This document shows positions 1-64,000 of a stretch of 64,000 nucleotides of DNA, piece after piece. Source of the stretch: Deltaproteobacteria bacterium. Lineage in GTDB: Bacteria; Myxococcota; Myxococcia; SLRQ01. The translations under genes and the position numbers were made by a program. Position 1 is the stretch's first letter, and each line of letters starts with the position of its first letter. The stretch is from the NCBI GenBank assembly GCA_029210625.1, contig JARGFU010000009.1:62001-126000 (forward strand). Direction: 5' to 3'. Below the pieces are notes generated by a model. That model saw nothing but the letters and a program-made list of their open reading frames with translations, was not told the origin of the DNA and did not search any database.

Positions 1-2167
1 AGGAGACCTCGAGGGAGGGCACCGAGCCGGCGTGGCGGTAGGCGAGGGAGTAGCCCGGCTCGAGGCTCGTGGTGCCCAGCCAGATCGAGGCGCCCCAGGC
101 GTGCTTGCCGACGACGTCGGCGCCGCCGGTGACCACGCCGAGGGTGGCGCCGAGGGCGTCCCCGCCGAGGCTGGGGATCCAGTAGTGCGGGCGCAGGGTG
201 GCCAGGGGCCGGTAGGGCCGCACGGGGTGGACCCGGGGCCGGGAGACGAAGCGGCTCGGCCGCGCCGGGGGGCCGGGGGCCGCCGGTGGCGCGTCCTCCT
301 CGGGGGCGAGCGCGGCCAGGGCCTCGGCGTCGAGCGGGAGGCGGTAGATGTCGTAGCCCTCCCGGGTGTAGCCGATGTAGGCCAGGCTCTCGCCGTCCGG
401 GAAGTAGCGGGGCTCGAAGGCGCCGGTGCGCACCCGGGTGAGGCGGCGGGGGACCGAGAGGGGCGCCTCGAGGGGGAGGGCGAAGAGGTCGAAGATGCCC
501 TCCCGATCCGCGCTGTAGATCAGGAAGCGGTGGTCGGGGGAGAAGGCCGGGTGGATCTCGTCCTCGGGGCTCGCGGCGAGGAGCTGCAGGGCATCCTCGC
601 CGACCGGCCCGGCGTCCGGCGCGGCGGACTCCCGGGCCTCGCCCTCGGCGTCGGGCGGGAGGGAGAGGAGGCCCACGTCCCAGCTGCCGCCGAGGGGGTG
701 GAGGGCGAGGGCGAGGTGATCCCCCTCCGGACAGAAGACGATCCGGTCGAGGGGGGTCCCCGGGCGCGCGAAGATCCGGCGAGGGGGGCCGAGTCGAACC
801 ACCGGGGCGCTGCCCTCGGCCGCCGCCGGGGGCGGCAGGTGCAGGCTCGCCAGGTAGACCGCCATCTCGCCTCGCCGCTGGGCGATCCAGGCGACCCGGT
901 CGCCCGCCGGCGAGACGGCCAGGTGCGTGGCCCTCATCCCGGCGGTGAGGCGGAGCCCCTCGGGCTGCAGCGCCGTGCCCTCCTCGCCGAGGGGGGCGAC
1001 GAAGAGATCGGTGGTGAACTGGAAGGTCTGATGATCCTCCCGCGCCAGGTAGAGGAGGGTCTCGCCGTGGGGCGCGGGCGCGAGGTCCGAGAGCCCCGAC
1101 TGCCGGCGCAGGCGGAGGGCCTCGCGGGTCCGGGGGCTCCAGCGGTAGACCCCCGGGAAGTCCTCGCCGTTCGAGGCCTGGAAGAGCACGCTGCCGTCCC
1201 CCATCGGGCGCGGCGAGCCCACGACCCGGCCCAGCCGGGTCAGGCGGCGGCCCTCCCGGCGCCCCCGGGCCTCGACCTCCGCGAGCCGCTCGAGGTGCCG
1301 CGCGGTCTCCTTGCGCCGCCAGGTCTCGTAGTGCTCCTCCATCCCGACCCCGGTGGTGGCCTCGGCCGAGAGGTTGTAGGCGAAGGGCAGCACCCGCCCG
1401 GCGTAGTCGGTGGTCATCCGTGCCGTGGCCGCCTCGCCGGACTCCTGGAGGATCGACTCCCAGACCCGGCCTCCGTAGATCCAGAGCAGGCCCGGCCCGG
1501 GCCACTCGGTGGGGCCGGCGTTCATCCGCCCGAGGGGCCAGAGCTCGCCTCGCCCGCGCTCCTCGTCGATGAGCTGGGTCCGCAGGAGCATGTCCACCCG
1601 GGCGCTGCGGTTGCGGCCCTTGCCCGAGAGCTGGCTCTCGTGGCGGGTGGCGACCCCCTCGACGATCCAGCCGGGCTGGTAGCCGTTGGGGGAGAAGAGG
1701 GGCCCGAAGATCCGGTTGCCCAGGGCCGGCAGCCCCTCGGTGTGATCGAGGTGGAGGACGTGCACGTACTCGTGCACCAGCAGCAGCCAGAGGTAGTCGT
1801 CGTAGTGGCCGAGGCTGCTGTCGGGGCCCGGCGGCGTGAGCCGGGCGTGGAGCTGGGGGAAGGGGAAGGAGGTCGCCATCCCGTTGGGGTCCTCGTGCTG
1901 ATCGGTGAGGACCACCTCGGTGCGCCGCGCGGGGCGGTGGTTCAGGAGGGGGACCAGCTGGCGGTGCGCCTCCTCCAGCCGCTCGGCGGCCGCGACCGCC
2001 TGCGCGTAGGCGCCGTCGGGGAAGTGGATCAGGAAGTGCGGCGTCTCGAGGGTCCGCCAGACCAGCCGCGGATCCGGGGCGCCCTCGGCCGGGGTGCCCG
2101 GCAGCAGCAGCGCCGTGGCCAGCAGGAGGAGGAGGGCGCCGCGGCGCAGGTGGGCGAGGAGGGGCAC
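1..2167 (-). CDS. Secreted peptidase-MA-like metalloprotein with TolB/PD40-type repeats (3' end outside window)
   Basis: The reading frame runs leftward off the window edge (722 codons visible). It begins with a signal peptide (hydrophobic residues about 10-29, ending near AEGA). A zincin motif HEYVH lies at residues 132-136 (bases 1760-1774) inside HEYVHVLHLDH, followed by GWIVEGVA, which resembles the third-ligand Glu region of gluzincin-type peptidases. Residues about 280-600 hold WD40/PD40-like strands such as SPRPMGDGSVLF, HPAFSPDHRFLIYSAD and EPRYFPDGESLAYIG. The last visible residues look like the start of an outer-membrane barrel. The function is inferred as a cell-surface or periplasmic peptidase; the substrate is unknown. 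The start is a GTG at 2167 that places the signal peptide at the N-terminus; it diverges from mutS. Confidence 0.8.
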   Translation of the reverse strand, partial: MPLLAHLRRGALLLLLATALLLPGTPAEGAPDPRLVWRTLETPHFLIHFPDGAYAQAVAAAERLEEAHRQLVPLLNHRPARRTEVVLTDQHEDPNGMATSFPFPQLHARLTPPGPDSSLGHYDDYLWLLLVHEYVHVLHLDHTEGLPALGNRIFGPLFSPNGYQPGWIVEGVATRHESQLSGKGRNRSARVDMLLRTQLIDEERGRGELWPLGRMNAGPTEWPGPGLLWIYGGRVWESILQESGEAATARMTTDYAGRVLPFAYNLSAEATTGVGMEEHYETWRRKETARHLERLAEVEARGRREGRRLTRLGRVVGSPRPMGDGSVLFQASNGEDFPGVYRWSPRTREALRLRRQSGLSDLAPAPHGETLLYLAREDHQTFQFTTDLFVAPLGEEGTALQPEGLRLTAGMRATHLAVSPAGDRVAWIAQRRGEMAVYLASLHLPPPAAAEGSAPVVRLGPPRRIFARPGTPLDRIVFCPEGDHLALALHPLGGSWDVGLLSLPPDAEGEARESAAPDAGPVGEDALQLLAASPEDEIHPAFSPDHRFLIYSADREGIFDLFALPLEAPLSVPRRLTRVRTGAFEPRYFPDGESLAYIGYTREGYDIYRLPLDAEALAALAPEEDAPPAAPGPPARPSRFVSRPRVHPVRPYRPLATLRPHYWIPSLGGDALGATLGVVTGGADVVGKHAWGASIWLGTTSLEPGYSLAYRHAGSVPSLEVS

Positions 2168-2240
2168 GTCGATCTCGAAGACTACCAGCCACCGGGATCC
2201 CCCGGGGACCACCCGAAAGAGGTGCGCTGGCGGCGCGATT

Positions 2241-5009
2241 ATGGGAATCTCCGCGGCTTCCATGGCCCGCAGCAGCACGCCCATCGAAGAGAAGCCCCGG
2301 GAGCCGGTGCCGGTCGATCGGACCCCCGAGGACCTGCAGCGGACGGGGAAGCTCACCCCGATGCTCCAGCAGTACCTGGAGCTGAAGGCGACCCACCAGG
2401 ACTGCCTGCTCCTCTTCCGCCTGGGCGACTTCTACGAGTGCTTCTTCCAGGACGCGGTGCAGGCCTCCGAGATCCTGGACATCACCCTGACCGCCCGGGG
2501 CAAGGGGGAGGACCGCTTCCCCATGGCGGGCATCCCCCACCACGCCTCCCGGGGGTACATCGCCCGGCTGATCGAGGCCGGCCGCAAGGTCGCCATCGCC
2601 GACCAGGTCGAGGACGCCGCCGAGGCCAAGGGCCTGGTGAAGCGCGACGTGGTGCGGGTGATCACGCCGGGGGTGGTGCTCGACGAGGACGTCCTGGAGG
2701 GCAGCGACGAGCGGCTCCTGGGGACGGTCGTCCCGGCCGGCAGCGCCGGCGAGGGCTTCGCCCTGGCCCTGCTGGAGATCTCCACCGGCGCCCTGCGCGC
2801 CACCGAGCTGCCCGGCCGGCAGGCCCTCGCCGAGGAGCTCGCCCGCTGCGGCGCCCGCGAGCTCCTCCTGGCGCCGGAGCTCTGCGCCGGGTCCCGGGAG
2901 GAGGGGCCCTCGCCCCTCGAGCGCCTGGCCGCGGACGCCCTGCGGGAGGCCACCCTCGCCCCCGGCGCCGACGCCCACTTCGGTCCGAAGCGGGCCCGCA
3001 AGGAGCTCGAGGAGCACTTCGGGGTGGCCTCGCTGGAGGGCTTCGGCGTACCCGCGGGCAAGGCGGGGGAGCCCCTCTGCCGGGCGGTGGCCGCGGCCCT
3101 GCGCTACGTGGAGGCCACCCAGAAGCGAAAGGCCACCCACGTCGATCGCCTGACGGTCTACTCGCCCGAGGGCGGCCTCACCCTCGACGCCACCAGCCGG
3201 GCGAACCTGGAGGTGGTGCGCACCCTGCGGGACGGCAAGCGCAAGGGCTCCCTCCTGGGCCTGATCGATCGCACCGTGAGCGCGGTGGGGGGGCGGACCC
3301 TCACCGCCTGGCTGCTCCACCCCCTGGGAGAGATCCCGGCCATCGACGCCCGCCTCGACGCGGTCGCCCACCTCCACGCCTCCGGCGGGCTGCGGGAGGA
3401 GCTGCAGGCCCACCTCACCGGCCTGCCGGATCTCGAGCGGGTGCTCGCCCGCCTCTCCCTCGGCCAGGGCAGCGGGCGGGATCTGAAGGCCGTGGAGCGC
3501 GCCCTCGAGCGCCTGCCCGCCCTGGCGGCGGCCCTCGCCGGGGACGAGCTGCCCCTGGCCCTGCGGGAGTGCGGGGAAGAGCTGGGCGCCCTCGACGCGC
3601 TCCACGCCCACCTCGCCGCGGCGCTGGTGGACGAGATGCCGGCCACCCTCACCGAGGGCGGGATCTTCCGGAAGGGCTACAACCCCGATCTCGACGAGAT
3701 CCTGGAGCTGGGCCGCAGCGGGAAGCAGTACCTCCTCGATCTGGAGACCCGCGAGCGGGAGCGCACCGGCATCGGCTCGCTGAAGGTCCGCTACAACCGG
3801 GTCTTCGGCTACTACATCGAGATCGGCCGGGCGAAGGCACAGGAGGTCCCCGCGGACTACGTGCGCCGCCAGACGATGAAGAACAACGAGCGCTTCATCA
3901 CCGAGGAGCTGCAGCAGTACGAGGCGAAGGTCCTCTCGGCGGACGAGCGCCGCAAGGCCCTGGAGCGGGAGCTCTTCGAGGCGCTGCGCGAGGAGGTGGT
4001 GTCGCAGGGTGGGGTGATCGGCCGGATCGCCCGGCGCCTCGGCCGCCTCGACGCGCTCCTCTCCCTCGCCCGGGTCGCGGTCGAGCAGCGCTGGGTGCGC
4101 CCGGTGGTGGACACCTCCCGGGACCTGGTGGTCGAGGGGGGGCGGCACCCGGTCATCGAGGACGCCCTGCGGCAGATGGGGGGCGAGGCCTACGTCCCCG
4201 GCGATCTGCGCCTCGACGACGAGCACACCCTCCTGGTGATCACGGGCCCCAACATGGCGGGCAAGTCGACCGTCATGCGCAAGGCGGCCATCCTCACCCT
4301 CCTGGCGCAGGCGGGCTCCTTCGTCCCGGCGCGCTCCGCCCGGGTGGGGCTGACCGACCGGATCTTCACCCGGGTGGGGGCGAGCGACGATCTCTCCCGC
4401 GGGCAGTCGACCTTCATGGTCGAGATGAACCAGACCGCGGCCATCCTCCACCACGCGACGGATCGCTCCCTGGTGATCCTCGACGAGATCGGCCGGGGGA
4501 CCTCGACCTTCGACGGCCTCTCCATCGCCTGGGCCGTGGCCGAGCACCTCCACGACGTCTCGGGGGCCCGGACCCTCTTCGCGACGCACTACCACGAGCT
4601 CGCCGACCTCGCGAAGGAGCGGCCGCGGGTGGCGAACTACACGATGGCCGTGCGGGAGTGGAACGAGAAGGTGATCTTCCTGCGCACCCTGATCCCGGGC
4701 GCGGCCAGCCGCTCCTACGGGATCCAGGTGGCCCGCCTGGCGGGGCTGCCCCGGGAGGTCCTCGAGCGGGCCGCCGCGATCCTCGCCGGCCTCGAGGCCT
4801 CGGAGCTCGACAGCCTGGGCCGCCCGGCCTTCGCCCACGGTGACCGGGAGCCGCAGGGCAGGGGACAGCTGGCCCTCTTTGGCGCGGCGCCGCGAGCCCC
4901 CTCCGAGGTCGAGAAGCTCCTGGCCGAGATCGACCCCGACGCGCTGACGCCGCGGGAGGCCCAGGGGCTGCTCTACCGCCTCGTCGAGCTCCTCTCGAAG
5001 GCGACGTAA
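2241..5009 (+). CDS. mutS: DNA mismatch repair protein MutS
   Basis: MutS recognises mismatches and starts methyl-independent or methyl-directed repair with MutL. The 922-residue product has the mismatch-reading Phe-X-Glu motif (GDFYE, about residue 60), connector and lever domains, and the ATPase domain with Walker A GPNMAGKST (bases about 4248-4274), STFMVEMNQTA, Walker B LVILDEIGRGTST and the FATHYHEL switch. The C-terminus is of normal length for the MutS1 family. The start is uncertain: ATG 2241 is used, and ATG 2262 is an in-frame alternative. Neither has a strong ribosome binding site. An inverted repeat just downstream may end the transcript. Confidence 0.97.
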   Translation: MGISAASMARSSTPIEEKPREPVPVDRTPEDLQRTGKLTPMLQQYLELKATHQDCLLLFRLGDFYECFFQDAVQASEILDITLTARGKGEDRFPMAGIPHHASRGYIARLIEAGRKVAIADQVEDAAEAKGLVKRDVVRVITPGVVLDEDVLEGSDERLLGTVVPAGSAGEGFALALLEISTGALRATELPGRQALAEELARCGARELLLAPELCAGSREEGPSPLERLAADALREATLAPGADAHFGPKRARKELEEHFGVASLEGFGVPAGKAGEPLCRAVAAALRYVEATQKRKATHVDRLTVYSPEGGLTLDATSRANLEVVRTLRDGKRKGSLLGLIDRTVSAVGGRTLTAWLLHPLGEIPAIDARLDAVAHLHASGGLREELQAHLTGLPDLERVLARLSLGQGSGRDLKAVERALERLPALAAALAGDELPLALRECGEELGALDALHAHLAAALVDEMPATLTEGGIFRKGYNPDLDEILELGRSGKQYLLDLETRERERTGIGSLKVRYNRVFGYYIEIGRAKAQEVPADYVRRQTMKNNERFITEELQQYEAKVLSADERRKALERELFEALREEVVSQGGVIGRIARRLGRLDALLSLARVAVEQRWVRPVVDTSRDLVVEGGRHPVIEDALRQMGGEAYVPGDLRLDDEHTLLVITGPNMAGKSTVMRKAAILTLLAQAGSFVPARSARVGLTDRIFTRVGASDDLSRGQSTFMVEMNQTAAILHHATDRSLVILDEIGRGTSTFDGLSIAWAVAEHLHDVSGARTLFATHYHELADLAKERPRVANYTMAVREWNEKVIFLRTLIPGAASRSYGIQVARLAGLPREVLERAAAILAGLEASELDSLGRPAFAHGDREPQGRGQLALFGAAPRAPSEVEKLLAEIDPDALTPREAQGLLYRLVELLSKAT

Positions 5010-5020
5010 TCCCGCCTTCC

Positions 5021-5054
5021 GTCAACTCCGGGAGGGCGCGCCCGGAAAGTTGAC
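5021..5054. terminator. Inverted repeat after mutS, overlapping the next promoter
   Basis: GTCAACT-CCGGG is followed by an 8-base loop, then CCCGG-AA-AGTTGAC. The seven outer and five inner pairs are perfect, with a two-base bulge. There is no T-run, so it could be a mutS terminator or, because its right arm contains the -35 TTGACC of the following gene, an operator. Confidence 0.5.
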
Positions 5055-5077
5055 CGGATCGGTTTCCCGGGTACTCT
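5050..5077 (+). promoter_or_regulatory. Candidate sigma70-type promoter of the YciO-like gene
   Basis: TTGACC, 16-base spacer, TACTCT. The predicted transcript would begin at about 5084, which is the GTG start codon itself, so the mRNA may be leaderless. Confidence 0.4.
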
Positions 5078-5083
5078 GCCGCC

Positions 5084-5707
5084 GTGTCAGGCCAGATCGC
5101 CAGGATGCTCGAGATCGATCGGGACCGCCCCAACCACCGCAGGATCGCCCAGGCGGTCGAGCTGCTCCGGGAGGGGAAGCTGGTGGCTTACCCCACCGAC
5201 GTGAACTACGGCATCGGCTGCGACCTGCACTCGAAGCGAGCCGTCGAGCGCCTGCGGGGTCTGCGGGGCCTCGACGCCAAGAAGCGCCTGACCTTCCTCT
5301 GCGAGGACCTCTCGCAGGCCTCGCGCTACGCCCGCATCGACGACGTCGCCTTCAAGCTGATGCGGAGGCTCACCCCCGGCCCCTACACCTTCATCCTCGA
5401 GGCCACCCGCGAGGTGCCCAAGGTGGTCGCGACCAAGCAGAAGTCGGTCGGGGTGCGGATCGTCGAGTCCGCGGCCGTCCTGGCGATGGTGCAGCAGCTC
5501 GGCCACCCGGTGCTCAACACCACCGCGGCGGACGTCGACGGCGCGCCCCTCGGTGATCCCCGCCTGCTGCGCGACGAGCTCGGGCACGGGATCGATCTGA
5601 TTCTGGACTGTGGCCTCAACCTCCTGGAGAGCACCACCGTGGTGGATCTCCAGGGGGAGCAGCCGGAGGTGATCCGGGTGGGGGCTGGCCCCGTGGAGGA
5701 TCTCTAG
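5084..5707 (+). CDS. YciO/YrdC/Sua5-family protein (threonylcarbamoyl-AMP synthase-like)
   Basis: The 207-residue protein is one YrdC domain: [16 protein letters not shown] at residues 32-47, [30 protein letters not shown] and PVLNTTAA. YrdC/Sua5 enzymes form threonylcarbamoyl-AMP for the t6A37 tRNA modification. The length and the sequence [17 protein letters not shown] resemble the YciO subgroup, whose exact role is less settled than TsaC, so no gene symbol is assigned. Start GTG 5084 directly follows a promoter-like element; ATG 5105 is an alternative. The stop codon directly abuts the next start, so it is co-transcribed with the recombinase gene. Confidence 0.9.
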
Positions 5708-6595
5708 ATGGACCTGCTGTTGGACCGCTATCTCGCCTTCATCCGCATGGAGAAGGGCCTCTCGCAGAACACGATCGAGGCCTACGCCCGGGATCTCGGC
5801 CGCTACCTCGAGCGGCTCGCGGAGTCCGGCATCGAGGCCCCCGCGGCCGTCCGCCGGGAGCAGATCCTCGACCACCTGCGCTCCCTCCACCAGGCCGGGC
5901 TCTCGCCGCGCTCGCAGGCGCGGGCGCTGGCGGCCATCCGCACCTTTCACCGCTACCTGGTGCGGGAGCGGGTCTGCGAGAACGACCCCACCGCGGATCT
6001 GACCACCCCCCGGACGGTCAAGCGGCTGCCCAACTTCCTGACCCTCGAGGAGGTGGACCGGCTGCTCCAGGCCCCCCCGGTGACCACCCCGGCCGGCGCC
6101 CGGGACCGGGCGATGCTCGAGGTGCTCTACGCCGCGGGCCTGCGGGTGAGCGAGCTCTGTGGCCTCGAGGTCGAGGACGCGAACCTCGAGGTGGGCTTCG
6201 TCCTGGTCCGGGGCAAGGGCGACAAGGAGCGGGTCGTCCCGCTGGGGCGCTCGGCCATCTCCTGGCTGCACCGCTACCTCGACGGCCCCCGGGAGGAGAT
6301 CCTGCGCGGCCGCACCTGCCGCAGCCTCTTCCCCTCCAACCGGGCGAGGGCGATGACCCGCCAGGCCTTCTGGAAGAACATCAAGAAGTACGCCCGGGTC
6401 GCCGGCATCGAGAAGGAGATCAGCCCGCACAAGCTGCGCCACTCCTTCGCCACCCACCTGCTGGAGGGTGGGGCGGACCTGCGCTCGGTGCAGTCCATGC
6501 TCGGCCACGCGGATCTGGCGACCACCGAGATCTACACCCACGTGGACAGCGAGCGGCTGCGCCGCCTCTACGAAGAGCACCACCCCCGGGCCTAG
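5708..6595 (+). CDS. xerD: Tyrosine site-specific recombinase XerC/XerD
   Basis: This 295-residue protein has the usual Xer size and layout: an N-terminal SAM-like DNA-binding domain (residues 1-95) and a catalytic domain. Catalytic residues are visible: Arg in [11 protein letters not shown], Lys in [17 protein letters not shown], His in [14 protein letters not shown] and the nucleophile Tyr in the same motif. Xer recombinases resolve chromosome dimers at dif with FtsK. The XerD-rather-than-XerC assignment is tentative. The neighbouring scpAB genes also act in chromosome segregation, which fits. ATG begins immediately after the upstream stop. Confidence 0.95.
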
Positions 6596-6653
6596 GGCAA
6601 GAGCCCTGTCCTGGCTGACCTTTGCGGTCCGCCCGTGGTAGACAGACGGCTTC

Positions 6654-7532
6654 ATGCAAAGCCGAGAGATCGCTGACGAGAACGCCGTCGCCGCCCCGGA
6701 AGAGGGCGGCACGCCGGGGGCGCCGGGGGGACTGCAGGTGCCAAGTGACCTGCGCCTGAACGTCCAGCTCCCCATCTTCGAGGGTCCCCTGGACCTGCTC
6801 CTCCACCTGGTGCGGGAGCACAAGCTCGACATCCTCGACATCCCCATCTCCTTCATCACCGACCGCTACGTCGAGATGCTGGAGAAGATGCAGGAGCTGA
6901 ACCTGGACGTGGCCGGCGAGTACCTGCTGATGGCCGCCACCCTGGCGCACATCAAGAGCCGGATGCTCCTGCCGCGGCCGGAGCCGGAGGCCGAAGACGA
7001 GGAGGAGGAGGGGGATCCCCGCAACGACCTCGTCCGGCGGCTGCTCGCCTACCAGAAGTACCGGGAGGCCGCGAACATGCTCTCCCGGCAGGACCTGCTG
7101 GGCCGGGACGTCTTCGCCCGCACCAGCACCCCGGGCCCGCTCCCGCTGGATCCCGGCGAGCTCGGGCTGCGCGAGGTGAGCGTCTTCAAGCTCATCGAGG
7201 GCCTCGACTCCGTCCTCAAGCGCGTGCGCCCCGAGGTGGCCCACGAGGTGATGCGGGAGGAGGTCTCGGTGGCCGACCGGATCTCCAGCCTCGTCGAGCG
7301 CCTGCGCGAGGAGCGGAACCTCAGTTTCCTGGCGCTCTTCGACGACGCCACCACCCAGACCCGGATCATCGCGACCTTCCTCGCCCTGCTGGAGATGGCC
7401 AAGCTGGGCCTCGCCCGCATCCAGCAGGCCGTCGAGGGGGAGGAGAACGCCGGCGAGATCTTCATCGCCGCAGCCGAGGGGCTCCTCGATCGCGACGACG
7501 TCACCCCCACCTCCGTGGACGAATACCGTTGA
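6654..7532 (+). CDS. scpA: Segregation and condensation protein ScpA
   Basis: ScpA is the kleisin that bridges the SMC heads. The 292 residues show the ScpA core: LRLNVQLPIFEGPLDLLLHLVREHKLDILDIPI (about residues 32-64), YLLMAATLAHIKSRMLLP and a C-terminal winged-helix segment (FLALLEMAKLGLARIQQ). About 30 extra residues precede the core. ATG 6654 follows a weak promoter-like CTGACC-N18-TAGACA whose predicted start point is only about 3 bases upstream. It overlaps scpB by four bases. Confidence 0.96.
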   Translation: MQSREIADENAVAAPEEGGTPGAPGGLQVPSDLRLNVQLPIFEGPLDLLLHLVREHKLDILDIPISFITDRYVEMLEKMQELNLDVAGEYLLMAATLAHIKSRMLLPRPEPEAEDEEEEGDPRNDLVRRLLAYQKYREAANMLSRQDLLGRDVFARTSTPGPLPLDPGELGLREVSVFKLIEGLDSVLKRVRPEVAHEVMREEVSVADRISSLVERLREERNLSFLALFDDATTQTRIIATFLALLEMAKLGLARIQQAVEGEENAGEIFIAAAEGLLDRDDVTPTSVDEYR

Positions 7533-8716
7533 GCACGAAGTCAGAGAGCGCCACCGCCGTGGTGGAAGAGAAGCTCGAGGAGCAGCAGGACGCCGCCGCG
7601 CCCGAGGCGAAGAGCGAGGTCGAGGCTGCGCCCGAGGTCGAGGCGGAGGCCGTGCCGGCGGTCGAGGCGGAGGCGGAGCCCGAGGTCGAGGCGGAGGTCG
7701 CGGCTGAAGCTGAGGCTGAAGCTGAGGCTGAAGCTGAGGCTGAAGCTGAGGCGGAGCCGGAGGCTGACGCTGAGGCGGAGGCGGAAGACGGGTCCGAGGC
7801 GGACGAGCTGGATTCCTCCGACGAGGAGTCCGATGGGGAGTCCGATGAGCCCGGAAAGCCGGACGCCGCGGAGCGGCTGGCCGCGGCGGCGGAGCGGATG
7901 AGCGACGAGGAGGTGAAGAACACCCTCGAGTCGCTCCTCCTGGTCGCCGACAAGCCGCTGACCGCCCAGCGCATCCGCGAGGTCACCGGCCTGACGCCGA
8001 CCCGGATCCGCGAGGGCTTCGAGACCCTCGGGGGCATCTACCGGGACGGGGTCTGCGGCATCGTCCTCCACGAGGTCGCCGGAGGGTGGCAGCTGCGGAC
8101 CTGCGCCTCGACCGCCTCCGCGGTGAAGCGCCTCCTGCAGGTGAAGCCCCACCGGCTCACCCGGGCGGCCCTCGAGACCCTCTCCATCGTCGCCTACCGC
8201 CAGCCGGTGACCCGGCCCGAGGTCGAGGAGATCCGGGGCGTCGACTCCGGTGCGGTGATGCGGGCCCTCCTCGAGCGGGATCTGGTCCAGGTCATCGGCA
8301 AGAAGGAGGAGCCCGGCCGGCCCCTCCTCTATGGCACCACCCGGGCCTTCCTCGAGTTCTTCGACCTGAAGGACCTGGCCTCCCTGCCGACCCTGCGCGA
8401 GTTCCACGCCCTCGACGAGGAGCACGAGCGGATCGTCGAGGAGCGCTACCCGGAGGAGGAGCATCCCCAGGCGATCCTCGACGACCTCGGCGACGAGTCT
8501 CCCCTCGAGGAGCACCGCAGCGAGGACGAGGACGCCCTCGATGCGCTCGACGACGCCCTGCGCGACACCCGCCGGCGGGATCGGGCCCTGCGACGGGTCC
8601 TCACCCCGAACGATCCGGAGCCGGAGCTTCCCGAGGACGAGGAGGCGGGGGAGGGCGAGCTGGCCGAGGCCGAGGCCGCGCCGCCGCCCGAGAGCCCGCC
8701 GGAGGAGAGCGTGTAG
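7529..8716 (+). CDS. scpB: Segregation and condensation protein ScpB with long acidic N-terminal extension
   Basis: ScpB dimers bind ScpA in the SMC condensin. The conserved double winged-helix core lies at about residues 125-295 (KNTLESLLLVADKPLT, LETLSIVAYRQPVTRPEVEEIRGVDS, GRPLLYGTT). In front are about 120 residues dominated by Glu-Ala repeats; behind is an acidic, Pro-rich tail. At 395 residues it is about twice the usual ScpB length. Start TTG 7529 overlaps the scpA stop (TTGA), implying translational coupling. The extension is partly encoded by a perfect 12-base tandem repeat. Confidence 0.94.
   Translation: MSTKSESATAVVEEKLEEQQDAAAPEAKSEVEAAPEVEAEAVPAVEAEAEPEVEAEVAAEAEAEAEAEAEAEAEAEPEADAEAEAEDGSEADELDSSDEESDGESDEPGKPDAAERLAAAAERMSDEEVKNTLESLLLVADKPLTAQRIREVTGLTPTRIREGFETLGGIYRDGVCGIVLHEVAGGWQLRTCASTASAVKRLLQVKPHRLTRAALETLSIVAYRQPVTRPEVEEIRGVDSGAVMRALLERDLVQVIGKKEEPGRPLLYGTTRAFLEFFDLKDLASLPTLREFHALDEEHERIVEERYPEEEHPQAILDDLGDESPLEEHRSEDEDALDALDDALRDTRRRDRALRRVLTPNDPEPELPEDEEAGEGELAEAEAAPPPESPPEESV
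7703..7750 (+). repeat. Four perfect 12-base tandem repeats inside scpB
   Basis: The unit GCTGAAGCTGAG occurs four times without change and encodes Ala-Glu-Ala-Glu. It uses GCT and GAA codons, which are rare in the flanking GCG/GAG-rich sequence, so it looks like a recent expansion and is probably length-variable between strains. Confidence 0.9.
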
Positions 8717-11700
8717 ATGAGCGGCCGGGACGACGAGCAGCGTGAGGGCGAGCGAGGGGAGCGCCTGCAGAAGGTGCTCGCCCGGGCCGGAGTAGCCTCT
8801 CGGCGCAGCTCCGAAAAGCTCATCATTTCCGGCAAGGTCACGGTGAACGGTGAGGTGGTTCGTGAGCTTGGGTCGCGGGTCGCGCCGGGCGACGAGGTCC
8901 GGGTCGAGGGGACGCGGATCTCGGCCGAGGGCCACCGCTACTACCTCCTGTACAAGCCCCGCGGGATGGTCACCACCCTCAGCGATCCCGAGGGCCGCCC
9001 CTGCGTGGGAGAGCTCTGCGCCGACCTCCCGGTGCGGGTCTTCCCCGTCGGCCGCCTCGACTTCGACGGCGAGGGGCTGCTGCTGCTGACCAACGACGGC
9101 GCGCTCGCCGAGAAGGCGATGCACCCGCGCTTCCACGTCCCTCGCATCTACGAGGTGAAGGTCCGCGGCGTCCCGGGCCCCGACGCCCTCGAGCGGATGG
9201 TGGCCGGCGTGCGCCTCGACGACGGCCGCGCGCGGGCGCTGGAGGCGAGCCTGCTCCGGCGCACGAAGACCAACACCTGGGTGAAGGTGGTGGTCGCCGA
9301 GGGGCGGCAGCACCTGGTCAAGCGCCTCTGCGCGGCGGTGGGCCACCCGGTGCAGCGCCTGAAGCGGGTGCAGGTCGGCGAGCTGGCCCTGGGCGAGCTG
9401 AAGCCCGGACAGGTCCGGGAGATCAGCGCCGCGCAGGCCGGGATGGCCACCCTCGAGGGGACCGTGGGCCCGGCGGGTCCGAGGCCCGGACCGCGGCCGG
9501 ACTCCGGACCGGCCTCGAGAGCGGCGCCCAGGCCGGCCGGCAAGGAGAGCAGGCTGCCCACCTCGAGGGGCGGCCCGAAGCCGGCGCCCCGGCCGGCCGG
9601 CAAGGCGAGCAAGCGGCCCGCCGCGAAGGGCGGCTCGAAGCCGGCGCCCCGGCCGGCCGGCAAGGCGGGCCAGAAGCCCGCCTCGAAGAGCGGCGCGAAG
9701 CCGGCCTCGAAGCCCCGGCGACCGGGCGGAAAGGGGCGGGGGCTGCGGGGCCTGACCACGGTGCTCTTCCTGCTCCTGGCGAGCCAGCTCAGCGCCTGCG
9801 CCGACGACGTGGCGAGCGCCAGCAAGAAGCTCTCCGAGGACGGCTCGGCCCTGATCCGCGCCGCGGCCGCGGAGCGCCTCGGCGAGCTCGGCGGCGCGGA
9901 GGCCCTGCGGGTGCTGACCGCCGAGGGCCTGAAGGACGACGCGCCGCGGGTGCGCGCGGCCTCGATCCGCGCCCTGGAGAAGCAGAACAACGCCCGCCTG
10001 ATCGACCTCTTCGGCGACCTCCTCTTCGATCCGGCGGCCGAGGTGCAGCTCGCCGCGGCCCAGGCCCTGGCGGCCCGGGGCGACGCGCGCTCGCGGCGGA
10101 CCCTCGAGCTGGCCTACGGGCGGGCGCCCCTGGACAGCCGCCTGGCCATCGCCGCGGCCCTCACCGGGGCCGGGGTGGAGCCCGAGCGGGCGATCGCCGA
10201 GTGGTCCGAGCGGCAGCTCAACAGCCTGCTGGCCGCCGTGCGCTCCGACTCCGTGGCCGAGCGCATGGGCGCGGCCGAGCAGCTCGGGCGCTCGGGCACC
10301 CCCGAGGCCGTGGCCGCCCTGATGCCGATGCTCGCGGACCGCAGCGTGGGGGTCGCCGCCTCCGCCGCCCGCGGGCTGGGCTGGGCGGGTGATCCGCGGG
10401 CGGTGAGCCTCCTCGCCGCGCTGCTGGACGAGCCCTATCCGGTGCTGCGGCGGGACGCCGCCCAGGCCCTCCGGCGCATCGGGAGCCTCGAGGCCCTCCC
10501 GGCCCTGGCCGCCGCGGTGAAGGCCGTGGACGACCCCACGGCGGTGGTCTACGTGCAGGCCATCCGGGCGCTCTCGGGCGGCGCGGAGGGGGACGAGAGC
10601 GACGGCGCCGAGGCCCTCTGCCAGGCGCTCCTCGACGCTCCGGGGCCCCGCTCGGCGACCCTCGCCGCGCAGACCCTCGTCCAGCGAGGAGGGAGCTGCG
10701 ACGCGGCGGCCGCGCTCCACGCCCGCCTCGGCGGCAGGGACGCCAACCTCCACGCGGCCCTGGCTGCCATCGAGTCGCTCCGCGGGGCGGGGATGGACGC
10801 CCGGCAGCTCGCGCGCGTCGCGGACCTCCTCGAGGACGACGATCCCCGGGTGGTGGGAGAGGCCCTCGCCGCCCTGGCCGCCACCGAGCCCGAGCAGCGG
10901 GCCGAGCAGGCGCGCCAGACCCTGGCCGAGCTGCTCGAGGGGCAGCGCCTGGCCCGGGAGGAGTGGGTCCCCGGGACCCTGCCGACCCGCAACGCCTGGG
11001 CGGTCTCCGAAGAGGAGCTCGAGGCTCACCGGGAGCAGGAGACCACCTTCGACGACGCCTACTCCCTGGTCGGGATGGAGACCGGCGCGAACTACCGCAA
11101 GCGCTTCGACGAGCTGATCGATCGGGTCGCCGTCCTGCGCGCCGAGCGAGAGGCCGACGAGGCCGCCCGCAAGGGGCTGGGCGTGGTCGACGTGGACAGC
11201 GTCGCGGCCCGGAACCGCGAGGCCCTCACCGGTGACGTGGTCGCCTCGCGGGTCGAGCTGGTCGACGATCGGCCGCCCGAGCTGGAGGCGCGGCTCGCGG
11301 CCGCCTGCCGGGCGGTGGGCTGGGCCGGCTCTCCCGCCGACGCCCCGGCCCTGGTCGAGGCCCTGCGGACGAACGGCCCGGAGGTCCAGCGCGCCGCCGC
11401 CGAGGCCCTGGAGCGGCTGGGCCCGGAGGTGGCGCCCGCCGTGATGCCGGTCCTGGAGGTGGTGGTCACCACCGAGGTGATGGCGCCCCTGGCGCGGCTC
11501 CTGGACGCCGCGAAGACCCCGGCGGCCGAGCTGGCGGCCCTCCTGCCCCGGGTGCAGGAGACCGGCCGCGCGCCGCTGCTGGAGACCCTCGGCAACCGGG
11601 GCGGCAACGAGGCGGAGGCCCTGCTGATCGAGGCCCTCGGCTCGACCGTCACCGCTGGCGCCGCCGCGACCGCGCTGGGCCACCTGGGGACCCCCGCCGG

Positions 11701-11989
11701 CCTGGCCGCGCTGGAGCAGCACGTGCGGGACGAGCACAGCCGGGGCCGGGTCCAGGCCTTCCGGGCGCTCGCCGCGAGGGGCTCGACCCCGGAGCGGGCC
11801 GAGACCCTGGGCCAGGGCCTGCACGATCGGGATCCGGAGGTCCGCGGCGTGGCGGCCGCCGCGCTGGCCGGCCGCCAGGGACCCACGCAGGTCTGGGTCG
11901 ATGCACTGCGCAAGGACTATGACATCATGGTCCGGCGGGCTCTCGAGGAGGAGGGTGCGCGCCGGGACGAGGAGGGGAGCACCCCGTGA
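8717..11989 (+). CDS. RluB-type pseudouridine synthase fused in frame to a HEAT-repeat lipoprotein
   Basis: One open frame of 1090 residues. Residues 1-235 are a large-subunit rRNA pseudouridine synthase of the RsuA/RluB family: an S4 domain (RLQKVLARAGVASRRSSEKLI) and a catalytic domain with VGRLDFDGEGLLLLTNDG containing the catalytic Asp. Residues 236-345 are a Pro/Ala/Lys/Arg tail with 60-base DNA repeats. Residues 346-361 are then a hydrophobic segment ending in a perfect lipobox, LSAC (Cys361, bases 9797-9799), followed by about 20 HEAT/PBS-lyase-type repeats (for example DRSVGVAASAARGLGWAGDPRAVSLLAALLDEPYPVLRRDAAQALRR-like units). An internal start, such as GTG 9761, could make a separate lipoprotein. 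No stop separates the two parts. Confidence 0.85.
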   Translation: MSGRDDEQREGERGERLQKVLARAGVASRRSSEKLIISGKVTVNGEVVRELGSRVAPGDEVRVEGTRISAEGHRYYLLYKPRGMVTTLSDPEGRPCVGELCADLPVRVFPVGRLDFDGEGLLLLTNDGALAEKAMHPRFHVPRIYEVKVRGVPGPDALERMVAGVRLDDGRARALEASLLRRTKTNTWVKVVVAEGRQHLVKRLCAAVGHPVQRLKRVQVGELALGELKPGQVREISAAQAGMATLEGTVGPAGPRPGPRPDSGPASRAAPRPAGKESRLPTSRGGPKPAPRPAGKASKRPAAKGGSKPAPRPAGKAGQKPASKSGAKPASKPRRPGGKGRGLRGLTTVLFLLLASQLSACADDVASASKKLSEDGSALIRAAAAERLGELGGAEALRVLTAEGLKDDAPRVRAASIRALEKQNNARLIDLFGDLLFDPAAEVQLAAAQALAARGDARSRRTLELAYGRAPLDSRLAIAAALTGAGVEPERAIAEWSERQLNSLLAAVRSDSVAERMGAAEQLGRSGTPEAVAALMPMLADRSVGVAASAARGLGWAGDPRAVSLLAALLDEPYPVLRRDAAQALRRIGSLEALPALAAAVKAVDDPTAVVYVQAIRALSGGAEGDESDGAEALCQALLDAPGPRSATLAAQTLVQRGGSCDAAAALHARLGGRDANLHAALAAIESLRGAGMDARQLARVADLLEDDDPRVVGEALAALAATEPEQRAEQARQTLAELLEGQRLAREEWVPGTLPTRNAWAVSEEELEAHREQETTFDDAYSLVGMETGANYRKRFDELIDRVAVLRAEREADEAARKGLGVVDVDSVAARNREALTGDVVASRVELVDDRPPELEARLAAACRAVGWAGSPADAPALVEALRTNGPEVQRAAAEALERLGPEVAPAVMPVLEVVVTTEVMAPLARLLDAAKTPAAELAALLPRVQETGRAPLLETLGNRGGNEAEALLIEALGSTVTAGAAATALGHLGTPAGLAALEQHVRDEHSRGRVQAFRALAARGSTPERAETLGQGLHDRDPEVRGVAAAALAGRQGPTQVWVDALRKDYDIMVRRALEEEGARRDEEGSTP
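9521..9720 (+). repeat. 60-base tandem repeats encoding the basic Pro/Ala/Lys tail
   Basis: Three to four imperfect copies with an exact 60-base period share a CCGGCCGGCCGGCAAGG core. They encode the P-A-P-R-P-A-G-K tail between the pseudouridine synthase and the lipoprotein-like half. Confidence 0.8.
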
Positions 11990-13494
11990 CAGTCGACACC
12001 AACCGGGCGAGGAAGCTGAAGGACAAGGCCGTCCGCTTCTACGCCAAGGGCAAATACGACAAGGCCCTGATCGCCTACATGGAGGTGGTCAAGGCCGACC
12101 CGAGGGATCTCTCCAGCCGGCTGCGGCTGGGTGATCTCTACAAGCGGCTGGGGGAGAGCGAGAAGGCGATCCGGGTCTACGGGGAGGTCGCCGACTTCTA
12201 CGCCAAGGACGGCTTCCTCCTGAAGGCCATCGCGGCCTGCAAGCTGATCCTGGAGGTGGACGCGGGCCACACCGACACCCAGTCGCTCCTCGCCGAGCTC
12301 TACGCCAGCAAGTACGGCAAGCCGATGCCCGCCGCCGCCGCGCCTGCCGCGCCGGCGCCCGCTGCTGCGCCCGCGCCTGCGCCTGCGCCTGCGCCGGCCG
12401 CCGCGGCGCCGGTGCCGGTCCCCGCGCCGGCCCCCGCCGCGTACGAGTCGCTCGATCCTCCAATGGAGGCCCTCGATCCCCCGATGGAGCTCGCCGACGA
12501 GGTCGCGCCCAGCTTCGGCGAGATCGAGCTGGAGGTCGGCGGCGAGGACGACGACGAGGACGAGATCCTCATCGATCTCGACGCCCTCGGCGACGAGGAG
12601 ATCGATGTCTCCGAGGTCGAGCCGCCCCCGATGATCGCGGCGCCGGCCCCCAAGGAGCTGCCGACGATCCCGCTCTTCTCCGATCTGCCCCAGGACGCCT
12701 TCATCACCCTGATGGAGCGGATGACCCTGCGCCGGCTGATGCCCGGCGACGTGGTGATCCGGCAGGGAGAGACCGGCGACTCCTTCTTCGTGGTCGTCGG
12801 TGGCACCCTCAAGGTCTACCGGGAGGTGGACGGGCAGGCGATCGAGCTGGCCCGCCTCGGCGACGGCCACTTCTTCGGCGAGATGGCCCTGCTCTCCGAG
12901 GATCCGCGCTCGGCCACCGTCGAGGCGGTCGACGAGGCCGAGGTCTTCGAGCTCTCGGCCGGGCTCCTCACCGAGCTCACCGGCCGCTTCCCCTCGGTGG
13001 AGGAGGCCCTCCAGCGCTTCTACCGTCAGCGCCTGGTGACCAACACCCTGGCCTCCTCGCCGCTCTTCCGGCCCTTCGACAAGGAGCAGCGCCGGGAGCT
13101 CCTCGGCCGCTTCACGGCCCTCGAGGTCCCGCCGGGCGAGGTCGTGGTGGAGGAGGGGAAGCAGTCCGAGGGCATCTACCTGCTCGTCGTGGGGGAGGTC
13201 GCCGTGACCCGGGGCACGGGCTTCGAGGAGGTCACCCTGGCGCGCCTGACCCAGGGGCAGATCTTCGGCGAGATGAGCCTCATCAACGGCACCGCCGCCG
13301 GGGCCACCGTCCGGGCCATCCGGCCCTGCACCATCCTGCGCCTCCCCGAGACGGCCTTCCGGGAGCTGATGATGACCCACCCCCAGATCCTGGAGGTGGC
13401 GAGCGAGCTCACCGCCGAGCGCGAGCGGCAGAACGCCGCCCTCACCGGGGGCGGCGGCATGGAGATCGACGAGGACGGGCTCCTGCTCTTCTGA
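11986..13494 (+). CDS. TPR protein with two cyclic-nucleotide-binding domains
   Basis: The 502-residue protein starts with TPR-like helices (residues about 5-110: KAVRFYAKGKYDKALIAYMEVVKADPRDLSSRLRLG), then an Ala-Pro linker (about 112-155) and acidic linkers. Two CNB (Crp-like) domains follow: LMPGDVVIRQGETGDSFFVVVGG...GDGHFFGEMALLSEDPRSATVEA (about 235-330) and VPPGEVVVEEGKQSEGIYLLVVGEVAV...GQIFGEMSLINGTAAGATVRA (about 380-460). Both have the FGEM-(A/S)-L phosphate-cassette region, with Arg in the first (PRSAT) and no Arg in the second (TAAGAT), so only the first looks able to bind cAMP or cGMP in the classic way. There is no DNA-binding domain. Start GTG overlaps the upstream stop (GTGA). 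Confidence 0.9.
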   Translation: MTVDTNRARKLKDKAVRFYAKGKYDKALIAYMEVVKADPRDLSSRLRLGDLYKRLGESEKAIRVYGEVADFYAKDGFLLKAIAACKLILEVDAGHTDTQSLLAELYASKYGKPMPAAAAPAAPAPAAAPAPAPAPAPAAAAPVPVPAPAPAAYESLDPPMEALDPPMELADEVAPSFGEIELEVGGEDDDEDEILIDLDALGDEEIDVSEVEPPPMIAAPAPKELPTIPLFSDLPQDAFITLMERMTLRRLMPGDVVIRQGETGDSFFVVVGGTLKVYREVDGQAIELARLGDGHFFGEMALLSEDPRSATVEAVDEAEVFELSAGLLTELTGRFPSVEEALQRFYRQRLVTNTLASSPLFRPFDKEQRRELLGRFTALEVPPGEVVVEEGKQSEGIYLLVVGEVAVTRGTGFEEVTLARLTQGQIFGEMSLINGTAAGATVRAIRPCTILRLPETAFRELMMTHPQILEVASELTAERERQNAALTGGGGMEIDEDGLLLF

Positions 13495-13501
13495 TCCGGG
13501 G

Positions 13502-13519
13502 GGGAGGTCCTCTCCTCCC
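13502..13519 (+). terminator. Short hairpin after the CNB protein gene
   Basis: GGGAGG and CCTCCC flank a six-base loop, and a TTT appears about 10 bases later. It is a weak intrinsic-terminator candidate. Confidence 0.3.
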
Positions 13520-13534
13520 GGGAGGGTGGATTTC

Positions 13535-13564
13535 TTGCCGGGTGGGGTCTGGCAAGCCTAATCT
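13535..13564 (+). promoter_or_regulatory. Candidate promoter of the MshEN gene
   Basis: TTGCCG, 18-base spacer, TAATCT. The predicted start point is within two or three bases of ATG 13573, again a leaderless arrangement. Confidence 0.35.
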
Positions 13565-13572
13565 CGCCGCAG

Positions 13573-14328
13573 ATGAGCACCGGACAGCCAAAGCTGCGTC
13601 TGGGCGAGCTGCTGATCGCCGCAGGCGTCCTGGACGAGACCCACCTCAACGCCGCCCTCGCCGAGCAGCGCAAGTGGGGCGGCAAGCTCGGCCGCGTCCT
13701 GGTGGACATGAAGCTGGTCTCCGAGGACCTGATGGTGAAGGCCCTCTCCCGCCAGCTGGGGCTGCCGCGCATCGATCTCGACACCCAGCAGCTGCCCCAG
13801 GCGGTCACCCAGGTCCTGGGCGTCGACGTCTGCGAGCGCTACGGGGTCTTCCCGGTGGGCGTCGATCGTCAGCGCCGGGCCATCCAGATCGCCGCCGCGG
13901 ATCCCACGAACTACGAGGCCCTCGACGAGGTCGCCTTCCGGACGAACCTGAAGGTGGAGCCGGTGGTGGCGACGGCCAGCTCGGTGGACCGGGCGATCCG
14001 CCGCTACTACTACGGCGAGAACCCCCGGATCGGGCCGAGCGCGACCCTGGACCCCTCCACCTACGGGCTGGAGGGGGGCCGGATGATCGACATGGACGAC
14101 GAGTCCGAGACCGATCCCGGCTCGGCGTCCCCGCCGGCGCCTGCCGCCGTGCGCGGCGTCGCGGCCGACGCGATCCCCGCCGGGCTGGCGGAGCTCTCCA
14201 GCCGGATCGAGTCCCTCGAGCAGACCCTCACGGCCGAGGTCCGCGCGCTGCGCGCCCTGGTCGAGCTCCTGGTGGAGCAGGGGACGATCGACCGGGACAC
14301 CTATCTGGCGAAGGTCCGCCGGGGCTGA
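13573..14328 (+). CDS. Free-standing MshEN (GspE N-terminal type) domain protein
   Basis: The 251-residue protein has an MshEN/T2SSE-N domain at residues 7-135: RLGELLIAAGVLDETHLNAALAEQ and, 24 residues on, KLGRVLVDMKLVSEDLMVKAL, the paired (R/K)LG...LxxxG/K motifs that bind cyclic di-GMP in MshE-type ATPases. The rest of the domain (ERYGVFPVG...AAADPTNYEALDEVAF) matches the GspE_N fold. It lacks the ATPase domain. Residues 150-251 are an acidic Pro/Ala linker followed by a heptad-like helix (ELSSRIESLEQTLTAEVRALRALVELLVEQG), probably a coiled coil for oligomerisation. It is inferred to be a c-di-GMP sensor or adaptor. Confidence 0.88.
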   Translation: MSTGQPKLRLGELLIAAGVLDETHLNAALAEQRKWGGKLGRVLVDMKLVSEDLMVKALSRQLGLPRIDLDTQQLPQAVTQVLGVDVCERYGVFPVGVDRQRRAIQIAAADPTNYEALDEVAFRTNLKVEPVVATASSVDRAIRRYYYGENPRIGPSATLDPSTYGLEGGRMIDMDDESETDPGSASPPAPAAVRGVAADAIPAGLAELSSRIESLEQTLTAEVRALRALVELLVEQGTIDRDTYLAKVRRG

Positions 14329-14339
14329 TCCGGCGGACC
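14313..14339. terminator. Perfect 10-base-pair hairpin over the MshEN gene stop codon
   Basis: GGTCCGCCGG, seven-base loop GGCTGAT (containing the TGA stop), CCGGCGGACC. It sits between convergent genes and could act in both directions, although no T-run follows. Confidence 0.6.
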
Positions 14340-14361
14340 CTCCGGGACACGGCCCGGGCTG

Positions 14362-15549
14362 CTACTCGGCAGCCTCCTCGGCGGCGCCCTCCTCGGCCGG
14401 GGCCTCCTCCTCGGGGGCCGGGTCGAGCTTGGCGGCCTCGGCGGCCTCGGCCTCGGTGAGCGGGGCCAGGCGCTTCATCTGGTAGGCCGCGGTGCCGTCC
14501 TTCTTGAAGGTGACCACGCCGGCCATGCCCGTGGACTCGCTGCCGTCGTTCATCATCCAGCGGATGGCGTCGGCCGGACCCACGTTCAGGTAGAGGCTCT
14601 TCACGAAGCTCTTCTCGGCGATCTTCTCGGCGCCGGCGAGGTTGGTGGCCTGGCCGCCCGCCTCGTGGATGTTGCCGAAGAGGCCGAAGGCGATCTTGCC
14701 CTTCTCGATCAGGCCGTTGAGGTTGGCGTCGCCCACGTTGCCCGCGTCGGTGGCCACGTCGATGGCGGTCTTGGTGGTGCCGCGCGGCGGGCCGTGGGAG
14801 ACGAGCACCCGGTTGCCCTCGGTCTCGGAGGCCAGCTTCTCGATCGCGGCCAGATCCTCGGTGTGGTAGAGGCAGCCGTCCTCGGCGTGGATGAAGCGGG
14901 CGTCGTGGTAGCCGGGGACGCTGAAGAAGGTCGCCTCGGGGAAGCTGACCTGCCGGCGCTTGTTCAGGCTGAAGATGTTGGGGTGCTTGGCCTGCGCGGC
15001 GGTGACGCCGTCGGCGAAGATGGTCTTGGCCTCGCGGTTGCCGACGATGGCGAAGACCGGCCAGCCCGGCGCCGCCAGGCGCTCGAGGACCCGCACGATC
15101 CCGGCCTCGGTCTCGGCGGTGTCGCCGGTCATCATCACGGCCTCGACCTTCTGCTCCTGGAACCACTTCACCAGGCGCTCGACGTTGAAGAGGTTCTCGC
15201 CGGTGTCCTCCTTCACGTCGCCGATGACGCCCACCACGAGCTGATCGTCACCCTCGGCCGCGGTGAAGGTCACCTTGTAGCCCTCGATCTTGGCGTCGAA
15301 GGCGCCCACCTTGCGGTTCTCGAGGGGCGCGAGGTCGACGGGGCCGACGCAGAGGGGGTCGCTCTTGCCGGAGGTCGCGGCGCTGGCGGTCGGAGCGCCC
15401 CCGAGGGCCTCCTTCATCTCCGGCGTGACCTCCTTCTCGGGCGCCTCGGCGACCGGCTTCTCCTCGGTGGCCGGCTTCGAGTCCGGGCAACCGGGAAGCA
15501 CCAGGGCGCCGAGGAAAAGGACGAGAATCGAGCTGACGAGACCCCGCAT
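14362..15549 (-). CDS. Lipoprotein with calcineurin-like metallophosphoesterase domain
   Basis: Start ATG 15549 is set by an AAGGAGG site at 15557-15563, seven bases upstream; an ATG 27 bases earlier lacks this. The product (395 residues) has a lipoprotein signal (VLFLGALVLPGC), then a Thr/Glu-rich linker and a metallophosphoesterase fold: VVGVIGDVKED, MMTGDTAETEAG, AIVGNREAK, VLVSHGPPRG and FGNIHEAGG. The motifs GNRE and NIHE replace the usual GNHE and GHxH, so metal binding may be altered. The C-terminus is a Glu/Ala-rich tail. It probably acts in the periplasm or at the inner face of the outer membrane; the substrate is unknown. Confidence 0.85.
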   Translation of the reverse strand: MRGLVSSILVLFLGALVLPGCPDSKPATEEKPVAEAPEKEVTPEMKEALGGAPTASAATSGKSDPLCVGPVDLAPLENRKVGAFDAKIEGYKVTFTAAEGDDQLVVGVIGDVKEDTGENLFNVERLVKWFQEQKVEAVMMTGDTAETEAGIVRVLERLAAPGWPVFAIVGNREAKTIFADGVTAAQAKHPNIFSLNKRRQVSFPEATFFSVPGYHDARFIHAEDGCLYHTEDLAAIEKLASETEGNRVLVSHGPPRGTTKTAIDVATDAGNVGDANLNGLIEKGKIAFGLFGNIHEAGGQATNLAGAEKIAEKSFVKSLYLNVGPADAIRWMMNDGSESTGMAGVVTFKKDGTAAYQMKRLAPLTEAEAAEAAKLDPAPEEEAPAEEGAAEEAAE

Positions 15550-15680
15550 CACACTGCCTCCTTGGGAAAGCTTCATTTGGCCCGGAGGGATCCTCCCGGC
15601 GGTGCGGCAGGACCCTATCCTGGCCTCCTACGGGCTTCAAGCGCTGCATCAGCCCACCTCACGGGGCCGGGCGCACTCGC

Positions 15681-17306
15681 CTAGGGCTGCTGCGGGATCC
15701 GGACCCGGCGCACCCGCGAGGAGAGATGGAAGTAGGCATGAAAGGTGTCACCCGCTTCCTCGAGGGGGTCGAGGAAGAGGGCGCGCATCTGCTCCTTGGT
15801 GACCTTGCCCTGCACCATCGCGTGGTAGAGGCGATCTCCGAGGATGTAGCCCAGCAGGTGGGTGACCGCGTTGAAGAGGTCGGCGTCCGCCTCGGCGTAG
15901 ATCTTCCGCAGGCCCGGGACGCGCTCCCCCGCCTCGAGGCGCAGGTGGGCCAGGGTGACCTCGGCGGCCCGCACGTCGCCGTGGCGCAGGCCCTTGCGGT
16001 CCCCGCGCTGCCAGTCGTCCACCAGCGCCTTCAGGCGCGGGGGGTGGGCGCACTTGCGGCGGGGGTTGATCACCTTCGAGCCGAAGAAGGCGATCGCCTC
16101 GTTGAGGATCCGGGAGTAGAAGGCGTCCACCAGCCCGTCCCGGTCGCCGTCGTCCTCGGTGAGCACGTGGCGAAGGAAGTGGGCCGCCTCCTCCGCGGCG
16201 TGGTTCACCGAGAGGCTGGCGAGGTAGACCACGCCGGCCCGGGGCAGGAAGCAGCTCTCGCGCTCCAGGATCCGGCGCCGGATGTAGGCGACCTCCCGGC
16301 GGTTGAACTGCTTCTTGCGCTCCAGCTCCGAGAGGAAGGAGAGGTCGCCCAAAGTGTAGACGAGCACGTGGTCGAGGGCGTCGCCGAGCTCGACCTCCAG
16401 GAAGTCGGCCAGGTAGCGGCACATGCTCTTGAAGGTGCGCTCGGGGGCGGACTCCAGGCCGTCGTCCACCCCGACGTCGTCGTGCAGGTGAGCGAGGTAG
16501 CTCTGCTGGGCCACGATCGGCGAGGTGTTCACCAGGCAGATCTCCTCCTTGCTCACCTCCACCGCCTGCGCCTGGTGCTCCAGGCCCCGGGCCGTCAGCT
16601 TCCAGTAGATCTCCTCGGCGTTCTGGTAGACCGAGAGCTGGGAGGGGGCGTCCTGGCCGAGGCGGCGGCAGGCCCGGGCGAGGGCCCGGGGCAGGTGGCT
16701 CGGCGCGACGTGGAGCTGGCCGGTCAGCACCATCAGCTGGTGCTGGGGGTGCTTCTGCCGGAAGCGGGCGAGGCGCCCGGCGGCGTACTCGTCCCGCTTC
16801 ACGAGGGAGGCGTTCTCCAGGTCCAGGGCGACCACCGGCAGCCCCAGCTCCCGGGCGAGCAGGAAGAGGGGGGCGAAGCCCGGCCAGATCCGGAAGACGT
16901 GGTGCTCGGGGTAGTCGATCCGCTTGAGGAAGTTGCGCTCGGTCAGCCGCCCCAGGAGGAACGAGTCCACGTGCCGCTGGTGCCGGCCGGCGACGAACTC
17001 CAGCCCGAGGGCGACCGGGCGGCCGTGGCCCAGCACCCGCTGCACCAGCTTGCCGAAGGCGCGCTGGGCGTGGGTGAGGGTGTGGTAGTCGCCCACGTGG
17101 ACGACGTCCCGCGCGGCCGCCCGGGCGACGACCTCGTCGTACTCGAGGATGCCCCGGTAGCCGGTGACCCGCTGACGGTAGGCCTTCTCGTAGGCCCGGA
17201 ACCCGCCGCTGTAGCCCTCGACCGAGGCGTCGATCTCGGCGCGCTGCCGCTGGTAGATCTCGCGGTGAAGGGCGACCAGCGCGGTGTTTCCGAGCGGTTG
17301 GCTCAA
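15681..17306 (-). CDS. ChaN/Tiki-like haem-binding-family protein
   Basis: The 541-residue protein contains a ChaN-like (PF04187-type) region at about residues 60-230: VVHVGDYHTLTHAQRAFGKLVQRVL, VALGLEFVAGRHQRHVDSFL and LMVLTGQLHVAPSHLP, the Glu/His positions typical of the ChaN-TraB-Tiki superfamily. There is no clear signal peptide, and the C-terminal 300 residues (RRKCAHPPRLKALVDDW and others) are unassigned. ATG 17306 overlaps the stop of the TPR gene upstream (ATGA), so the two are translationally coupled. Haem binding is only an inference from the family. Confidence 0.8.
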   Translation of the reverse strand: MSQPLGNTALVALHREIYQRQRAEIDASVEGYSGGFRAYEKAYRQRVTGYRGILEYDEVVARAAARDVVHVGDYHTLTHAQRAFGKLVQRVLGHGRPVALGLEFVAGRHQRHVDSFLLGRLTERNFLKRIDYPEHHVFRIWPGFAPLFLLARELGLPVVALDLENASLVKRDEYAAGRLARFRQKHPQHQLMVLTGQLHVAPSHLPRALARACRRLGQDAPSQLSVYQNAEEIYWKLTARGLEHQAQAVEVSKEEICLVNTSPIVAQQSYLAHLHDDVGVDDGLESAPERTFKSMCRYLADFLEVELGDALDHVLVYTLGDLSFLSELERKKQFNRREVAYIRRRILERESCFLPRAGVVYLASLSVNHAAEEAAHFLRHVLTEDDGDRDGLVDAFYSRILNEAIAFFGSKVINPRRKCAHPPRLKALVDDWQRGDRKGLRHGDVRAAEVTLAHLRLEAGERVPGLRKIYAEADADLFNAVTHLLGYILGDRLYHAMVQGKVTKEQMRALFLDPLEEAGDTFHAYFHLSSRVRRVRIPQQP

Positions 17307-20300
17307 GGGAGGGCCGAGAGGAGCTGCCGGGCGCGGCTGGCCTGGGCGTGCCCGGGCTGGAGCTCGAGGAATCGCTCGAGGGCGGCCCGGGAGACCTCCG
17401 GGGAGGCGACCTCGTCCACGCCCATCATCCCCACCCGCAGCAGGGCCAGCTCACCGCCAGGGCGCTTGCCGAGCAGCTGGTAGAGGTGGAGGGCCTGGCG
17501 GGTGTCGCCGCCCGCCTCGGTGACCCGGGCCTCGGCGAAGCGGACCCGCGGGGCGTCCGGGGCCAGCGCCAGGGCGCGGCCGAGGGCCTGGCGGGCGCCC
17601 CCGGGATCGGTGAGCTCGGCGCGGGCGATCGCCAGGGCCGCGTGGGCCCGGGCAAGCTGGCGGTCGCTGGCGGCCAGGCGCTCGACCCAGGCCAGCGCCG
17701 CCGTCGCGCCGGCCAGGGCGTCGTCGGGGTTCGTGGCGCCGTCCACCAGGGCCTCGGCGCGCCCGACCCGGGCCTCGACCGAGGAGGGCTCCAGGGCGAT
17801 GGCCGCCTCGTAGGCCGTGATGGCGTCGCCGAGCTTGCCGAGGCGGTGGCGGCCGGTGCCCAGCGAGGTCTGCGCCTCGGCGGAGTGCTTGTTGGCGAGC
17901 GAGAGCTCCTCCAGGGCCTGCAGCGCGGAGGCGTCGCCGCCGCCGATCTGCACGAGGGCCCGGCCGAGGGAGAGGCGGAGCGGCTCGTCCTTGGCGGGGG
18001 GGTGGGCCTCCAGGTGGGTCGCGGCCTTCTTCAGCTCGCCCTCCTCGAGGAGCACCCGCAGCTCGAGCCCGGCCGCCTGGGCCGAGCCGAGCTTCTCGGA
18101 GAGCTTCGCGATCCGGCGGGCCGGGGCGCGGCTGAGGTAGGTGCTCACGGCCCTGCCGGCGTCGGGGTTCATGGCGATGGCCCGCTCGAGCTCGGGGAGA
18201 CCGGGGCCGGCCCGGCTGGCGGCCAGCAGGAGCGCCTCGCCCCGCAGCGCGAGCTGGGCGTGGGAGGGCACCTCGCCCCGGCGGGGCGCCGGCAGGAGGG
18301 AGACCGCCTGGCGCGCCTCGCCGGTGTCGAGGAGGAGGCGGGCGATCTCCAGGCGGTGGGCGGGATCCCGGTCCGGCCGGGCGGCGGCCCGGAGGGCGGC
18401 CTTGCGCGCCCCGTCGAGATCGGCGGCGAGGGTCGCGAGGTGGGCGGAGACCGCCCAGGCCATGCTGGAGACCTGGCGGGCCTTCACCAGCGGATCGAGC
18501 TTCGCCTGCGCCTCGGCGAGGCGGCCGTCCGCCGCCTCCAGGCGCACCTCGAGGAGCGACTTCTCCTGGCCCTCGGGCAGGGCGCCGATGAGGCTCGCCG
18601 CCCGGCTCGTGCGGCCGCAGCGCAGGGCCGCGCCGGCCGCGTCGCTGGTGAGGCTCCGGGCGCGCTCGGCGTCGTCGGCCCCCAGGCTCTCGGCCACCCC
18701 GGCCAGGACGTCGACCGCCGCGCAGGGCCGCTCGCGGGCCAGGAGCGCCTCGCCGAGCTGGGCCCGGCAAGCAGCGTCCGCGTCGGCGATCGAGGCGCCG
18801 TTCTCGAAGCGCCGGGCCCGGTCGGGATCCCCCGCGGCCATGGCCAGGCGGGCCGCCGCCAGGTTGAAGCGGCAGAGGTCGGTCGGCGTCGCGGCGGTCC
18901 GCAGGGACTGCTCGAGGCCCTCGGCGCGCTTCAGCAGGGCCTCCTGCCTCCCCTCGCTCCGGAGGCCGTGGGTGAGCAGGAGGATCACCGAGGGGAGGTG
19001 GTCGGGGTGCCCCTCCACCACGCGCTCGAGGAGCTCCACCGCCTCCTCGGCCCGGCCGGCCCGCACCAGCGCGCTGGCGAGGGTGGGGACCAGCGGCAGG
19101 AAGCCGGGATCGCTCGCGTGGGCCTGCTCGAGGGACTCGAGCGCCAGGGGCAGGCGCTCCAGGCCCTGCTCGGCCTGGGCGCGGGTCCAGAGCAGACCCG
19201 GGTGGCGGGGCGCGGCCGCGAGGGCGGGGGAGAGGGTCGTCACGACCTCCCCGTAGCGCTCCTGCTCCACCAGGATCATGGCCTTGGCCAGGGTCGCCTC
19301 GAGGGGCACCTGCTCGAGGACCTCGGTGCGGGCGATCCGCTCCTGGGCGGTGATGAGGGTGTCGGTCGGCGCCTCGAAGCCGGTGAAGCGCCGGGCGGCG
19401 ACGTAGGCCCCGAGCCCGAGGGCCTCGGCGTTTCCGGCATCGAGCTCCAGCGCCTCCTGGACCGCCGCCTCGGCGGTGGCCAGGCTCAGCACGGTGTCCT
19501 GCGCCGCCGCGACCGCGGCGGTGGCGAGGGCCGAGCGCAGCTTCTCCTCCTTCTGGGTCTTCCAGAAGTAGAAGCCTCCCCCGGCGGCGGCGAGGAGGAC
19601 GACGACGATCAGGACGGCCACCGAGCGCTGGCGCCGCTCCTTCGCCAGGTGGGGCGGGGCGTAGGGCTGGAACTCGGAGCTGCCGGCGCGGCGGCGGGCA
19701 GCCGGATCGCTCGCCGGGCGGGGCGCCGCCGGCGGCGGAGGCTCGTAGGAGGGGGTGGTCGCCGGATCCACGCCGGTCGAGGGCGCAGGCCCGCCCAGGT
19801 CGAGCTCCAGCGCGCCCTCGGGCTCCGGGCCGCCCCCGATCTGCAGAGGGGGGGCGTCGAACTCGAGCGCGTCGCCGCCGAAGGGATCGTCCTCCGTGTC
19901 CAGCTCGATCGCGCCGGAGCCGAAGAGGTCGGCTCCGCCCGCAGCCGATCCGACCGAGACGGGAGCGTCGTCCAGCTCGAGCACTCCACCCGGGCTCGCC
20001 GGAGCCGGGGCGGAAGGCGGCGGGCCCGCGGCGGCGGCGCCCAGGGAGGTCCAGAGCGACTGCGCCCGGGCGTCGGGGGGCATGCCCCTGGCGGCACGCT
20101 GGAGGAGGGGGCCGGCCAGATCCGGCCGCCCGCCCTGGAGATGGCACTCGCCCAGGATCCGCAGCGCTGCGGTGTGGTTCGGTGAGACGGCCAGGAAGCG
20201 CTCGATGGTCGCCCGGGCGTGCTCGACCCGGCCCAGCTGGAGGTTGGCGTCGGCCAGGGCGATCTGGGCCTGCGGCTGGGGCAGGACCGCCAGCCCCTGC

Positions 20301-20434
20301 TCGGCGACGGTGGCCGCGTCGGCGAAGCGCCCCGCGGCGATCAGGGCCATGGCGACCTCGGCGTAACGGGGGTGCCCCGGCCGGGCGACGACGGCCCGGT
20401 ACGCAGCTTCCAGCTCGGCAGGCGAAATCGGCAC
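17303..20434 (-). CDS. Large membrane-anchored tetratricopeptide-repeat protein
   Basis: Start GTG 20434 follows a GAGGGAGG site. The 1043-residue product has cytoplasmic TPRs (residues 1-125), a Pro/Gly/acidic linker, one transmembrane helix around residue 270 (SVAVLIVVVLLAAAGGGFYFW) and about 700 residues of further TPR-like helices (for example TALRILGECHLQGGRPDLAG and AAIALEPSSVEARVGRAEALVDGA). No enzymatic motif is visible, so it is presumably a scaffold. It precedes the ChaN-like gene in a two-gene operon. Long open frames extend upstream of this start, but they are antisense to the TonB receptor gene and carry no RBS. Confidence 0.88.
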   Translation of the reverse strand: MPISPAELEAAYRAVVARPGHPRYAEVAMALIAAGRFADAATVAEQGLAVLPQPQAQIALADANLQLGRVEHARATIERFLAVSPNHTAALRILGECHLQGGRPDLAGPLLQRAARGMPPDARAQSLWTSLGAAAAGPPPSAPAPASPGGVLELDDAPVSVGSAAGGADLFGSGAIELDTEDDPFGGDALEFDAPPLQIGGGPEPEGALELDLGGPAPSTGVDPATTPSYEPPPPAAPRPASDPAARRRAGSSEFQPYAPPHLAKERRQRSVAVLIVVVLLAAAGGGFYFWKTQKEEKLRSALATAAVAAAQDTVLSLATAEAAVQEALELDAGNAEALGLGAYVAARRFTGFEAPTDTLITAQERIARTEVLEQVPLEATLAKAMILVEQERYGEVVTTLSPALAAAPRHPGLLWTRAQAEQGLERLPLALESLEQAHASDPGFLPLVPTLASALVRAGRAEEAVELLERVVEGHPDHLPSVILLLTHGLRSEGRQEALLKRAEGLEQSLRTAATPTDLCRFNLAAARLAMAAGDPDRARRFENGASIADADAACRAQLGEALLARERPCAAVDVLAGVAESLGADDAERARSLTSDAAGAALRCGRTSRAASLIGALPEGQEKSLLEVRLEAADGRLAEAQAKLDPLVKARQVSSMAWAVSAHLATLAADLDGARKAALRAAARPDRDPAHRLEIARLLLDTGEARQAVSLLPAPRRGEVPSHAQLALRGEALLLAASRAGPGLPELERAIAMNPDAGRAVSTYLSRAPARRIAKLSEKLGSAQAAGLELRVLLEEGELKKAATHLEAHPPAKDEPLRLSLGRALVQIGGGDASALQALEELSLANKHSAEAQTSLGTGRHRLGKLGDAITAYEAAIALEPSSVEARVGRAEALVDGATNPDDALAGATAALAWVERLAASDRQLARAHAALAIARAELTDPGGARQALGRALALAPDAPRVRFAEARVTEAGGDTRQALHLYQLLGKRPGGELALLRVGMMGVDEVASPEVSRAALERFLELQPGHAQASRARQLLSALP

Positions 20435-20540
20435 GGGCCCTCCCTCATGGTTCCCGAAAGACTCTCGACCCTGCGATGACCTCGATCGCTCTTCGAAGGT
20501 AGCCCTGCCTCCGGGGGCGGGACAAGCATCCGGGCGCGCC

Positions 20541-20569
20541 TTGACAGGGATCGCGCCCGCCACGAGCAT
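20541..20569 (+). promoter_or_regulatory. Candidate promoter of the TonB-receptor operon
   Basis: A perfect TTGACA -35, 17-base spacer and weak -10 GAGCAT. The transcript would start about three bases before ATG 20579. Confidence 0.35.
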
Positions 20570-20578
20570 GACTCGGGA

Positions 20579-23131
20579 ATGGGTCTCAACGACGAGCAGC
20601 TGGTGAGCCCGCCTCCGGGCGGGGGGCCGCGGGGCGCGGCGTGGATCGTCGGGCTGATCGTCCTGCTCTGGCCCGGCGTCGGGTTCGGGTCCGAGACGGC
20701 CTGGGTCGCCTTCCTCCACACCCCGCCGGTCGCCCAGCACGCCGAGGCCGATCTGGTGCTGGTGGGCAGCGTGATCGGCCGCCAGCCGGGGGAGGAGCTC
20801 GTCGTCCGCTACCGCGGCGAGGGCGAGGCCTGGCGCGAGGTCCCGGTGAAGGCCGGCTGGGCCGACGAGAGCCGGGCGGTCGTGCGGGCCAGCGAGCTGA
20901 AGGCGCCCTGGATCGAGTACTACGTGGTCTCCCGGCGCGGCAGCTCCGAGGTCGCGATCTTCGCCTCGGCCGAGGCACCCCGGCGGATCCCCGTGGTCAC
21001 CGAGGCGCGGATCCAGGGCGGGGAGGGCCCCCAGGCGGGGCCGACCCTCGAGGAGCTGCGCGCGGCGGGCCGCAAGGAGCTCTCGGCGATCGCCCGCGAG
21101 GCCGTGGTGACCAGCGCGACCCTGCGGGCCCAGACGGTGACCCGGGCGCCCGCGATCGTCTCCTCCATCTCCCGGCGGGAGATCGAGGCGATGGGGGCCC
21201 GCACCCTGGTCGACGTCCTCGATCGCATCCCCGGCCTCACCGTCTCGCGCGACGTGCAGGGCTTCTACCGGGTCTCGGTGCGGGGCATCCGCAGCGATCC
21301 CGAGGTCCTCCTCCTCCTCGACGGGCACCGCCTGGGCAACCTCTACGACGGCCGCAACCTCTACGAGCTACCGGTCGCCGGCGTCGAGCGGGTGGAGGTC
21401 ATCCGGGGGCCGGGCGCGGCCCTCTTCGGCGCCGGCGCCTTCCTGGCGGTCATCAACGTCGTGCCCTCCGAGGCCCTGGGGATCCAGGGGCTGGCCGGCT
21501 TCGACACCTTCGCCGTGGGGCGCAGCCACGTGGGGCTGGGCCTGCCGGTGGGCGAGAAGGGCAGGGTGCGCTTCGAGGCCGACGTGAAGAGCGGCCGGGG
21601 CTACCACTCCCCGATCATCGAGGACGCCTTCGGCGGAGACGAGGGCGATCCCGCCGGCGCCATCGACGACCACCACCGCCTCGTCCACGGCGGCGTGCAC
21701 GGCCGCCACCCCTTCTCGGACGGCTCGGTCTTCGACTGGTCCCTGCGGGCCCTCTACCAGGATCGCGGAGCGCTCCTGGGGTCCTTCGACACCGCCGGAC
21801 CCCGCTCGGAGCTCTCGTGGATGGTGGGGCTCTTCGACGTGGGCTACCAGCGGCCCCTGGGCGAGAAGATGCGGCTGCGCCTCTCACTGACGGGAGACCT
21901 TCAGTCGATCTCTCGCACCTTCGAGCTGGCCCCGGCGGGCTACGAGCTGGCCACCGCCACCTTCGAGGACGGGATCCTCGAGGAGCGCCACCACGTCTCG
22001 GACGGCATCTCCCTGCAGGCCGCGGCGGACGTCGAGCTCTTCGAGGGCAACTCCCTGACCTTCGGCCTCGGCGCTGCCCGGGAGGCCCTCGACGCCTGGG
22101 ACTACCGGGTGAACTTCGACGCGGCGACGGGCGCGCCCCTCGAGAGCCCCGCGACCCCCGAGGGCGTCACCTTCCCGGCCGGCGACGCGGGCCTCACTCA
22201 GCGCATCGCGCTGGGCGTCTTCGCCCAGGATCTCTGGACCCTCGTGCCGAGCCTGGATCTCACCGCGGGCGTGCGCGGTGACGTCTTCCTCGGCGGCGTC
22301 GGGCGGGACGATCCCCTGGCGGAGGGCAAGGCGGGCAGCACCTTCGCCGTCACCCCCCGGGTGGGCCTGGTCTTCCAGCCGACCGATCCCTGGACCTTCA
22401 AGGCCCTCTTCGCCACCGCCTTCCGGGTGCCCACCTTCGAGGAGCTGACCTCCGTCCTCCTCGAGTCCAGCCTGACCCGCGGCCAGTTCGAGGGCGATCC
22501 CACCCTGGAGCCCGTCCGGATCCAGACCGCCGAGGTCTCGGCCGAGCACCGGCTCGCCAGCGGCAAGAACCAGATCCGGCTGCGGGCGAACGCCTTCTTC
22601 AACCGCTTCCTCGATCGGATCGAGGCGGTGGACGAGACGGGCGTGATCAACCAGCTCTCCAACCGCGCGCTGCCGATCAACGTCTTCGGCGCGGAGGGGG
22701 GAGGGCGGATCGACTTCTCGGCCCGCGACCGGGTGAAGGTCGAGGTCGCCTGGTTCCGGGCCTTCGACACCAACGCCCCCTCGGGCCTGAACCTGCTCAC
22801 CGACACCCCGCAGCTCAAGATGGTGGTGCAGACCGAGCTGGGCCTGGGGCCGCTCCTCGATCTCCACCTGGCCGCCCGCTTCGGCTCCGAGCGCCGCAAC
22901 AACGCCCGCTCCAAGCTCGAGGCCCTCCACCGCTTCCGGATCCAGCCCTACGCGCTGGTGGACGCCACCCTGCGGACCCGGCCCCTCGGGGGGCACCTGG
23001 TGCTCGAGTTCACCCTGCGCAACGCGCTGGACTCCCCCCGCCACGACGACGTCCCGCGTCCGGACCGGGTAACGGGCCTCCTCCCCGGCCCGGGCCTCTC
23101 GGGGGAGCTCACCCTGCGGGGGTCCTTCTGA
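20579..23131 (+). CDS. TonB-dependent outer-membrane receptor with N-terminal extension
   Basis: The 850 residues begin with a signal peptide (hydrophobic AAWIVGLIVLLWPGVGFG, residues 20-37), then about 150 residues unique to this protein with a beta-rich character. The plug domain runs from about residue 190: PAIVSSISRREIEAMGARTLVDVLDRIPG, GIRSDPEVLLLLDGHR, GVERVEVIRGPGAALFGAGAFLAVINV. The rest is a beta-barrel ending in Phe (LRGSF), as needed for BAM insertion. The ligand is unknown. The next gene starts on the last base of the stop codon, so the two are coupled and probably work together. GTG 20603 is an alternative start. Confidence 0.92.
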   Translation: MGLNDEQLVSPPPGGGPRGAAWIVGLIVLLWPGVGFGSETAWVAFLHTPPVAQHAEADLVLVGSVIGRQPGEELVVRYRGEGEAWREVPVKAGWADESRAVVRASELKAPWIEYYVVSRRGSSEVAIFASAEAPRRIPVVTEARIQGGEGPQAGPTLEELRAAGRKELSAIAREAVVTSATLRAQTVTRAPAIVSSISRREIEAMGARTLVDVLDRIPGLTVSRDVQGFYRVSVRGIRSDPEVLLLLDGHRLGNLYDGRNLYELPVAGVERVEVIRGPGAALFGAGAFLAVINVVPSEALGIQGLAGFDTFAVGRSHVGLGLPVGEKGRVRFEADVKSGRGYHSPIIEDAFGGDEGDPAGAIDDHHRLVHGGVHGRHPFSDGSVFDWSLRALYQDRGALLGSFDTAGPRSELSWMVGLFDVGYQRPLGEKMRLRLSLTGDLQSISRTFELAPAGYELATATFEDGILEERHHVSDGISLQAAADVELFEGNSLTFGLGAAREALDAWDYRVNFDAATGAPLESPATPEGVTFPAGDAGLTQRIALGVFAQDLWTLVPSLDLTAGVRGDVFLGGVGRDDPLAEGKAGSTFAVTPRVGLVFQPTDPWTFKALFATAFRVPTFEELTSVLLESSLTRGQFEGDPTLEPVRIQTAEVSAEHRLASGKNQIRLRANAFFNRFLDRIEAVDETGVINQLSNRALPINVFGAEGGGRIDFSARDRVKVEVAWFRAFDTNAPSGLNLLTDTPQLKMVVQTELGLGPLLDLHLAARFGSERRNNARSKLEALHRFRIQPYALVDATLRTRPLGGHLVLEFTLRNALDSPRHDDVPRPDRVTGLLPGPGLSGELTLRGSF

Positions 23132-24057
23132 TGAGACGGCGCCTCTCGATCCTCCTCCCGGCGGCCCTGGCCGTGACCCTCCTGGCGGCGCCGGGCTGCA
23201 TCGCCTTCAACGAGGAGTGCAGCTCACCGCCGGACCTCGTCGATCCGGACACCATCATCGGCTACCTCGCGGCGCCCATCCCGGTGACCGAGAACCGCGT
23301 CCGCACCGAGGAGATGGCCATCGGCAACCTGGTCGCGGACGCCTTCGCCGACGCCTTCAACAACCCGGCGAACCCGAACCACCGGGACACGGTCTCCCCC
23401 GTCGACGGCGCCATCGAGAACGCCGGCGGGATCCGCAACGAGGGCTTCTGCGCCGAGGTCGACTCCCTCCCGGGCGATCCCGACGATCCGCCGCCGCTGA
23501 CGCGCGCCGATCTCCGGGAGGTGATGCCCTTCACCAACCGGGTGGTGGTGGTCGAGCTCAACGCCGCCGAGGTCATCGAGATCTTCGAGCACTCGGTCTC
23601 GGCCCTCGGCGATCCCGACGACCCCGACAAGGGCTTCTTCCTCCAGGTCTCCGAGGGCATGGAGGTGATCGTGGACTGCACGGGCACCCCCCAGGAGGTC
23701 GTCGAGGGCGCGATCACGGTCCCCGGCACCCGGGTGCAGGCGATCCGCTTCGGTGACCGGGTGCCCTGCGCCGTGCAGGCCGACTGCCCGGCCGGCAACG
23801 TCTGCGACACGGGCCGCTCGGCCTGCAAGATCGATCCCGCCGACACGACGACCCTCTACCGGGTCGCCACCAACGACTACCTGCTGCGCGCCGACGGCAA
23901 CGACGGCTTCGCGACCCTCGCCGGGCGGCCGGGCTTCAACAGCCTCGGGCGGCTCGACGTGGAGGCGGTGGAGGACTACCTGGACCTGCACTCCAGTCCG
24001 GTGCTGCCCTACGAGCCGCGGGTCGAGGGGCGCCTGGTCCTCGACAACTGCGACTAG
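23131..24057 (+). CDS. Lipoprotein consisting of a 5'-nucleotidase C-terminal domain
   Basis: The 308-residue protein has a lipoprotein signal (LAVTLLAAPGC). It matches the 5'-nucleotidase C-terminal (PF02872-type) domain: MAIGNLVADAFADAF, GAIENAGGIRNE, LTRADLREVMPFTNRVVVVELNAAEVIEIFEHSV and YRVATNDYLLRADGNDGF. The N-terminal metallophosphoesterase domain that hydrolyses nucleotides in the full enzyme is absent, so this is more likely a substrate-binding lipoprotein than a nucleotidase. A Cys-rich insert (CAVQADCPAGNVCDTGRSAC) resembles the repeats of the large Cys-rich lipoprotein at 26.9 kb. Coupled to the TonB receptor upstream. Confidence 0.85.
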   Translation: MRRRLSILLPAALAVTLLAAPGCIAFNEECSSPPDLVDPDTIIGYLAAPIPVTENRVRTEEMAIGNLVADAFADAFNNPANPNHRDTVSPVDGAIENAGGIRNEGFCAEVDSLPGDPDDPPPLTRADLREVMPFTNRVVVVELNAAEVIEIFEHSVSALGDPDDPDKGFFLQVSEGMEVIVDCTGTPQEVVEGAITVPGTRVQAIRFGDRVPCAVQADCPAGNVCDTGRSACKIDPADTTTLYRVATNDYLLRADGNDGFATLAGRPGFNSLGRLDVEAVEDYLDLHSSPVLPYEPRVEGRLVLDNCD

Positions 24058-24058
24058 G

Positions 24059-24142
24059 GCAACCCGACCCTTCGGTTGGGTTGCTTGCTGCCCGTGCCGG
24101 GCAGCCGTACTCGAGAAGCAGCCTGATACCCCGAGGGGTATC
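24059..24142. terminator. Three consecutive hairpins between convergent genes
   Basis: 24059-24084 is an 11-base-pair stem (one G-T pair) with loop CTTC. 24087-24105 is GCTGCCC/GGGCAGC. 24125-24142 is the 18-base palindrome GATACCCCGAGGGGTATC, flanked by AGCA and TGCT that can extend the stem. The first fits a terminator of the rightward lipoprotein gene; the last may end the leftward small gene or act as an operator. Confidence 0.65.
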
Positions 24143-24149
24143 TGCTAGG

Positions 24150-24437
24150 TCACTCGTCGCGGCCGCGGGGATCGTCGGATCCGCCGATGACATCGTTCAC
24201 CGAGGGGAACTTCATGACGTCCTCGCGGGCGAGCTTCCAGGCCTGCTGCACGACCCAGGAGAGAGAGCGGTCCTGCCGGGCGGCCTCCTCCTGGATCTCC
24301 TTCAGCATGGACTCCGGGAAGTAGAGCGATTGCTTGCGCTTGTCGGTCGGCTTCATCTTCTTACCCGTGCTCTTTCCTTCGGATCGGGCGCCGGCTCGTC
24401 TCGCCCGGGCCTGGGGTCCGGGTTCCGGCGCGGTCAT
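24150..24437 (-). CDS. Small ribbon-helix-helix-like protein, copy 1
   Basis: The product is 95 residues from ATG 24437 (GAGGT upstream) or 68 residues from ATG 24356. The conserved part is KRKQSLYFPESMLKEIQEEAARQDRSLSWVVQQAW: a short strand with alternating side chains followed by two helices, the layout of MetJ/Arc ribbon-helix-helix DNA-binding proteins. From memory, small proteins with this motif occur in many copies in myxobacterial genomes; this has not been checked here. It is 53 % or so identical by eye to copy 2 at 26.6 kb over the motif. The shorter start agrees better with copy 2, in which the motif begins eight residues from the N-terminus. Confidence 0.8.
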   Translation of the reverse strand: MTAPEPGPQARARRAGARSEGKSTGKKMKPTDKRKQSLYFPESMLKEIQEEAARQDRSLSWVVQQAWKLAREDVMKFPSVNDVIGGSDDPRGRDE

Positions 24438-24448
24438 CTGTACCTCGG

Positions 24449-24476
24449 GGTATGACAGAGTGCGTAAAGGTGTCAA
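24449..24476 (-). promoter_or_regulatory. Promoter and possible operator of the small RHH-like gene, copy 1
   Basis: On the minus strand: TTGACA, 16-base spacer, CATACC. The -10 overlaps TACCCCGAGGTA (24441-24452), whose first ten bases recur in the palindrome at 24125-24142 just behind the gene. Confidence 0.5.
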
Positions 24477-24522
24477 GCGAGCCCCTAGGTAGGACCTCCT
24501 GTTCCGGTGTAGGTAGTTCCGC

Positions 24523-26256
24523 GTGAAGATCCCCCAGACAGGCTGGACGGTCCCCGATCTCCTGCTGCTCGTGTTGGTGGCGGGGCTCGGCGGCTGCGGC
24601 GGCTGCGACGAGGACGTCAACCGCCTCACCTTCGTGCTCGAGGCCGCGCCCCGGACCCTCGACTTCGGGGCGGCCCCGATCCGCTTCCCCACGGTCGAGC
24701 CGGTGACGGTCACCTCCCTCGGCTCCGGGACGGTGAGGATCGAGTCCCTCTCGATCGTCGGTCCGGACGCCGGGCGCTTCTCGGTGCCCGCCCAGGCCGA
24801 CCCGGCCTCCCTCCTGCCGGGGGCGTCGACCGACCTGCCGGTGACCTTCGACGCGCGGGAGGAGGGGACCTACGAGGCCAACCTGGTGGTGGTGAGCAAC
24901 GCCGACGCCGGGGATCTGATCGTCCCCCTGCGGGCCATCGGGCGGGCGCCGGACATCGCTCTCTGCGAGCCCCTGGCGGCGGGCCAGACCGAGCCGACCT
25001 GCGTCCCCGACGGCGCCGTCTTCGAGCTGGATCTCGGCTCCGCCGGGCGGGGCCGGACCGTCTCCCGCAGCGTGCTGATCCGCAACGTCGGCGAGGCGCC
25101 GCTCAAGATCGACGCCAGCACGGCGCTCTTGCCGGCCAACGTCGGCATCGCCCTGGGCGAGCCGCTGGCGGGCGCCTCGGTCGTGGTGGGGGGCGGGATC
25201 GAGGTGCCGCTGACCTTCCTGGGCACCGAGCAGGGACCGGTGAGCGCCGACCTGACCATCGTCAGCAACGACCCCGACGAGGGCAGCGCCATCGTCCGGG
25301 TCAGCGCGACCGGCGCGGTGAACCAGGCGCCCACGGCCTGCCCGGCGGTCCTGGAGATCGAGCACCAGAACGGCTCGGTCGAGGTCCCCGCGGATCCCTT
25401 CGCGCCGGCGGCCCGTCCGGCGGACACCCTGCGCCTCACCGCCCATCCGGACGCCAGCTGCTCGGCCGATCCCGAGGACGGCGTGAGCGGGCTGACCTAC
25501 GTCTGGACGCTGCTGGAGGCGCCGGCGATCTCCGGCGCGAGCATCGGCAACTCCAGCGCCGGGCCCGCCCCGGGGCTGGGCGAGCCGCCCCCCTGGCTGG
25601 AGATCGACGCCATCGGGACCTACCGGGTGGGGCTGACCGTCACCGACTCGGCGGGCCTCGCCTCGCCCGAGGGGGTGCTGGTGATCGACGCCGTCCCCCA
25701 GGACGATCTCACCGTCGAGCTCTCCTGGCACGTCGGCGCCGACCTCGATCTCCACCTCATCGCCCCCGGGGGCGTGCCCTTCTGCGATCCCCTCGACTGC
25801 TTCTGGGACACCTGCACCGACGTCACCGGCGCGGGCTCGGGGATCCCCATCCTCGACTGGGGCGACGACGCGGACGCCGACGGCAAGCTGGACGGAGACA
25901 GCAACCAGCTCACCGATCCAATCCTGGTCTTCGACAACGTCGGGAGCACCGTGGTCGGTACGGACACCCGGCTGGAGACGATCCGCCTGCCCACGGCGCC
26001 GCTGGCGGGCGGCGTGCCCTACACGGTGGCGGTCCATCACTTCGAGAACAAGGCCGCCGGTCCGGTCGACGCCACGGTTCGCGTGGTCTACCGGGGGAGC
26101 ATCCTCTGGGAGGCGAACCACACCTTCACGGCCGGGAGCGCGAACGACGTCTGGACCGCGGGGGTGGCCGACGTGAGCACCGGGACGGGGAGCGCCTCGG
26201 CGGTGCCCGATCAGACTCACCCTCCCTACCTGCCGCCGCCGCCCGCCTGTCCCTAG
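24523..26256 (+). CDS. Lipoprotein with choice-of-anchor/DUF1573-like and PKD-like domains
   Basis: 577 residues from GTG 24523. The N-terminus is a lipoprotein signal (LLLLVLVAGLGGC). Two immunoglobulin-like choice-of-anchor (ASH/DUF1573-type) modules follow: LDFGAAPIRFPTVEPVTVTSLGSG...LVVVSNADAGDLIVPLRAIG and FELDLGSAGRGRTVSRSVLIRNVGEAPLKI...LTIVSNDPDEGSAIVRVSATG. Then comes a PKD-like module (CSADPEDGVSGLTYVWTLLEAP...YRVGLTVTDSAGL) and a C-terminal region (DLTVELSWHVGADLDLHLIAPGG) typical of myxobacterial surface lipoproteins. A cell-surface role is inferred; there is no enzymatic motif. Confidence 0.85.
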   Translation: MKIPQTGWTVPDLLLLVLVAGLGGCGGCDEDVNRLTFVLEAAPRTLDFGAAPIRFPTVEPVTVTSLGSGTVRIESLSIVGPDAGRFSVPAQADPASLLPGASTDLPVTFDAREEGTYEANLVVVSNADAGDLIVPLRAIGRAPDIALCEPLAAGQTEPTCVPDGAVFELDLGSAGRGRTVSRSVLIRNVGEAPLKIDASTALLPANVGIALGEPLAGASVVVGGGIEVPLTFLGTEQGPVSADLTIVSNDPDEGSAIVRVSATGAVNQAPTACPAVLEIEHQNGSVEVPADPFAPAARPADTLRLTAHPDASCSADPEDGVSGLTYVWTLLEAPAISGASIGNSSAGPAPGLGEPPPWLEIDAIGTYRVGLTVTDSAGLASPEGVLVIDAVPQDDLTVELSWHVGADLDLHLIAPGGVPFCDPLDCFWDTCTDVTGAGSGIPILDWGDDADADGKLDGDSNQLTDPILVFDNVGSTVVGTDTRLETIRLPTAPLAGGVPYTVAVHHFENKAAGPVDATVRVVYRGSILWEANHTFTAGSANDVWTAGVADVSTGTGSASAVPDQTHPPYLPPPPACP

Positions 26257-26287
26257 GGGCCCGGAGCGCGGCGAAGAGGAGAGGGGG

Positions 26288-26545
26288 TCAGCGCCGGAGG
26301 AGCGCGCGAGAGGCCAGGAGGGTCGCGCTCGCCTTCTCCTCGGAGACGGTGGCCTCGGGGCCGTCCTCGAGGAGGGTCCGCCGGCGCTCGTGCGCCGCGA
26401 ACGCCTCGCGCAGGTGCTGCTCCTTCGCCTCGGGGACGAAGTCCTCGAGCAGGACCGGATCTGCAGGGGTGTCCCCCCGGACCGGAGCGGCCGGGAGGAC
26501 GAGCCCCATGCAGACCAGCGCTGCAGTCAGCAGGCGGTCCATCAT
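26288..26545 (-). CDS. Small secreted protein of unknown function
   Basis: 85 residues from ATG 26545 (ATG 26542 also possible). There is a signal peptide of about 24 residues (LLTAALVCMGLVLPAAPVRG, cleavage near VRG-D). The mature part is a charged helix (EAKEQHLREAFAAHERRRTLLED). No family is recognised. Its start overlaps the stop of the RHH-like gene by one base (TGATG), so the two form an operon; this coupling makes it more than a chance frame. Confidence 0.6.
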   Translation of the reverse strand: MMDRLLTAALVCMGLVLPAAPVRGDTPADPVLLEDFVPEAKEQHLREAFAAHERRRTLLEDGPEATVSEEKASATLLASRALLRR

Positions 26546-26727
26546 CAGGCCACGTGCCGCTCGCCGAGGTCGTCCACTCCGGGGAAGGAGCGGATGGTCG
26601 GGCCGGCCAGGCGCCAGGCCTGCTGCACCAGCCAGGAGAGGGTGCGCTCCTGCCGGTTCATCTCTTCTTCGATCTCGTCGAGCATGGACTGGGGGAAGTA
26701 GATGCTTCGCTTCTTGGTGCCGGCCAT
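26545..26727 (-). CDS. Small ribbon-helix-helix-like protein, copy 2
   Basis: 60 residues from ATG 26727, with an AAGGAG site five bases upstream. KKRSIYFPQSMLDEIEEEMNRQERTLSWLVQQAWRLA is the same strand-helix-helix motif as copy 1 at 24.2 kb (shared: K(R)xS(L/I)YFP-SML-EI-EE--RQ-R-LSW-VQQAW-LA). It probably binds DNA as a dimer and may regulate its own operon with the small secreted protein downstream. The C-terminal FPGVDDLGERHVA resembles FPSVNDVIGG of copy 1. Confidence 0.85.
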   Translation of the reverse strand: MAGTKKRSIYFPQSMLDEIEEEMNRQERTLSWLVQQAWRLAGPTIRSFPGVDDLGERHVA

Positions 26728-26782
26728 CGGGTCTCCTTGGGTGGGGGTAGGCTCGGGTACGACGGGGGCGATGCCTGTCTCC

Positions 26783-26810
26783 ACTGTAGGAGGGTGTAGG
26801 ACATGAGCAA
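26783..26810 (-). promoter_or_regulatory. Promoter with TCCTACA direct repeats for RHH-like gene, copy 2
   Basis: On the minus strand: TTGCTC, 16-base spacer, TACAGT. Two TCCTACA copies with a 10-base period (26785-26791 and 26795-26801) overlap the -10 and spacer, where a repressor would block polymerase. Confidence 0.45.
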
Positions 26811-26928
26811 GAAAACACCGAATCCTGTTGCACTTCGTTGCAGTCTGCGTGCGTCTCCCGGCCTTCCCACGGGCGTGGCGGACAGGTAGCTTCGAACGAA
26901 CACGCGATCCGTTCACGAGGAGGCCACC

Positions 26929-29127
26929 ATGCGATTCCCCACCTTCATCGCCGCCCTGACGCTGCTGCTCTTCACCGCCGTCGGATGCGGCAACGACACA
27001 GTCGCCACCGATCCCTGTGAGACGAACGCCGACTGCACCACCGGCTTCTGCGTGGATGAGGCCTGCGCGGACTCGCTCGCCTGCACCGCGGACGCGGACT
27101 GCGGAGCAGACGCCTACTGTGGCAGCGCCGACCGGTGCATCCGGGCCTGCGCCGACGACTCGGCCTGCGCCGCGGGGTGGACCTGTGTCTCCGGGCGCTG
27201 CGAGCGGGAGCCGACCTGCACCACCGACGCCGACTGCGCGGCGCCCACCGCCCTCTGTGACACCACCGCCGGCACCTGCGTCGCCTGCCTGGCCGACGCC
27301 GACTGCGGCACCGGCGAGGTCTGCAACGCCGGCGTCTGCGAGGGGACGACCTCCTGCACCGACGACGCCGGCTGCGGCCTCGAGGAGATCTGCGAGAGCA
27401 ACGTCTGCATCTCTGGCTGCCGGGACGACAGCGGCTGCGACACCGGCCGGGTCTGCCGCTCGGGCGCCTGCGTCGGCGCCGGCTGCACGGCCTCCACCGA
27501 CTGCACCGACGCCGCCCTCCCGGTCTGCGACACGGCCACCGGCCAGTGCGTGGGCTGCCAGGTCGACGGCGACTGCACGGCCCCGGAGGTCTGCGTGTCC
27601 AGCCAGTGTGTGGCGGTGGGCACCGACTGCGACGTGAACACCCCCTGCAATCCGGGCAACGTCTGCGTCTCGGGCTACTGCGTGGCGGGCTGCGCGAGCA
27701 TCCTCGACTGCCCGGCGGACACGGTCTGCGATCCCTCGCGCGGCGCGTACGGGGCCTGCCTCGCCTGCCTCGTCGACGGTGACTGCCCGGGCGGCCAGGC
27801 CTGCCAGAACGACCTCTGCGTGGAGTGCACCGACGACGCTGGTTGCGCCGCCGGCGAGATCTGCCTCACCTCCCAGTGCACCCCGGGTTGCCGGGACGAC
27901 GCAGGCTGCGCCGCCGACGAGATCTGCGAGAACCTGGCCTGCCTGACCGGTTGTCGGGACGACGCCGCCTGCGCCGCCGACGAGATCTGCGAGAGCCAGC
28001 TCTGCCGCACCGGCTGCCGCGACGACGGGGACTGCCCGGCCGCCGGTGAGATCTGCCACACGGTGGATCTGCTCTGCGTGCCCGGCTGCACCACCGACGC
28101 CGAGTGCGGCCTCGGGACCATCTGCGAGAACCAGGGCTGCGTCGACGGCTGCCGCGACGGTCGGGACTGCGCCGACGGCACCTACTGCGACCTCGGCACC
28201 ACCCCGGGCAGCTGCGTCGCCGGCTGCGACACCGACGCCGACTGCGGCTTCGGCAGCCCGCGCTGCAACACCACCACCCACGACTGCGTGCAGTGCCTCG
28301 ACGGCGGCGACTGCCCGGGCGGCCTCCTCGACGCCTGCGATCCGGGCGGTGAGTGCACCCGCAGCTGCACCGTCGATGGTGACTGCGGCTTCACCAAGCC
28401 CAACTGCGACGCAACCCTCGGGGTCTGCGTGGGCTGCGTGGACGCCACCGACTGCAACGCCGGCGAGGTCTGCGACGCCAGCACCGGCCAGTGCGCCGAG
28501 TGCGTGGTCGACGGCGACTGCGCGGCCGGGGTCTGCGACGCCGGCTCCTGCATCGAGTGCCTGGTCGACGCCGACTGCACCGCGGATCCGGCCCTGCCGG
28601 CCTGCTCGAACGAGAGCTGCGTGGCCTGCACCAGCGACGCGCACTGCACCGGCGGCACCTGCGACCTCGCCCGCGAGGTCTGCGTGCCCGACACCGGCCG
28701 GGCCCTCTGCGAGACCTGCACCGACGACGCCCAGTGCGGCACGGCGGCCGATCTCTGCGTGATCTTCATGGAGGGCAACGGCGGGAACGCCACCGAGATC
28801 GACCGCGGCTGCGGCATCGACTGCGGCGGCGGCGGCAGCTGTCCGGCGGGCTACCAGTGCGTGACCCTCGGCAGCGGGCGGGGCGATCAGTGCGTGCCGG
28901 ACTACGGCAACAGCGTGCAGACCTGCGCGGCCCACCGGGACCTCGGCTCCCAGTGCCAGCCCTTCTCCGGCGAGGTCTGCGGGGTGCCGGGGACCGACGA
29001 CTCGGACTGCAACTTCCTGGGCATCGGCGACTCGCGCTGCGCGATCCGCTGCACCCCGGGGGCGGGCCAGTGCCCGGCGCCCTTCGTCTGCACCACGGAC
29101 TTCGACGGCCAGTCCCGCTGCCGCTGA
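26929..29127 (+). CDS. Very cysteine-rich repeat lipoprotein
   Basis: 732 residues from ATG 26929 with a GAGGAGG site. The signal ends in a lipobox (LLLFTAVGC). The mature protein consists of about 30 short repeats of the form C-x(2)-D-x-D-C-x(5-7)-C-x(3-5)-C (for example CTDDAGCGLEEICESNVCISGC and CRDDAGCAADEICENLACLTGC), with a less repetitive C-terminal 130 residues. Such Cys-rich, acidic repeats are common in myxobacterial surface proteins and imply disulfide-stapled, calcium-tolerant rods outside the cytoplasm. The function is unknown. It is not a CRISPR or DNA repeat: the period varies and only the protein pattern is kept. Confidence 0.9.
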   Translation: MRFPTFIAALTLLLFTAVGCGNDTVATDPCETNADCTTGFCVDEACADSLACTADADCGADAYCGSADRCIRACADDSACAAGWTCVSGRCEREPTCTTDADCAAPTALCDTTAGTCVACLADADCGTGEVCNAGVCEGTTSCTDDAGCGLEEICESNVCISGCRDDSGCDTGRVCRSGACVGAGCTASTDCTDAALPVCDTATGQCVGCQVDGDCTAPEVCVSSQCVAVGTDCDVNTPCNPGNVCVSGYCVAGCASILDCPADTVCDPSRGAYGACLACLVDGDCPGGQACQNDLCVECTDDAGCAAGEICLTSQCTPGCRDDAGCAADEICENLACLTGCRDDAACAADEICESQLCRTGCRDDGDCPAAGEICHTVDLLCVPGCTTDAECGLGTICENQGCVDGCRDGRDCADGTYCDLGTTPGSCVAGCDTDADCGFGSPRCNTTTHDCVQCLDGGDCPGGLLDACDPGGECTRSCTVDGDCGFTKPNCDATLGVCVGCVDATDCNAGEVCDASTGQCAECVVDGDCAAGVCDAGSCIECLVDADCTADPALPACSNESCVACTSDAHCTGGTCDLAREVCVPDTGRALCETCTDDAQCGTAADLCVIFMEGNGGNATEIDRGCGIDCGGGGSCPAGYQCVTLGSGRGDQCVPDYGNSVQTCAAHRDLGSQCQPFSGEVCGVPGTDDSDCNFLGIGDSRCAIRCTPGAGQCPAPFVCTTDFDGQSRCR

Positions 29128-29161
29128 GGTGATCTCGGGCCGGAGGTGATAGAAACCCTCC

Positions 29162-30895
29162 GTGGCAGAGCTGATCCAGGATGGCGCCGCCCTCGCGAGG
29201 GCGGTGGAGCGGCTGGTCGGGCGACCGGTGCTGGCCTGCGACCTGGAGACGACCGGCCTCGACCCGCATCGGGACGAGGTCCTCCTGGTCCAGGTCGGGG
29301 ACGACCGCTACCAGATCGCCGTGGACGCCCGGAAGGTCACCGACCTCTCCCCCCTCCAGGCGGTCCTCGAGCGCGACGGGATCACCGTCTTCCACAACGC
29401 CCAGTTCGACCTGAAGTTCCTCAAGAAGGTCGGGCTCACGGTCTCGCGCCCCCAGGACACGATGATGCTGGAGACCCTCCTGGCCGGCGGAAGGCGGGTG
29501 GGGGCGCGCACCCTGAAGGCCTGCAGCGAGCGGCGGGTGGGGCTCTCCCTCGACAAGGCGGTGCGCTCGAGCTTCGAGCGGATGGAGGGGGAGCTGACCG
29601 AGGCCCAGATCGACTACGCGATCGACGACGTCCTGGCGACCTACCACCTCTTCCTGGAGCAGAGCCGGGAGATCGAGAGGGAGGGGATGCAGCTGGCGGC
29701 GCAGATCGAGGGCGCCGCCACCCTGGCCTTCGCCGATCTCGAGTACCACGGCATCAACCTCGACCGGCCCGCCTGGGAGGCGATCCTGGAGCGGGCCCAG
29801 GTCGCCCGGGACGAGGCGCGGGGCAAGCTGGAGAAGGCGCTCCTGCCGGTGGTGGGCGGGGACCTCTTCGGCAACGTGAACGTGAACTACGAGTCGGAGA
29901 GCGAGCTGCGAGACGTCTTCGCCCGCCTCGGCTTCCCCGACCTCCCCGGGCTCGACAAGGAGACCCTCGGCGGCCTCGATCACCCGGTCGCCCGGGAGCT
30001 GCTGATCTACCGCAACCACCAGAAGACCCTCTCGTCCTACGGCGAGGGCTTCCTGGCCCACATCCACCCGGTCACCGGGCGCCTGCACCCCCGCTTCCGG
30101 CAGATCGGCGCCGCCACCGGCCGGGCGAGCTGCGACTCGCCGAACCTGCAGAACGTGAAGAAGGGGGAGGGCTTCCGGGAGGCCTTCTGCGCGCCGCCGG
30201 GGCGGAAGATGATCACCGCGGACTACGCCACCTGCGAGCTGCGGATCCTCGCGCAGCTCTCCCTCGACCCGGCCTTCCTCCGGAGCTTCGAGAAGGGCGA
30301 GGACCTCCACTCCGCCGTGGCCACCGAGCTCTTCGGCAAGACGGTGACGAAGGAGACCGAGCCCGAGCTGCGGAACCGGGCGAAGGCCATCAACTTCGGC
30401 CTGGTCTACGGCATGGGCGCCGGCGGCCTGGCCAGCTCCCTGGGCATCTCCCGCAACGAGGCGGAGAAGCTCCTCGAGGGCTACTTCGAGAAGTTCCCCC
30501 GGGTGAAGCGCTACCTGGAGGGCTCGGTGCGCGAGGCCCTGCAGCGCGGCCACTGCGAGACCCTCTCGGGGCGGCGCCTCTACCTCGACGGCGCCAGCGA
30601 GCCCGAGAAGCGGCCCCACCTCGAGCGGGTCGCCCGCAACATGCCCGTGCAGGGCGCCTCCGCGGACATCACCAAGCTGGCCATGGCGCGCCTCACCCGC
30701 CACTACCAGCGTGAAGGTATCGATGCCTTCCTCGTCAACACCATCCATGACGAGCTGCTGGTCGAGGTCGACGCCGACCGGGCCGAGGAGGCCGCGAGGG
30801 TGCTCGAGCAGGAGATGGTCGCCGCGGGCGATCGCTTCCTGCCGAAGGTGCCGACGGTGGTGGACGTGATGGTCTCGGACCACTGGAGCAAATGA
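29162..30895 (+). CDS. PolA-family 3'-5' exonuclease/DNA polymerase lacking the 5' nuclease
   Basis: 577 residues, against about 930 for DNA polymerase I. The exonuclease has all three motifs: DLETTGLD (residues 27-34), FHNAQFDLKFL and YAIDDVLATYH. The polymerase has motif A DYATCELRILAQLS (the metal Asp and Glu are kept, but Ser-Gln-Ile of the usual DYSQIELR is changed), motif B RNRAKAINFGLVYGMG and motif C VNTIHDELLVE. It therefore appears fully active for synthesis and proofreading. Start GTG 29162. Its stop overlaps the next gene (ATGA). Whether the genome has a full-length polA as well cannot be seen here. Confidence 0.93.
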   Translation: MAELIQDGAALARAVERLVGRPVLACDLETTGLDPHRDEVLLVQVGDDRYQIAVDARKVTDLSPLQAVLERDGITVFHNAQFDLKFLKKVGLTVSRPQDTMMLETLLAGGRRVGARTLKACSERRVGLSLDKAVRSSFERMEGELTEAQIDYAIDDVLATYHLFLEQSREIEREGMQLAAQIEGAATLAFADLEYHGINLDRPAWEAILERAQVARDEARGKLEKALLPVVGGDLFGNVNVNYESESELRDVFARLGFPDLPGLDKETLGGLDHPVARELLIYRNHQKTLSSYGEGFLAHIHPVTGRLHPRFRQIGAATGRASCDSPNLQNVKKGEGFREAFCAPPGRKMITADYATCELRILAQLSLDPAFLRSFEKGEDLHSAVATELFGKTVTKETEPELRNRAKAINFGLVYGMGAGGLASSLGISRNEAEKLLEGYFEKFPRVKRYLEGSVREALQRGHCETLSGRRLYLDGASEPEKRPHLERVARNMPVQGASADITKLAMARLTRHYQREGIDAFLVNTIHDELLVEVDADRAEEAARVLEQEMVAAGDRFLPKVPTVVDVMVSDHWSK

Positions 30896-31662
30896 GCCCT
30901 CGTCCTCACCTCTGGGCCTGGCGGACCGCCTCCCGGCTGCTGCTCGGCGTGCTCCTGCTGCCCCTCGCCGCGACGGCCGAGGCGCCGATGGACCGCCTCG
31001 CCGAGCTGCGGGAGGAGCGGAGCTCCGTGGGCAAGGAGTACGACTGGCGCTACGCCGAGGACCTGCAGGCCTTCGCCGAGCGGATCCAGGACTCGCTCGT
31101 CCGCCTCGAGCGCCACGCCGAGAAGGAGTCCGAGCTCGAGGCCGAGCGGGTGATCGACGGGGTCGGGCTGGTCGTGGGGCCGCGCCGGGTGGTGACGCCC
31201 TCGCGCTGGCTGGAGGGGGCGAGGTCCATCTGGGCGATCCAGGACGACCAGCGCCTCGGCGAGGCGGTGGTGGTCGCCCGGGAGGAGCGCCTCGGGCTCC
31301 TCCTCCTGGAGCTGAAGCTGCCCCGGGGGAAGATGCTGCAGCCGGTGGAGGGCTTCGCGCAGCTCGAGGACAAGCTGCCGACCGAGCTGGTGCTCCCGAA
31401 CGCCCCGGGGCGGAGCACCGCCGGCGTGAACCGCGGCGTGGCCATCCGCGAGGGCGAGGTCGTCTACGTCGGCGGCGTGCTGCGCAACGGCGTGCCGGGC
31501 TTCGACTCGCGCGCCCGGGCGCTCGTCATCTGCTACGGACCCACCCCCGATCAGGGGCGCAGCGTCGCCTTCGATGGGGCCGCGGTGGGGGCCTTCGTGA
31601 GGGCGAACCTCGAGGCGGCGGTGCCGGAGCCTGCGCCAAAAAAAACCGACCCCGCGCCGTGA
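30892..31662 (+). CDS. Secreted protein with degenerate trypsin-like (DegP-type) fold
   Basis: 256 residues with a signal peptide (LLLGVLLLPLAATAEA). After a coiled-coil-like stretch (residues 34-85), DGVGLVVGPRRVVTPSRWLEGARSIWAI...LGEAVVVAREERLGLLLLEL aligns by eye with the G-G-V-V/NNHVV.../D-(L/I)-A-L-L-K-V framework of S1C proteases. The catalytic His (in NNHV) is replaced by Ser-Arg and the Asp by Gly-Leu, and no GNSG is visible. It is therefore probably a non-catalytic pseudoprotease. ATG overlaps the polymerase stop, so the two are translated together. Confidence 0.65.
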   Translation: MSPRPHLWAWRTASRLLLGVLLLPLAATAEAPMDRLAELREERSSVGKEYDWRYAEDLQAFAERIQDSLVRLERHAEKESELEAERVIDGVGLVVGPRRVVTPSRWLEGARSIWAIQDDQRLGEAVVVAREERLGLLLLELKLPRGKMLQPVEGFAQLEDKLPTELVLPNAPGRSTAGVNRGVAIREGEVVYVGGVLRNGVPGFDSRARALVICYGPTPDQGRSVAFDGAAVGAFVRANLEAAVPEPAPKKTDPAP

Positions 31663-31671
31663 AGCGCGGGG
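31638..31671 (-). terminator. Strong intrinsic terminator reading leftward
   Basis: On the minus strand, CCCCGCGC-TTCACG-GCGCGGGG is followed four bases later by eight T (31638-31645). It overlaps the last codons of the rightward pseudoprotease gene. The hairpin alone may also help to end rightward transcription. Confidence 0.8.
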
Positions 31672-31839
31672 CCGGGGGACCCTGAGGGGGAGGGGGGACC
31701 CCAAGGTCCGCAAACCACCGACTCCTTCCGTGCACTTTCCCGAGGTCAGAGGAGAGGAGGGGTTCCCTCCGAACATCCCGGCCGACTCGCGAGGAGCCGA
31801 CGTACCCGGTCGTCACCGGTGGCTATTCTCTTTTCGCTT
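31638..31839 (-). ncRNA. Candidate structured small RNA of about 200 nt
   Basis: A leftward terminator exists here although no leftward gene lies upstream of it. A promoter-like TTGCGG-N17-TATCCT (31846-31874) would start a transcript at about 31839. Predicted local pairing by eye: AGCCACCG near the 5' end with CGGTGGTT about 100 bases on, GGCTC-CTCGC-GAGTC, GGAGGG-AA-CCCTCC-like and GGACC-TTGG-GGTCC hairpins. It is unlike 4.5S, tmRNA or RNase P RNA consensus sequences as far as can be recalled. 6S-like size, but no evidence of identity. Confidence 0.4.
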
Positions 31840-31845
31840 GTCTTC

Positions 31846-31874
31846 AGGATAGACATCTGAAACCGACCCCGCAA
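31846..31874 (-). promoter_or_regulatory. Candidate promoter for the small RNA
   Basis: Minus strand TTGCGG, 17-base spacer, TATCCT (four of six matches in the -10). Confidence 0.35.
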
Positions 31875-31890
31875 TCCCCCCCCAGTCAAG

Positions 31891-32931
31891 TTGTCGAAAT
31901 CACTGGCAGAAAACCGTGACGATCCGGTCGAGTCCGCCCTGCGCGCGGCCTTCGAGGAGGGCCTCTGGGCGCCCGCGGATCACCTCCTCGTCGCGGTGAG
32001 CGGCGGGGCGGACTCGGTCGCGCTCCTGCACGCGCTCGCCGGCGCGCGCGCGAGGCTCGGGGAGCCTCGGCTGAGCGTGGTCAGCGTCGATCACAGGCTG
32101 CGCGAAGGAAGCGAGGCGGAGGTGGAGACGGTCCGCGGCCACGCCGCCGCGCTGGGGCTCGACTTCCACCCGGCGCGGATCGACCTCGCCGGGGCGGGGC
32201 CGCCGGGCGCCGCGGGGGGGCTGCAGGCCCTGGCTCGCCGGCTGCGCCGCGAGGCCCTCGAGGCCCTGCGTGAGCGGGTCGGCGCGAACTGGATCGTCAG
32301 CGCCCACAGCGCGACCGACCAGGCCGAGACCCTCCTGATGCGCGCCCTGCACGGCACCTCGGTCGGCGGGCTCGCCTCGATCCGGCCGCGGCGGGGGGTG
32401 TGGCTCCGGCCGCTCCTCGCCTGCCGGAGGGAGGCCCTCCGGGCCTACTGCGAGGCGCACGCGCTGGCCTTCCACGACGATCCCGGCAACGAGGATCCTC
32501 GCTTCGATCGCAGCGCGCTGCGGCACACCCTGCTGCCCCTGCTCGAGGAGCGCTTCAACCCCCGCTCGGTGGAGGCCCTCGCGCGCCTCGCCGGCCTCGC
32601 GGCCGAGGACGACGCTCTCCTGGAGGCGATGGCCGGTGAGCTCGAGGCCGCGCTGCGCCGGGGCGAGGCGCTCGAGGCCGCCGGGCTCGCCGCCGCGCCG
32701 CGTCCCCTGGCCCGGCGGGTCCTGATCCGGGCCTGGCGGGAGGCCGCCCGCCGGGAGGGCCTGGTGGAGGAGGGCGAGAGCGTGCGCACCGAGGCCGCCT
32801 TCATCGACGAGATCCTCGCCCGCGTGGGCGGCGAGCGGCGCGATCCCTGGGAGCGCAGCCTGCCCGGGGGGCTCTGCGCCATCCTGCGCAAGGGGAGGCT
32901 CACTTTCGGGCGCACGCCCGCCAGGCCCTGA
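31891..32931 (+). CDS. tilS: tRNA(Ile)-lysidine synthase TilS
   Basis: TilS ligates lysine to C34 of the CAU-anticodon tRNA-Ile so that it reads AUA. The 346-residue protein carries the PP-loop SGGADS (residues about 37-42) in an ATP-pyrophosphatase fold, VDHRLREGS, AHSATDQAETLLMRALHGTS and the TilS-specific FHDDPGNEDPRFDRSALRHTLLPLLEERFNP. It is shorter than E. coli TilS (432) and lacks much of the C-terminal domain, as in many bacteria. Start TTG 31891; no in-frame ATG or GTG gives a better start. It sits directly before ftsH, the frequent tilS-(hpt)-ftsH-folP-glmM order. Confidence 0.93.
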   Translation: MSKSLAENRDDPVESALRAAFEEGLWAPADHLLVAVSGGADSVALLHALAGARARLGEPRLSVVSVDHRLREGSEAEVETVRGHAAALGLDFHPARIDLAGAGPPGAAGGLQALARRLRREALEALRERVGANWIVSAHSATDQAETLLMRALHGTSVGGLASIRPRRGVWLRPLLACRREALRAYCEAHALAFHDDPGNEDPRFDRSALRHTLLPLLEERFNPRSVEALARLAGLAAEDDALLEAMAGELEAALRRGEALEAAGLAAAPRPLARRVLIRAWREAARREGLVEEGESVRTEAAFIDEILARVGGERRDPWERSLPGGLCAILRKGRLTFGRTPARP

Positions 32932-32952
32932 AAGCCCGGGGAATCTGGAGGG

Positions 32953-32980
32953 TTGCCCTGCGTCGAGGCGCCCTTATGCT
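32953..32980 (+). promoter_or_regulatory. Candidate promoter of ftsH
   Basis: TTGCCC, 16-base spacer, TATGCT. It would give a leader of about 60 bases before the TTG start. Confidence 0.5.
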
Positions 32981-33048
32981 AGGGTGGTCCGCTCGATTTT
33001 CCACATGAGGCGGGCCGTGAGTCCCCCAAGCCAGCGAGGCCCCGACCC

Positions 33049-34983
<1,935 letters not shown>

Positions 34984-35003
34984 AACCAGGCCCTGCATCG
35001 GCG

Positions 35004-35035
35004 CCCGAAGCCTGCCCCGCTGGCGGGCTTTCGGG
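35004..35035 (+). terminator. Hairpin between ftsH and folP
   Basis: CCCGAAGCC...CCCGC-TG-GCGGG-CTTTCGGG forms an inner five-pair stem and an outer stem with a bulge. It ends two bases before the folP ATG at 35037, so it may act as an attenuator that hides the folP start as much as a terminator. Confidence 0.5.
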
Positions 35036-35036
35036 T

Positions 35037-36296
35037 ATGCACGTCTCCATGCTGGTCCGGCGAGTCAAGATCGACGCAGTGGAGGAGGGCGAGCGCTTCG
35101 CGCGCCGCCTGGGGCTCGCCGAGAGCAGCCAGCGGCAGGCCGCCAAGGCGATGGCCCGGCCGATCCACCTGCTGCTGACGGAGCTCGAGGACGAGGACGC
35201 CCGGGCCCTGCGCGCCCTGGGGCGCCGGCCCGAGGAGGAGCGCGCCCGCCCCGCGGTCTTCACCGCCGAGCGCGGGGCCGCGATGATCTGCGGGACCCGC
35301 TGGGAGGTCTTCTCCCTGGCCACCCAGGCCGCCATGGGGGACGACCCCCGGCTGCAGGTGCTGGCCGACCGGATCAGCGCCTGCCTCTCGCACACCGAGA
35401 GGGGCCCCGCCCACTTCCGGGTGGGGGAGCAGCGGCTCCCCCTCGGGGAGCGCAGCTACCTGATGGGGGTGCTCAACGTCACCCCCGACTCCTTCTCCGA
35501 CGGGGGCCGCTTCCTCGACCCCGCCGCCGCCGAGGCGCACGCGGCGGCGATGCTCGAGGCCGGCGCCGACCTCCTCGACGTCGGCGGCGAGTCGACCCGG
35601 CCCGGGGCGCCGCCGGTGGAGGCGAGCGAGGAGATCGACCGGGTCCTGCCGGTGCTGGAGCGGGTCGTGGCCCTCGGCGCGCCGGTCTCGATCGACACCA
35701 CCAAGGTGGAGGTGGCCCGCGCGGCCCTCGACGCCGGGGCGCGCATCGTGAACGACATCTCGGGGCTGCGCGAGGCCGGGATGGCCGAGCTGGCCGCCGA
35801 GAAGGGGGCGAGCCTGGTGGTGATGCACCTCCGGGCGACGCCCGAGGCGATGCAGTCCCACACCCGCTACAGCGACCTCTGGGGCGAGATCGTCGGGAGC
35901 CTCGGCCAGGCGGTCGCGGCAGCGGTGGAGGCCGGCGTGAGCCCGGACCGGATCGCGGTCGATCCGGGGATCGGCTTCGCCAAGACCGCCGAGCAGAGCC
36001 TGGCCCTCATCGCCGGCCTCGGAGAGCTCGCCAGCCTGGGCCAGCCCATCCTCGTCGGCCCCTCCCGCAAGTCCTTCATCGGCGCCGTCACCGGCGCGCC
36101 GGTGGAGGCCCGCCTGCCGGGCACCCTCGCGGCCGCGGTCCTCGCCGCGCGAGAGGGCGCCCACATCCTTCGGATCCACGACGTCGCCGAGGCCCGCCAG
36201 GCCCTCGACATCGCCGACGCCATCCGCGCCGCCGGCCCCGCGGGCAGCGCCTACGAGGCGCCCGGCCCCGTCCCCGGTGAGGAGAGCCCAGCGTGA
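35037..36296 (+). CDS. folP: Dihydropteroate synthase FolP with N-terminal extension
   Basis: FolP joins p-aminobenzoate to hydroxymethyl-dihydropterin diphosphate in folate synthesis. The catalytic TIM barrel starts at about residue 140: LMGVLNVTPDSFSDGGRF, LLDVGGESTRPGAPPV, VSIDTTKVEVARAAL, IVNDISG, VVMHL, RIAVDPGIGFAKT, ILVGPSRKSFIG, RIHDV. At 419 residues it is about 140 longer than E. coli FolP (282). The extra N-terminus (residues 1-135) has no recognised motif. It overlaps glmM by four bases. Confidence 0.95.
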   Translation: MHVSMLVRRVKIDAVEEGERFARRLGLAESSQRQAAKAMARPIHLLLTELEDEDARALRALGRRPEEERARPAVFTAERGAAMICGTRWEVFSLATQAAMGDDPRLQVLADRISACLSHTERGPAHFRVGEQRLPLGERSYLMGVLNVTPDSFSDGGRFLDPAAAEAHAAAMLEAGADLLDVGGESTRPGAPPVEASEEIDRVLPVLERVVALGAPVSIDTTKVEVARAALDAGARIVNDISGLREAGMAELAAEKGASLVVMHLRATPEAMQSHTRYSDLWGEIVGSLGQAVAAAVEAGVSPDRIAVDPGIGFAKTAEQSLALIAGLGELASLGQPILVGPSRKSFIGAVTGAPVEARLPGTLAAAVLAAREGAHILRIHDVAEARQALDIADAIRAAGPAGSAYEAPGPVPGEESPA

Positions 36297-37669
36297 GCAA
36301 GAGGCCAGAGAACGCCAGCCGCACCCTCTTCGGCACCGACGGTGTCCGGGGCAAGGCCAACGTCCACCCCATGACCCCCGAGATCACCATGGCCCTCGGG
36401 GCGGCCATCGCCCGCCACGTCCGCGCGGGGCCCCGCCGCCACCGGATCGTCGTGGGCAAGGACACCCGCCTCTCGGGCTACATGTTCGAGCAGGCGCTGG
36501 CCGCGGGGATCTGCTCGATGGGGGTCGACGTGCTCCTCTGCGGGCCGCTGCCCACTCCGGGGATCGCCTTCCTCACCCACTCGATGCGCGCCGACGCCGG
36601 CGCGGTGATCTCGGCCTCCCACAACTACTTCCAGGACAACGGCATCAAGTTCTTCGCCGGGGACGGCTTCAAGCTCCCCGACGCGGTCGAGGCGGCGCTC
36701 GAGGCCGACGTGATGGGCCAGAGCGGCCAGCGCCGCCGGCCCACCGACAACCGGGTGGGCAAGGCCTTCCGGATCGACGACGCGATCGGCCGCTACGTGG
36801 TGCACCTGAAGAACTGCTTCCCGGCCGACCGCACCCTCGACGGAATCCGGATGGTGATCGACTGCGCCCACGGCGCCGCCTACAAGAGCGCCCCGGCGGT
36901 CTTCGAGGAGCTCGGCGCCCAGGTCGTCCGCATGGGCAACCGCCCCGACGGCCGGAACATCAACCGCAAGTCGGGCGCGCTCCACCCCGAGCAGCTCGCC
37001 CGCTCGGTCCTGCGCCACCAGGCCCACCTGGGCATCGCCCTCGACGGCGACGCCGACCGGGTGGTGCTGGTGGACGAGAAGGGGAAGGTGGTGGACGGCG
37101 ACGCCCTGATGGCGGCGCTGGCGCGCTACCTGATCCGGGGGCGGGCCCTGAAGGGCCGCACCCTGGTCACCACGGTCATGAGCAACCTCGCCCTCGACCA
37201 CGCCCTGGCCGAGGTGGGCGGGAAGGTCCTGCGCACCCAGGTCGGCGACCGCTACGTCGTGGAGCGGATGCGGCAGAAGGGGCTCACCTTCGGCGGCGAG
37301 CAGAGCGGCCACCTGATCTTCCTCCAGCACGCCACCACCGGCGACGGCACCCTCGCCGGCCTGATGGTGCTGGCGATGATGCTCCAGGAGGAGCGCCCGC
37401 TCTCGGAGATCGTCGGCAGCTTCGAGCCCTTCCCCCAGATCCTCCTGGGGATCGAGGTCCGCGAGAAGCCGGCCTTCCGGCGGGTGCCCGCGATCCACAA
37501 GGCCATCGAGAAGGCCGAGCAGGCGCTGGGCGACGAGGGCAGGGTGCTGGTGCGCTACTCGGGCACCGAGCCCAAGGCCCGGGTCCTGGTCGAGGGCCGG
37601 AAGCAGGCCAAGATCGAGGCGGAGGCCCAGCGCATCGCCGAGGCCATCCGCAAGGCCATCGGCGCCTGA
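36293..37669 (+). CDS. glmM: Phosphoglucosamine mutase GlmM
   Basis: GlmM interconverts glucosamine-6- and -1-phosphate for peptidoglycan and LPS precursors. 458 residues: FGTDGVRGKAN at the start, the phosphoserine loop VISASHNYFQDNGIKFF, metal loop LDGDADRVVLVD, sugar-binding GGEQSGHLIF and the C-terminal phosphate loop VRYSGTEPKARVLVEG. Start GTG 36293 overlaps the folP stop (GTGA). Confidence 0.97.
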   Translation: MSKRPENASRTLFGTDGVRGKANVHPMTPEITMALGAAIARHVRAGPRRHRIVVGKDTRLSGYMFEQALAAGICSMGVDVLLCGPLPTPGIAFLTHSMRADAGAVISASHNYFQDNGIKFFAGDGFKLPDAVEAALEADVMGQSGQRRRPTDNRVGKAFRIDDAIGRYVVHLKNCFPADRTLDGIRMVIDCAHGAAYKSAPAVFEELGAQVVRMGNRPDGRNINRKSGALHPEQLARSVLRHQAHLGIALDGDADRVVLVDEKGKVVDGDALMAALARYLIRGRALKGRTLVTTVMSNLALDHALAEVGGKVLRTQVGDRYVVERMRQKGLTFGGEQSGHLIFLQHATTGDGTLAGLMVLAMMLQEERPLSEIVGSFEPFPQILLGIEVREKPAFRRVPAIHKAIEKAEQALGDEGRVLVRYSGTEPKARVLVEGRKQAKIEAEAQRIAEAIRKAIGA

Positions 37670-37681
37670 CCCGTCCTTCCC

Positions 37682-37704
37682 GGCCCCGGCGCGCTGCCGG
37701 GGCC
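37682..37704. terminator. Perfect 9-base-pair hairpin between glmM and a convergent gene
   Basis: GGCCCCGGC-GCGCT-GCCGGGGCC lies 12 bases after the glmM stop and 3 bases before the end of the convergent zinc-ribbon gene. Probably bidirectional. Confidence 0.75.
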
Positions 37705-37706
37705 CC

Positions 37707-38375
37707 TTAGCGGAACAGCTCGAAGAGGAAGCGGACGAAGACCCCCAGCGGGCTGTGCAGGTGCCCCTGGCGCTTGGCCTCCCAGCTCGAGAGCGGCCGG
37801 TCCAGCGGCGAGCCCAGCCCCGTGGAGGGGGAGGGCCGGGGGGCCTCGACCGCCGGGGGCGGCGGGCCGTCCGGCGTCGAGGCCGCCCAGGAGCGGACCT
37901 GGGCGATCTCCCCGGCGTCGAGCCAGATCCCGTGCGCCCGGCACCAGTCGACGATCACGCCGGAGCGCTTCTCCCAGTTGGTGCGGTTCATCAGGGTCTC
38001 GCACTTCGGGCAGCGGATGTAGGCGGCCTGGCTCCCGGGCGGCGTCGCCCCGAGGGGCGCGCCCGCGCCGTCGGCCTCGAAGACCCCGCCCCGGGCGTCC
38101 TGCCGGGCGCTCTGGAGGAGGCTCTCCAGCTCTCCGAGATCGAACCAGGTGCCCTGGCAGGCGATGCAGACGTCGAGGGCCAGGTGCCGGTAGTGGATCT
38201 CGTAGAGGGGCTCGCCCGGGCAGCGCGGGCACTGCATGGGGGTCGAGTGGAAGGAGAAGCCTCGCCCGTTGTAGCGGATGCCGGCGTGGCAGTAGGTGCA
38301 GAGGTTCTGCTCGGTGAAGACGCCGCCACACTTGGGGCAGCGAGCCTCACGACCCGGGAGGGGGGAGTGGCTCAT
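37707..38375 (-). CDS. Protein with zinc-ribbon (TFIIB-type) domains
   Basis: 222 residues with CPKCGGVFTEQNLCTYC (residues 14-30), CPRCPGEPLYEIHYRHLALDVCIACQGTWFDLGEL (about 49-84) and CPKCETLMNRTNWEKRSGVIVDWCRAHGIWLDAGEI (about 122-157). The second and third have the zf-TFIIB pattern CP-C-G/x...V..C--C-G-W(F/L)D-GE(L/I). The Pro-rich stretch and short C-terminal helix are unassigned. The function is unknown; metal-ribbon proteins of this kind are often membrane-associated adaptors. It follows the winged-helix-like gene by three bases. Confidence 0.8.
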   Translation of the reverse strand: MSHSPLPGREARCPKCGGVFTEQNLCTYCHAGIRYNGRGFSFHSTPMQCPRCPGEPLYEIHYRHLALDVCIACQGTWFDLGELESLLQSARQDARGGVFEADGAGAPLGATPPGSQAAYIRCPKCETLMNRTNWEKRSGVIVDWCRAHGIWLDAGEIAQVRSWAASTPDGPPPPAVEAPRPSPSTGLGSPLDRPLSSWEAKRQGHLHSPLGVFVRFLFELFR

Positions 38376-38378
38376 GTC

Positions 38379-38861
38379 CTAGTCCGCGCGGTAGAGCACA
38401 CGGCCTCGTTTGTCGCGGCCCGCCTTGATGCGGCCCTCCTGCACCAGCTGCTGCAGCATCGACTCGGCCGTGCCGGAGTCGACGCCCGAGGACATGCTGA
38501 TCCGGCCCGAGGTCGCCCAGCCATCGACCCGCCTGAGGGCGGAGAAGATGGCCTCCTTCGGGGAGAGGCCGGAGCCGCCGCCCGCCTGGCCCTGGGAGGC
38601 CAGGGCCTGCTCGTCCTCGGGGATGTTGAGCTCGCGGGTCTGGGCCCGGAACCACACCAGGAGGCCGAGGAAGGTGAGGCAGCCGAGACCGGTGATGAGC
38701 AGGTAGGCCTGGGCGCTGAGCCCCTCCTTCTTCTTGGGGGCGTTCTCGTCGACGTAGCTGCGCAGCTTGGTCGAGGGAGGACGCCCCACGTCCTGCGCGA
38801 ACGCAGGAGCGGCGAAGGAGAGGGCCATGCCGACGAGCAGGCTTGCGAGGAACGCGCGCAT
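38379..38861 (-). CDS. Membrane protein with C-terminal winged-helix-like domain
   Basis: 160 residues from ATG 38861. Residues 1-23 form a cleavable signal (SLLVGMALSFAAPAFA-QD); a membrane helix follows at about 53-73 (AYLLITGLGCLTFLGLLVWF). The C-terminal 60 residues (SPKEAIFSALRRVDGWATSGRISMSSGVDSGTAESMLQQLVQEGRIKAGRDKRGRVLYRAD) look like a small winged helix in the cytoplasm. With a cleaved signal the topology is N-out, C-in. The function is unknown. It is in an operon with the zinc-ribbon gene. Confidence 0.75.
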   Translation of the reverse strand: MRAFLASLLVGMALSFAAPAFAQDVGRPPSTKLRSYVDENAPKKKEGLSAQAYLLITGLGCLTFLGLLVWFRAQTRELNIPEDEQALASQGQAGGGSGLSPKEAIFSALRRVDGWATSGRISMSSGVDSGTAESMLQQLVQEGRIKAGRDKRGRVLYRAD

Positions 38862-38971
38862 CGACGTGGATGATAGCGGTGGAGTTCTTTCAGGGTCAAC
38901 GGCCGCACGACGCCGCCCCGCCGGAGGGTCTGACGCCAGCATCCTCTCGCCCCTCGCGAAGATCCTCGGGC

Positions 38972-38977
38972 TATAGT
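38972..38977 (+). promoter_or_regulatory. TATAGT -10 element before the SppA-like gene
   Basis: A good -10 (five of six) without a clear -35. It overlaps a possible GTG start at 38976, which argues for the later start at 39006. Confidence 0.3.
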
Positions 38978-39005
38978 GGCTGCTCTCGCCCCCGGAAACG
39001 AAGCC

Positions 39006-40733
39006 GTGCGCATTCTCCTCGCCATCCTCTTCGACCTCGTGGAGATCCTCTTCCACGGCACCCAGAACCTGCTCAAGGGCTGGGGGCTCAAGGGAGAGGA
39101 GGTGGCCTGGGTCGCCTTCCGCCTCGGCGGTGATCCCCCCTACCGCCGTCAGGGGCTGGTGCGGCGCCGCCTCGGCGCCCGTCGCGGCAACCCGGAGTGG
39201 GAGCCCGACCTCGAGACCTTCGGCGAGCGCCTCGAGGCCGTCGCCGGGGCGCGAGGGACGCGGGGCGTGGTGCTGCGCCTCGAGTCCCTGGAGCTCGGCC
39301 GGGCCAAGGCCCACGCCCTGGCCGGGACCCTGCGGGCCTTCCGGGAGTCCTCGGGCAAGGAGGTCGTGGTCTGGGCCGCCGCCCTCGAGGGGCCCGCGCT
39401 GGCCCTCGGCCTCGCCGCCGACCGGATCCTGGTCGCGCCCGCCGGCCGGGTGGGGGTGAAGGGCGCGGCCCTGGAGGTCACGACCGCCCGCCGGGCCCTC
39501 GAGAAGCTCGGTGCCTCGGCGGTGGTGGTGCGCCGGGGCACCCACAAGGCCGCCGGGGAGGTCCTGACCGAGGACGGGATCTCCGAGGCCTACCGGGAGA
39601 CCCTCGACGGGCTCCTCGACGACGGGCACGCCCACGCGCTGGCCCGCCTGCAGGAGGGCCGCGGCGTGGACGCCGAGGTCGCCGCCAGCTGGATCGATCG
39701 CGGGCCCTACACCGCCGCCGACGCCCTCGACGAGGGGCTGATCGACGGGATCTGCTACGGCGACGAGGTCGCCGATCACCTGGAGCGCGCGGGCGCGCCC
39801 CGGCCGAAGCTGCGGCCCTGGCCGGCCTTCGCCGCCAGCCAGACGCGGCCGCTGCGCCTCCGGCCGATCCTCACGGCCCGGCCCCACGTCGCCGTGCTCT
39901 CCCTGCGGGGGCTGATCGTCGAGGGCGAGAGCCGCCCCCTCCCCGGGGGCAGCCGCACCGTCGGCGATCGCACGGTGGCCGAGGCGCTGGCCGAGCTGCG
40001 CAAGGACGAGCGGGTGAAGGCGATCGTCCTGCGGATCGACTCCCGGGGGGGCTCGGCCCACGCCTCGGATCTGATCTGGCACGAGGTGAAGCGCACCGCG
40101 GAGAAGAAGCCGGTGATCGCCTGGATGGAGAACGTCGCGGCCTCGGGCGGCTACTACATCGCCGCCGCCGCCCACGAGATCCTCGCCGCGCCCCTCTGCC
40201 TCACCGGCTCCATCGGGGTCATCGCCAGCCTCTTCGATCTCTCCGGGGTCTACGAGCGCCTCGGGCTCCGGCGCGAGCTGCTGGCCCGCGGGGACCTCGC
40301 CGCCCTGGGCACCACCTCGCGGGCGCCGACCGAGGAGGAGCTGGCGCACCTGGATCACCAGGTCGGGCAGCTCTACCAGGTCTTCAAGGAGCGGGTCGCC
40401 GCCGGGCGCGGCCTCGAGCTCGAGGAGGTGGAGGCCGTGGCCCAGGGGCGGGTCTTCACCTCCGAGCGGGCGAAGGAGCACCGGCTGATCGATCGGGTGG
40501 GGGGCTTCGAGTCGGCGGTCGACGCCGCGCGCCGCCGGGCGGGGATCGCCGGCGAGTTCGAGCTGGACTTCCGGGAGCCCCTGCCGAGCGGGCTCATGGG
40601 CCTGCTGCCCGGGATGGAGCTCCGCGAGGCGTGGCTGCCGGGCGACGCCTTCCTCCTCGACTGGGCCCACCTCGCCGCGCGGGCGCCGGGGGCGCTCTGG
40701 GCGGTGGAGCTCCTCGAGCCTCCGGGGCGATGA
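39006..40733 (+). CDS. sppA: Signal peptide peptidase A-type serine protease (long form)
   Basis: 575 residues from GTG 39006 (585 from GTG 38976). It has the two-domain form of E. coli SppA. The N-terminal domain supplies the catalytic Lys (RRGTHKAAGEVLTEDGISEAYRE), and the C-terminal domain the nucleophile Ser (WMENVAASGGYYIAAAA), preceded by VLRIDSRGGSAHASDLIWHEV. A hydrophobic helix at the N-terminus anchors it to the inner membrane. It should degrade released signal peptides. ATGA overlap couples it to the tandem cyclase gene, which is unexpected company. Confidence 0.9.
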   Translation: MRILLAILFDLVEILFHGTQNLLKGWGLKGEEVAWVAFRLGGDPPYRRQGLVRRRLGARRGNPEWEPDLETFGERLEAVAGARGTRGVVLRLESLELGRAKAHALAGTLRAFRESSGKEVVVWAAALEGPALALGLAADRILVAPAGRVGVKGAALEVTTARRALEKLGASAVVVRRGTHKAAGEVLTEDGISEAYRETLDGLLDDGHAHALARLQEGRGVDAEVAASWIDRGPYTAADALDEGLIDGICYGDEVADHLERAGAPRPKLRPWPAFAASQTRPLRLRPILTARPHVAVLSLRGLIVEGESRPLPGGSRTVGDRTVAEALAELRKDERVKAIVLRIDSRGGSAHASDLIWHEVKRTAEKKPVIAWMENVAASGGYYIAAAAHEILAAPLCLTGSIGVIASLFDLSGVYERLGLRRELLARGDLAALGTTSRAPTEEELAHLDHQVGQLYQVFKERVAAGRGLELEEVEAVAQGRVFTSERAKEHRLIDRVGGFESAVDAARRRAGIAGEFELDFREPLPSGLMGLLPGMELREAWLPGDAFLLDWAHLAARAPGALWAVELLEPPGR

Positions 40734-42103
40734 GCGGGATCGTGGCGAGCCGGGCCTACCTGAGCAGGCTGGTCTCCTACGCGCCGGGCCACATGGCGCG
40801 GATCCGCCTGGAGGATCCCTCCCGGCGGGGCAGCTGGGCCGAGGTCGCCGAGGGCAGCCTCCTGGTCGCCGACTTCTCCGGCTTCACCCGCCTCTCGGAG
40901 GCCCTCGGGGAGATGGGCCGGCAGGGCGCGACCGTCCTCGCCGACATCCTCAACCGCTACTTCGAGATGCTCATCGACGACGTGGGGTTGCGGCGGGGGG
41001 GCGAGCTCATCGGCTTCGGCGGTGACGGCTTCACCTTGCTCTTCCTGGAGGGCGACCACGCCCGCAACGCCGTCGCCGCCGGGCTGGAGATCCAGGAGGC
41101 GATGGCGCTCTGCGCCGAGGCGGAGACCCCCCTGGGAACCTTCCCCCTGGCGCTGCGGGTGGGCATCGCCACCGGCCCGGTCTTCCAGGCCCTCCTGGGC
41201 ACCGGCGGCGGCGCCGAGGTCGTCATCGGAGGGCCCACCGTCGAGGCCGCGGTGCGGCTGCAGCAGGCCTGCGCCCGCGGCTCGGTGCTGATCTCGGAGC
41301 GCACCCGGGAGCGGGCGGGAGAGGGGCTGGCGGCCCGGCCGTGCCCCGGCGGGGACGATCGCCGGCTGGGCTTCGACGCCCACGTCGTCGAGGAGCTCGA
41401 GCCTCTGCCCCCGCACGGGGAGCCCTTCGACTGGCGCGAGCTCCTGGAGCAGCACCTGGAGGAGGCGGGGCCGATCCTCGAGCCCTTCGTCGACCCCGGG
41501 GTGCTGCCGCTGATCCAGGCGGCGCCCGAGGCACCGCGGATCGAGGCCACCTACGCCCCGGCCACGGCCCTCTTCATGCGGGTGCAGGGCGTCCCCCTCC
41601 ACGGCGGCGCCGAGGTCCTGCCCACCCTGGTGGAGCTCACCGAGGCCCTCTCGGCGGTGCTGGAGCCGGTGGGCGTCCCCCTGCGCAAGACCGACGTCTC
41701 GGAGGCCGGGATCAAGATGATCCTGATCTTCGGTCCCCCGGCGGGGGCCGAGACCCACGTCCTGGACGCGGCCCTGACCGCCAGCGTCATCCGCACCGGC
41801 CTGGCGCCCACCCGGCCGCGGACGGCCCCCTTCTCGGGGCTGGAGGTGCGCTTCGGCCTGGCCACCGGCAGCGTCTGGGCCGGGGAGGTGGGCTCGCGCC
41901 GGCGGCGGGAGTACAGCGCCATCGGCGACGCCGTGAACCTCGCCGCCCGCCTCGCGGATCGGGCCGAGCCCTGGGAGATCCTCTGCACCGAGGAGATCGC
42001 CCGGGCGGCCGATCCCTACCTGCAGAGCGAGGACCGGGGCCCGCTCGCCATCCGGGGCAAGGCCCGTGAGGTGCCCTGCCATCGCATCCTGCCTCCCCGC
42101 TAG
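40730..42103 (+). CDS. Soluble class III nucleotide cyclase with two unequal catalytic domains
   Basis: 457 residues from ATG 40730. The first cyclase domain has both metal aspartates: LLVADFSGFTRLSE (Asp48) and IGFGGDGFTLLF (Asp99). It has no clear transition-state Asn-Arg pair (GGPTVEAAVRLQQ). The second domain (about 275-440) lacks the metal Asp (ALFMRVQGVP) but keeps YSAIGDAVNLAARLAD with Asn and Arg. One composite active site could form between the halves, as in mammalian soluble adenylyl cyclase. Substrate (ATP or GTP) is not determined. It overlaps the SppA-like stop. Confidence 0.88.
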   Translation: MSGIVASRAYLSRLVSYAPGHMARIRLEDPSRRGSWAEVAEGSLLVADFSGFTRLSEALGEMGRQGATVLADILNRYFEMLIDDVGLRRGGELIGFGGDGFTLLFLEGDHARNAVAAGLEIQEAMALCAEAETPLGTFPLALRVGIATGPVFQALLGTGGGAEVVIGGPTVEAAVRLQQACARGSVLISERTRERAGEGLAARPCPGGDDRRLGFDAHVVEELEPLPPHGEPFDWRELLEQHLEEAGPILEPFVDPGVLPLIQAAPEAPRIEATYAPATALFMRVQGVPLHGGAEVLPTLVELTEALSAVLEPVGVPLRKTDVSEAGIKMILIFGPPAGAETHVLDAALTASVIRTGLAPTRPRTAPFSGLEVRFGLATGSVWAGEVGSRRRREYSAIGDAVNLAARLADRAEPWEILCTEEIARAADPYLQSEDRGPLAIRGKAREVPCHRILPPR

Positions 42104-42123
42104 CCCTGCTTCTGGAGAAGCCC

Positions 42124-42561
42124 GTGACCCGACGCCTCCTCGCCGCTCTCTGCCTGCTCCTGCCCCTCGCCGCGAGCCCCGCCTGCTGCCCGGACCCCCG
42201 GGTGGTGCCGGACGATCCGGTGAGGCCTCCGCCGGTGGTCGTGGCGGACCCCGACGCGGCCGGGGAGATCCGCGCGGTCCTCGAGGCCTTCGCCGCGGCC
42301 GCCGCCGAGGGCAGCTTCGAGGACGCCTACGCCCTGCTCTCCGGCCACCACCGGGCCCGCTACAGCGTCGAGACCCTCCGGCGGGATCACGAGGAGGCGG
42401 GCTCCGAGGCGCAGGCCCTGATCGACCGGCTGAAGGCGGCGCTGGCCTCCGGGGCCGAGCCCCTCGTCGAGGGCGAGGGCGCCACCTTCCCCCTCGGGGG
42501 CGGCCTCTCCATCGGGCTGGTCTACGAGGAAAAGTACTGGCGAATCGACCGTTTGCGGTGA
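42124..42561 (+). CDS. Small lipoprotein of unknown function
   Basis: 145 residues from GTG 42124. There is a signal with lipobox (LLPLAASPAC, Cys21). A Pro-rich linker precedes an alpha-beta domain: AAGEIRAVLEAFAAAAAEGSFEDAYALLSGHHRARYS...YEEKYWRIDRLR, which resembles NTF2-like/DUF4878-type folds in which the last strand is WRID. No catalytic residue is evident. The stop abuts that of the convergent cyclase gene without spacing. Confidence 0.72.
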   Translation: MTRRLLAALCLLLPLAASPACCPDPRVVPDDPVRPPPVVVADPDAAGEIRAVLEAFAAAAAEGSFEDAYALLSGHHRARYSVETLRRDHEEAGSEAQALIDRLKAALASGAEPLVEGEGATFPLGGGLSIGLVYEEKYWRIDRLR

Positions 42562-44763
42562 TTACTTCACGAGGAAGGTGAAGACGCCATCCCAGCCCTC
42601 GGGCGCCTCGTCCCCGAGGCTGGCGAGGCGCTCCAGGTAGAGGGCCGCCACCGCGTCGCCGGGGTTGTCGGCCGCGAAGGCCGTGAAGGCCTCCCGGGCG
42701 GCCGGGAAGCGGCCCTCCCGCCAGGCCGCGAGGGCGGCCTCGAAGCGCTCGAGCCCGGCGTAGCTCGCGATCTGGCGGTCGGGGCCGGCGAGGAGCTCGT
42801 GGATCGAGACCGGCTCCTCCTTGCCCTTCACCCGGACCCGGTCGACCTCCCGAAAGGCGAAGCCCCCGGGGGCGGCCGCCCGGGTCTGCTCCCCGCAGAG
42901 GCAGAAGACCCCGTAGTTCTTGGTGAGCCCCTCGAGGCGCGCGGCGAGGTTCACCGCGTCGCCCACCACCGTGTAGTCGAAGCGGGCCCGCGAGCCCATG
43001 TTGCCCACGACCATCTCGCCGGTGTTCAGCCCGATCCCGATGGCGAGGTCGGCGAAGGCGCCCTCTTCGGCCGCCCGCACCTCCTCGAGGGCGGCGTGCA
43101 TGGCCAGGGCCGCCCGGAGGGCCATGGCCGGGTGATCGGGCGAGTGCACGGGCGCGCCGAAGACCGCCATGATCGCGTCGCCGATGTACTTGTCGAGGAG
43201 CCCCCCCTCGCCGAGGACCGCGCCGGTCATCGGGTCGAGATAGCGGCCCAGGAAGGCCACGACCTCCTCCGGTGAGTGCTTCTCCGAGAGCGTGGTGAAG
43301 CTGCGGATGTCCGAGAAGAGCACCGTCAGCTCCTGACGGGCGCCCCCGGGGGCCAGGGCCGCCGGGTCCCGGATGAGCTGCTCGATCACCGCCGGCGAGA
43401 GGTAGTGGGCGAAGGTGTGGCGCAGCTGGCGGCGCTGCTGGCCCTCCTGGAGCCAGCCCAGGAGGAGCCCGGCGCCCAGGGCCGAGACGAGGGCCAGCCC
43501 GGGCCCCACCGCGGCCAGCCAGAGGCCCTGGTGGCGGAAGAGGAGCCAGAGGGCGAGGGCGTGGCCCGCCGCCAGGAGGAGGGCCCCGCCGATGCGCCAG
43601 CCCGGACCGAAGCTCCAGGCCGGCAGGAAGAGGAGGACCACCCCGAGGCCCAGGAGGAGAGTGAGGAGGGCGTCGGTGAGGGGGGCGCTGCGCCGGTGGA
43701 AGTCGCCGGCCAGGAAGTTGTCGATGGCCTCGGCGTGGAGGAAGACGCCGGGCAGGACCTCGTCGAGGGGCGTGTGGAGGGCGTCGTGGCCGAGGTAGGT
43801 GACGCCGACCAGGACCATCTTCCCCTGCAGGGCGCCCTCCGGGAGCTTCCCCTCGACCACGTCGACGGCGGAGTGGAAGGGGAAGGCCTGGCGGCCCCGG
43901 AGGTTGAGCAGGGCCCGGAGCCCGGGCTCCAGGATCAGCTCTCCCCCCTCGCCCCAGGCGATGGTGGGCGGGCCCCCGGTGTAGGCGAGCCCCCCCCGGC
44001 CGTAGCCCGCGTGCCGCGCCAGGACCTGGAGGGAGAGGGGCGCGAAGGGGCGGTCCTGGTGGAAGCTCACCACCGGCAGGGTCCGGACGATCTTGTCGGG
44101 GTCCTCCTGCAGGTTGATGGTGCCCAGGGCGGCGGCCTCCCGGGCGAAGAGGGGCAGCGAGGCCAGCGCCCGCGGCGTGTTGCGGTAGGGCTCGGTCCCG
44201 GGGGCGAACTGGCCGTAGGTGCCGCGGCGCAGCGCCCGGCCGTCGACCTCCGGCCCGCCGCGGTTGCCGAGGTGGAGGGCGAGGACCACGTCCCGCCGCC
44301 GGGAGAGGGTCTCGGCGAGGATCCGGTCCCCGGCGAGAAGCTCGCTGATCTTCCGCAGGAGCTGCCAGGAGGGGAGGGCCTCACCCTCGGGGCTCCCGGG
44401 CGGCGGCTCCTCCCGCAGCAGCGCCTCGATCTCGGCGGCCAGCTCGGGCCCGAGGAGGGCCTCGGGCTCGGCGAGGAAGAGGTCGAGACCGATGACGCTG
44501 GCCCCGGCCCCGCGCAGGGCCTCGATCAGGCGGGCCAGCCCGGCCCGCCGGGTGAAGAGCTCGGGATCCCGGGCGGAGGTGGCGTCGTCCAGGCCGACCA
44601 CCACCACCTCGCCGCGGGAGGGCTGGGGGCCGCGCAGGCGCGTCCGCAGGTCGTAGCTCCAGCGCTCGAGGCTCTCCAGCGGCGCCGGGCGCAGTCCGCT
44701 GGCGAGCGCCCAGAGGGCGACCAGCAGGGCGGCGACCCAGGCGGGCTGCTTCAGGAGCCTCAC
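42562..44763 (-). CDS. CHASE2-domain adenylate cyclase
   Basis: 733 residues from GTG 44763. A membrane helix (8-24) leads to an extracytoplasmic CHASE2 sensor (about 30-345: EVVVVGLDDATSARDPELF...GKMVLVGVTYLGHDALHTPLDEVLPGVFLHAEAIDNFL). Three membrane helices (about 355-440) follow, then a class III cyclase: VLFSDIRSFTTLSEK (metal Asp), LLDKYIGDAIMAVFGAP (ATP-selecting Lys and metal Asp) and YTVVGDAVNLAARLEG (Asn, Arg). A short TPR-like tail ends the protein. It should make cAMP in response to an unknown periplasmic signal. It overlaps the FecR-like gene by four bases (GTGA). Confidence 0.95.
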   Translation of the reverse strand: MRLLKQPAWVAALLVALWALASGLRPAPLESLERWSYDLRTRLRGPQPSRGEVVVVGLDDATSARDPELFTRRAGLARLIEALRGAGASVIGLDLFLAEPEALLGPELAAEIEALLREEPPPGSPEGEALPSWQLLRKISELLAGDRILAETLSRRRDVVLALHLGNRGGPEVDGRALRRGTYGQFAPGTEPYRNTPRALASLPLFAREAAALGTINLQEDPDKIVRTLPVVSFHQDRPFAPLSLQVLARHAGYGRGGLAYTGGPPTIAWGEGGELILEPGLRALLNLRGRQAFPFHSAVDVVEGKLPEGALQGKMVLVGVTYLGHDALHTPLDEVLPGVFLHAEAIDNFLAGDFHRRSAPLTDALLTLLLGLGVVLLFLPAWSFGPGWRIGGALLLAAGHALALWLLFRHQGLWLAAVGPGLALVSALGAGLLLGWLQEGQQRRQLRHTFAHYLSPAVIEQLIRDPAALAPGGARQELTVLFSDIRSFTTLSEKHSPEEVVAFLGRYLDPMTGAVLGEGGLLDKYIGDAIMAVFGAPVHSPDHPAMALRAALAMHAALEEVRAAEEGAFADLAIGIGLNTGEMVVGNMGSRARFDYTVVGDAVNLAARLEGLTKNYGVFCLCGEQTRAAAPGGFAFREVDRVRVKGKEEPVSIHELLAGPDRQIASYAGLERFEAALAAWREGRFPAAREAFTAFAADNPGDAVAALYLERLASLGDEAPEGWDGVFTFLVK

Positions 44764-45839
44764 GGACGGGTCAGGCGCAGGGTGATCCAGCCCTTGCTGT
44801 CCTTCTTGCCCTTCCAGGCCTGGCCCAGCAGGTGCGGCCGCGCGCAGAGGGGCAGGGGGCGGGCGCCCTCGAGCCGGGCGCGGACGATCTTTCCGTCCTT
44901 CACCTTGAAGAGGAGGGTCATCACGTTACGCGGCGGCGGCAGCTCTTTGAAGAGACACTTGCGCAGGGCCTGGTTCCGCAGGAGCTGCCGCCGGTTGAGG
45001 GGGGCGGAGGTGCTGGCCTTCGCCTCCTCCTTCGCCTTGGCCTTCTCCAGCGCGGGCGCGGGCGCGGGCGCTCCGCCGCGGGCCTCCGTGGCCTGCAGCC
45101 GGGCGCCCTCGAGGGCGTCGTCGGCCTCGGAGAGGGAGAGGTCGGCGGAGCCGGTCTTCGGCGGGGCGGGCGGCGCCTCGAGGGCGGCCGGGGCCGCGCC
45201 GGCCAGGCCGTCGGCCGCGCCGACCATCGAGCGGGCCGAGTCCTCTTCCCGCTCGAGCGCGGCGGCCTCCCGGGGGGGCGGGGGCGGCGCCGGGGAGGCG
45301 CTCGGGGCGGGGCGCGCCGGGGGCTTCATCGGGACCGACCTCGCCGCCGAGAGGGACTTCTTGCTGGAGCGGGCCCCCTTCGAGGCCGGGGCCGCCGGGA
45401 CGGTCTCCACGGCCGTGATCCGGGAGTGCCAGCCGGCCGTCCGCTCGGCGCTGGCGAGGGCCTCCGCGCGCAGGGGCTCCTCCTCGGGGTAGAGGAGGGC
45501 GGCGAGCTGCCTCGCCGCGGGCGCGGCCTCTCGCGTGGTGCCGAGGAGCGCGATCTTGTCCACCCGCAGGCGCAGCTCCTCGTCGATGCGGACCAGGTGA
45601 CCGTTCTTCAGGTGGAGGATGGCGAAGGACTCGAAGTCGGTGACGATGACGTCCCGCCCGTCGAGCTGGGTCCCCACGGCGAGGGCCCGGGGCTCCTGCC
45701 CCGGGCGCTGCAGCTCCACCTCCCCCTGGACGAGGATCACCTGCGCGAGGGGCTCGCCGGCCTCGCTCGATCCCGAGACGAAGAGGAGGGTGAGGGCGAG
45801 GAAGAGGGGGAGCTTCGTGCGCAGGGTGGTCATGGTCAC
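44760..45839 (-). CDS. Secreted FecR-like-domain protein with long Ala/Pro linker
   Basis: 359 residues from GTG 45839 (AGGAG seven bases upstream); ATG 45833 is the alternative. After the signal peptide (LPLFLALTLLFVSGSSEA), residues 30-100 form a FecR-like domain (AQVILVQGEVELQRPGQEPRALAVGTQLDGRDVIVTD...HLVRIDEELRLRVDKI). A Ser/Ala/Pro/Lys linker of 170 residues leads to a C-terminal domain (LLRNQALRKCLFKELPPPRNVMTLLFKVKDGKIVRARLEG), similar to the TonB-C/AgmX-type domain of myxobacterial adventurous-motility and envelope proteins. It is in an operon between the radical SAM and CHASE2 cyclase genes. Confidence 0.8.
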   Translation of the reverse strand: MTMTTLRTKLPLFLALTLLFVSGSSEAGEPLAQVILVQGEVELQRPGQEPRALAVGTQLDGRDVIVTDFESFAILHLKNGHLVRIDEELRLRVDKIALLGTTREAAPAARQLAALLYPEEEPLRAEALASAERTAGWHSRITAVETVPAAPASKGARSSKKSLSAARSVPMKPPARPAPSASPAPPPPPREAAALEREEDSARSMVGAADGLAGAAPAALEAPPAPPKTGSADLSLSEADDALEGARLQATEARGGAPAPAPALEKAKAKEEAKASTSAPLNRRQLLRNQALRKCLFKELPPPRNVMTLLFKVKDGKIVRARLEGARPLPLCARPHLLGQAWKGKKDSKGWITLRLTRP

Positions 45840-45889
45840 GGCGAGTCTCCTCTCGCGGACGCCTCCGGTCAAAGGGGGCTGGAGGACCA

Positions 45890-48247
45890 TCAGTCCTTCT
45901 TCTTCCGCCGCTTCTTCTTCGGGGCCTCCAGCTCGAGCTTGAGGGTCGTGCGCTGGTCCCGGGCGATCCGGATCGTGCGCGTCTCGTCGATGCCCGCCGC
46001 CTCGTCGTGGAGACGGACGGTGTGCTCGCCGACCTTCAGGTCCTCCAGGTAGACCGGGGTTCGCCCTCGCTCCACCCCGTCCACGCTGATGTCCACCTCG
46101 GGCCGGGTCGAGAGGTAGAGCTGACCGGTGCCCAGGCGCTCCGGCGGCGGTGGCGGCGGCGGCGGCGGATCGAAGGGGGGCGGGGCAGCCTCGGCCACGC
46201 CGTCCTGGAGCCGGATGAGCTCGTCGTCGAAGGGGGGCGGCGCCGCCTCGGCCACCCCGTCCTGGCGGCGGAGCACCTCGATCTCGTCGAAGGGGGGCGG
46301 GGCGGCCTCGGCGACGCCGTCGACCCGGCGCACCCGCTCCTTCTGCTTCGCCGGCCGGGCGGGGGCGGGCGCCAGCGCCGGGGTCGAGGCGCCCGCGCTG
46401 CGGGCCTCGGCGTCGCTCGGCGGTCCGTAGGCGTTGCCGTCGTGGATCACCGAGGTGTCCTCGTGGGCCTGCGGCGGCGGGTCCTGCGGGGCCGGCGGCG
46501 GTCCGTCGTAGACCTCGTCGTAGGGGGGCGGCGCGGCCTCGGCCACCCCGTGGTCCACCTTCGAGCGCCCGCTGCAGGCCGTGGCGCTCGCCAGCCCCGC
46601 GGCCACCAGCACCGCGGCGGCGTGGCGGGGGAGGCGGGCCAGGCGGGAGGCCAGGCCCTCCGGGGGCAGGGCCTCGCCCACGGCCAGGTCGATCACCGGG
46701 GAGGTCAGGCCGTCGATCCGGGCCCGCAGCTCGCAGAGCCGCTCGAGCTGCACGCGCCGGCTGGAGAGCTCGCGCCGGGAGAGCTCGGCCAGGCCCCGGG
46801 CGAGGGCGGGATCGTCGTCGGAGGGAGCCTCGCCGCAGAGGAGCACCAGCTCCCGGAAGTAGGCGGCGGTCTCCAGGTTCAGGTCGATCTCGAAGCGGGC
46901 GAAGTCGCCGGCCGTGCGGCGGGCCTTCCGGCCCCCGTAGAAGTGGCGCAGGACGGCCGCCTGGTGGTCGAGGCGGATGACCTGCCCGAGCAGGTCGTCC
47001 TTGCCCCAGCAGCGCCCGGCGAAGAGGTCCTTGCCCTTCTCCCAGACCCGGGCCACCCGGGGGTCGGCGTAGCGGTAGGTGCGGGCGAGGTAGCTGCCCT
47101 GGGCGCGCCCCTCGGCGATCATCCGCGCCTCGAGGGGGGTCCCGGCGTAGAGCTCGGCCCGGCAGTAGTTCAGGGGGTGGGCCGGGTGGCGCTCCACGAA
47201 GGCGAGGTCCGAGAGCATGCTCTCGATCGTCGCGTCGGGGTGGAAGATGATCATCGTGTACTGGGAGGAGAGCTCCAGCGCCTCGCAGAGGGCGACGGCT
47301 CCTTCGGCCTCCTCGGGGGTCTGGCGCCGGCCGATGGAGTCCATCCCGCGCTGGCTGGAGGACTCGATCCCCAGGAAGATGCGCAGCAGGCCCATCTCCA
47401 GGAGCTGCTCCAGGGCCGGGCGGTCGACGTCCCGGGGCCCCGCCTTCATCACGATCCCGATCCCCTCGAGCCCGTGGCCGTCGATGGCGTCGGCCAGCCG
47501 GCCGAGGCGCTCGCGGTTGTTCTTCGGGTTGGGCACCAGGAAGTTGTCGTCGTGAAAGACGAACTGCCGGACGCCGCGGGCGTGGAGGAAGGCCATCTCC
47601 CGGGCGATGTCCTCGGGCTCCCGGCGGCGGAAGCGCGGCCCCTCGACCTGGCGGTGGAGGGTGGCGATGCAGCAGTAGTCGCAGGCCCTCACGCAGCCCC
47701 GGGCCCCCATCAGGTAGGCGGTCGGGACGCCGGCCAGGAGGCGGGCGGGGCCGGCGCGATCGGGGAAGGGGAGGGACTCGAGCTCGCGGCGGACGGGGCG
47801 GGGCGCGCTCCGGCGCAGGTGCTCGCCCTCCCGGTGGACCAGGCCCGGCACCTCCGGGGCGCGGCGCAGCAGCCCGGCGCCCAGGCCGGCCAGCTCGACC
47901 AGGCTGTCCTCGGCCTCGTGGAGGAGGATCAGATCGAGGGCCGGGACGTCCCGGAGGATCGCCTCGGCGGCGCAGGTGGCGAAGTGCCCGCCGGCGATCA
48001 CCGGCCGCGCGGGATCCTCGGCCTTCAAGGCCTCGGCCAGGGCGAAGAACTGCGGGGCCCGGACCTGGAAGGAGAGGGAGAGGCCGACCAGATCGGCGCC
48101 CCGCGCCAGGCCCAGGACCCGGGCGGCGTCGGCGGGGCCGTTGAAGGCCGCCTGGAGGGCCTCGTGGCCCGCCTGCTGGAGGGAGGCCGCCAGGTAGCCC
48201 AGCGAGACGTTGGCCTCGAGGTCGGGACCGACCAGGAGCACGCGCAT
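45890..48247 (-). CDS. B12-binding-type radical SAM protein with repeated VAEAAPPP(F/Y)D motifs and PEGA-like C-terminus
   Basis: 785 residues. Residues 1-145 are a cobalamin-binding-like domain (LLVGPDLEANVSLGYLAASLQQAGHE, VGLSLSFQ, VIAGGHFA) without the DxHxxG base-off motif. The radical SAM core has CVRACDYC (Cys185, 189, 192), FVFHDDNFL and FLGIESSSQRGMDSI. At about 540-558 a hydrophobic stretch ends in a lipobox-like ASATAC (Cys558). Then come four copies of (D)GVAEAAPPP(F/Y)D at 565-578, 643-655, 663-675 and 682-693, a polyproline run, a PEGA-like domain (about 705-771: LYLSTRPEVDISVDGVERGRTPVYLEDLKVGEHTVRL) and a Lys/Arg tail. The role is unknown. It is the first gene of the FecR/CHASE2 operon. 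Confidence 0.88.
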   Translation of the reverse strand: MRVLLVGPDLEANVSLGYLAASLQQAGHEALQAAFNGPADAARVLGLARGADLVGLSLSFQVRAPQFFALAEALKAEDPARPVIAGGHFATCAAEAILRDVPALDLILLHEAEDSLVELAGLGAGLLRRAPEVPGLVHREGEHLRRSAPRPVRRELESLPFPDRAGPARLLAGVPTAYLMGARGCVRACDYCCIATLHRQVEGPRFRRREPEDIAREMAFLHARGVRQFVFHDDNFLVPNPKNNRERLGRLADAIDGHGLEGIGIVMKAGPRDVDRPALEQLLEMGLLRIFLGIESSSQRGMDSIGRRQTPEEAEGAVALCEALELSSQYTMIIFHPDATIESMLSDLAFVERHPAHPLNYCRAELYAGTPLEARMIAEGRAQGSYLARTYRYADPRVARVWEKGKDLFAGRCWGKDDLLGQVIRLDHQAAVLRHFYGGRKARRTAGDFARFEIDLNLETAAYFRELVLLCGEAPSDDDPALARGLAELSRRELSSRRVQLERLCELRARIDGLTSPVIDLAVGEALPPEGLASRLARLPRHAAAVLVAAGLASATACSGRSKVDHGVAEAAPPPYDEVYDGPPPAPQDPPPQAHEDTSVIHDGNAYGPPSDAEARSAGASTPALAPAPARPAKQKERVRRVDGVAEAAPPPFDEIEVLRRQDGVAEAAPPPFDDELIRLQDGVAEAAPPPFDPPPPPPPPPERLGTGQLYLSTRPEVDISVDGVERGRTPVYLEDLKVGEHTVRLHDEAAGIDETRTIRIARDQRTTLKLELEAPKKKRRKKKD
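46169..46555 (-). repeat. Four coding repeats of the GVAEAAPPP(F/Y)D motif
   Basis: The last three copies are 20 and 19 residues apart, and the first lies 78 residues before them. The peptide is strictly conserved except for F/Y and the acidic residues after it, while the linkers differ, so selection acts on the motif rather than this being mere DNA duplication. Confidence 0.85.
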
Positions 48248-48395
48248 GAGGTCCCCCTTTCGTGGGCGCTACGGTTGGAGAGCACGGCCGGATGCGCCCG
48301 AAGGAGGGTCGAGCGTACCAGGCCCCGGTGGCTTGCTTCCATCCACTACGGCCGGGGCGCCCCCGGGATCTGCCGAGGGCCCCCTTCCGCGGGGT

Positions 48396-48424
48396 TTGAC
48401 GGGGCCGATGCGCGGTCGCATGAT
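48396..48424 (+). promoter_or_regulatory. Candidate promoter of mrp
   Basis: TTGACG, 17-base spacer, CATGAT. It gives a leader of about 50 bases with a GGAAGAGGAG site before ATG 48481. Confidence 0.55.
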
Positions 48425-48480
48425 GCGCGCCCGATTCGCGCCGGCCCCACGCGCCCGCACCGAAGGAAGAGGAGTTTCCA

Positions 48481-49584
48481 ATGGCCACGCCGACCCCCGA
48501 CCAGATCCTCGAGGCCCTCAAGAGCGTCGAGGACCCCGACCTCCACCGCGACATCGTCAGCCTCGGCTTCGTGCAGGACCTGAAGGTGGAGGGCGACAAG
48601 GTCGCCTTCACCCTCCAGCTGACGACCCCGGCCTGCCCGATCCGCGACCAGCTCAAGGCCTCGGCCGAGGGCGCCGTGGCGGCCCTGGAGGGCGTCGCCA
48701 CCGTCGAGGTCGCGCTCTCGGCCACCGTGCCCAGCAGCGCCGGCCCCGGCACGGCGGGCGCCGAGCCGGTGGCCCCCGGGGTGAAGAACATCATCCTGGT
48801 CGGCTCCGGGAAGGGCGGCGTGGGCAAGTCCACCGTCGCCGTGAACCTGGCCGTGGCACTGAAGCAGCTCGGCGCCTCGGTGGGCCTGATGGACGCCGAC
48901 GTCTACGGCCCCTCGGTCCCGATGATGCTCGGTGTCTCCGACGCCCAGCCCACCAGCAAGGACGGCAAGCACCTCGAGCCCATCGAGGTCGACGGCCTGA
49001 AGGTCATGTCCATCGGCTTCCTGGTGGAGTCCGACCAGGCCATGATCTGGCGCGGCCCGATGCTCAACCAGGCGGTCGTGCAGTTCCTCCGGGACGTGCG
49101 CTGGGGCGAGCTGGACTACCTGGTCGTCGACCTGCCCCCGGGCACCGGCGACGTGCAGCTGACCATCGCCCAGCAGGTCCGCGCGGCGGGCTCGGTGCTG
49201 GTCAGCACCCCCCAGGACGTGGCGCTCCTCGACGTGATCCGCGCCAAGGGGATGATGGACCGGGTCCAGATCCCGGTCCTGGGCCTGGTGGAGAACATGA
49301 GCTTCTTCCTCTGCAGCCACTGCAACGAGCGCACCGAGATCTTCGATCACGGCGGCGCCCGCGAGGCCGCCAAGAAGCTCTCCGTGCCCTTCCTGGGCGC
49401 CATCCCGATCCAGCCCGCGGTGCGGGAGGGCGGCGACCGGGGCAAGCCGGTGGTGATGGCCGATCCCGAGTCCGAGATCTCCCAGACCTTCCTGCAGGTG
49501 GCCCGCGAGGTCGCCCACCAGGTCAGCCTCGCGGCGGTGGGGGAGACCGAGACGGCCGCGCCCACCCTGCGCATGAGCCCCTGA
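48481..49584 (+). CDS. mrp: Iron-sulfur cluster carrier Mrp/ApbC
   Basis: 367 residues. The N-terminal MIP18/DUF59 domain (residues 5-85: ILEALKSVEDPDLHRDIVSLGFVQDLKVEG, TTPACPIRDQL) is followed by the P-loop ATPase: VGSGKGGVGKSTVAVNLA (deviant Walker A), MDADVYGPSVPMMLG and VVDLPPGTGDVQLTI. The C-terminal CxxC for cluster binding is present (FLCSHCNE). It delivers Fe-S clusters to apoproteins. An RBS (GGAAGAGGAG) precedes ATG 48481. It diverges from the radical SAM gene, which also needs a cluster, though the link is only positional. Confidence 0.96.
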   Translation: MATPTPDQILEALKSVEDPDLHRDIVSLGFVQDLKVEGDKVAFTLQLTTPACPIRDQLKASAEGAVAALEGVATVEVALSATVPSSAGPGTAGAEPVAPGVKNIILVGSGKGGVGKSTVAVNLAVALKQLGASVGLMDADVYGPSVPMMLGVSDAQPTSKDGKHLEPIEVDGLKVMSIGFLVESDQAMIWRGPMLNQAVVQFLRDVRWGELDYLVVDLPPGTGDVQLTIAQQVRAAGSVLVSTPQDVALLDVIRAKGMMDRVQIPVLGLVENMSFFLCSHCNERTEIFDHGGAREAAKKLSVPFLGAIPIQPAVREGGDRGKPVVMADPESEISQTFLQVAREVAHQVSLAAVGETETAAPTLRMSP

Positions 49585-49586
49585 CG

Positions 49587-50027
49587 ATGCGGAGGGTCGG
49601 GCTGCTCCCCCGGATCCTCCCGATCGGGCTCCTCCTCGCGGCGGGCGCCTGCGGGCCCGGTCCGCACGCGCCCGCGCTGGACGAGCTGCGCTGCCGGAAC
49701 GGTGACGCGGCCTGCCAGTCCAGCTCGGACCCCTTCCTGCTGGAGCTGGAGGTCGACCTGGTCGACCCGGACGGGGACCTGATGGGCGGCGCCCTCCAGC
49801 GCTTCCTGGACGGCCAGCTCCTGGGCGACCGGGAGCCCCTCGACGCGCTGCTGCGGGCCGGGGGGATGACCGCGGGGACCACCGAGGGGACCCTCCCGGT
49901 GGATCTGGGGCTGGAGCTGAGCGAGCTGCGCGACGGAATGCGGATCGAGGTGGCGGTCCAGATCGAGGACGCGGCGGGCCACGCCAGCAACCGGCCGGCG
50001 CTGGTGCTGGAGCTCACGCTGCGCTGA
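49587..50027 (+). CDS. Small lipoprotein of unknown function
   Basis: 146 residues from ATG 49587, two bases after the mrp stop. Signal with lipobox (LLLAAGAC, Cys22). The mature part (PFLLELEVDLVDPDGDLMGGALQRFLDGQLLG...DGMRIEVAVQIEDAAGHASNRPALVLELTLR) looks like one immunoglobulin-like beta sandwich of the PKD/bacterial-Ig type. No known family is assigned. Confidence 0.72.
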   Translation: MRRVGLLPRILPIGLLLAAGACGPGPHAPALDELRCRNGDAACQSSSDPFLLELEVDLVDPDGDLMGGALQRFLDGQLLGDREPLDALLRAGGMTAGTTEGTLPVDLGLELSELRDGMRIEVAVQIEDAAGHASNRPALVLELTLR

Positions 50028-50042
50028 AGAGGGTCCCGGTTC

Positions 50043-50071
50043 TCGACCGGCCCGCCGGGAAGGGCTATTCC
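50043..50071 (+). promoter_or_regulatory. Candidate promoter with leaderless spacing
   Basis: TCGACC, 17-base spacer, TATTCC. The predicted start point falls on or next to ATG 50079. Confidence 0.3.
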
Positions 50072-50078
50072 TCGACCC

Positions 50079-50513
50079 ATGGTCGATCCCATCCCCCCCC
50101 GCGACGACGACGACGAAGAGATCCTCGACGAGCCGCTCCGCCGGCGCCTCGAGGGCTACGTGCCCGAGGCCGTGAAGAAGCTGGCCCTGGCCGGCGTGGG
50201 GGCGCTCTTCCTCACCGAGGAGGGCATCCGCAGCGTCCTCTCGGAGATGAAGCTGCCCCGCGAGGCCGTCTCCGGCGTCCTCTCCCAGACCGAGAAGGCG
50301 CGCTCCGAGCTCTTCCGGATGATCGCCGAGGAGTTCCGCCGCTTCCTGGAGCACGCCAACATCTCGGGTGAGCTCTCGAAGGTCCTCACCAACGTCACCG
50401 TGGACGTGAACGCGACCATCGCGTTCCGACGGAACGAGGAGGGGAAGCTCGAGACCGACGTGAAGAGCGACGTGAAGCGGCGGCGTGGGGGCGACGAGGG
50501 CGGCGACGAGTAG
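50079..50513 (+). CDS. Conserved-looking small acidic helical protein, function unknown
   Basis: 144 residues, with an acidic N-terminus (DDDDEEILDE), a central helical region (VPEAVKKLALAGVGALFLTEEGIRSVLSEMKLPREAVSGVLSQTEKARSELFRMIAEEFRRFLEHAN) and a short beta-rich end (KVLTNVTVDVNATIAFRRNEEGKLETDVKSDVKRRRGG). The helical part resembles phasin-like amphipathic helices, but no family is claimed. There is no signal peptide. Codon use is like that of its neighbours, which supports a real gene. Confidence 0.75.
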   Translation: MVDPIPPRDDDDEEILDEPLRRRLEGYVPEAVKKLALAGVGALFLTEEGIRSVLSEMKLPREAVSGVLSQTEKARSELFRMIAEEFRRFLEHANISGELSKVLTNVTVDVNATIAFRRNEEGKLETDVKSDVKRRRGGDEGGDE

Positions 50514-50520
50514 GCTCGCG

Positions 50521-50646
50521 GGCTTCGAGCTACGAGCTGCGAGCTTCGAGCGAATAGGCTGACGGCTGTGAAGAGGGGCTCTCGGGCCTCCCTTTTCACC
50601 CCCGGCGACCCGGTTGCTCACAGCTCATAGCTCGTAGCTCATAGCC
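50521..50646. repeat. MITE/REP-like element with nested inverted repeats and GAGCTNC heptads
   Basis: A left arm (50521-50545) and a right arm (50622-50646) are inverted copies of each other (21 of 25 positions). Each arm is built of a 7-base unit, GAGCTNC. Inside, GTGAAGAGG (50568-50576) and CCTTTTCAC (50591-50599) form a second pair. It lies in the 262-base gap before the hydroxyacyl-CoA dehydrogenase gene. The left-arm sequence recurs at 56486-56510. Confidence 0.75.
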
Positions 50647-50775
50647 GTCGCCCCGACGCCCGACAGGGCATCAAACTCCCTTTCGGCCACCGTCCGAGGC
50701 GGTGGCTGACAGAGGACCCCAAGGGGGATATGTGTCCCCCTTCATCCCCGACGTAACCAACGAAGGAGGCGTGCG

Positions 50776-51630
50776 ATGGAGGTCAAGAACCTCGGAGTCC
50801 TTGGTGCCGGTCAGATGGGAGCGGGCATCGCCCAGGTGGCCGCCCAGGCCGGTCTGACGGTGAAGCTGGTGGATCTGGAGGACGCCTTCGTCGAGAAGGG
50901 CCTGGCCACCATCGCGGGGAGCCTCGACCGCCTCATCAAGAAGGAGAAGATCGAGGCGGCCGAGAAGGACGCCATCCTCGGTCGGATCAGCGGGAGCACC
51001 GATCTGGGCGCCTTCGAGGGCTGCGACTTCGTCGTCGAGGCCATCGTCGAGAACGAGGCCGTGAAGAAGGAGGTCTTCGCCAAGCTCGACGGCATCCTCC
51101 CGGCCCACGCCATCCTGGCCTCGAACACCTCGTCCATCTCGATCACCCGCCTGGCGAACGCGACGAAGCGCCCGGAGCAGGTCATCGGGATGCACTTCAT
51201 GAACCCCGTGCCCCTGATGAAGCTGGTCGAGGTCATCCGCGGCATCGCCACCTCGGACGCCACCTGGGAGGCGACCCGCCAGCTCGCCGAGAAGGTCGGC
51301 AAGACGGTCGTCCTCTCCAAGGACTACCCGGGCTTCATCGTGAACCGGGTCCTGATGCCGATGATCAACGAGGCCTTCTACGCCCTCTACGAGGGGGTCG
51401 CGACGGCCGAGGACATCGACGCTGGCATGAAGCTGGGCACCAACCAGCCCATGGGCCCGCTCACCCTGGCCGACTTCATCGGCCTGGACACCTGCCTGGC
51501 CATCATGGAGGTGCTCCACGGCGGCCTGGCCGACACCAAGTACCGCCCCTGCCCCCTGCTGCGTCAGTACGTGGACGCGGGCTGGATGGGCCGGAAGACC
51601 GGCCGCGGCGTCTACACCTACGAGAGCTAG
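50776..51630 (+). CDS. hbd: 3-hydroxybutyryl-CoA dehydrogenase
   Basis: 284 residues, the size of the short bacterial enzyme. The NAD-binding motif GAGQMGAGIAQVAAQAG starts at residue 9. The catalytic region has ASNTSSISITRLA, GMHFMNPVPLMKLVEVI (catalytic His) and PGFIVNRVLMPMINEAFYALYEGVA (with the catalytic Asn), then TLADFIGLDTCL. It oxidises (S)-3-hydroxyacyl-CoA to 3-oxoacyl-CoA. ATG follows an AAGGAGG site. It is the first gene of a five-gene acyl-CoA run. Confidence 0.95.
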   Translation: MEVKNLGVLGAGQMGAGIAQVAAQAGLTVKLVDLEDAFVEKGLATIAGSLDRLIKKEKIEAAEKDAILGRISGSTDLGAFEGCDFVVEAIVENEAVKKEVFAKLDGILPAHAILASNTSSISITRLANATKRPEQVIGMHFMNPVPLMKLVEVIRGIATSDATWEATRQLAEKVGKTVVLSKDYPGFIVNRVLMPMINEAFYALYEGVATAEDIDAGMKLGTNQPMGPLTLADFIGLDTCLAIMEVLHGGLADTKYRPCPLLRQYVDAGWMGRKTGRGVYTYES

Positions 51631-51643
51631 AGAGGGTCCTGCG

Positions 51644-52426
51644 ATGAGCTACGAGAACCTGAAGGTCGAGGTCGAGGGCGGCATCGCCACCGTCACCATC
51701 GATCGTCCCAAGGCCCTCAACGCCCTGAACCCCGAGACCATCACCGAGCTGGGCGAGGCCTTCGCGGCCTTGCGGGACTCGGGGGAGGTGCGGGTGGCCA
51801 TCCTCACCGGCGGCGGCGAGAAGGCCTTCGTGGCCGGCGCCGACATCTCGGCGATGGCCGGCTACACCGTCGAGGAGGCCCGCCACTTCGCCACCCTCGG
51901 GCAGAAGGTCTTCGACAGCCTGGCCGAGATGCCCTTCCCGGTGATCGCCGCCGTGAACGGCTTCGCCCTGGGCGGCGGCTGCGAGCTGGCCCTGGCCTGC
52001 GACCTCGTCTACGCCTCCACCAACGCCAAGCTGGGCCAGCCCGAGGTGAACCTCGGCGTGATCCCCGGCTTCGGCGGGACCCAGCGCCTCGCGCGCCGGG
52101 TCGGCATCGCGCGCGCCAAGGAGCTGATCCTCACCGGCAACGTCATCAAGGCCGACGCCGCCCGCTCGATGGGCCTGGTCCTGGAGGTCTTCGAGCCGGG
52201 GGCGCTGCTGCCCAAGGTGAAGGAGATCGCCAAGACCATCGCCGCCAAGGGCCCCCTCGCGGTCGCCCAGGCCAAGCGCGCCATCGATCAGGGCCAGGAC
52301 GTGGGGCTGCCTTCGGCCAACGCCCTCGAGGTCCACGCCTTCGCCCAGCTCTTCGGCAGCGAGGACCAGAAGGAGGGCATGGCCGCCTTCCTCGAGAAGC
52401 GCGACGCGAAGTTCCAGGGCCGCTAG
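51644..52426 (+). CDS. Enoyl-CoA hydratase (crotonase family)
   Basis: 260 residues. The oxyanion-hole segment is [13 protein letters not shown], and both catalytic glutamates are in place: [13 protein letters not shown] and [19 protein letters not shown]. It hydrates 2-enoyl-CoA to 3-hydroxyacyl-CoA, the step before the dehydrogenase encoded 14 bases upstream. Exact chain length is not readable from sequence. Confidence 0.95.
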
Positions 52427-52467
52427 CGGCGACACCGACCCGACCCGACACCATCAGGAGAGACACG

Positions 52468-53610
<1,143 letters not shown>

Positions 53611-53614
53611 AACG

Positions 53615-54751
53615 ATGAACTTCGCCCTCGAAGAGCACGAGCTGATGGTGCAGGAGACCGCCCGGCGGGTGGCCGTGGATCACCTCGCGCCGGGGGCCAA
53701 GGCCCTCGACGAGAGCCACGCCTTCCCGAAGGAGAACATCGAGCGCCTGGGCGAGCTGGGCCTGCTGGGGGTGAACATCCCCGAGCAGTACGGCGGCGCC
53801 GAGGCCGGGCCGGTGGCCTACAGCCTGGCCATGATGGAGGTCGGCGCGGCCTGCGCGGCCACCGGCGTGACCATGGCGGTCACCAACATGGTGGGCGAGA
53901 TCATCGCGGCCTTCGGCACCGAGGAGCAGAAGGCGAAGCACATCCCGAAGCTGACCTCGGCCGAGTACGGGGCGGGCGCCTTCGCGCTCTCCGAGGCCCA
54001 CTGCGGCTCCGACGCGGCGGCCCTTCGCACGAAGGCCGTCCTCGACGGCGACGAGTGGGTCATCGACGGCGAGAAGATGTGGATCACCAGCGGCGACGTC
54101 GCCGGGGTGATCGTCGTCTGGGCCCGGACCAGCGGCACCGGTCCGAAGGGCATCACCTGCTTCCTGGTCGAGGGGGGCACCCCGGGCCTCTCCGCCGGGA
54201 GACCTGAGGAGAAGACCGGCCAGCGCGGCTCCTCGACGGTCAGCCTCACCCTGGAGGGGGTGCGGGTGCCGAAGAGCGCGATGCTCGGCGAGGAGGGGCA
54301 GGGCTTCAAGATCGCCATGATGGCCCTCGACGGCGGCCGCATCGGGGTCGCCTCCCTGGCCACCGGCATCGGCCGGGCCGCCCTGGAGGCCGCCCGGACC
54401 TACGCCAACGACCGCCAGGCCTTCGGCAAGCCCCTCGCCGACTTCCAGGCCATCCAGTGGAAGCTGGCCGACATGGCCACGGAGCTCGACGCCGCCCGCC
54501 TGCTGGCGCTGCGGGCCGCCTGGCTGAAGGGGCAGGGGAGGCGCTTCTCCATCGAGGCCAGCATGGCCAAGGTCTTCGCCTCCGAGAAGGCGCTGGCCGC
54601 CTGCAACGAGGCCGTGCAGATCCACGGCGGCTTCGGCTACGTGAACGAGTTCCCGGTCGAGCGCTACCTGCGGGACGTGCGGGTGACGACCATCTACGAG
54701 GGGACCTCCGAGATCCAGCGCCTCGTCATCGCGCGCTCCCTGCTCGCGTAG
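53615..54751 (+). CDS. Acyl-CoA dehydrogenase, copy 2
   Basis: 378 residues from ATG 53615, four bases after copy 1. The same fold and signatures: AFALSEAHCGSDAAALRTKA, KMWITSGDVAG and [42 protein letters not shown], with the catalytic Glu in IYEGT. It differs from copy 1 in many positions, so substrates probably differ (for example isobutyryl- or methylbutyryl-CoA versus butyryl-CoA). The stop codon lies in a short piece resembling the GAGCTNC-repeat arm (54747-54760). Confidence 0.95.
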   Translation: MNFALEEHELMVQETARRVAVDHLAPGAKALDESHAFPKENIERLGELGLLGVNIPEQYGGAEAGPVAYSLAMMEVGAACAATGVTMAVTNMVGEIIAAFGTEEQKAKHIPKLTSAEYGAGAFALSEAHCGSDAAALRTKAVLDGDEWVIDGEKMWITSGDVAGVIVVWARTSGTGPKGITCFLVEGGTPGLSAGRPEEKTGQRGSSTVSLTLEGVRVPKSAMLGEEGQGFKIAMMALDGGRIGVASLATGIGRAALEAARTYANDRQAFGKPLADFQAIQWKLADMATELDAARLLALRAAWLKGQGRRFSIEASMAKVFASEKALAACNEAVQIHGGFGYVNEFPVERYLRDVRVTTIYEGTSEIQRLVIARSLLA

Positions 54752-54762
54752 CTCGCAGCCGA

Positions 54763-54791
54763 TAGGCACCCTCGTCCAGCTGGTCTAGATT
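54763..54791 (+). promoter_or_regulatory. Candidate promoter before the mutase large subunit
   Basis: TAGGCA, 17-base spacer, TAGATT, with ATG 54800 only nine bases after the -10. Confidence 0.3.
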
Positions 54792-54799
54792 GCTCTGCC

Positions 54800-56482
54800 A
54801 TGAGCATGATCGACAAGGACGCCCTGCAGCAGCTGCTCGAGCAGAAGGACTCCTGGACCCGCGAGGAGCTCGCCCAGGCCCTCGAGCGCCTCCCGAGGCG
54901 CAAGCCGAGGTTCGAGACCGACTCCGGCATCCCCTACGAGGACATCATCGGCCCCGAGGCCATCGCGCAGATGGATCCGGCCGAGATCGGCCTGCCCGGG
55001 CAGTACCCCTACACCCGCGGCGTGCAGCCGACGATGTACCGGGGTCGCCTCTGGACGATGCGGCAGTTCGCGGGCTTCGGCTCCCCCGAGGACACCAACA
55101 AGCGCTTCAAGTACCTGCTGGAGCACGGGGTGATGGGCCTCTCGACGGCCTTCGACATGCCCACCCTCATGGGCTACGACCCCGACCACCCGATGAGCCT
55201 CGGTGAGGTGGGGAAGGAGGGCGTCTCGGTGGCCTCCCTGGAGGACATGGAGGTCCTCTTCGCGGACATCCCGCTGGACAAGGTCACCACCTCGATGACC
55301 ATCAACGCCCCGGCGATCATCATGCTCGCCATGTACGTGGCGGTGGCCGAGAAGCAGGGCGTGGGTCCCGAGAAGCTCGGCGGCACCATCCAGGCGGACA
55401 TCCTCAAGGAGTTCATCGCCCAGAAGGAGTGGATCTGCCCGCCCCGGCCCTCGATGCGGATCCTCATCGACATGATCGAGTGGTGCACCCACAACATGCC
55501 GCGCTGGAACAGCGTCTCGGTGAGCGGGTACCACATCCGCGAGGCCGGAGCGACGGCGGTCCAGGAGCTGGCCTTCACCCTCGCCGATGGATTGGGCTAC
55601 GTGGAGTGGTCCATCGAGCGGGGCATGGACGTGGACGAGTTCGCGCCGCGCCTCTCCTTCTTCTGGGACGTGCACAACGACTTCCTGGAGGAGATCGCCA
55701 AGTTCCGCGCCGCGCGCCGGATGTGGGCGAAGCTGCTCAAGGAGCGCTACGGCGCCAAGGACGCCCGCTCCCTCCTGCTGCGGACCCACGCCCAGACCGC
55801 GGGCGTCTCGCTCACCGCCCAGCAGCCCCTGAACAACGTCGCCCGGGTGGCCCTCCAGGCCATGGCGGCGGTCCTCGGCGGCACCCAGTCCCTCCACACC
55901 AACTCCCTCGACGAGACCTACGCGCTCCCGACCGAGGAGGCGGTGACCGTGGCCCTCCGCACCCAGCAGATCATCGCCCACGAGTCGGGCGTCGACCGGG
56001 TGGTGGATCCCTTCGGCGGCTCCTACGTGATGGAGCACCTCACCAACGAGATGGAGCGCCGGGCCATGGAGATCATCGACAAGATCGACGCCATGGGCGG
56101 CATCGTTGCGGCGGTGGAGTCGGGCTATCCCCAGAAGGAGATCGCCGAGTCCGCCTACCAGCACCAGCGGGAGGTGGACCGCAAGGAGCGGATCATCGTC
56201 GGGGTGAACGACTTCGTCTCCGAGGGCGACAACCCGATCGAGCTGCTCCATATCGACGAGGCGGTGGCCCGTCACCAGAAGGAGCGGCTGGCGAAGGTGA
56301 AGGAGAAGCGGGACGCCGCGGCGGTCGAGAGGGCCCTGGCGGCGATCAAGCAGGCCGCGGACGAGGGGGAGAACCTCTTCCCGTCGATCCTCGATGCGGT
56401 GCGGGTCTACGCGACCGTCGGGGAGATCTCGGACGTGTTCCGGGAGGCGTTCGGGGTCTATCGCGAGACGGCGGTGTTCTGA
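54800..56482 (+). CDS. Methylmalonyl-CoA mutase large (catalytic) subunit, cobalamin domain separate
   Basis: 560 residues covering only the TIM-barrel substrate domain: [91 protein letters not shown] (catalytic His and the acyl-CoA site) and [16 protein letters not shown]. It isomerises (R)-methylmalonyl-CoA to succinyl-CoA. The B12-binding domain is encoded apart at 59248-59655, as in other split mutases. The Tyr of TMYRGR matches the stacking tyrosine. Related isobutyryl- or ethylmalonyl-CoA mutases are not excluded. Confidence 0.93.
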
Positions 56483-56485
56483 TCG

Positions 56486-56510
56486 GGCTGCGAGCTACGA
56501 GCTGCGAGCT
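56486..56510. repeat. GAGCTNC heptad repeat, second copy
   Basis: Matches the left arm of the 50.5-kb element at 24 of 25 positions; it begins four bases after the mutase stop codon. No matching right arm follows, so it appears to be a half element. Confidence 0.7.
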
Positions 56511-56537
56511 AGGGCTCGTGATCGGGGGGTACTAGCG

Positions 56538-57224
56538 ATGGCGCGGGAGCCGAGGCTTTCCGGGGAGCTGGTGATCCCGGAGGAGATCCGGGCGGCGCTG
56601 GCGGAGCTGCGGCTGATCCACGGGATCGACGCGGTGGCGGAGCTCTGCCTCGACGAGGTCCGGGCCCTGGAGCGGGCGATCCAGCACCGCTTCCCCGACG
56701 CGCTGCTGGCGCTGCTGGCGGCGCACCTGAAGCCCCTGGTGCACGCCTACGAGCTGGACCTCGACAAGGTGATGGCGCTCTCGGGGAGGGTCCACGCCCT
56801 GGGCGGGCGCGGCGATCTGGTGGCCTTCGCGAAGGATCCCGCCGACGGGCGCTACCTCTGCTGGGTGAAGGGCGAGCCCCGGGAGCCGCTGCCCCTCCTG
56901 CTTTTTGAGCCCGGCACCCGCGCGTCGTCCTCGACGACCCTGCCGGAGGTGCTGGCGGAGTGGATCGCCACCCACCGGCAGCTCCACCCCGACGCCCCCC
57001 GCTTCGAGGCGGGCCTGGCCGCCACCTTCCACCCCCGGACGGTGATGCCCCTGCCGGGCGGCAGCGACGGCCGCCGGGTGCGGCACGCGAAGTTCGGCGA
57101 GGGGAGGGTGCTCCTCGAGTCCGGCAGCGGCCCGACCCGCAAGGTGAAGGTCGACTTCCCCGGCCACGGGCTCAAGCACCTGCAGGCCCGCTTCCTGACC
57201 TACCTCGACGAGGAGGAGGCATGA
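56538..57224 (+). CDS. Protein with SMI1/KNR4-like and UvrD/PcrA C-terminal Tudor-like regions
   Basis: 228 residues from ATG 56538. The middle part (GRGDLVAFAKDPADGRYLCWVKG...TTLPEVLAEWIATHR) has the outline of an SMI1/KNR4 (SUKH) domain. The C-terminus (VRHAKFGEGRVLLESGSGPTRKVKVDFPGHGLKHLQARFL) looks like the small Tudor-like domain at the end of UvrD/PcrA helicases. Both assignments are by eye. SUKH proteins often act as immunity or regulatory factors, but no toxin gene is adjacent. ATGA overlap with the amidohydrolase. Confidence 0.65.
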   Translation: MAREPRLSGELVIPEEIRAALAELRLIHGIDAVAELCLDEVRALERAIQHRFPDALLALLAAHLKPLVHAYELDLDKVMALSGRVHALGGRGDLVAFAKDPADGRYLCWVKGEPREPLPLLLFEPGTRASSSTTLPEVLAEWIATHRQLHPDAPRFEAGLAATFHPRTVMPLPGGSDGRRVRHAKFGEGRVLLESGSGPTRKVKVDFPGHGLKHLQARFLTYLDEEEA

Positions 57225-58477
57225 AGCGAAGGGCGATGAAGCTGATGAAGATCACCGGGATCACCCTCGCCGCCTTCGCCGGCCTCACCCTGCTGGCGAC
57301 CTCCTCCTGCGTGGTGCGCCAGCTCGGCGGCGCCTTCACCCGCCTGCCGGGGGAGGCCAAGCAGCAGCTCTCGGTGGGGGCGCGGAAGCTGGTGCTCGAG
57401 AGCCTGGAGGGCCTCGACACGAGCAAGGTCCGGGACTTCCACGTCCACATGCTGGCCCTGGGCAGCGAGGTGGAGGGCGCCTACATCAACGAGGCGATGA
57501 CCTCCTGGGGCAGCCCGGTCCGCTACTTCAAGTACCTCATCTACCGCTCGGCGGCCGGCATCCAGGACGTGGAGAGCGCCGACGCGCAGTTCCGCGAGCG
57601 CCTCGTCGATCTCGGGAAGCACCTCCCGATGTCGATGAAGCTCCACATCCTCGCCTTCGACGAGCACTACAACGCCGACGGCACCGTGAACGCCGAGAAG
57701 ACCGAGTTCCACACCCCGAACGCCTACGTCTTCGCCATGGCGAAGCAGCACCCCGGGCTCTTCGAGCCGGTGATGAGCGTCCACCCCTACCGGAAGGACG
57801 CCCTCGAGGCCCTGGATCGCTGGGCGAAGGAGGGCGGGCACTACGTGAAGTGGCTGCCCAACGCGATGGGGATGGATCCGGGGGACGAGCGCCTCGACCC
57901 CTACTACGAGAAGATGAGGGAGCACGGCCTGGTGCTCATCACCCACGCCGGCGAGGAGCAGGCCGTGGAGTCCGAGGAGGACCAGGCCCTGGGCAACCCC
58001 CTGCGCCTGCGGCGGGCCCTCGACCACGGGGTGAAGGTCATCGTCTCCCACTGCGCCAGTCTGGGCACGGACGTCGATCTCGACGACCCCGAGGGGAAGC
58101 GGGTGCCCAGCTTCGAGCTCTTCCTGCGCCTGATGGACGACCCGAGGTACGAGGGCCTGGTCTTCGGGGACATCTCGGCCCTCACCCAGTTCAACCGGCT
58201 GGGGGGGCCGCTGGACACGATCCTGAAGCGCCAGGATCTCCACCCGCGCCTGGTCTACGGCACCGACTACCCCCTGCCGGCCATCAACGCCCTGGTGCGC
58301 ACCGAGGACCTCGTCGCGGGGGGCTACATCACCAAGAAGGAGCGGCGCTGGCTCAACGAGATCTACGAGTTCAACCCGATCCTCTTCGACTTCGTGACCA
58401 AGCGGCGCCTGAAGCACCCCGAGACCGGGGAGCGCTTCGCCGACGGCATCTTCGAGGCCCCGGCGGCGCTCCCGTGA
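57221..58477 (+). CDS. Amidohydrolase-family lipoprotein
   Basis: 418 residues from ATG 57221 (RBS GAGGAGG in the end of the previous gene). The signal ends in a lipobox (LTLLATSSC). The amidohydrolase-2-type TIM barrel shows FHVHML near residue 72, YVKWLPNAMGMD, LVLITHAGEEQAVE, VKVIVSHCASLG and LVYGTDYPLP, that is, His-x-His, Lys/His, His and Asp at the expected strand ends. A metal-dependent hydrolase or decarboxylase outside the cytoplasm is inferred. GTGA overlap with the methyltransferase. Confidence 0.85.
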   Translation: MKRRAMKLMKITGITLAAFAGLTLLATSSCVVRQLGGAFTRLPGEAKQQLSVGARKLVLESLEGLDTSKVRDFHVHMLALGSEVEGAYINEAMTSWGSPVRYFKYLIYRSAAGIQDVESADAQFRERLVDLGKHLPMSMKLHILAFDEHYNADGTVNAEKTEFHTPNAYVFAMAKQHPGLFEPVMSVHPYRKDALEALDRWAKEGGHYVKWLPNAMGMDPGDERLDPYYEKMREHGLVLITHAGEEQAVESEEDQALGNPLRLRRALDHGVKVIVSHCASLGTDVDLDDPEGKRVPSFELFLRLMDDPRYEGLVFGDISALTQFNRLGGPLDTILKRQDLHPRLVYGTDYPLPAINALVRTEDLVAGGYITKKERRWLNEIYEFNPILFDFVTKRRLKHPETGERFADGIFEAPAALP

Positions 58478-59217
58478 GCCAGGCCGACCAGTTCTACGAC
58501 CGGGTCTACCTCCCCAGCAGCGCCCACGCCTTCACCGAGGGCCTGGCCGACCGCGAGGTCGGGGTGATCCTCGGCCTCCTCGGGCTGCCCCCCTCGAGCC
58601 GCCTGCTGGATCTGGGCTGCGGCGACGGCCGCCACCTGCGCGCCCTGCGGCGCGCCGGCTACCCCCGGGGCGTGGGGCTGGACCGCTCGGCCTCCCTCCT
58701 GGCGGCGGCCCGGGAGGCCGACCCCCGCTCGATCCTGGTCCAGGGGGACTACCGGGGGCTGCCCTTCCGGGAGGCCAGCTTCGACGGGATCTACGTCTGG
58801 TACGCCGGCCTCTTCGTCCTCGAGACCCGGGCCGAGCACGAGGCCCTGCTGGCCGATCTCTTCCGGACCCTGCGGCCCGGCGGGCGCCTGGTCCACGACG
58901 GCGCCAACCCGGATCTGCTGCGGCGGGAGCCCGAGAGCCACTTCGAGAGCCGCCTCCCGGGGGGGATCTACGTCAGCGAGCACTGCGAGTGGCGGGAGGA
59001 GGAGGGCCGCGAGCACGGCTTCCGCCGGCTGCTCTACCCCGACGGGAGGGTGGAGGAGGGGGCCTGGGCCATCTGGCACCCCGACCCCGGCACCCTCACG
59101 CGGCTTCTGGAGGGCGCTGGTTTCGAGGTAGAGTCCCTGCGCGACGAGGGCGGCGCTCCCTTCGACCCCGACCGGGCCCACGACCTGGTGGTGGTGGCGC
59201 GCCGTCCCGAGATCTAG
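58474..59217 (+). CDS. SAM-dependent class I methyltransferase
   Basis: 247 residues from GTG 58474. Motif I is RLLDLGCGDGRHLRAL (about residues 43-58), followed by GVGLDRSASLL, GDYRGLPFREASFDGIYVWYAG and LRPGGRLVHDGAN, a UbiE/Methyltransferase-11 outline. The substrate is unknown. Third gene of the SMI1-like/amidohydrolase/methyltransferase run that separates the two mutase subunits. Confidence 0.9.
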   Translation: MSQADQFYDRVYLPSSAHAFTEGLADREVGVILGLLGLPPSSRLLDLGCGDGRHLRALRRAGYPRGVGLDRSASLLAAAREADPRSILVQGDYRGLPFREASFDGIYVWYAGLFVLETRAEHEALLADLFRTLRPGGRLVHDGANPDLLRREPESHFESRLPGGIYVSEHCEWREEEGREHGFRRLLYPDGRVEEGAWAIWHPDPGTLTRLLEGAGFEVESLRDEGGAPFDPDRAHDLVVVARRPEI

Positions 59218-59247
59218 CTTGTTGGTTGAAACGCAAGGGACGACAGC

Positions 59248-59655
59248 ATGAGTGATCGCAAGGCGAGAGTGTTGGTGGCGAAGCCGGGCCTGGACGGGCA
59301 CGACCGGGGCGCCAAGGTGGTGGCCCGGGCCCTGCGCGACGCGGGCTTCGAGGTCATCTACACGGGCTTGCACCAGACCCCCGAGATGATCGTCAACGCC
59401 GCCATCCAGGAGGACGTGGACGCCATCGGCATCTCGATCATGTCGGGCGCCCACCTGACCCTCTTCCCGGCCATCATGGATCTGCTCGAGGAGAAGGAGG
59501 CCTCCGACATCGGGGTCTTCGGAGGGGGCATCATCCCCGACGCCGACGTGCAGACCCTGCTGGAGAAGGGCGTGATGAAGCTCTTCACGCCGGGCACGCC
59601 CACCCACGAGATCATCGCCTGGGCGGAGAGCTCCATCCAGCCTCGCCAGGGCTGA
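59248..59655 (+). CDS. Methylmalonyl-CoA mutase small subunit (cobalamin-binding)
   Basis: 135 residues: [33 protein letters not shown] contains the base-off B12 motif DxHxx[26 protein letters not shown] and [12 protein letters not shown] complete the flavodoxin-like fold. It partners the 560-residue catalytic subunit 2.8 kb upstream. Sequence and length are typical of split mutases. Confidence 0.95.
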
Positions 59656-59704
59656 TCGCCCGCCAGGAGAGGAGGCCGAGATCTTCGAGTCGCTGCCAGA
59701 GCGG

Positions 59705-60598
59705 GTGCGGATCTACGAGGTCGGCCCCCGGGACGGCCTGCAGAACGAGGCCGCCCTCCTGCCCACCGACAAGAAGGTCGAGCTGATCCTCGCGCTGGCC
59801 GACGCCGGGCTCGAGAAGGTCGAGGTGACCTCCTTCGTCTCGCCGAGGTGGATCCCGCCCCTGGCCGACGCCCCCGAGCTCTGCGCCCGCCTCCCGAAGC
59901 GGGAGCACACCACCTACAGCGCGCTGGTGCCAAACCAGAAGGGGCTCGAGAACCTGCTGAAGACCGATCTGCGCGAGTGCGCGATCTTCATCTCGGCGAG
60001 CGAGACCCACAACCGCAAGAACATCAACCGGGGCATCGACGAGGCCGCCGAGCTCTTCGAGTCGGTCGTCGCCGCGGCCCTGGAGGCGGGCCTGCGGGTG
60101 CGCGCCTACCTCTCCATGGTCTGGGGCTGCCCCTGGGAGGGGGACGTCCCGGTGGACCGGGTGGTCGAGCTCACCCGGCGCCTGCTGGGGATGGGCTGCT
60201 ACGAGGTCTCCCTGGGTGACACCGTGGGCTACGGCACGCCCGCGCAGACCCTCCACATCCTCCGGCACCTCTTCGAGGCCGGCATCGAGCCCGGGCGGCT
60301 GGCGATGCACATGCACGACACCCGAGGCGCCGCGATGGCGAACTGCCTGGCGGGCCTGGAGGCGGGCATCACCACCTTCGACGCCGCGGTCGGCGGCCTC
60401 GGCGGCTGCCCCTACGCCCGGGGCGCCAGCGGCAACCTCGCCACCGAGGACCTCGTCTACCTCCTCCACGGGATGGGCGTCGCGACCGGGATCGATCTCG
60501 AGAAGCTCATCGACGCCGCCGAGCTGGCTCAGGCCCTCGTCGGGCGGCCCCTGCCCGGGCGCTACTTCCAGGCGCGGCTGGCCGAGCGCCGCGGCTAG
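59705..60598 (+). CDS. Hydroxymethylglutaryl-CoA lyase
   Basis: At least 297 residues. EVGPRDGLQNE near the start (catalytic Arg-Asp), SFVSPRW, FISASETHNRKNIN, GCPWEGDV, MHMHDTRGAA (metal His pair) and GGLGGCPYARGASGN (catalytic Cys) identify HMG-CoA lyase, last step of leucine breakdown (HMG-CoA to acetoacetate and acetyl-CoA). The GTG at 59705 is the first standard start, but eight codons before it (beginning ATC 59681) read IFESLPER, which fits typical family N-termini, and an AGGAGAGGAGG site sits five bases before that ATC. Confidence 0.93.
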   Translation: MRIYEVGPRDGLQNEAALLPTDKKVELILALADAGLEKVEVTSFVSPRWIPPLADAPELCARLPKREHTTYSALVPNQKGLENLLKTDLRECAIFISASETHNRKNINRGIDEAAELFESVVAAALEAGLRVRAYLSMVWGCPWEGDVPVDRVVELTRRLLGMGCYEVSLGDTVGYGTPAQTLHILRHLFEAGIEPGRLAMHMHDTRGAAMANCLAGLEAGITTFDAAVGGLGGCPYARGASGNLATEDLVYLLHGMGVATGIDLEKLIDAAELAQALVGRPLPGRYFQARLAERRG

Positions 60599-60610
60599 CG
60601 CTCGCGCCCC

Positions 60611-60650
60611 ACCGGGACCTCCCCGCCACCATCCCCGTCGGTGGCCCGGT
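60611..60650 (+). terminator. Weak nested hairpin after the HMG-CoA lyase gene
   Basis: Outer ACCGGG/CCCGGT and inner GCCACC/GGTGGC pairs. There is no T-run. The remaining sequence to 60746 contains two GAACCGGG copies and nothing else recognised. Confidence 0.35.
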
Positions 60651-60746
60651 CTGCTAGAACCGGGCCGGGTCAGCGGCACGAGAACCGGGGGTGTTCGGCT
60701 CCGGGGGTGGGGGTGCCGCGCAGGTCTGCAAGGGAGAGGTCCACTC

Positions 60747-63700
60747 ATGCTCGTCCGTCGCGTCTCGTTCGCCGCCACGCTCGTCCTCTGCGTCACCGCG
60801 CTCGCCGCCTGCGGTCCCAGGTCCGCCGCCGTGGACGGCACCCCGCCACGCACCACCCCAGATCCGGTGGGGGGCATCTTCGATGCCGAGGTGACGGTCA
60901 CCCTGAGCTGTGACGACGCGGACGGCGACGGCTGCGCGACGACCCACTACACCCTCGACGGCAGCGTCCCGACCACGAGCTCCAGCAGCTATTCCGAGCC
61001 GCTCGCCCTCACCGAGACCACCACCCTCAACTTCTTCTCGGTGGACGCCGCCGGGAACGCCGAGGGGGTGCAGAGCCACACCTACGTCATCGAGTACCCG
61101 CCACCGGCGGACACCGAGCCCCCGAGCACCCTGGCGCTCCCGGCCGGCGACATCTACGCCCACAGCGTGGCCGTCGCGCTGGCCTGCGACGACGGCGCCG
61201 GCAGCGGCTGCGCCAGCACCCACTACACCCTCGACGGCAGCGACCCCGACGCCAGCTCCCCGGTCTACGGCGTCCCCCTGAACCTGAACCGGGACACCGT
61301 CCTGAAGTTCCTCTCGGTGGACGAGGCGGGGAACACCGAGGCCGTGCAGACCGAGGAGTACGTCATCGACCTGCGGGCGCCGATCACCCACGTCGATCCG
61401 CCCGGCGGCGACTTCGCGTCCACCCGGACGGTGACCCTGACCTGCGACGACGACACGGGCTCGGGCTGCCTGGAGACCCGCTTCACCCTGGACGGCAGCC
61501 GGCCCGACCCGAGCTCCACCCTCTACACCGCGCCCTTCGACGTCTCCGCCGACACGACCCTGAGCTTCTACTCCGTGGACCAGGCCGGCAACGCCGAGGA
61601 GGTCCAGACCCTCGAGTTCCGGGTGGACGGCGACGCGCCGGTCACGACGGCCAGCCAGGGCGGCGGCTGGTTCCTCTCGACCCAGATCCTCACCCTCGCC
61701 TGCGACGACGGCGGTGGGGTGGGGTGCCTGGCGATCCACTACACCCTGGACGGCAGCGCCCCTGGCCTGGGCTCCCCGACCTACGTGACCCCCCTGGTGA
61801 TCGCCACCGACACCGAGGTCCGCTTCTTCTCGGTGGACGCCGTCGGAAACGAGGAGGCGCCCCGGAGCGTGCTCTTCCGCTTCGACGCCCAGGCGCCGAC
61901 CACCACGGCCACCCCCGCGGGTGGGCGCTTCGCCGGCACCCAGACCCTGACCCTCGCCTGCGACGACGGCGCCGGCTCGGGCTGCGCCGACACCTACTAC
62001 ACGGTGGACGGGAGCCCGGTGAGCAACGCCTCTCCGGTCTACACCGGCCCCCTCACCATCACCGCCGACACCACGGTCCAGTTCTTCTCCATGGATCAGG
62101 TGGGCAACGCCGCGGGCGTGCGCTTCCTCGACTTCCAGATCGACACCCAGGCCCCGGTGACCACCGCCAGCCTCTCTGGCGGCCTCTACACCGCCGACCA
62201 GACCCTGGAGCTCGCCTGCGACGACGGCAGCGGGGTGGGGTGCGCGGCGATCCACTTCACCCTCGACGGCAGCGCCCCGGATCTCGCCTCACCGATCTAC
62301 ACCGGCGCCCTGCTGATCACGGTGGACACGACGGTCCGCTTCTTCTCCGTCGACCTGGTGGGCAACGCCGAGGCGCCCCGCTCGGAGAGCTTCACCTTCG
62401 ACCGGATCGCGCCGACGACCACCGCCAGCCCGGCGGGCGGCCTCTTCACCAGCGCCCCGAGCGTGAGCCTGGCCTGCGACGACGGAGGGGGCTCGGGCTG
62501 CGCCGCCATCCACTACACCCTGGACGGCAGCCTGCCGACGACCGCCTCGCCGGTCCACGCCGGCCCCATCTCCATCTCGGCGGACACCACCCTGCGCTTC
62601 TTCGCGCTCGATCAGGCGGGGAATGCCGAGGCCGTCCAGACCGAGACCTACACCGTGGACGGGGCGGCACCGACCGTCAGCGCCAGCCCCGTCGGCGGCC
62701 TCTTCAACAACGACGTGCTCGTGGTGCTCAGTTGCGACGACGGCGTGGGCTCGGGCTGCGCCACCATCCACTACACCCTCGACGGCAACCCGCCGACCAC
62801 TGCCTCGCCGGTCTACACCGGCGCCTTCACGCTCACGAGCAGCGGGCGCGTCCGGGCGCTCGGCGTCGATCAGGCTGGCAACGTCGGCCCCGTCCTCACC
62901 GAGACCTACAACCTCGACACCACCCCGCCGGCCACCGTCGCCAGCCCCGCCGGTGGCGAGTACGCGGCGGCCCAGACGGTGAGCTTGAGCTGCACCGATC
63001 CCTTCGGCTGCGCGGCCATCCACTTCACCCTCGACGGCAGCCTGCCGACGACGGCGTCGCCGACCTACGGCGCCCCGCTGAACATCGCCTCGGACACCCT
63101 CCTGCGCTTCTTCGCGGTGGACACCGCCGGCAACGCCGAGGGCGCGGTCTCCGAGACCTACCTCATCGACACGACCGCTCCGAGCCTGAGCATGGCGCCG
63201 GCCGGCGGCCTCTTCGGCACCGAGGTCTGGGTCAGCGTGACCTGCGACGACGGCGGCGGCACCGGCTGCGCCGCCATCCACTACACCACCGACGGCACCC
63301 CCCCCACGACGGGCTCGCCCCTCTACGTGGGCCCGGTCTCCATCTCCACCGACACGACCCTCCGGGCCCTCGGCGTCGACCGCGTGGGCAACCAGAGCGT
63401 CCCGATGACGCAGCAGTTCACCATCGACAGGACGCCGCCGGTCACCGTCGTCGCGCCGGCGGGCGGCGCCTACGCGGCGGCGCAGAACGTCGCCTTGAGC
63501 TGCAGTGACGCTTCCGGCTGCCTCGCCATCTACTTCACCCTCGACGGCAGCCTGCCGACGACGGGCTCGACCCTCTACACCTCGCCCCTGAACATCAGCG
63601 CCGACACCACCCTGCGCTTCTTCGGGGTGGACCTGGCCGGCAACGCCGAGGGCGTGGTCAGCCACTCCTACCGCATCGACGCGACGGCCCCGACCCTCAC

Positions 63701-64000
63701 CGTCGCGCCCGCGGGTGGGCTCTTCGCGAACGATCTCTGGGTCACCCTCGGCTGCGCCGACGGTGGTGGCACCGGCTGCGCCGCCATCCACTACACCACC
63801 GATGGCAACATCCCCACGGCCACCTCGCCGGTGGTGACGGGGCCGGTGGCGCTCACCGCCGACACCCGCCTGCGGGCGGTGGCCTTCGATGGGGTGCTCA
63901 ACCAGAGCAACTTCATCGACGAGAGCTACACCTTCGATCGCAGCGCGCCGCAGACCGTCGCCACTCCGGCGGGAGGCATCTACGCCTCCGCCCAGTCCGT
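60747..64000 (+). CDS. Repeat lipoprotein with chitobiase-C-terminal-like modules (3' end outside window)
   Basis: The frame is open to the window edge (1084 codons). It starts at ATG 60747 after AAGGGAGAGG. A lipoprotein signal (LVLCVTALAAC) is followed by 12 complete modules and part of a 13th, each about 83 residues: (A/P)P-T-T-A-S-P-A-G-G-x-(F/Y)...TLxCDDGxGSGC-AIHYTLDGSxPTTxSPxYxxPxxIxxDTTLRFFSVDxAGNxEx. The HYTLDGS-P...SP-Y core is that of CHB_HEX_C (FN3-like) modules. Each carries a Cys pair (C-D-D-x(4)-G-C), probably a disulfide. It should form a long extracellular stalk; an enzymatic or binding domain may lie beyond the edge. Confidence 0.9.
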   Translation, partial: MLVRRVSFAATLVLCVTALAACGPRSAAVDGTPPRTTPDPVGGIFDAEVTVTLSCDDADGDGCATTHYTLDGSVPTTSSSSYSEPLALTETTTLNFFSVDAAGNAEGVQSHTYVIEYPPPADTEPPSTLALPAGDIYAHSVAVALACDDGAGSGCASTHYTLDGSDPDASSPVYGVPLNLNRDTVLKFLSVDEAGNTEAVQTEEYVIDLRAPITHVDPPGGDFASTRTVTLTCDDDTGSGCLETRFTLDGSRPDPSSTLYTAPFDVSADTTLSFYSVDQAGNAEEVQTLEFRVDGDAPVTTASQGGGWFLSTQILTLACDDGGGVGCLAIHYTLDGSAPGLGSPTYVTPLVIATDTEVRFFSVDAVGNEEAPRSVLFRFDAQAPTTTATPAGGRFAGTQTLTLACDDGAGSGCADTYYTVDGSPVSNASPVYTGPLTITADTTVQFFSMDQVGNAAGVRFLDFQIDTQAPVTTASLSGGLYTADQTLELACDDGSGVGCAAIHFTLDGSAPDLASPIYTGALLITVDTTVRFFSVDLVGNAEAPRSESFTFDRIAPTTTASPAGGLFTSAPSVSLACDDGGGSGCAAIHYTLDGSLPTTASPVHAGPISISADTTLRFFALDQAGNAEAVQTETYTVDGAAPTVSASPVGGLFNNDVLVVLSCDDGVGSGCATIHYTLDGNPPTTASPVYTGAFTLTSSGRVRALGVDQAGNVGPVLTETYNLDTTPPATVASPAGGEYAAAQTVSLSCTDPFGCAAIHFTLDGSLPTTASPTYGAPLNIASDTLLRFFAVDTAGNAEGAVSETYLIDTTAPSLSMAPAGGLFGTEVWVSVTCDDGGGTGCAAIHYTTDGTPPTTGSPLYVGPVSISTDTTLRALGVDRVGNQSVPMTQQFTIDRTPPVTVVAPAGGAYAAAQNVALSCSDASGCLAIYFTLDGSLPTTGSTLYTSPLNISADTTLRFFGVDLAGNAEGVVSHSYRIDATAPTLTVAPAGGLFANDLWVTLGCADGGGTGCAAIHYTTDGNIPTATSPVVTGPVALTADTRLRAVAFDGVLNQSNFIDESYTFDRSAPQTVATPAGGIYASAQS

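Follow-up and report, generated by a model that had tools for sequence, protein, structure and literature searches.

The radical SAM gene at 45890..48247 on the minus strand of the window, i.e., the whole stretch of 64,000 nucleotides analyzed here, encodes an enzyme with a long C-terminal tail in which a short peptide is repeated. The question raised by this locus is whether such an enzyme carries its own substrate. A repeated core peptide modified by the enzyme to which it is attached had been suggested in an earlier note on this DNA, as had a repeated ligand for a partner protein, and both readings are considered below.

Domain Layout and Enzyme Class

The gene (start ATG, stop TGA) specifies a protein of 785 aa, whose layout was derived from the ORF, Pfam, and the family alignment. 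Pfam places in it a B12-binding domain (PF02310, E 1.4e-11) at residues 13-119 (47891..48211, minus strand), a Radical_SAM domain (PF04055, E 2.6e-15) at residues 183-346 (47210..47701, minus strand), and a PEGA domain (PF08308, E 3.8e-7) at residues 712-774 (45926..46114, minus strand), all above the gathering score, and no other domain. The [4Fe-4S] motif CxxxCxxC is represented by CVRACDYC at residues 185-192 (47672..47695, minus strand), and its residues Cys185, Cys189, and Cys192 are all invariant across 14 diverse family members. The radical SAM and PEGA-like assignments of the earlier note were thus borne out. Due to the B12-binding domain, which had not been named there, the enzyme class becomes cobalamin-dependent radical SAM, and the window enzyme is a member of this superfamily (class B). 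Between the enzyme part and the repeats, the signal-like hydrophobic segment RHAAAVLVAAGLASATAC (46574..46627, minus strand), assigned from sequence and family hydropathy, runs up to the lipobox-like Cys558, as had been described before. Segment and Cys are internal, situated C-terminal of the cytoplasmic-type enzyme part, and the PEGA domain that follows further downstream has a fold that is usual in extracytoplasmic proteins. In the AlphaFold2 model of the whole protein the core is confident, while the tail is disordered and undocked (pLDDT ~25-30).

By fold and sequence, the enzyme matches the cobalamin radical SAM enzymes OxsB, TsrM, TokK, CysS, and MgmA, with OxsB, TsrM, and CysS returned by Foldseek. 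Enzymes of this class mostly methylate carbon, C-methylation being the usual reaction of cobalamin radical SAM enzymes, and some members perform other reactions. None of the curated NCBIfam models reaches its cutoff with the window protein or its relatives. Two RiPP enzymes are among the best NCBIfam neighbors, but both lie far below cutoff, namely ApyD (NF050148) with 78.9 versus 750 bits and TIGR03975 with 36.0 versus 281.85 bits for the window protein, and the relatives score below cutoff as well. The similarities to hopanoid and ladderane-lipid enzymes are all far below cutoff, too, and the tail-named radical SAM families NF040546 and NF040542 are distant relatives.

The GVAEAAPPP Repeats

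The four copies of GVAEAAPPP[YF]D reported previously were confirmed as exact repeats in the tail of the window protein, all on the minus strand: GVAEAAPPPYD at residues 567-577 (46517..46549), and GVAEAAPPPFD at residues 644-654 (46286..46318), 664-674 (46226..46258), and 683-693 (46169..46201). Any two copies differ in 2-5 of 11 codons and in at most one amino acid. These silent codon changes argue for preservation of the peptide, more than for a recent duplication of a DNA repeat. A degenerate DNA pattern for GVAEA[AP]PPP matched only the four window copies in the 6.1-Mb genome (reversed control: 0), and a free-standing GVAEAAPPP protein was accordingly not detected with this pattern in the same genome.

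Seven close homologues (L032-L038) were obtained from a scan of genome contigs. They originate mostly from myxobacterial MAGs (Sandaracinus, Myxococcales, and Archangiaceae), with one source labelled Bdellovibrio and one an uncultured proteobacterium. Six proteins, including that of the window, contain GV[AI]EA[AP]PPP in 3-5 copies each. At the position that follows, 11 of 22 copies have Y, F, or W, whereas I, L, N, or M is present in the remaining 11, and hence an aromatic residue is not a conserved feature of the motif. The statement that F/Y always occupies the same place therefore holds inside the window protein and fails across the six homologues. Within the GVAEAAPPP clade, identity between proteins amounts to 81% for the 11-mer motif, compared to 19% for the preceding and 7% for the following 11 residues, which is not what a mere spacer would display. 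Furthermore, RHxA ahead of the hydrophobic segment is common to all eight clade members, R541, H542, and A544 being invariant in the alignment. In the case of L034 the segment ends SPI-like, with APLAAAQDG instead of the usual Cys.

A SPASM-type, cyclophane-forming radical SAM enzyme was considered and rejected, since the architecture is B12-binding, Pfam reports no SPASM domain match in the window protein, and the aromatic residue is present in half of the copies. The link to cyclophane formation, offered as speculation in the earlier note, was for the same reasons not borne out.

Gene Neighborhood

The stop codon of the radical SAM gene overlaps the ATG of the next gene (TGATG, 45888-45892), which makes local co-transcription likely and is not a family-wide feature. 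This next gene (44760-45890, minus strand) encodes a secreted Ala/Pro-rich protein of 376 aa with a signal-like N-terminus and a C-terminal domain of ~70 aa containing KELPPPRN. Its previous label as FecR-like could not be upheld, due to the lack of a Pfam match and an NCBIfam retention-module score below cutoff (17.5 versus 50 bits). A relation of this protein to the domains of EMAP-class tails (see the following section) was also rejected, as no similarity was observed. The last gene of the local operon (42562-44763, minus strand) encodes a CHASE2 domain and an adenylate/guanylate cyclase, and here Pfam agrees with the former description. None of the neighbors of the window gene, including the 376-aa gene and the cyclase gene, is conserved beside the homologues; the hint at envelope signalling that had been drawn from the operon thus lacks support. 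Clustering of the flanks across the family returned generic genes only, plus a partner lipoprotein at a few loci. This motif-bearing lipoprotein is the sole recurrent specific neighbor in the family.

Motif Classes in the Wider Family

Profile searches covered 195 genomes of the sample of the window's phylum and 379 genomes of a second phylum-level group, 35 of the latter being positive. After removal of repeats the family as recovered comprises ~80 members, among which a few near-duplicates remain; most relatives are MAG contigs, some of them truncated, and their ORF starts are uncurated. The fusion is not peculiar to the window protein: most homologues extend beyond residue 540 instead of ending near it, and a long tail was observed in 53 of 80 members, 48 of which belong to the main clade. 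At least two [DE][PAMRIV]xP motifs follow the hydrophobic segment in 44 of these 48 fused members, at least three motifs are present in 42, and a Cys follows the segment in 43. In total, the 48 tails contain 249 such motifs versus 107 +/- 10 (maximum 133) in composition-preserving shuffles.

The motif classes of the tails include GVAEAAPPP, VVDPPPPDAG, PPPDPLPPP (L132, L133, and L158), and EMAPRPPP (L110 and L113). Examples of the VVDPPPPD class are L065 with eight DPxP motifs and L126 with twelve by a broad pattern. The tails are rich in Pro, Ala, and Asp, differ in length, and are unalignable outside the repeats. Considering this composition and variable length, together with the frequent occurrence of proline-rich linkers in lipoproteins, one might presume a low-complexity spacer without specific function that resulted from a fortuitous fusion of a radical SAM and a lipoprotein gene. 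We regard this as hardly credible, since identity of the motif is far above that of its flanks, motif counts are more than twice those of the shuffles, the peptide was kept through silent codon changes, and the motif recurs across distinct clades, both in cis and, as described in the next section, in trans.

In a tree built from the enzyme cores alone, the GVAEAAPPP, EMAP, and PPDPLPPP classes each form a single clade (SH-aLRT >=98). With the eight motif-class labels set by eye ahead of tree building, nine changes are needed on the enzyme tree, with a minimum of seven and a mean of 50 for shuffled labels. These motif-class clades could in part reflect the shared descent of one polypeptide.

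Exceptions are given by L037, L038, and L098 with a degenerate or absent motif, and by L034, L028, L029, and L096, in which the Cys after the hydrophobic segment is missing. The tail of L038 contains an ASH/HYDIN-type Ig domain. In EMAP-class tails (L110, L113, L116, L124, L028, and L029), TonB-C/AgmX-like C-terminal domains were read by eye around the motifs. A distant sister group (L095 and L162-L165; ~270-300 bits) has kept the hydrophobic segment and the Cys, and its tails, several of which are Thr/Asp-rich, occur without a repeated motif.

Tail-Less Enzymes and Separate Partner Proteins

One clade of 16 members (support 98) is tail-less. Next to 15 of these lies a gene for a protein with an R/H-rich N-region, a hydrophobic stretch, a Cys, and a V-x-D-[PM]-x-P-x (DP) motif; in the case of the sixteenth member, L150, the contig ends within the partner gene. 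Partners of this type are those of L060 (AALAGCGCLVMDPLPPPAQC), L061 (ALAAGCSPFAVVDPLPPPAKC, with AAGCSPFAVVDPLPPPAKC as an example of segment, Cys, and motif), L062 (TMACQPPYGVVDPLPPPARC), L063 (VTGCTSCIVSDPLPQPSAC), L064 (LSCAPMVCDPLPPPAQC), and L059 (LTNCLCVGAVDPAPPPLEC), as well as those of L107, L130, L149, and L151-L156. For L061, the enzyme gene is located at 5781-7385 and the partner gene at 5140-5715, both on the minus strand. A typical separate partner of this clade has the hydrophobic segment and Cys at its N-terminal side and carries V-V-D-P-L-P-P-P. A strict version of the partner pattern occurs seven times in 1.06 Mb of six-frame translation from which radical SAM ORFs were excluded, and all seven occurrences are located within 1.5 kb of tail-less members. 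For a second tail-less clade, L142-L147, a lipoprotein-like gene is situated just upstream in five of six cases, and EMAP[TS]P is present in both partners that were displayed over their full length. When the C-terminal domain of the fused VVDP tails was used as a profile against a small custom database, matches were obtained with the partners of L145 and L147 (E 1.2e-5) and of L059 (E 5e-5), and with no other protein outside the fused class in that database. These matches indicate direct homology between the fused tail and the separately encoded partner.

Many partners (those of L060-L064, L130, L150, L152, L154, and L155) possess a leader-like N-terminal [LM]xE[VI]LPxP segment. As a general feature of fused linkers, an E[VI]LPxP leader was not found, and GEALPPEG in the window protein is its sole recurrence there; covalent fusion would presumably remove the need for a leader. 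The partner segment itself resembles the [DE]xxPxP motif and may be a leader or a second target. At the L152 locus, two tandem partner lipoprotein genes (MPEVLPDPT...) are located downstream of one tail-less radical SAM gene (reverse complement, ~4670-5700), an arrangement like that of multi-precursor RiPP loci. The Anaeromyxobacter-like pair L030 and L031 has a different upstream partner (L030:5211-5753 and L031:4913-5446, both plus strand), which is Arg/Lys-rich, contains two FGP[IV]xDPGP motifs without a hydrophobic segment, and in L030 is encoded 62 bp upstream. Tentatively, this protein is a possible cytoplasmic partner.

The separate partners also bear on the reading of the tail as a membrane anchor combined with an extracytoplasmic proline-rich ligand of an envelope partner, in which the motif is kept for binding and the enzyme modifies something else, e.g., a membrane lipid. 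The signal-like segment and the extracytoplasmic-type domains (PEGA in the window protein and the Ig domain in L038) would suit such an anchor, proline-rich repeats commonly serve as protein-binding ligands, and a lipid substrate would match the NCBIfam similarity to hopanoid and ladderane-lipid enzymes, far below cutoff as it is; HpnJ and HpnR, distantly similar B12-radical SAM enzymes, act on a membrane lipid. A tail-less enzyme adjoining a separate motif-bearing lipoprotein, however, leaves a cytoplasmic enzyme without anchor. Moreover, no recurrent envelope partner or lipid gene was observed nearby, and the motif class tracks the enzyme clade. We therefore judge this reading to be unlikely.

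Occurrence of the motif in a separate protein is likewise difficult to reconcile with an enzyme accessory, i.e., a tail that would swing or act as a chelator to present metal, cofactor, or substrate, comparable to the tails of CUAEP/CCAEP-tail enzymes and of the RCCLKC-tail ArsL. Distant relatives among the tail-named NCBIfam families (NF040546 and NF040542) speak for an accessory. Yet those names denote short Cys/Sec-rich tails, whereas the motif described here is devoid of Cys, is repeated up to ~12 times, and lies beyond a hydrophobic export-type segment, which makes an accessory tail quite improbable.

A Probable Fusion of Enzyme and Substrate

Considering these alternatives, a one-gene modification system, in which a cobalamin radical SAM enzyme is fused to its own exportable substrate tail, is in our opinion the probable explanation, held with some reserve. 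The earlier idea of a repeated core peptide on its own enzyme is strengthened by repeats kept in otherwise unalignable tails among ~80 homologues and by the motif-bearing lipoprotein-like gene beside tail-less homologues, but without the aromatic residue as a conserved feature. We infer the motif as the modified site, as well as chemistry, topology, and lipidation or cleavage, as follows. The N-terminal ~520 residues constitute the cobalamin-dependent radical SAM enzyme, while the C-terminal ~230 residues would serve as the substrate of this enzyme, in the form of a lipoprotein-like tail that can be exported. The four GVAEAAPPPxD cores of the tail would represent, for this clade, a [DE]-[P/A/M]-x-P core common to the whole family. 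Before export, the enzyme would modify one residue per motif in the cytoplasm, most likely by C-methylation, a reaction made probable by the nearest solved relatives OxsB, TsrM, TokK, CysS, and MgmA. Subsequently, translocation of the tail would proceed via the internal signal-like segment, with Cys558 as a possible site of lipidation and cleavage. In the relatives with separate partners, the same system would be divided into two adjacent genes. Modification would have to outrun export, for which MNIO-modified lipoproteins may serve as a precedent (PMC12636315).

Judged from sequence, a conserved repeated motif in a variable tail on the enzyme polypeptide is present, as expected of a fused-precursor RiPP, and so are split relatives with a separate, putative precursor encoded next to the enzyme. 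Neither GVAEAAPPP and related motifs nor a fused B12-radical SAM precursor or a radical SAM-lipoprotein system were found in the open literature, in which related work concerns borosins, burpitides, and MNIO enzymes. The window protein thus looks like a fused RiPP enzyme within the cobalamin radical SAM superfamily, belonging to an apparently undescribed family. With doubt somewhat outweighing confidence, we tentatively propose a new class of ribosomally synthesized and post-translationally modified proteins, in which cobalamin radical SAM enzymes act on multiple [DE]-x-x-P cores in a covalently attached tail. This tail would be exported via an internal signal peptide as a modified lipoprotein, so that a single gene would give rise both to an exported, modified product and to an enzyme remnant tethered to the membrane. 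Among Myxococcota-type genomes, such a class would be widespread, occurring fused as well as split. If true, this undescribed family would have up to several paralogues per genome and offer a candidate function for some of the many myxobacterial B12-radical SAM genes without assigned role. Split pairs, e.g., those of L060-L064, are ready for direct expression and assay.

Comparison with Known Systems

The window enzyme shares its two-domain architecture and fold with cobalamin radical SAM methyltransferases (TsrM, CysS, TokK, OxsB, and MgmA; TIGR03975 and ApyD), of which, to our knowledge, none is attached to its substrate in the form of a tail that can be exported. We know of few fused enzyme-substrate RiPP systems, namely borosins and burpitides, and no fused system found in the open literature uses cobalamin radical chemistry or exports a lipoprotein-like tail.

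In borosins, enzyme and C-terminal core are likewise fused in frame (OphMA types I-III), and split homologues exist (type IV, "split borosins") (PMC8429565, PMC11285071). Borosin enzymes are SAM-dependent alpha-N-methyltransferases, whereas the enzyme described here is a cobalamin radical SAM enzyme, with an export/lipoprotein-type segment between enzyme and core and with multiple cores. Membership in the borosins was rejected, as Pfam detects no alpha-N-methyltransferase domain. Burpitide cyclases (BURP-domain) occur in fused autocatalytic and in split pathways with multicore precursors and an often adjacent precursor gene (PMC12186524), and thus resemble the present family in the presence of both forms within one family, in the multiple cores, and in the adjacent precursor; they differ from it as copper-dependent plant enzymes that form aromatic crosslinks and whose fold is unrelated to that of the window enzyme. 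Due to the alternation between cis and trans, which in borosins and burpitides accompanies an attached or adjacent peptide that is the substrate, the enzyme would be expected to act on the [DE]xxP motifs in the tail to which it is fused.

For DAG-RiPPs, a lipoprotein-type precursor is modified by an MNIO in the cytoplasm before it enters the lipoprotein pathway, and other enzyme families are expected to modify lipoprotein precursors likewise (PMC12636315). A lipoprotein-type precursor modified in the cytoplasm would be common to both systems, in the present case as a prediction from the protein sequence. Membership in the MNIO DAG-RiPPs was rejected on account of the B12-radical SAM enzyme: the DAG-RiPP enzyme is an unfused MNIO (DUF692), whereas in the family of the window protein a cobalamin radical SAM enzyme takes this place and is usually fused to the tail.
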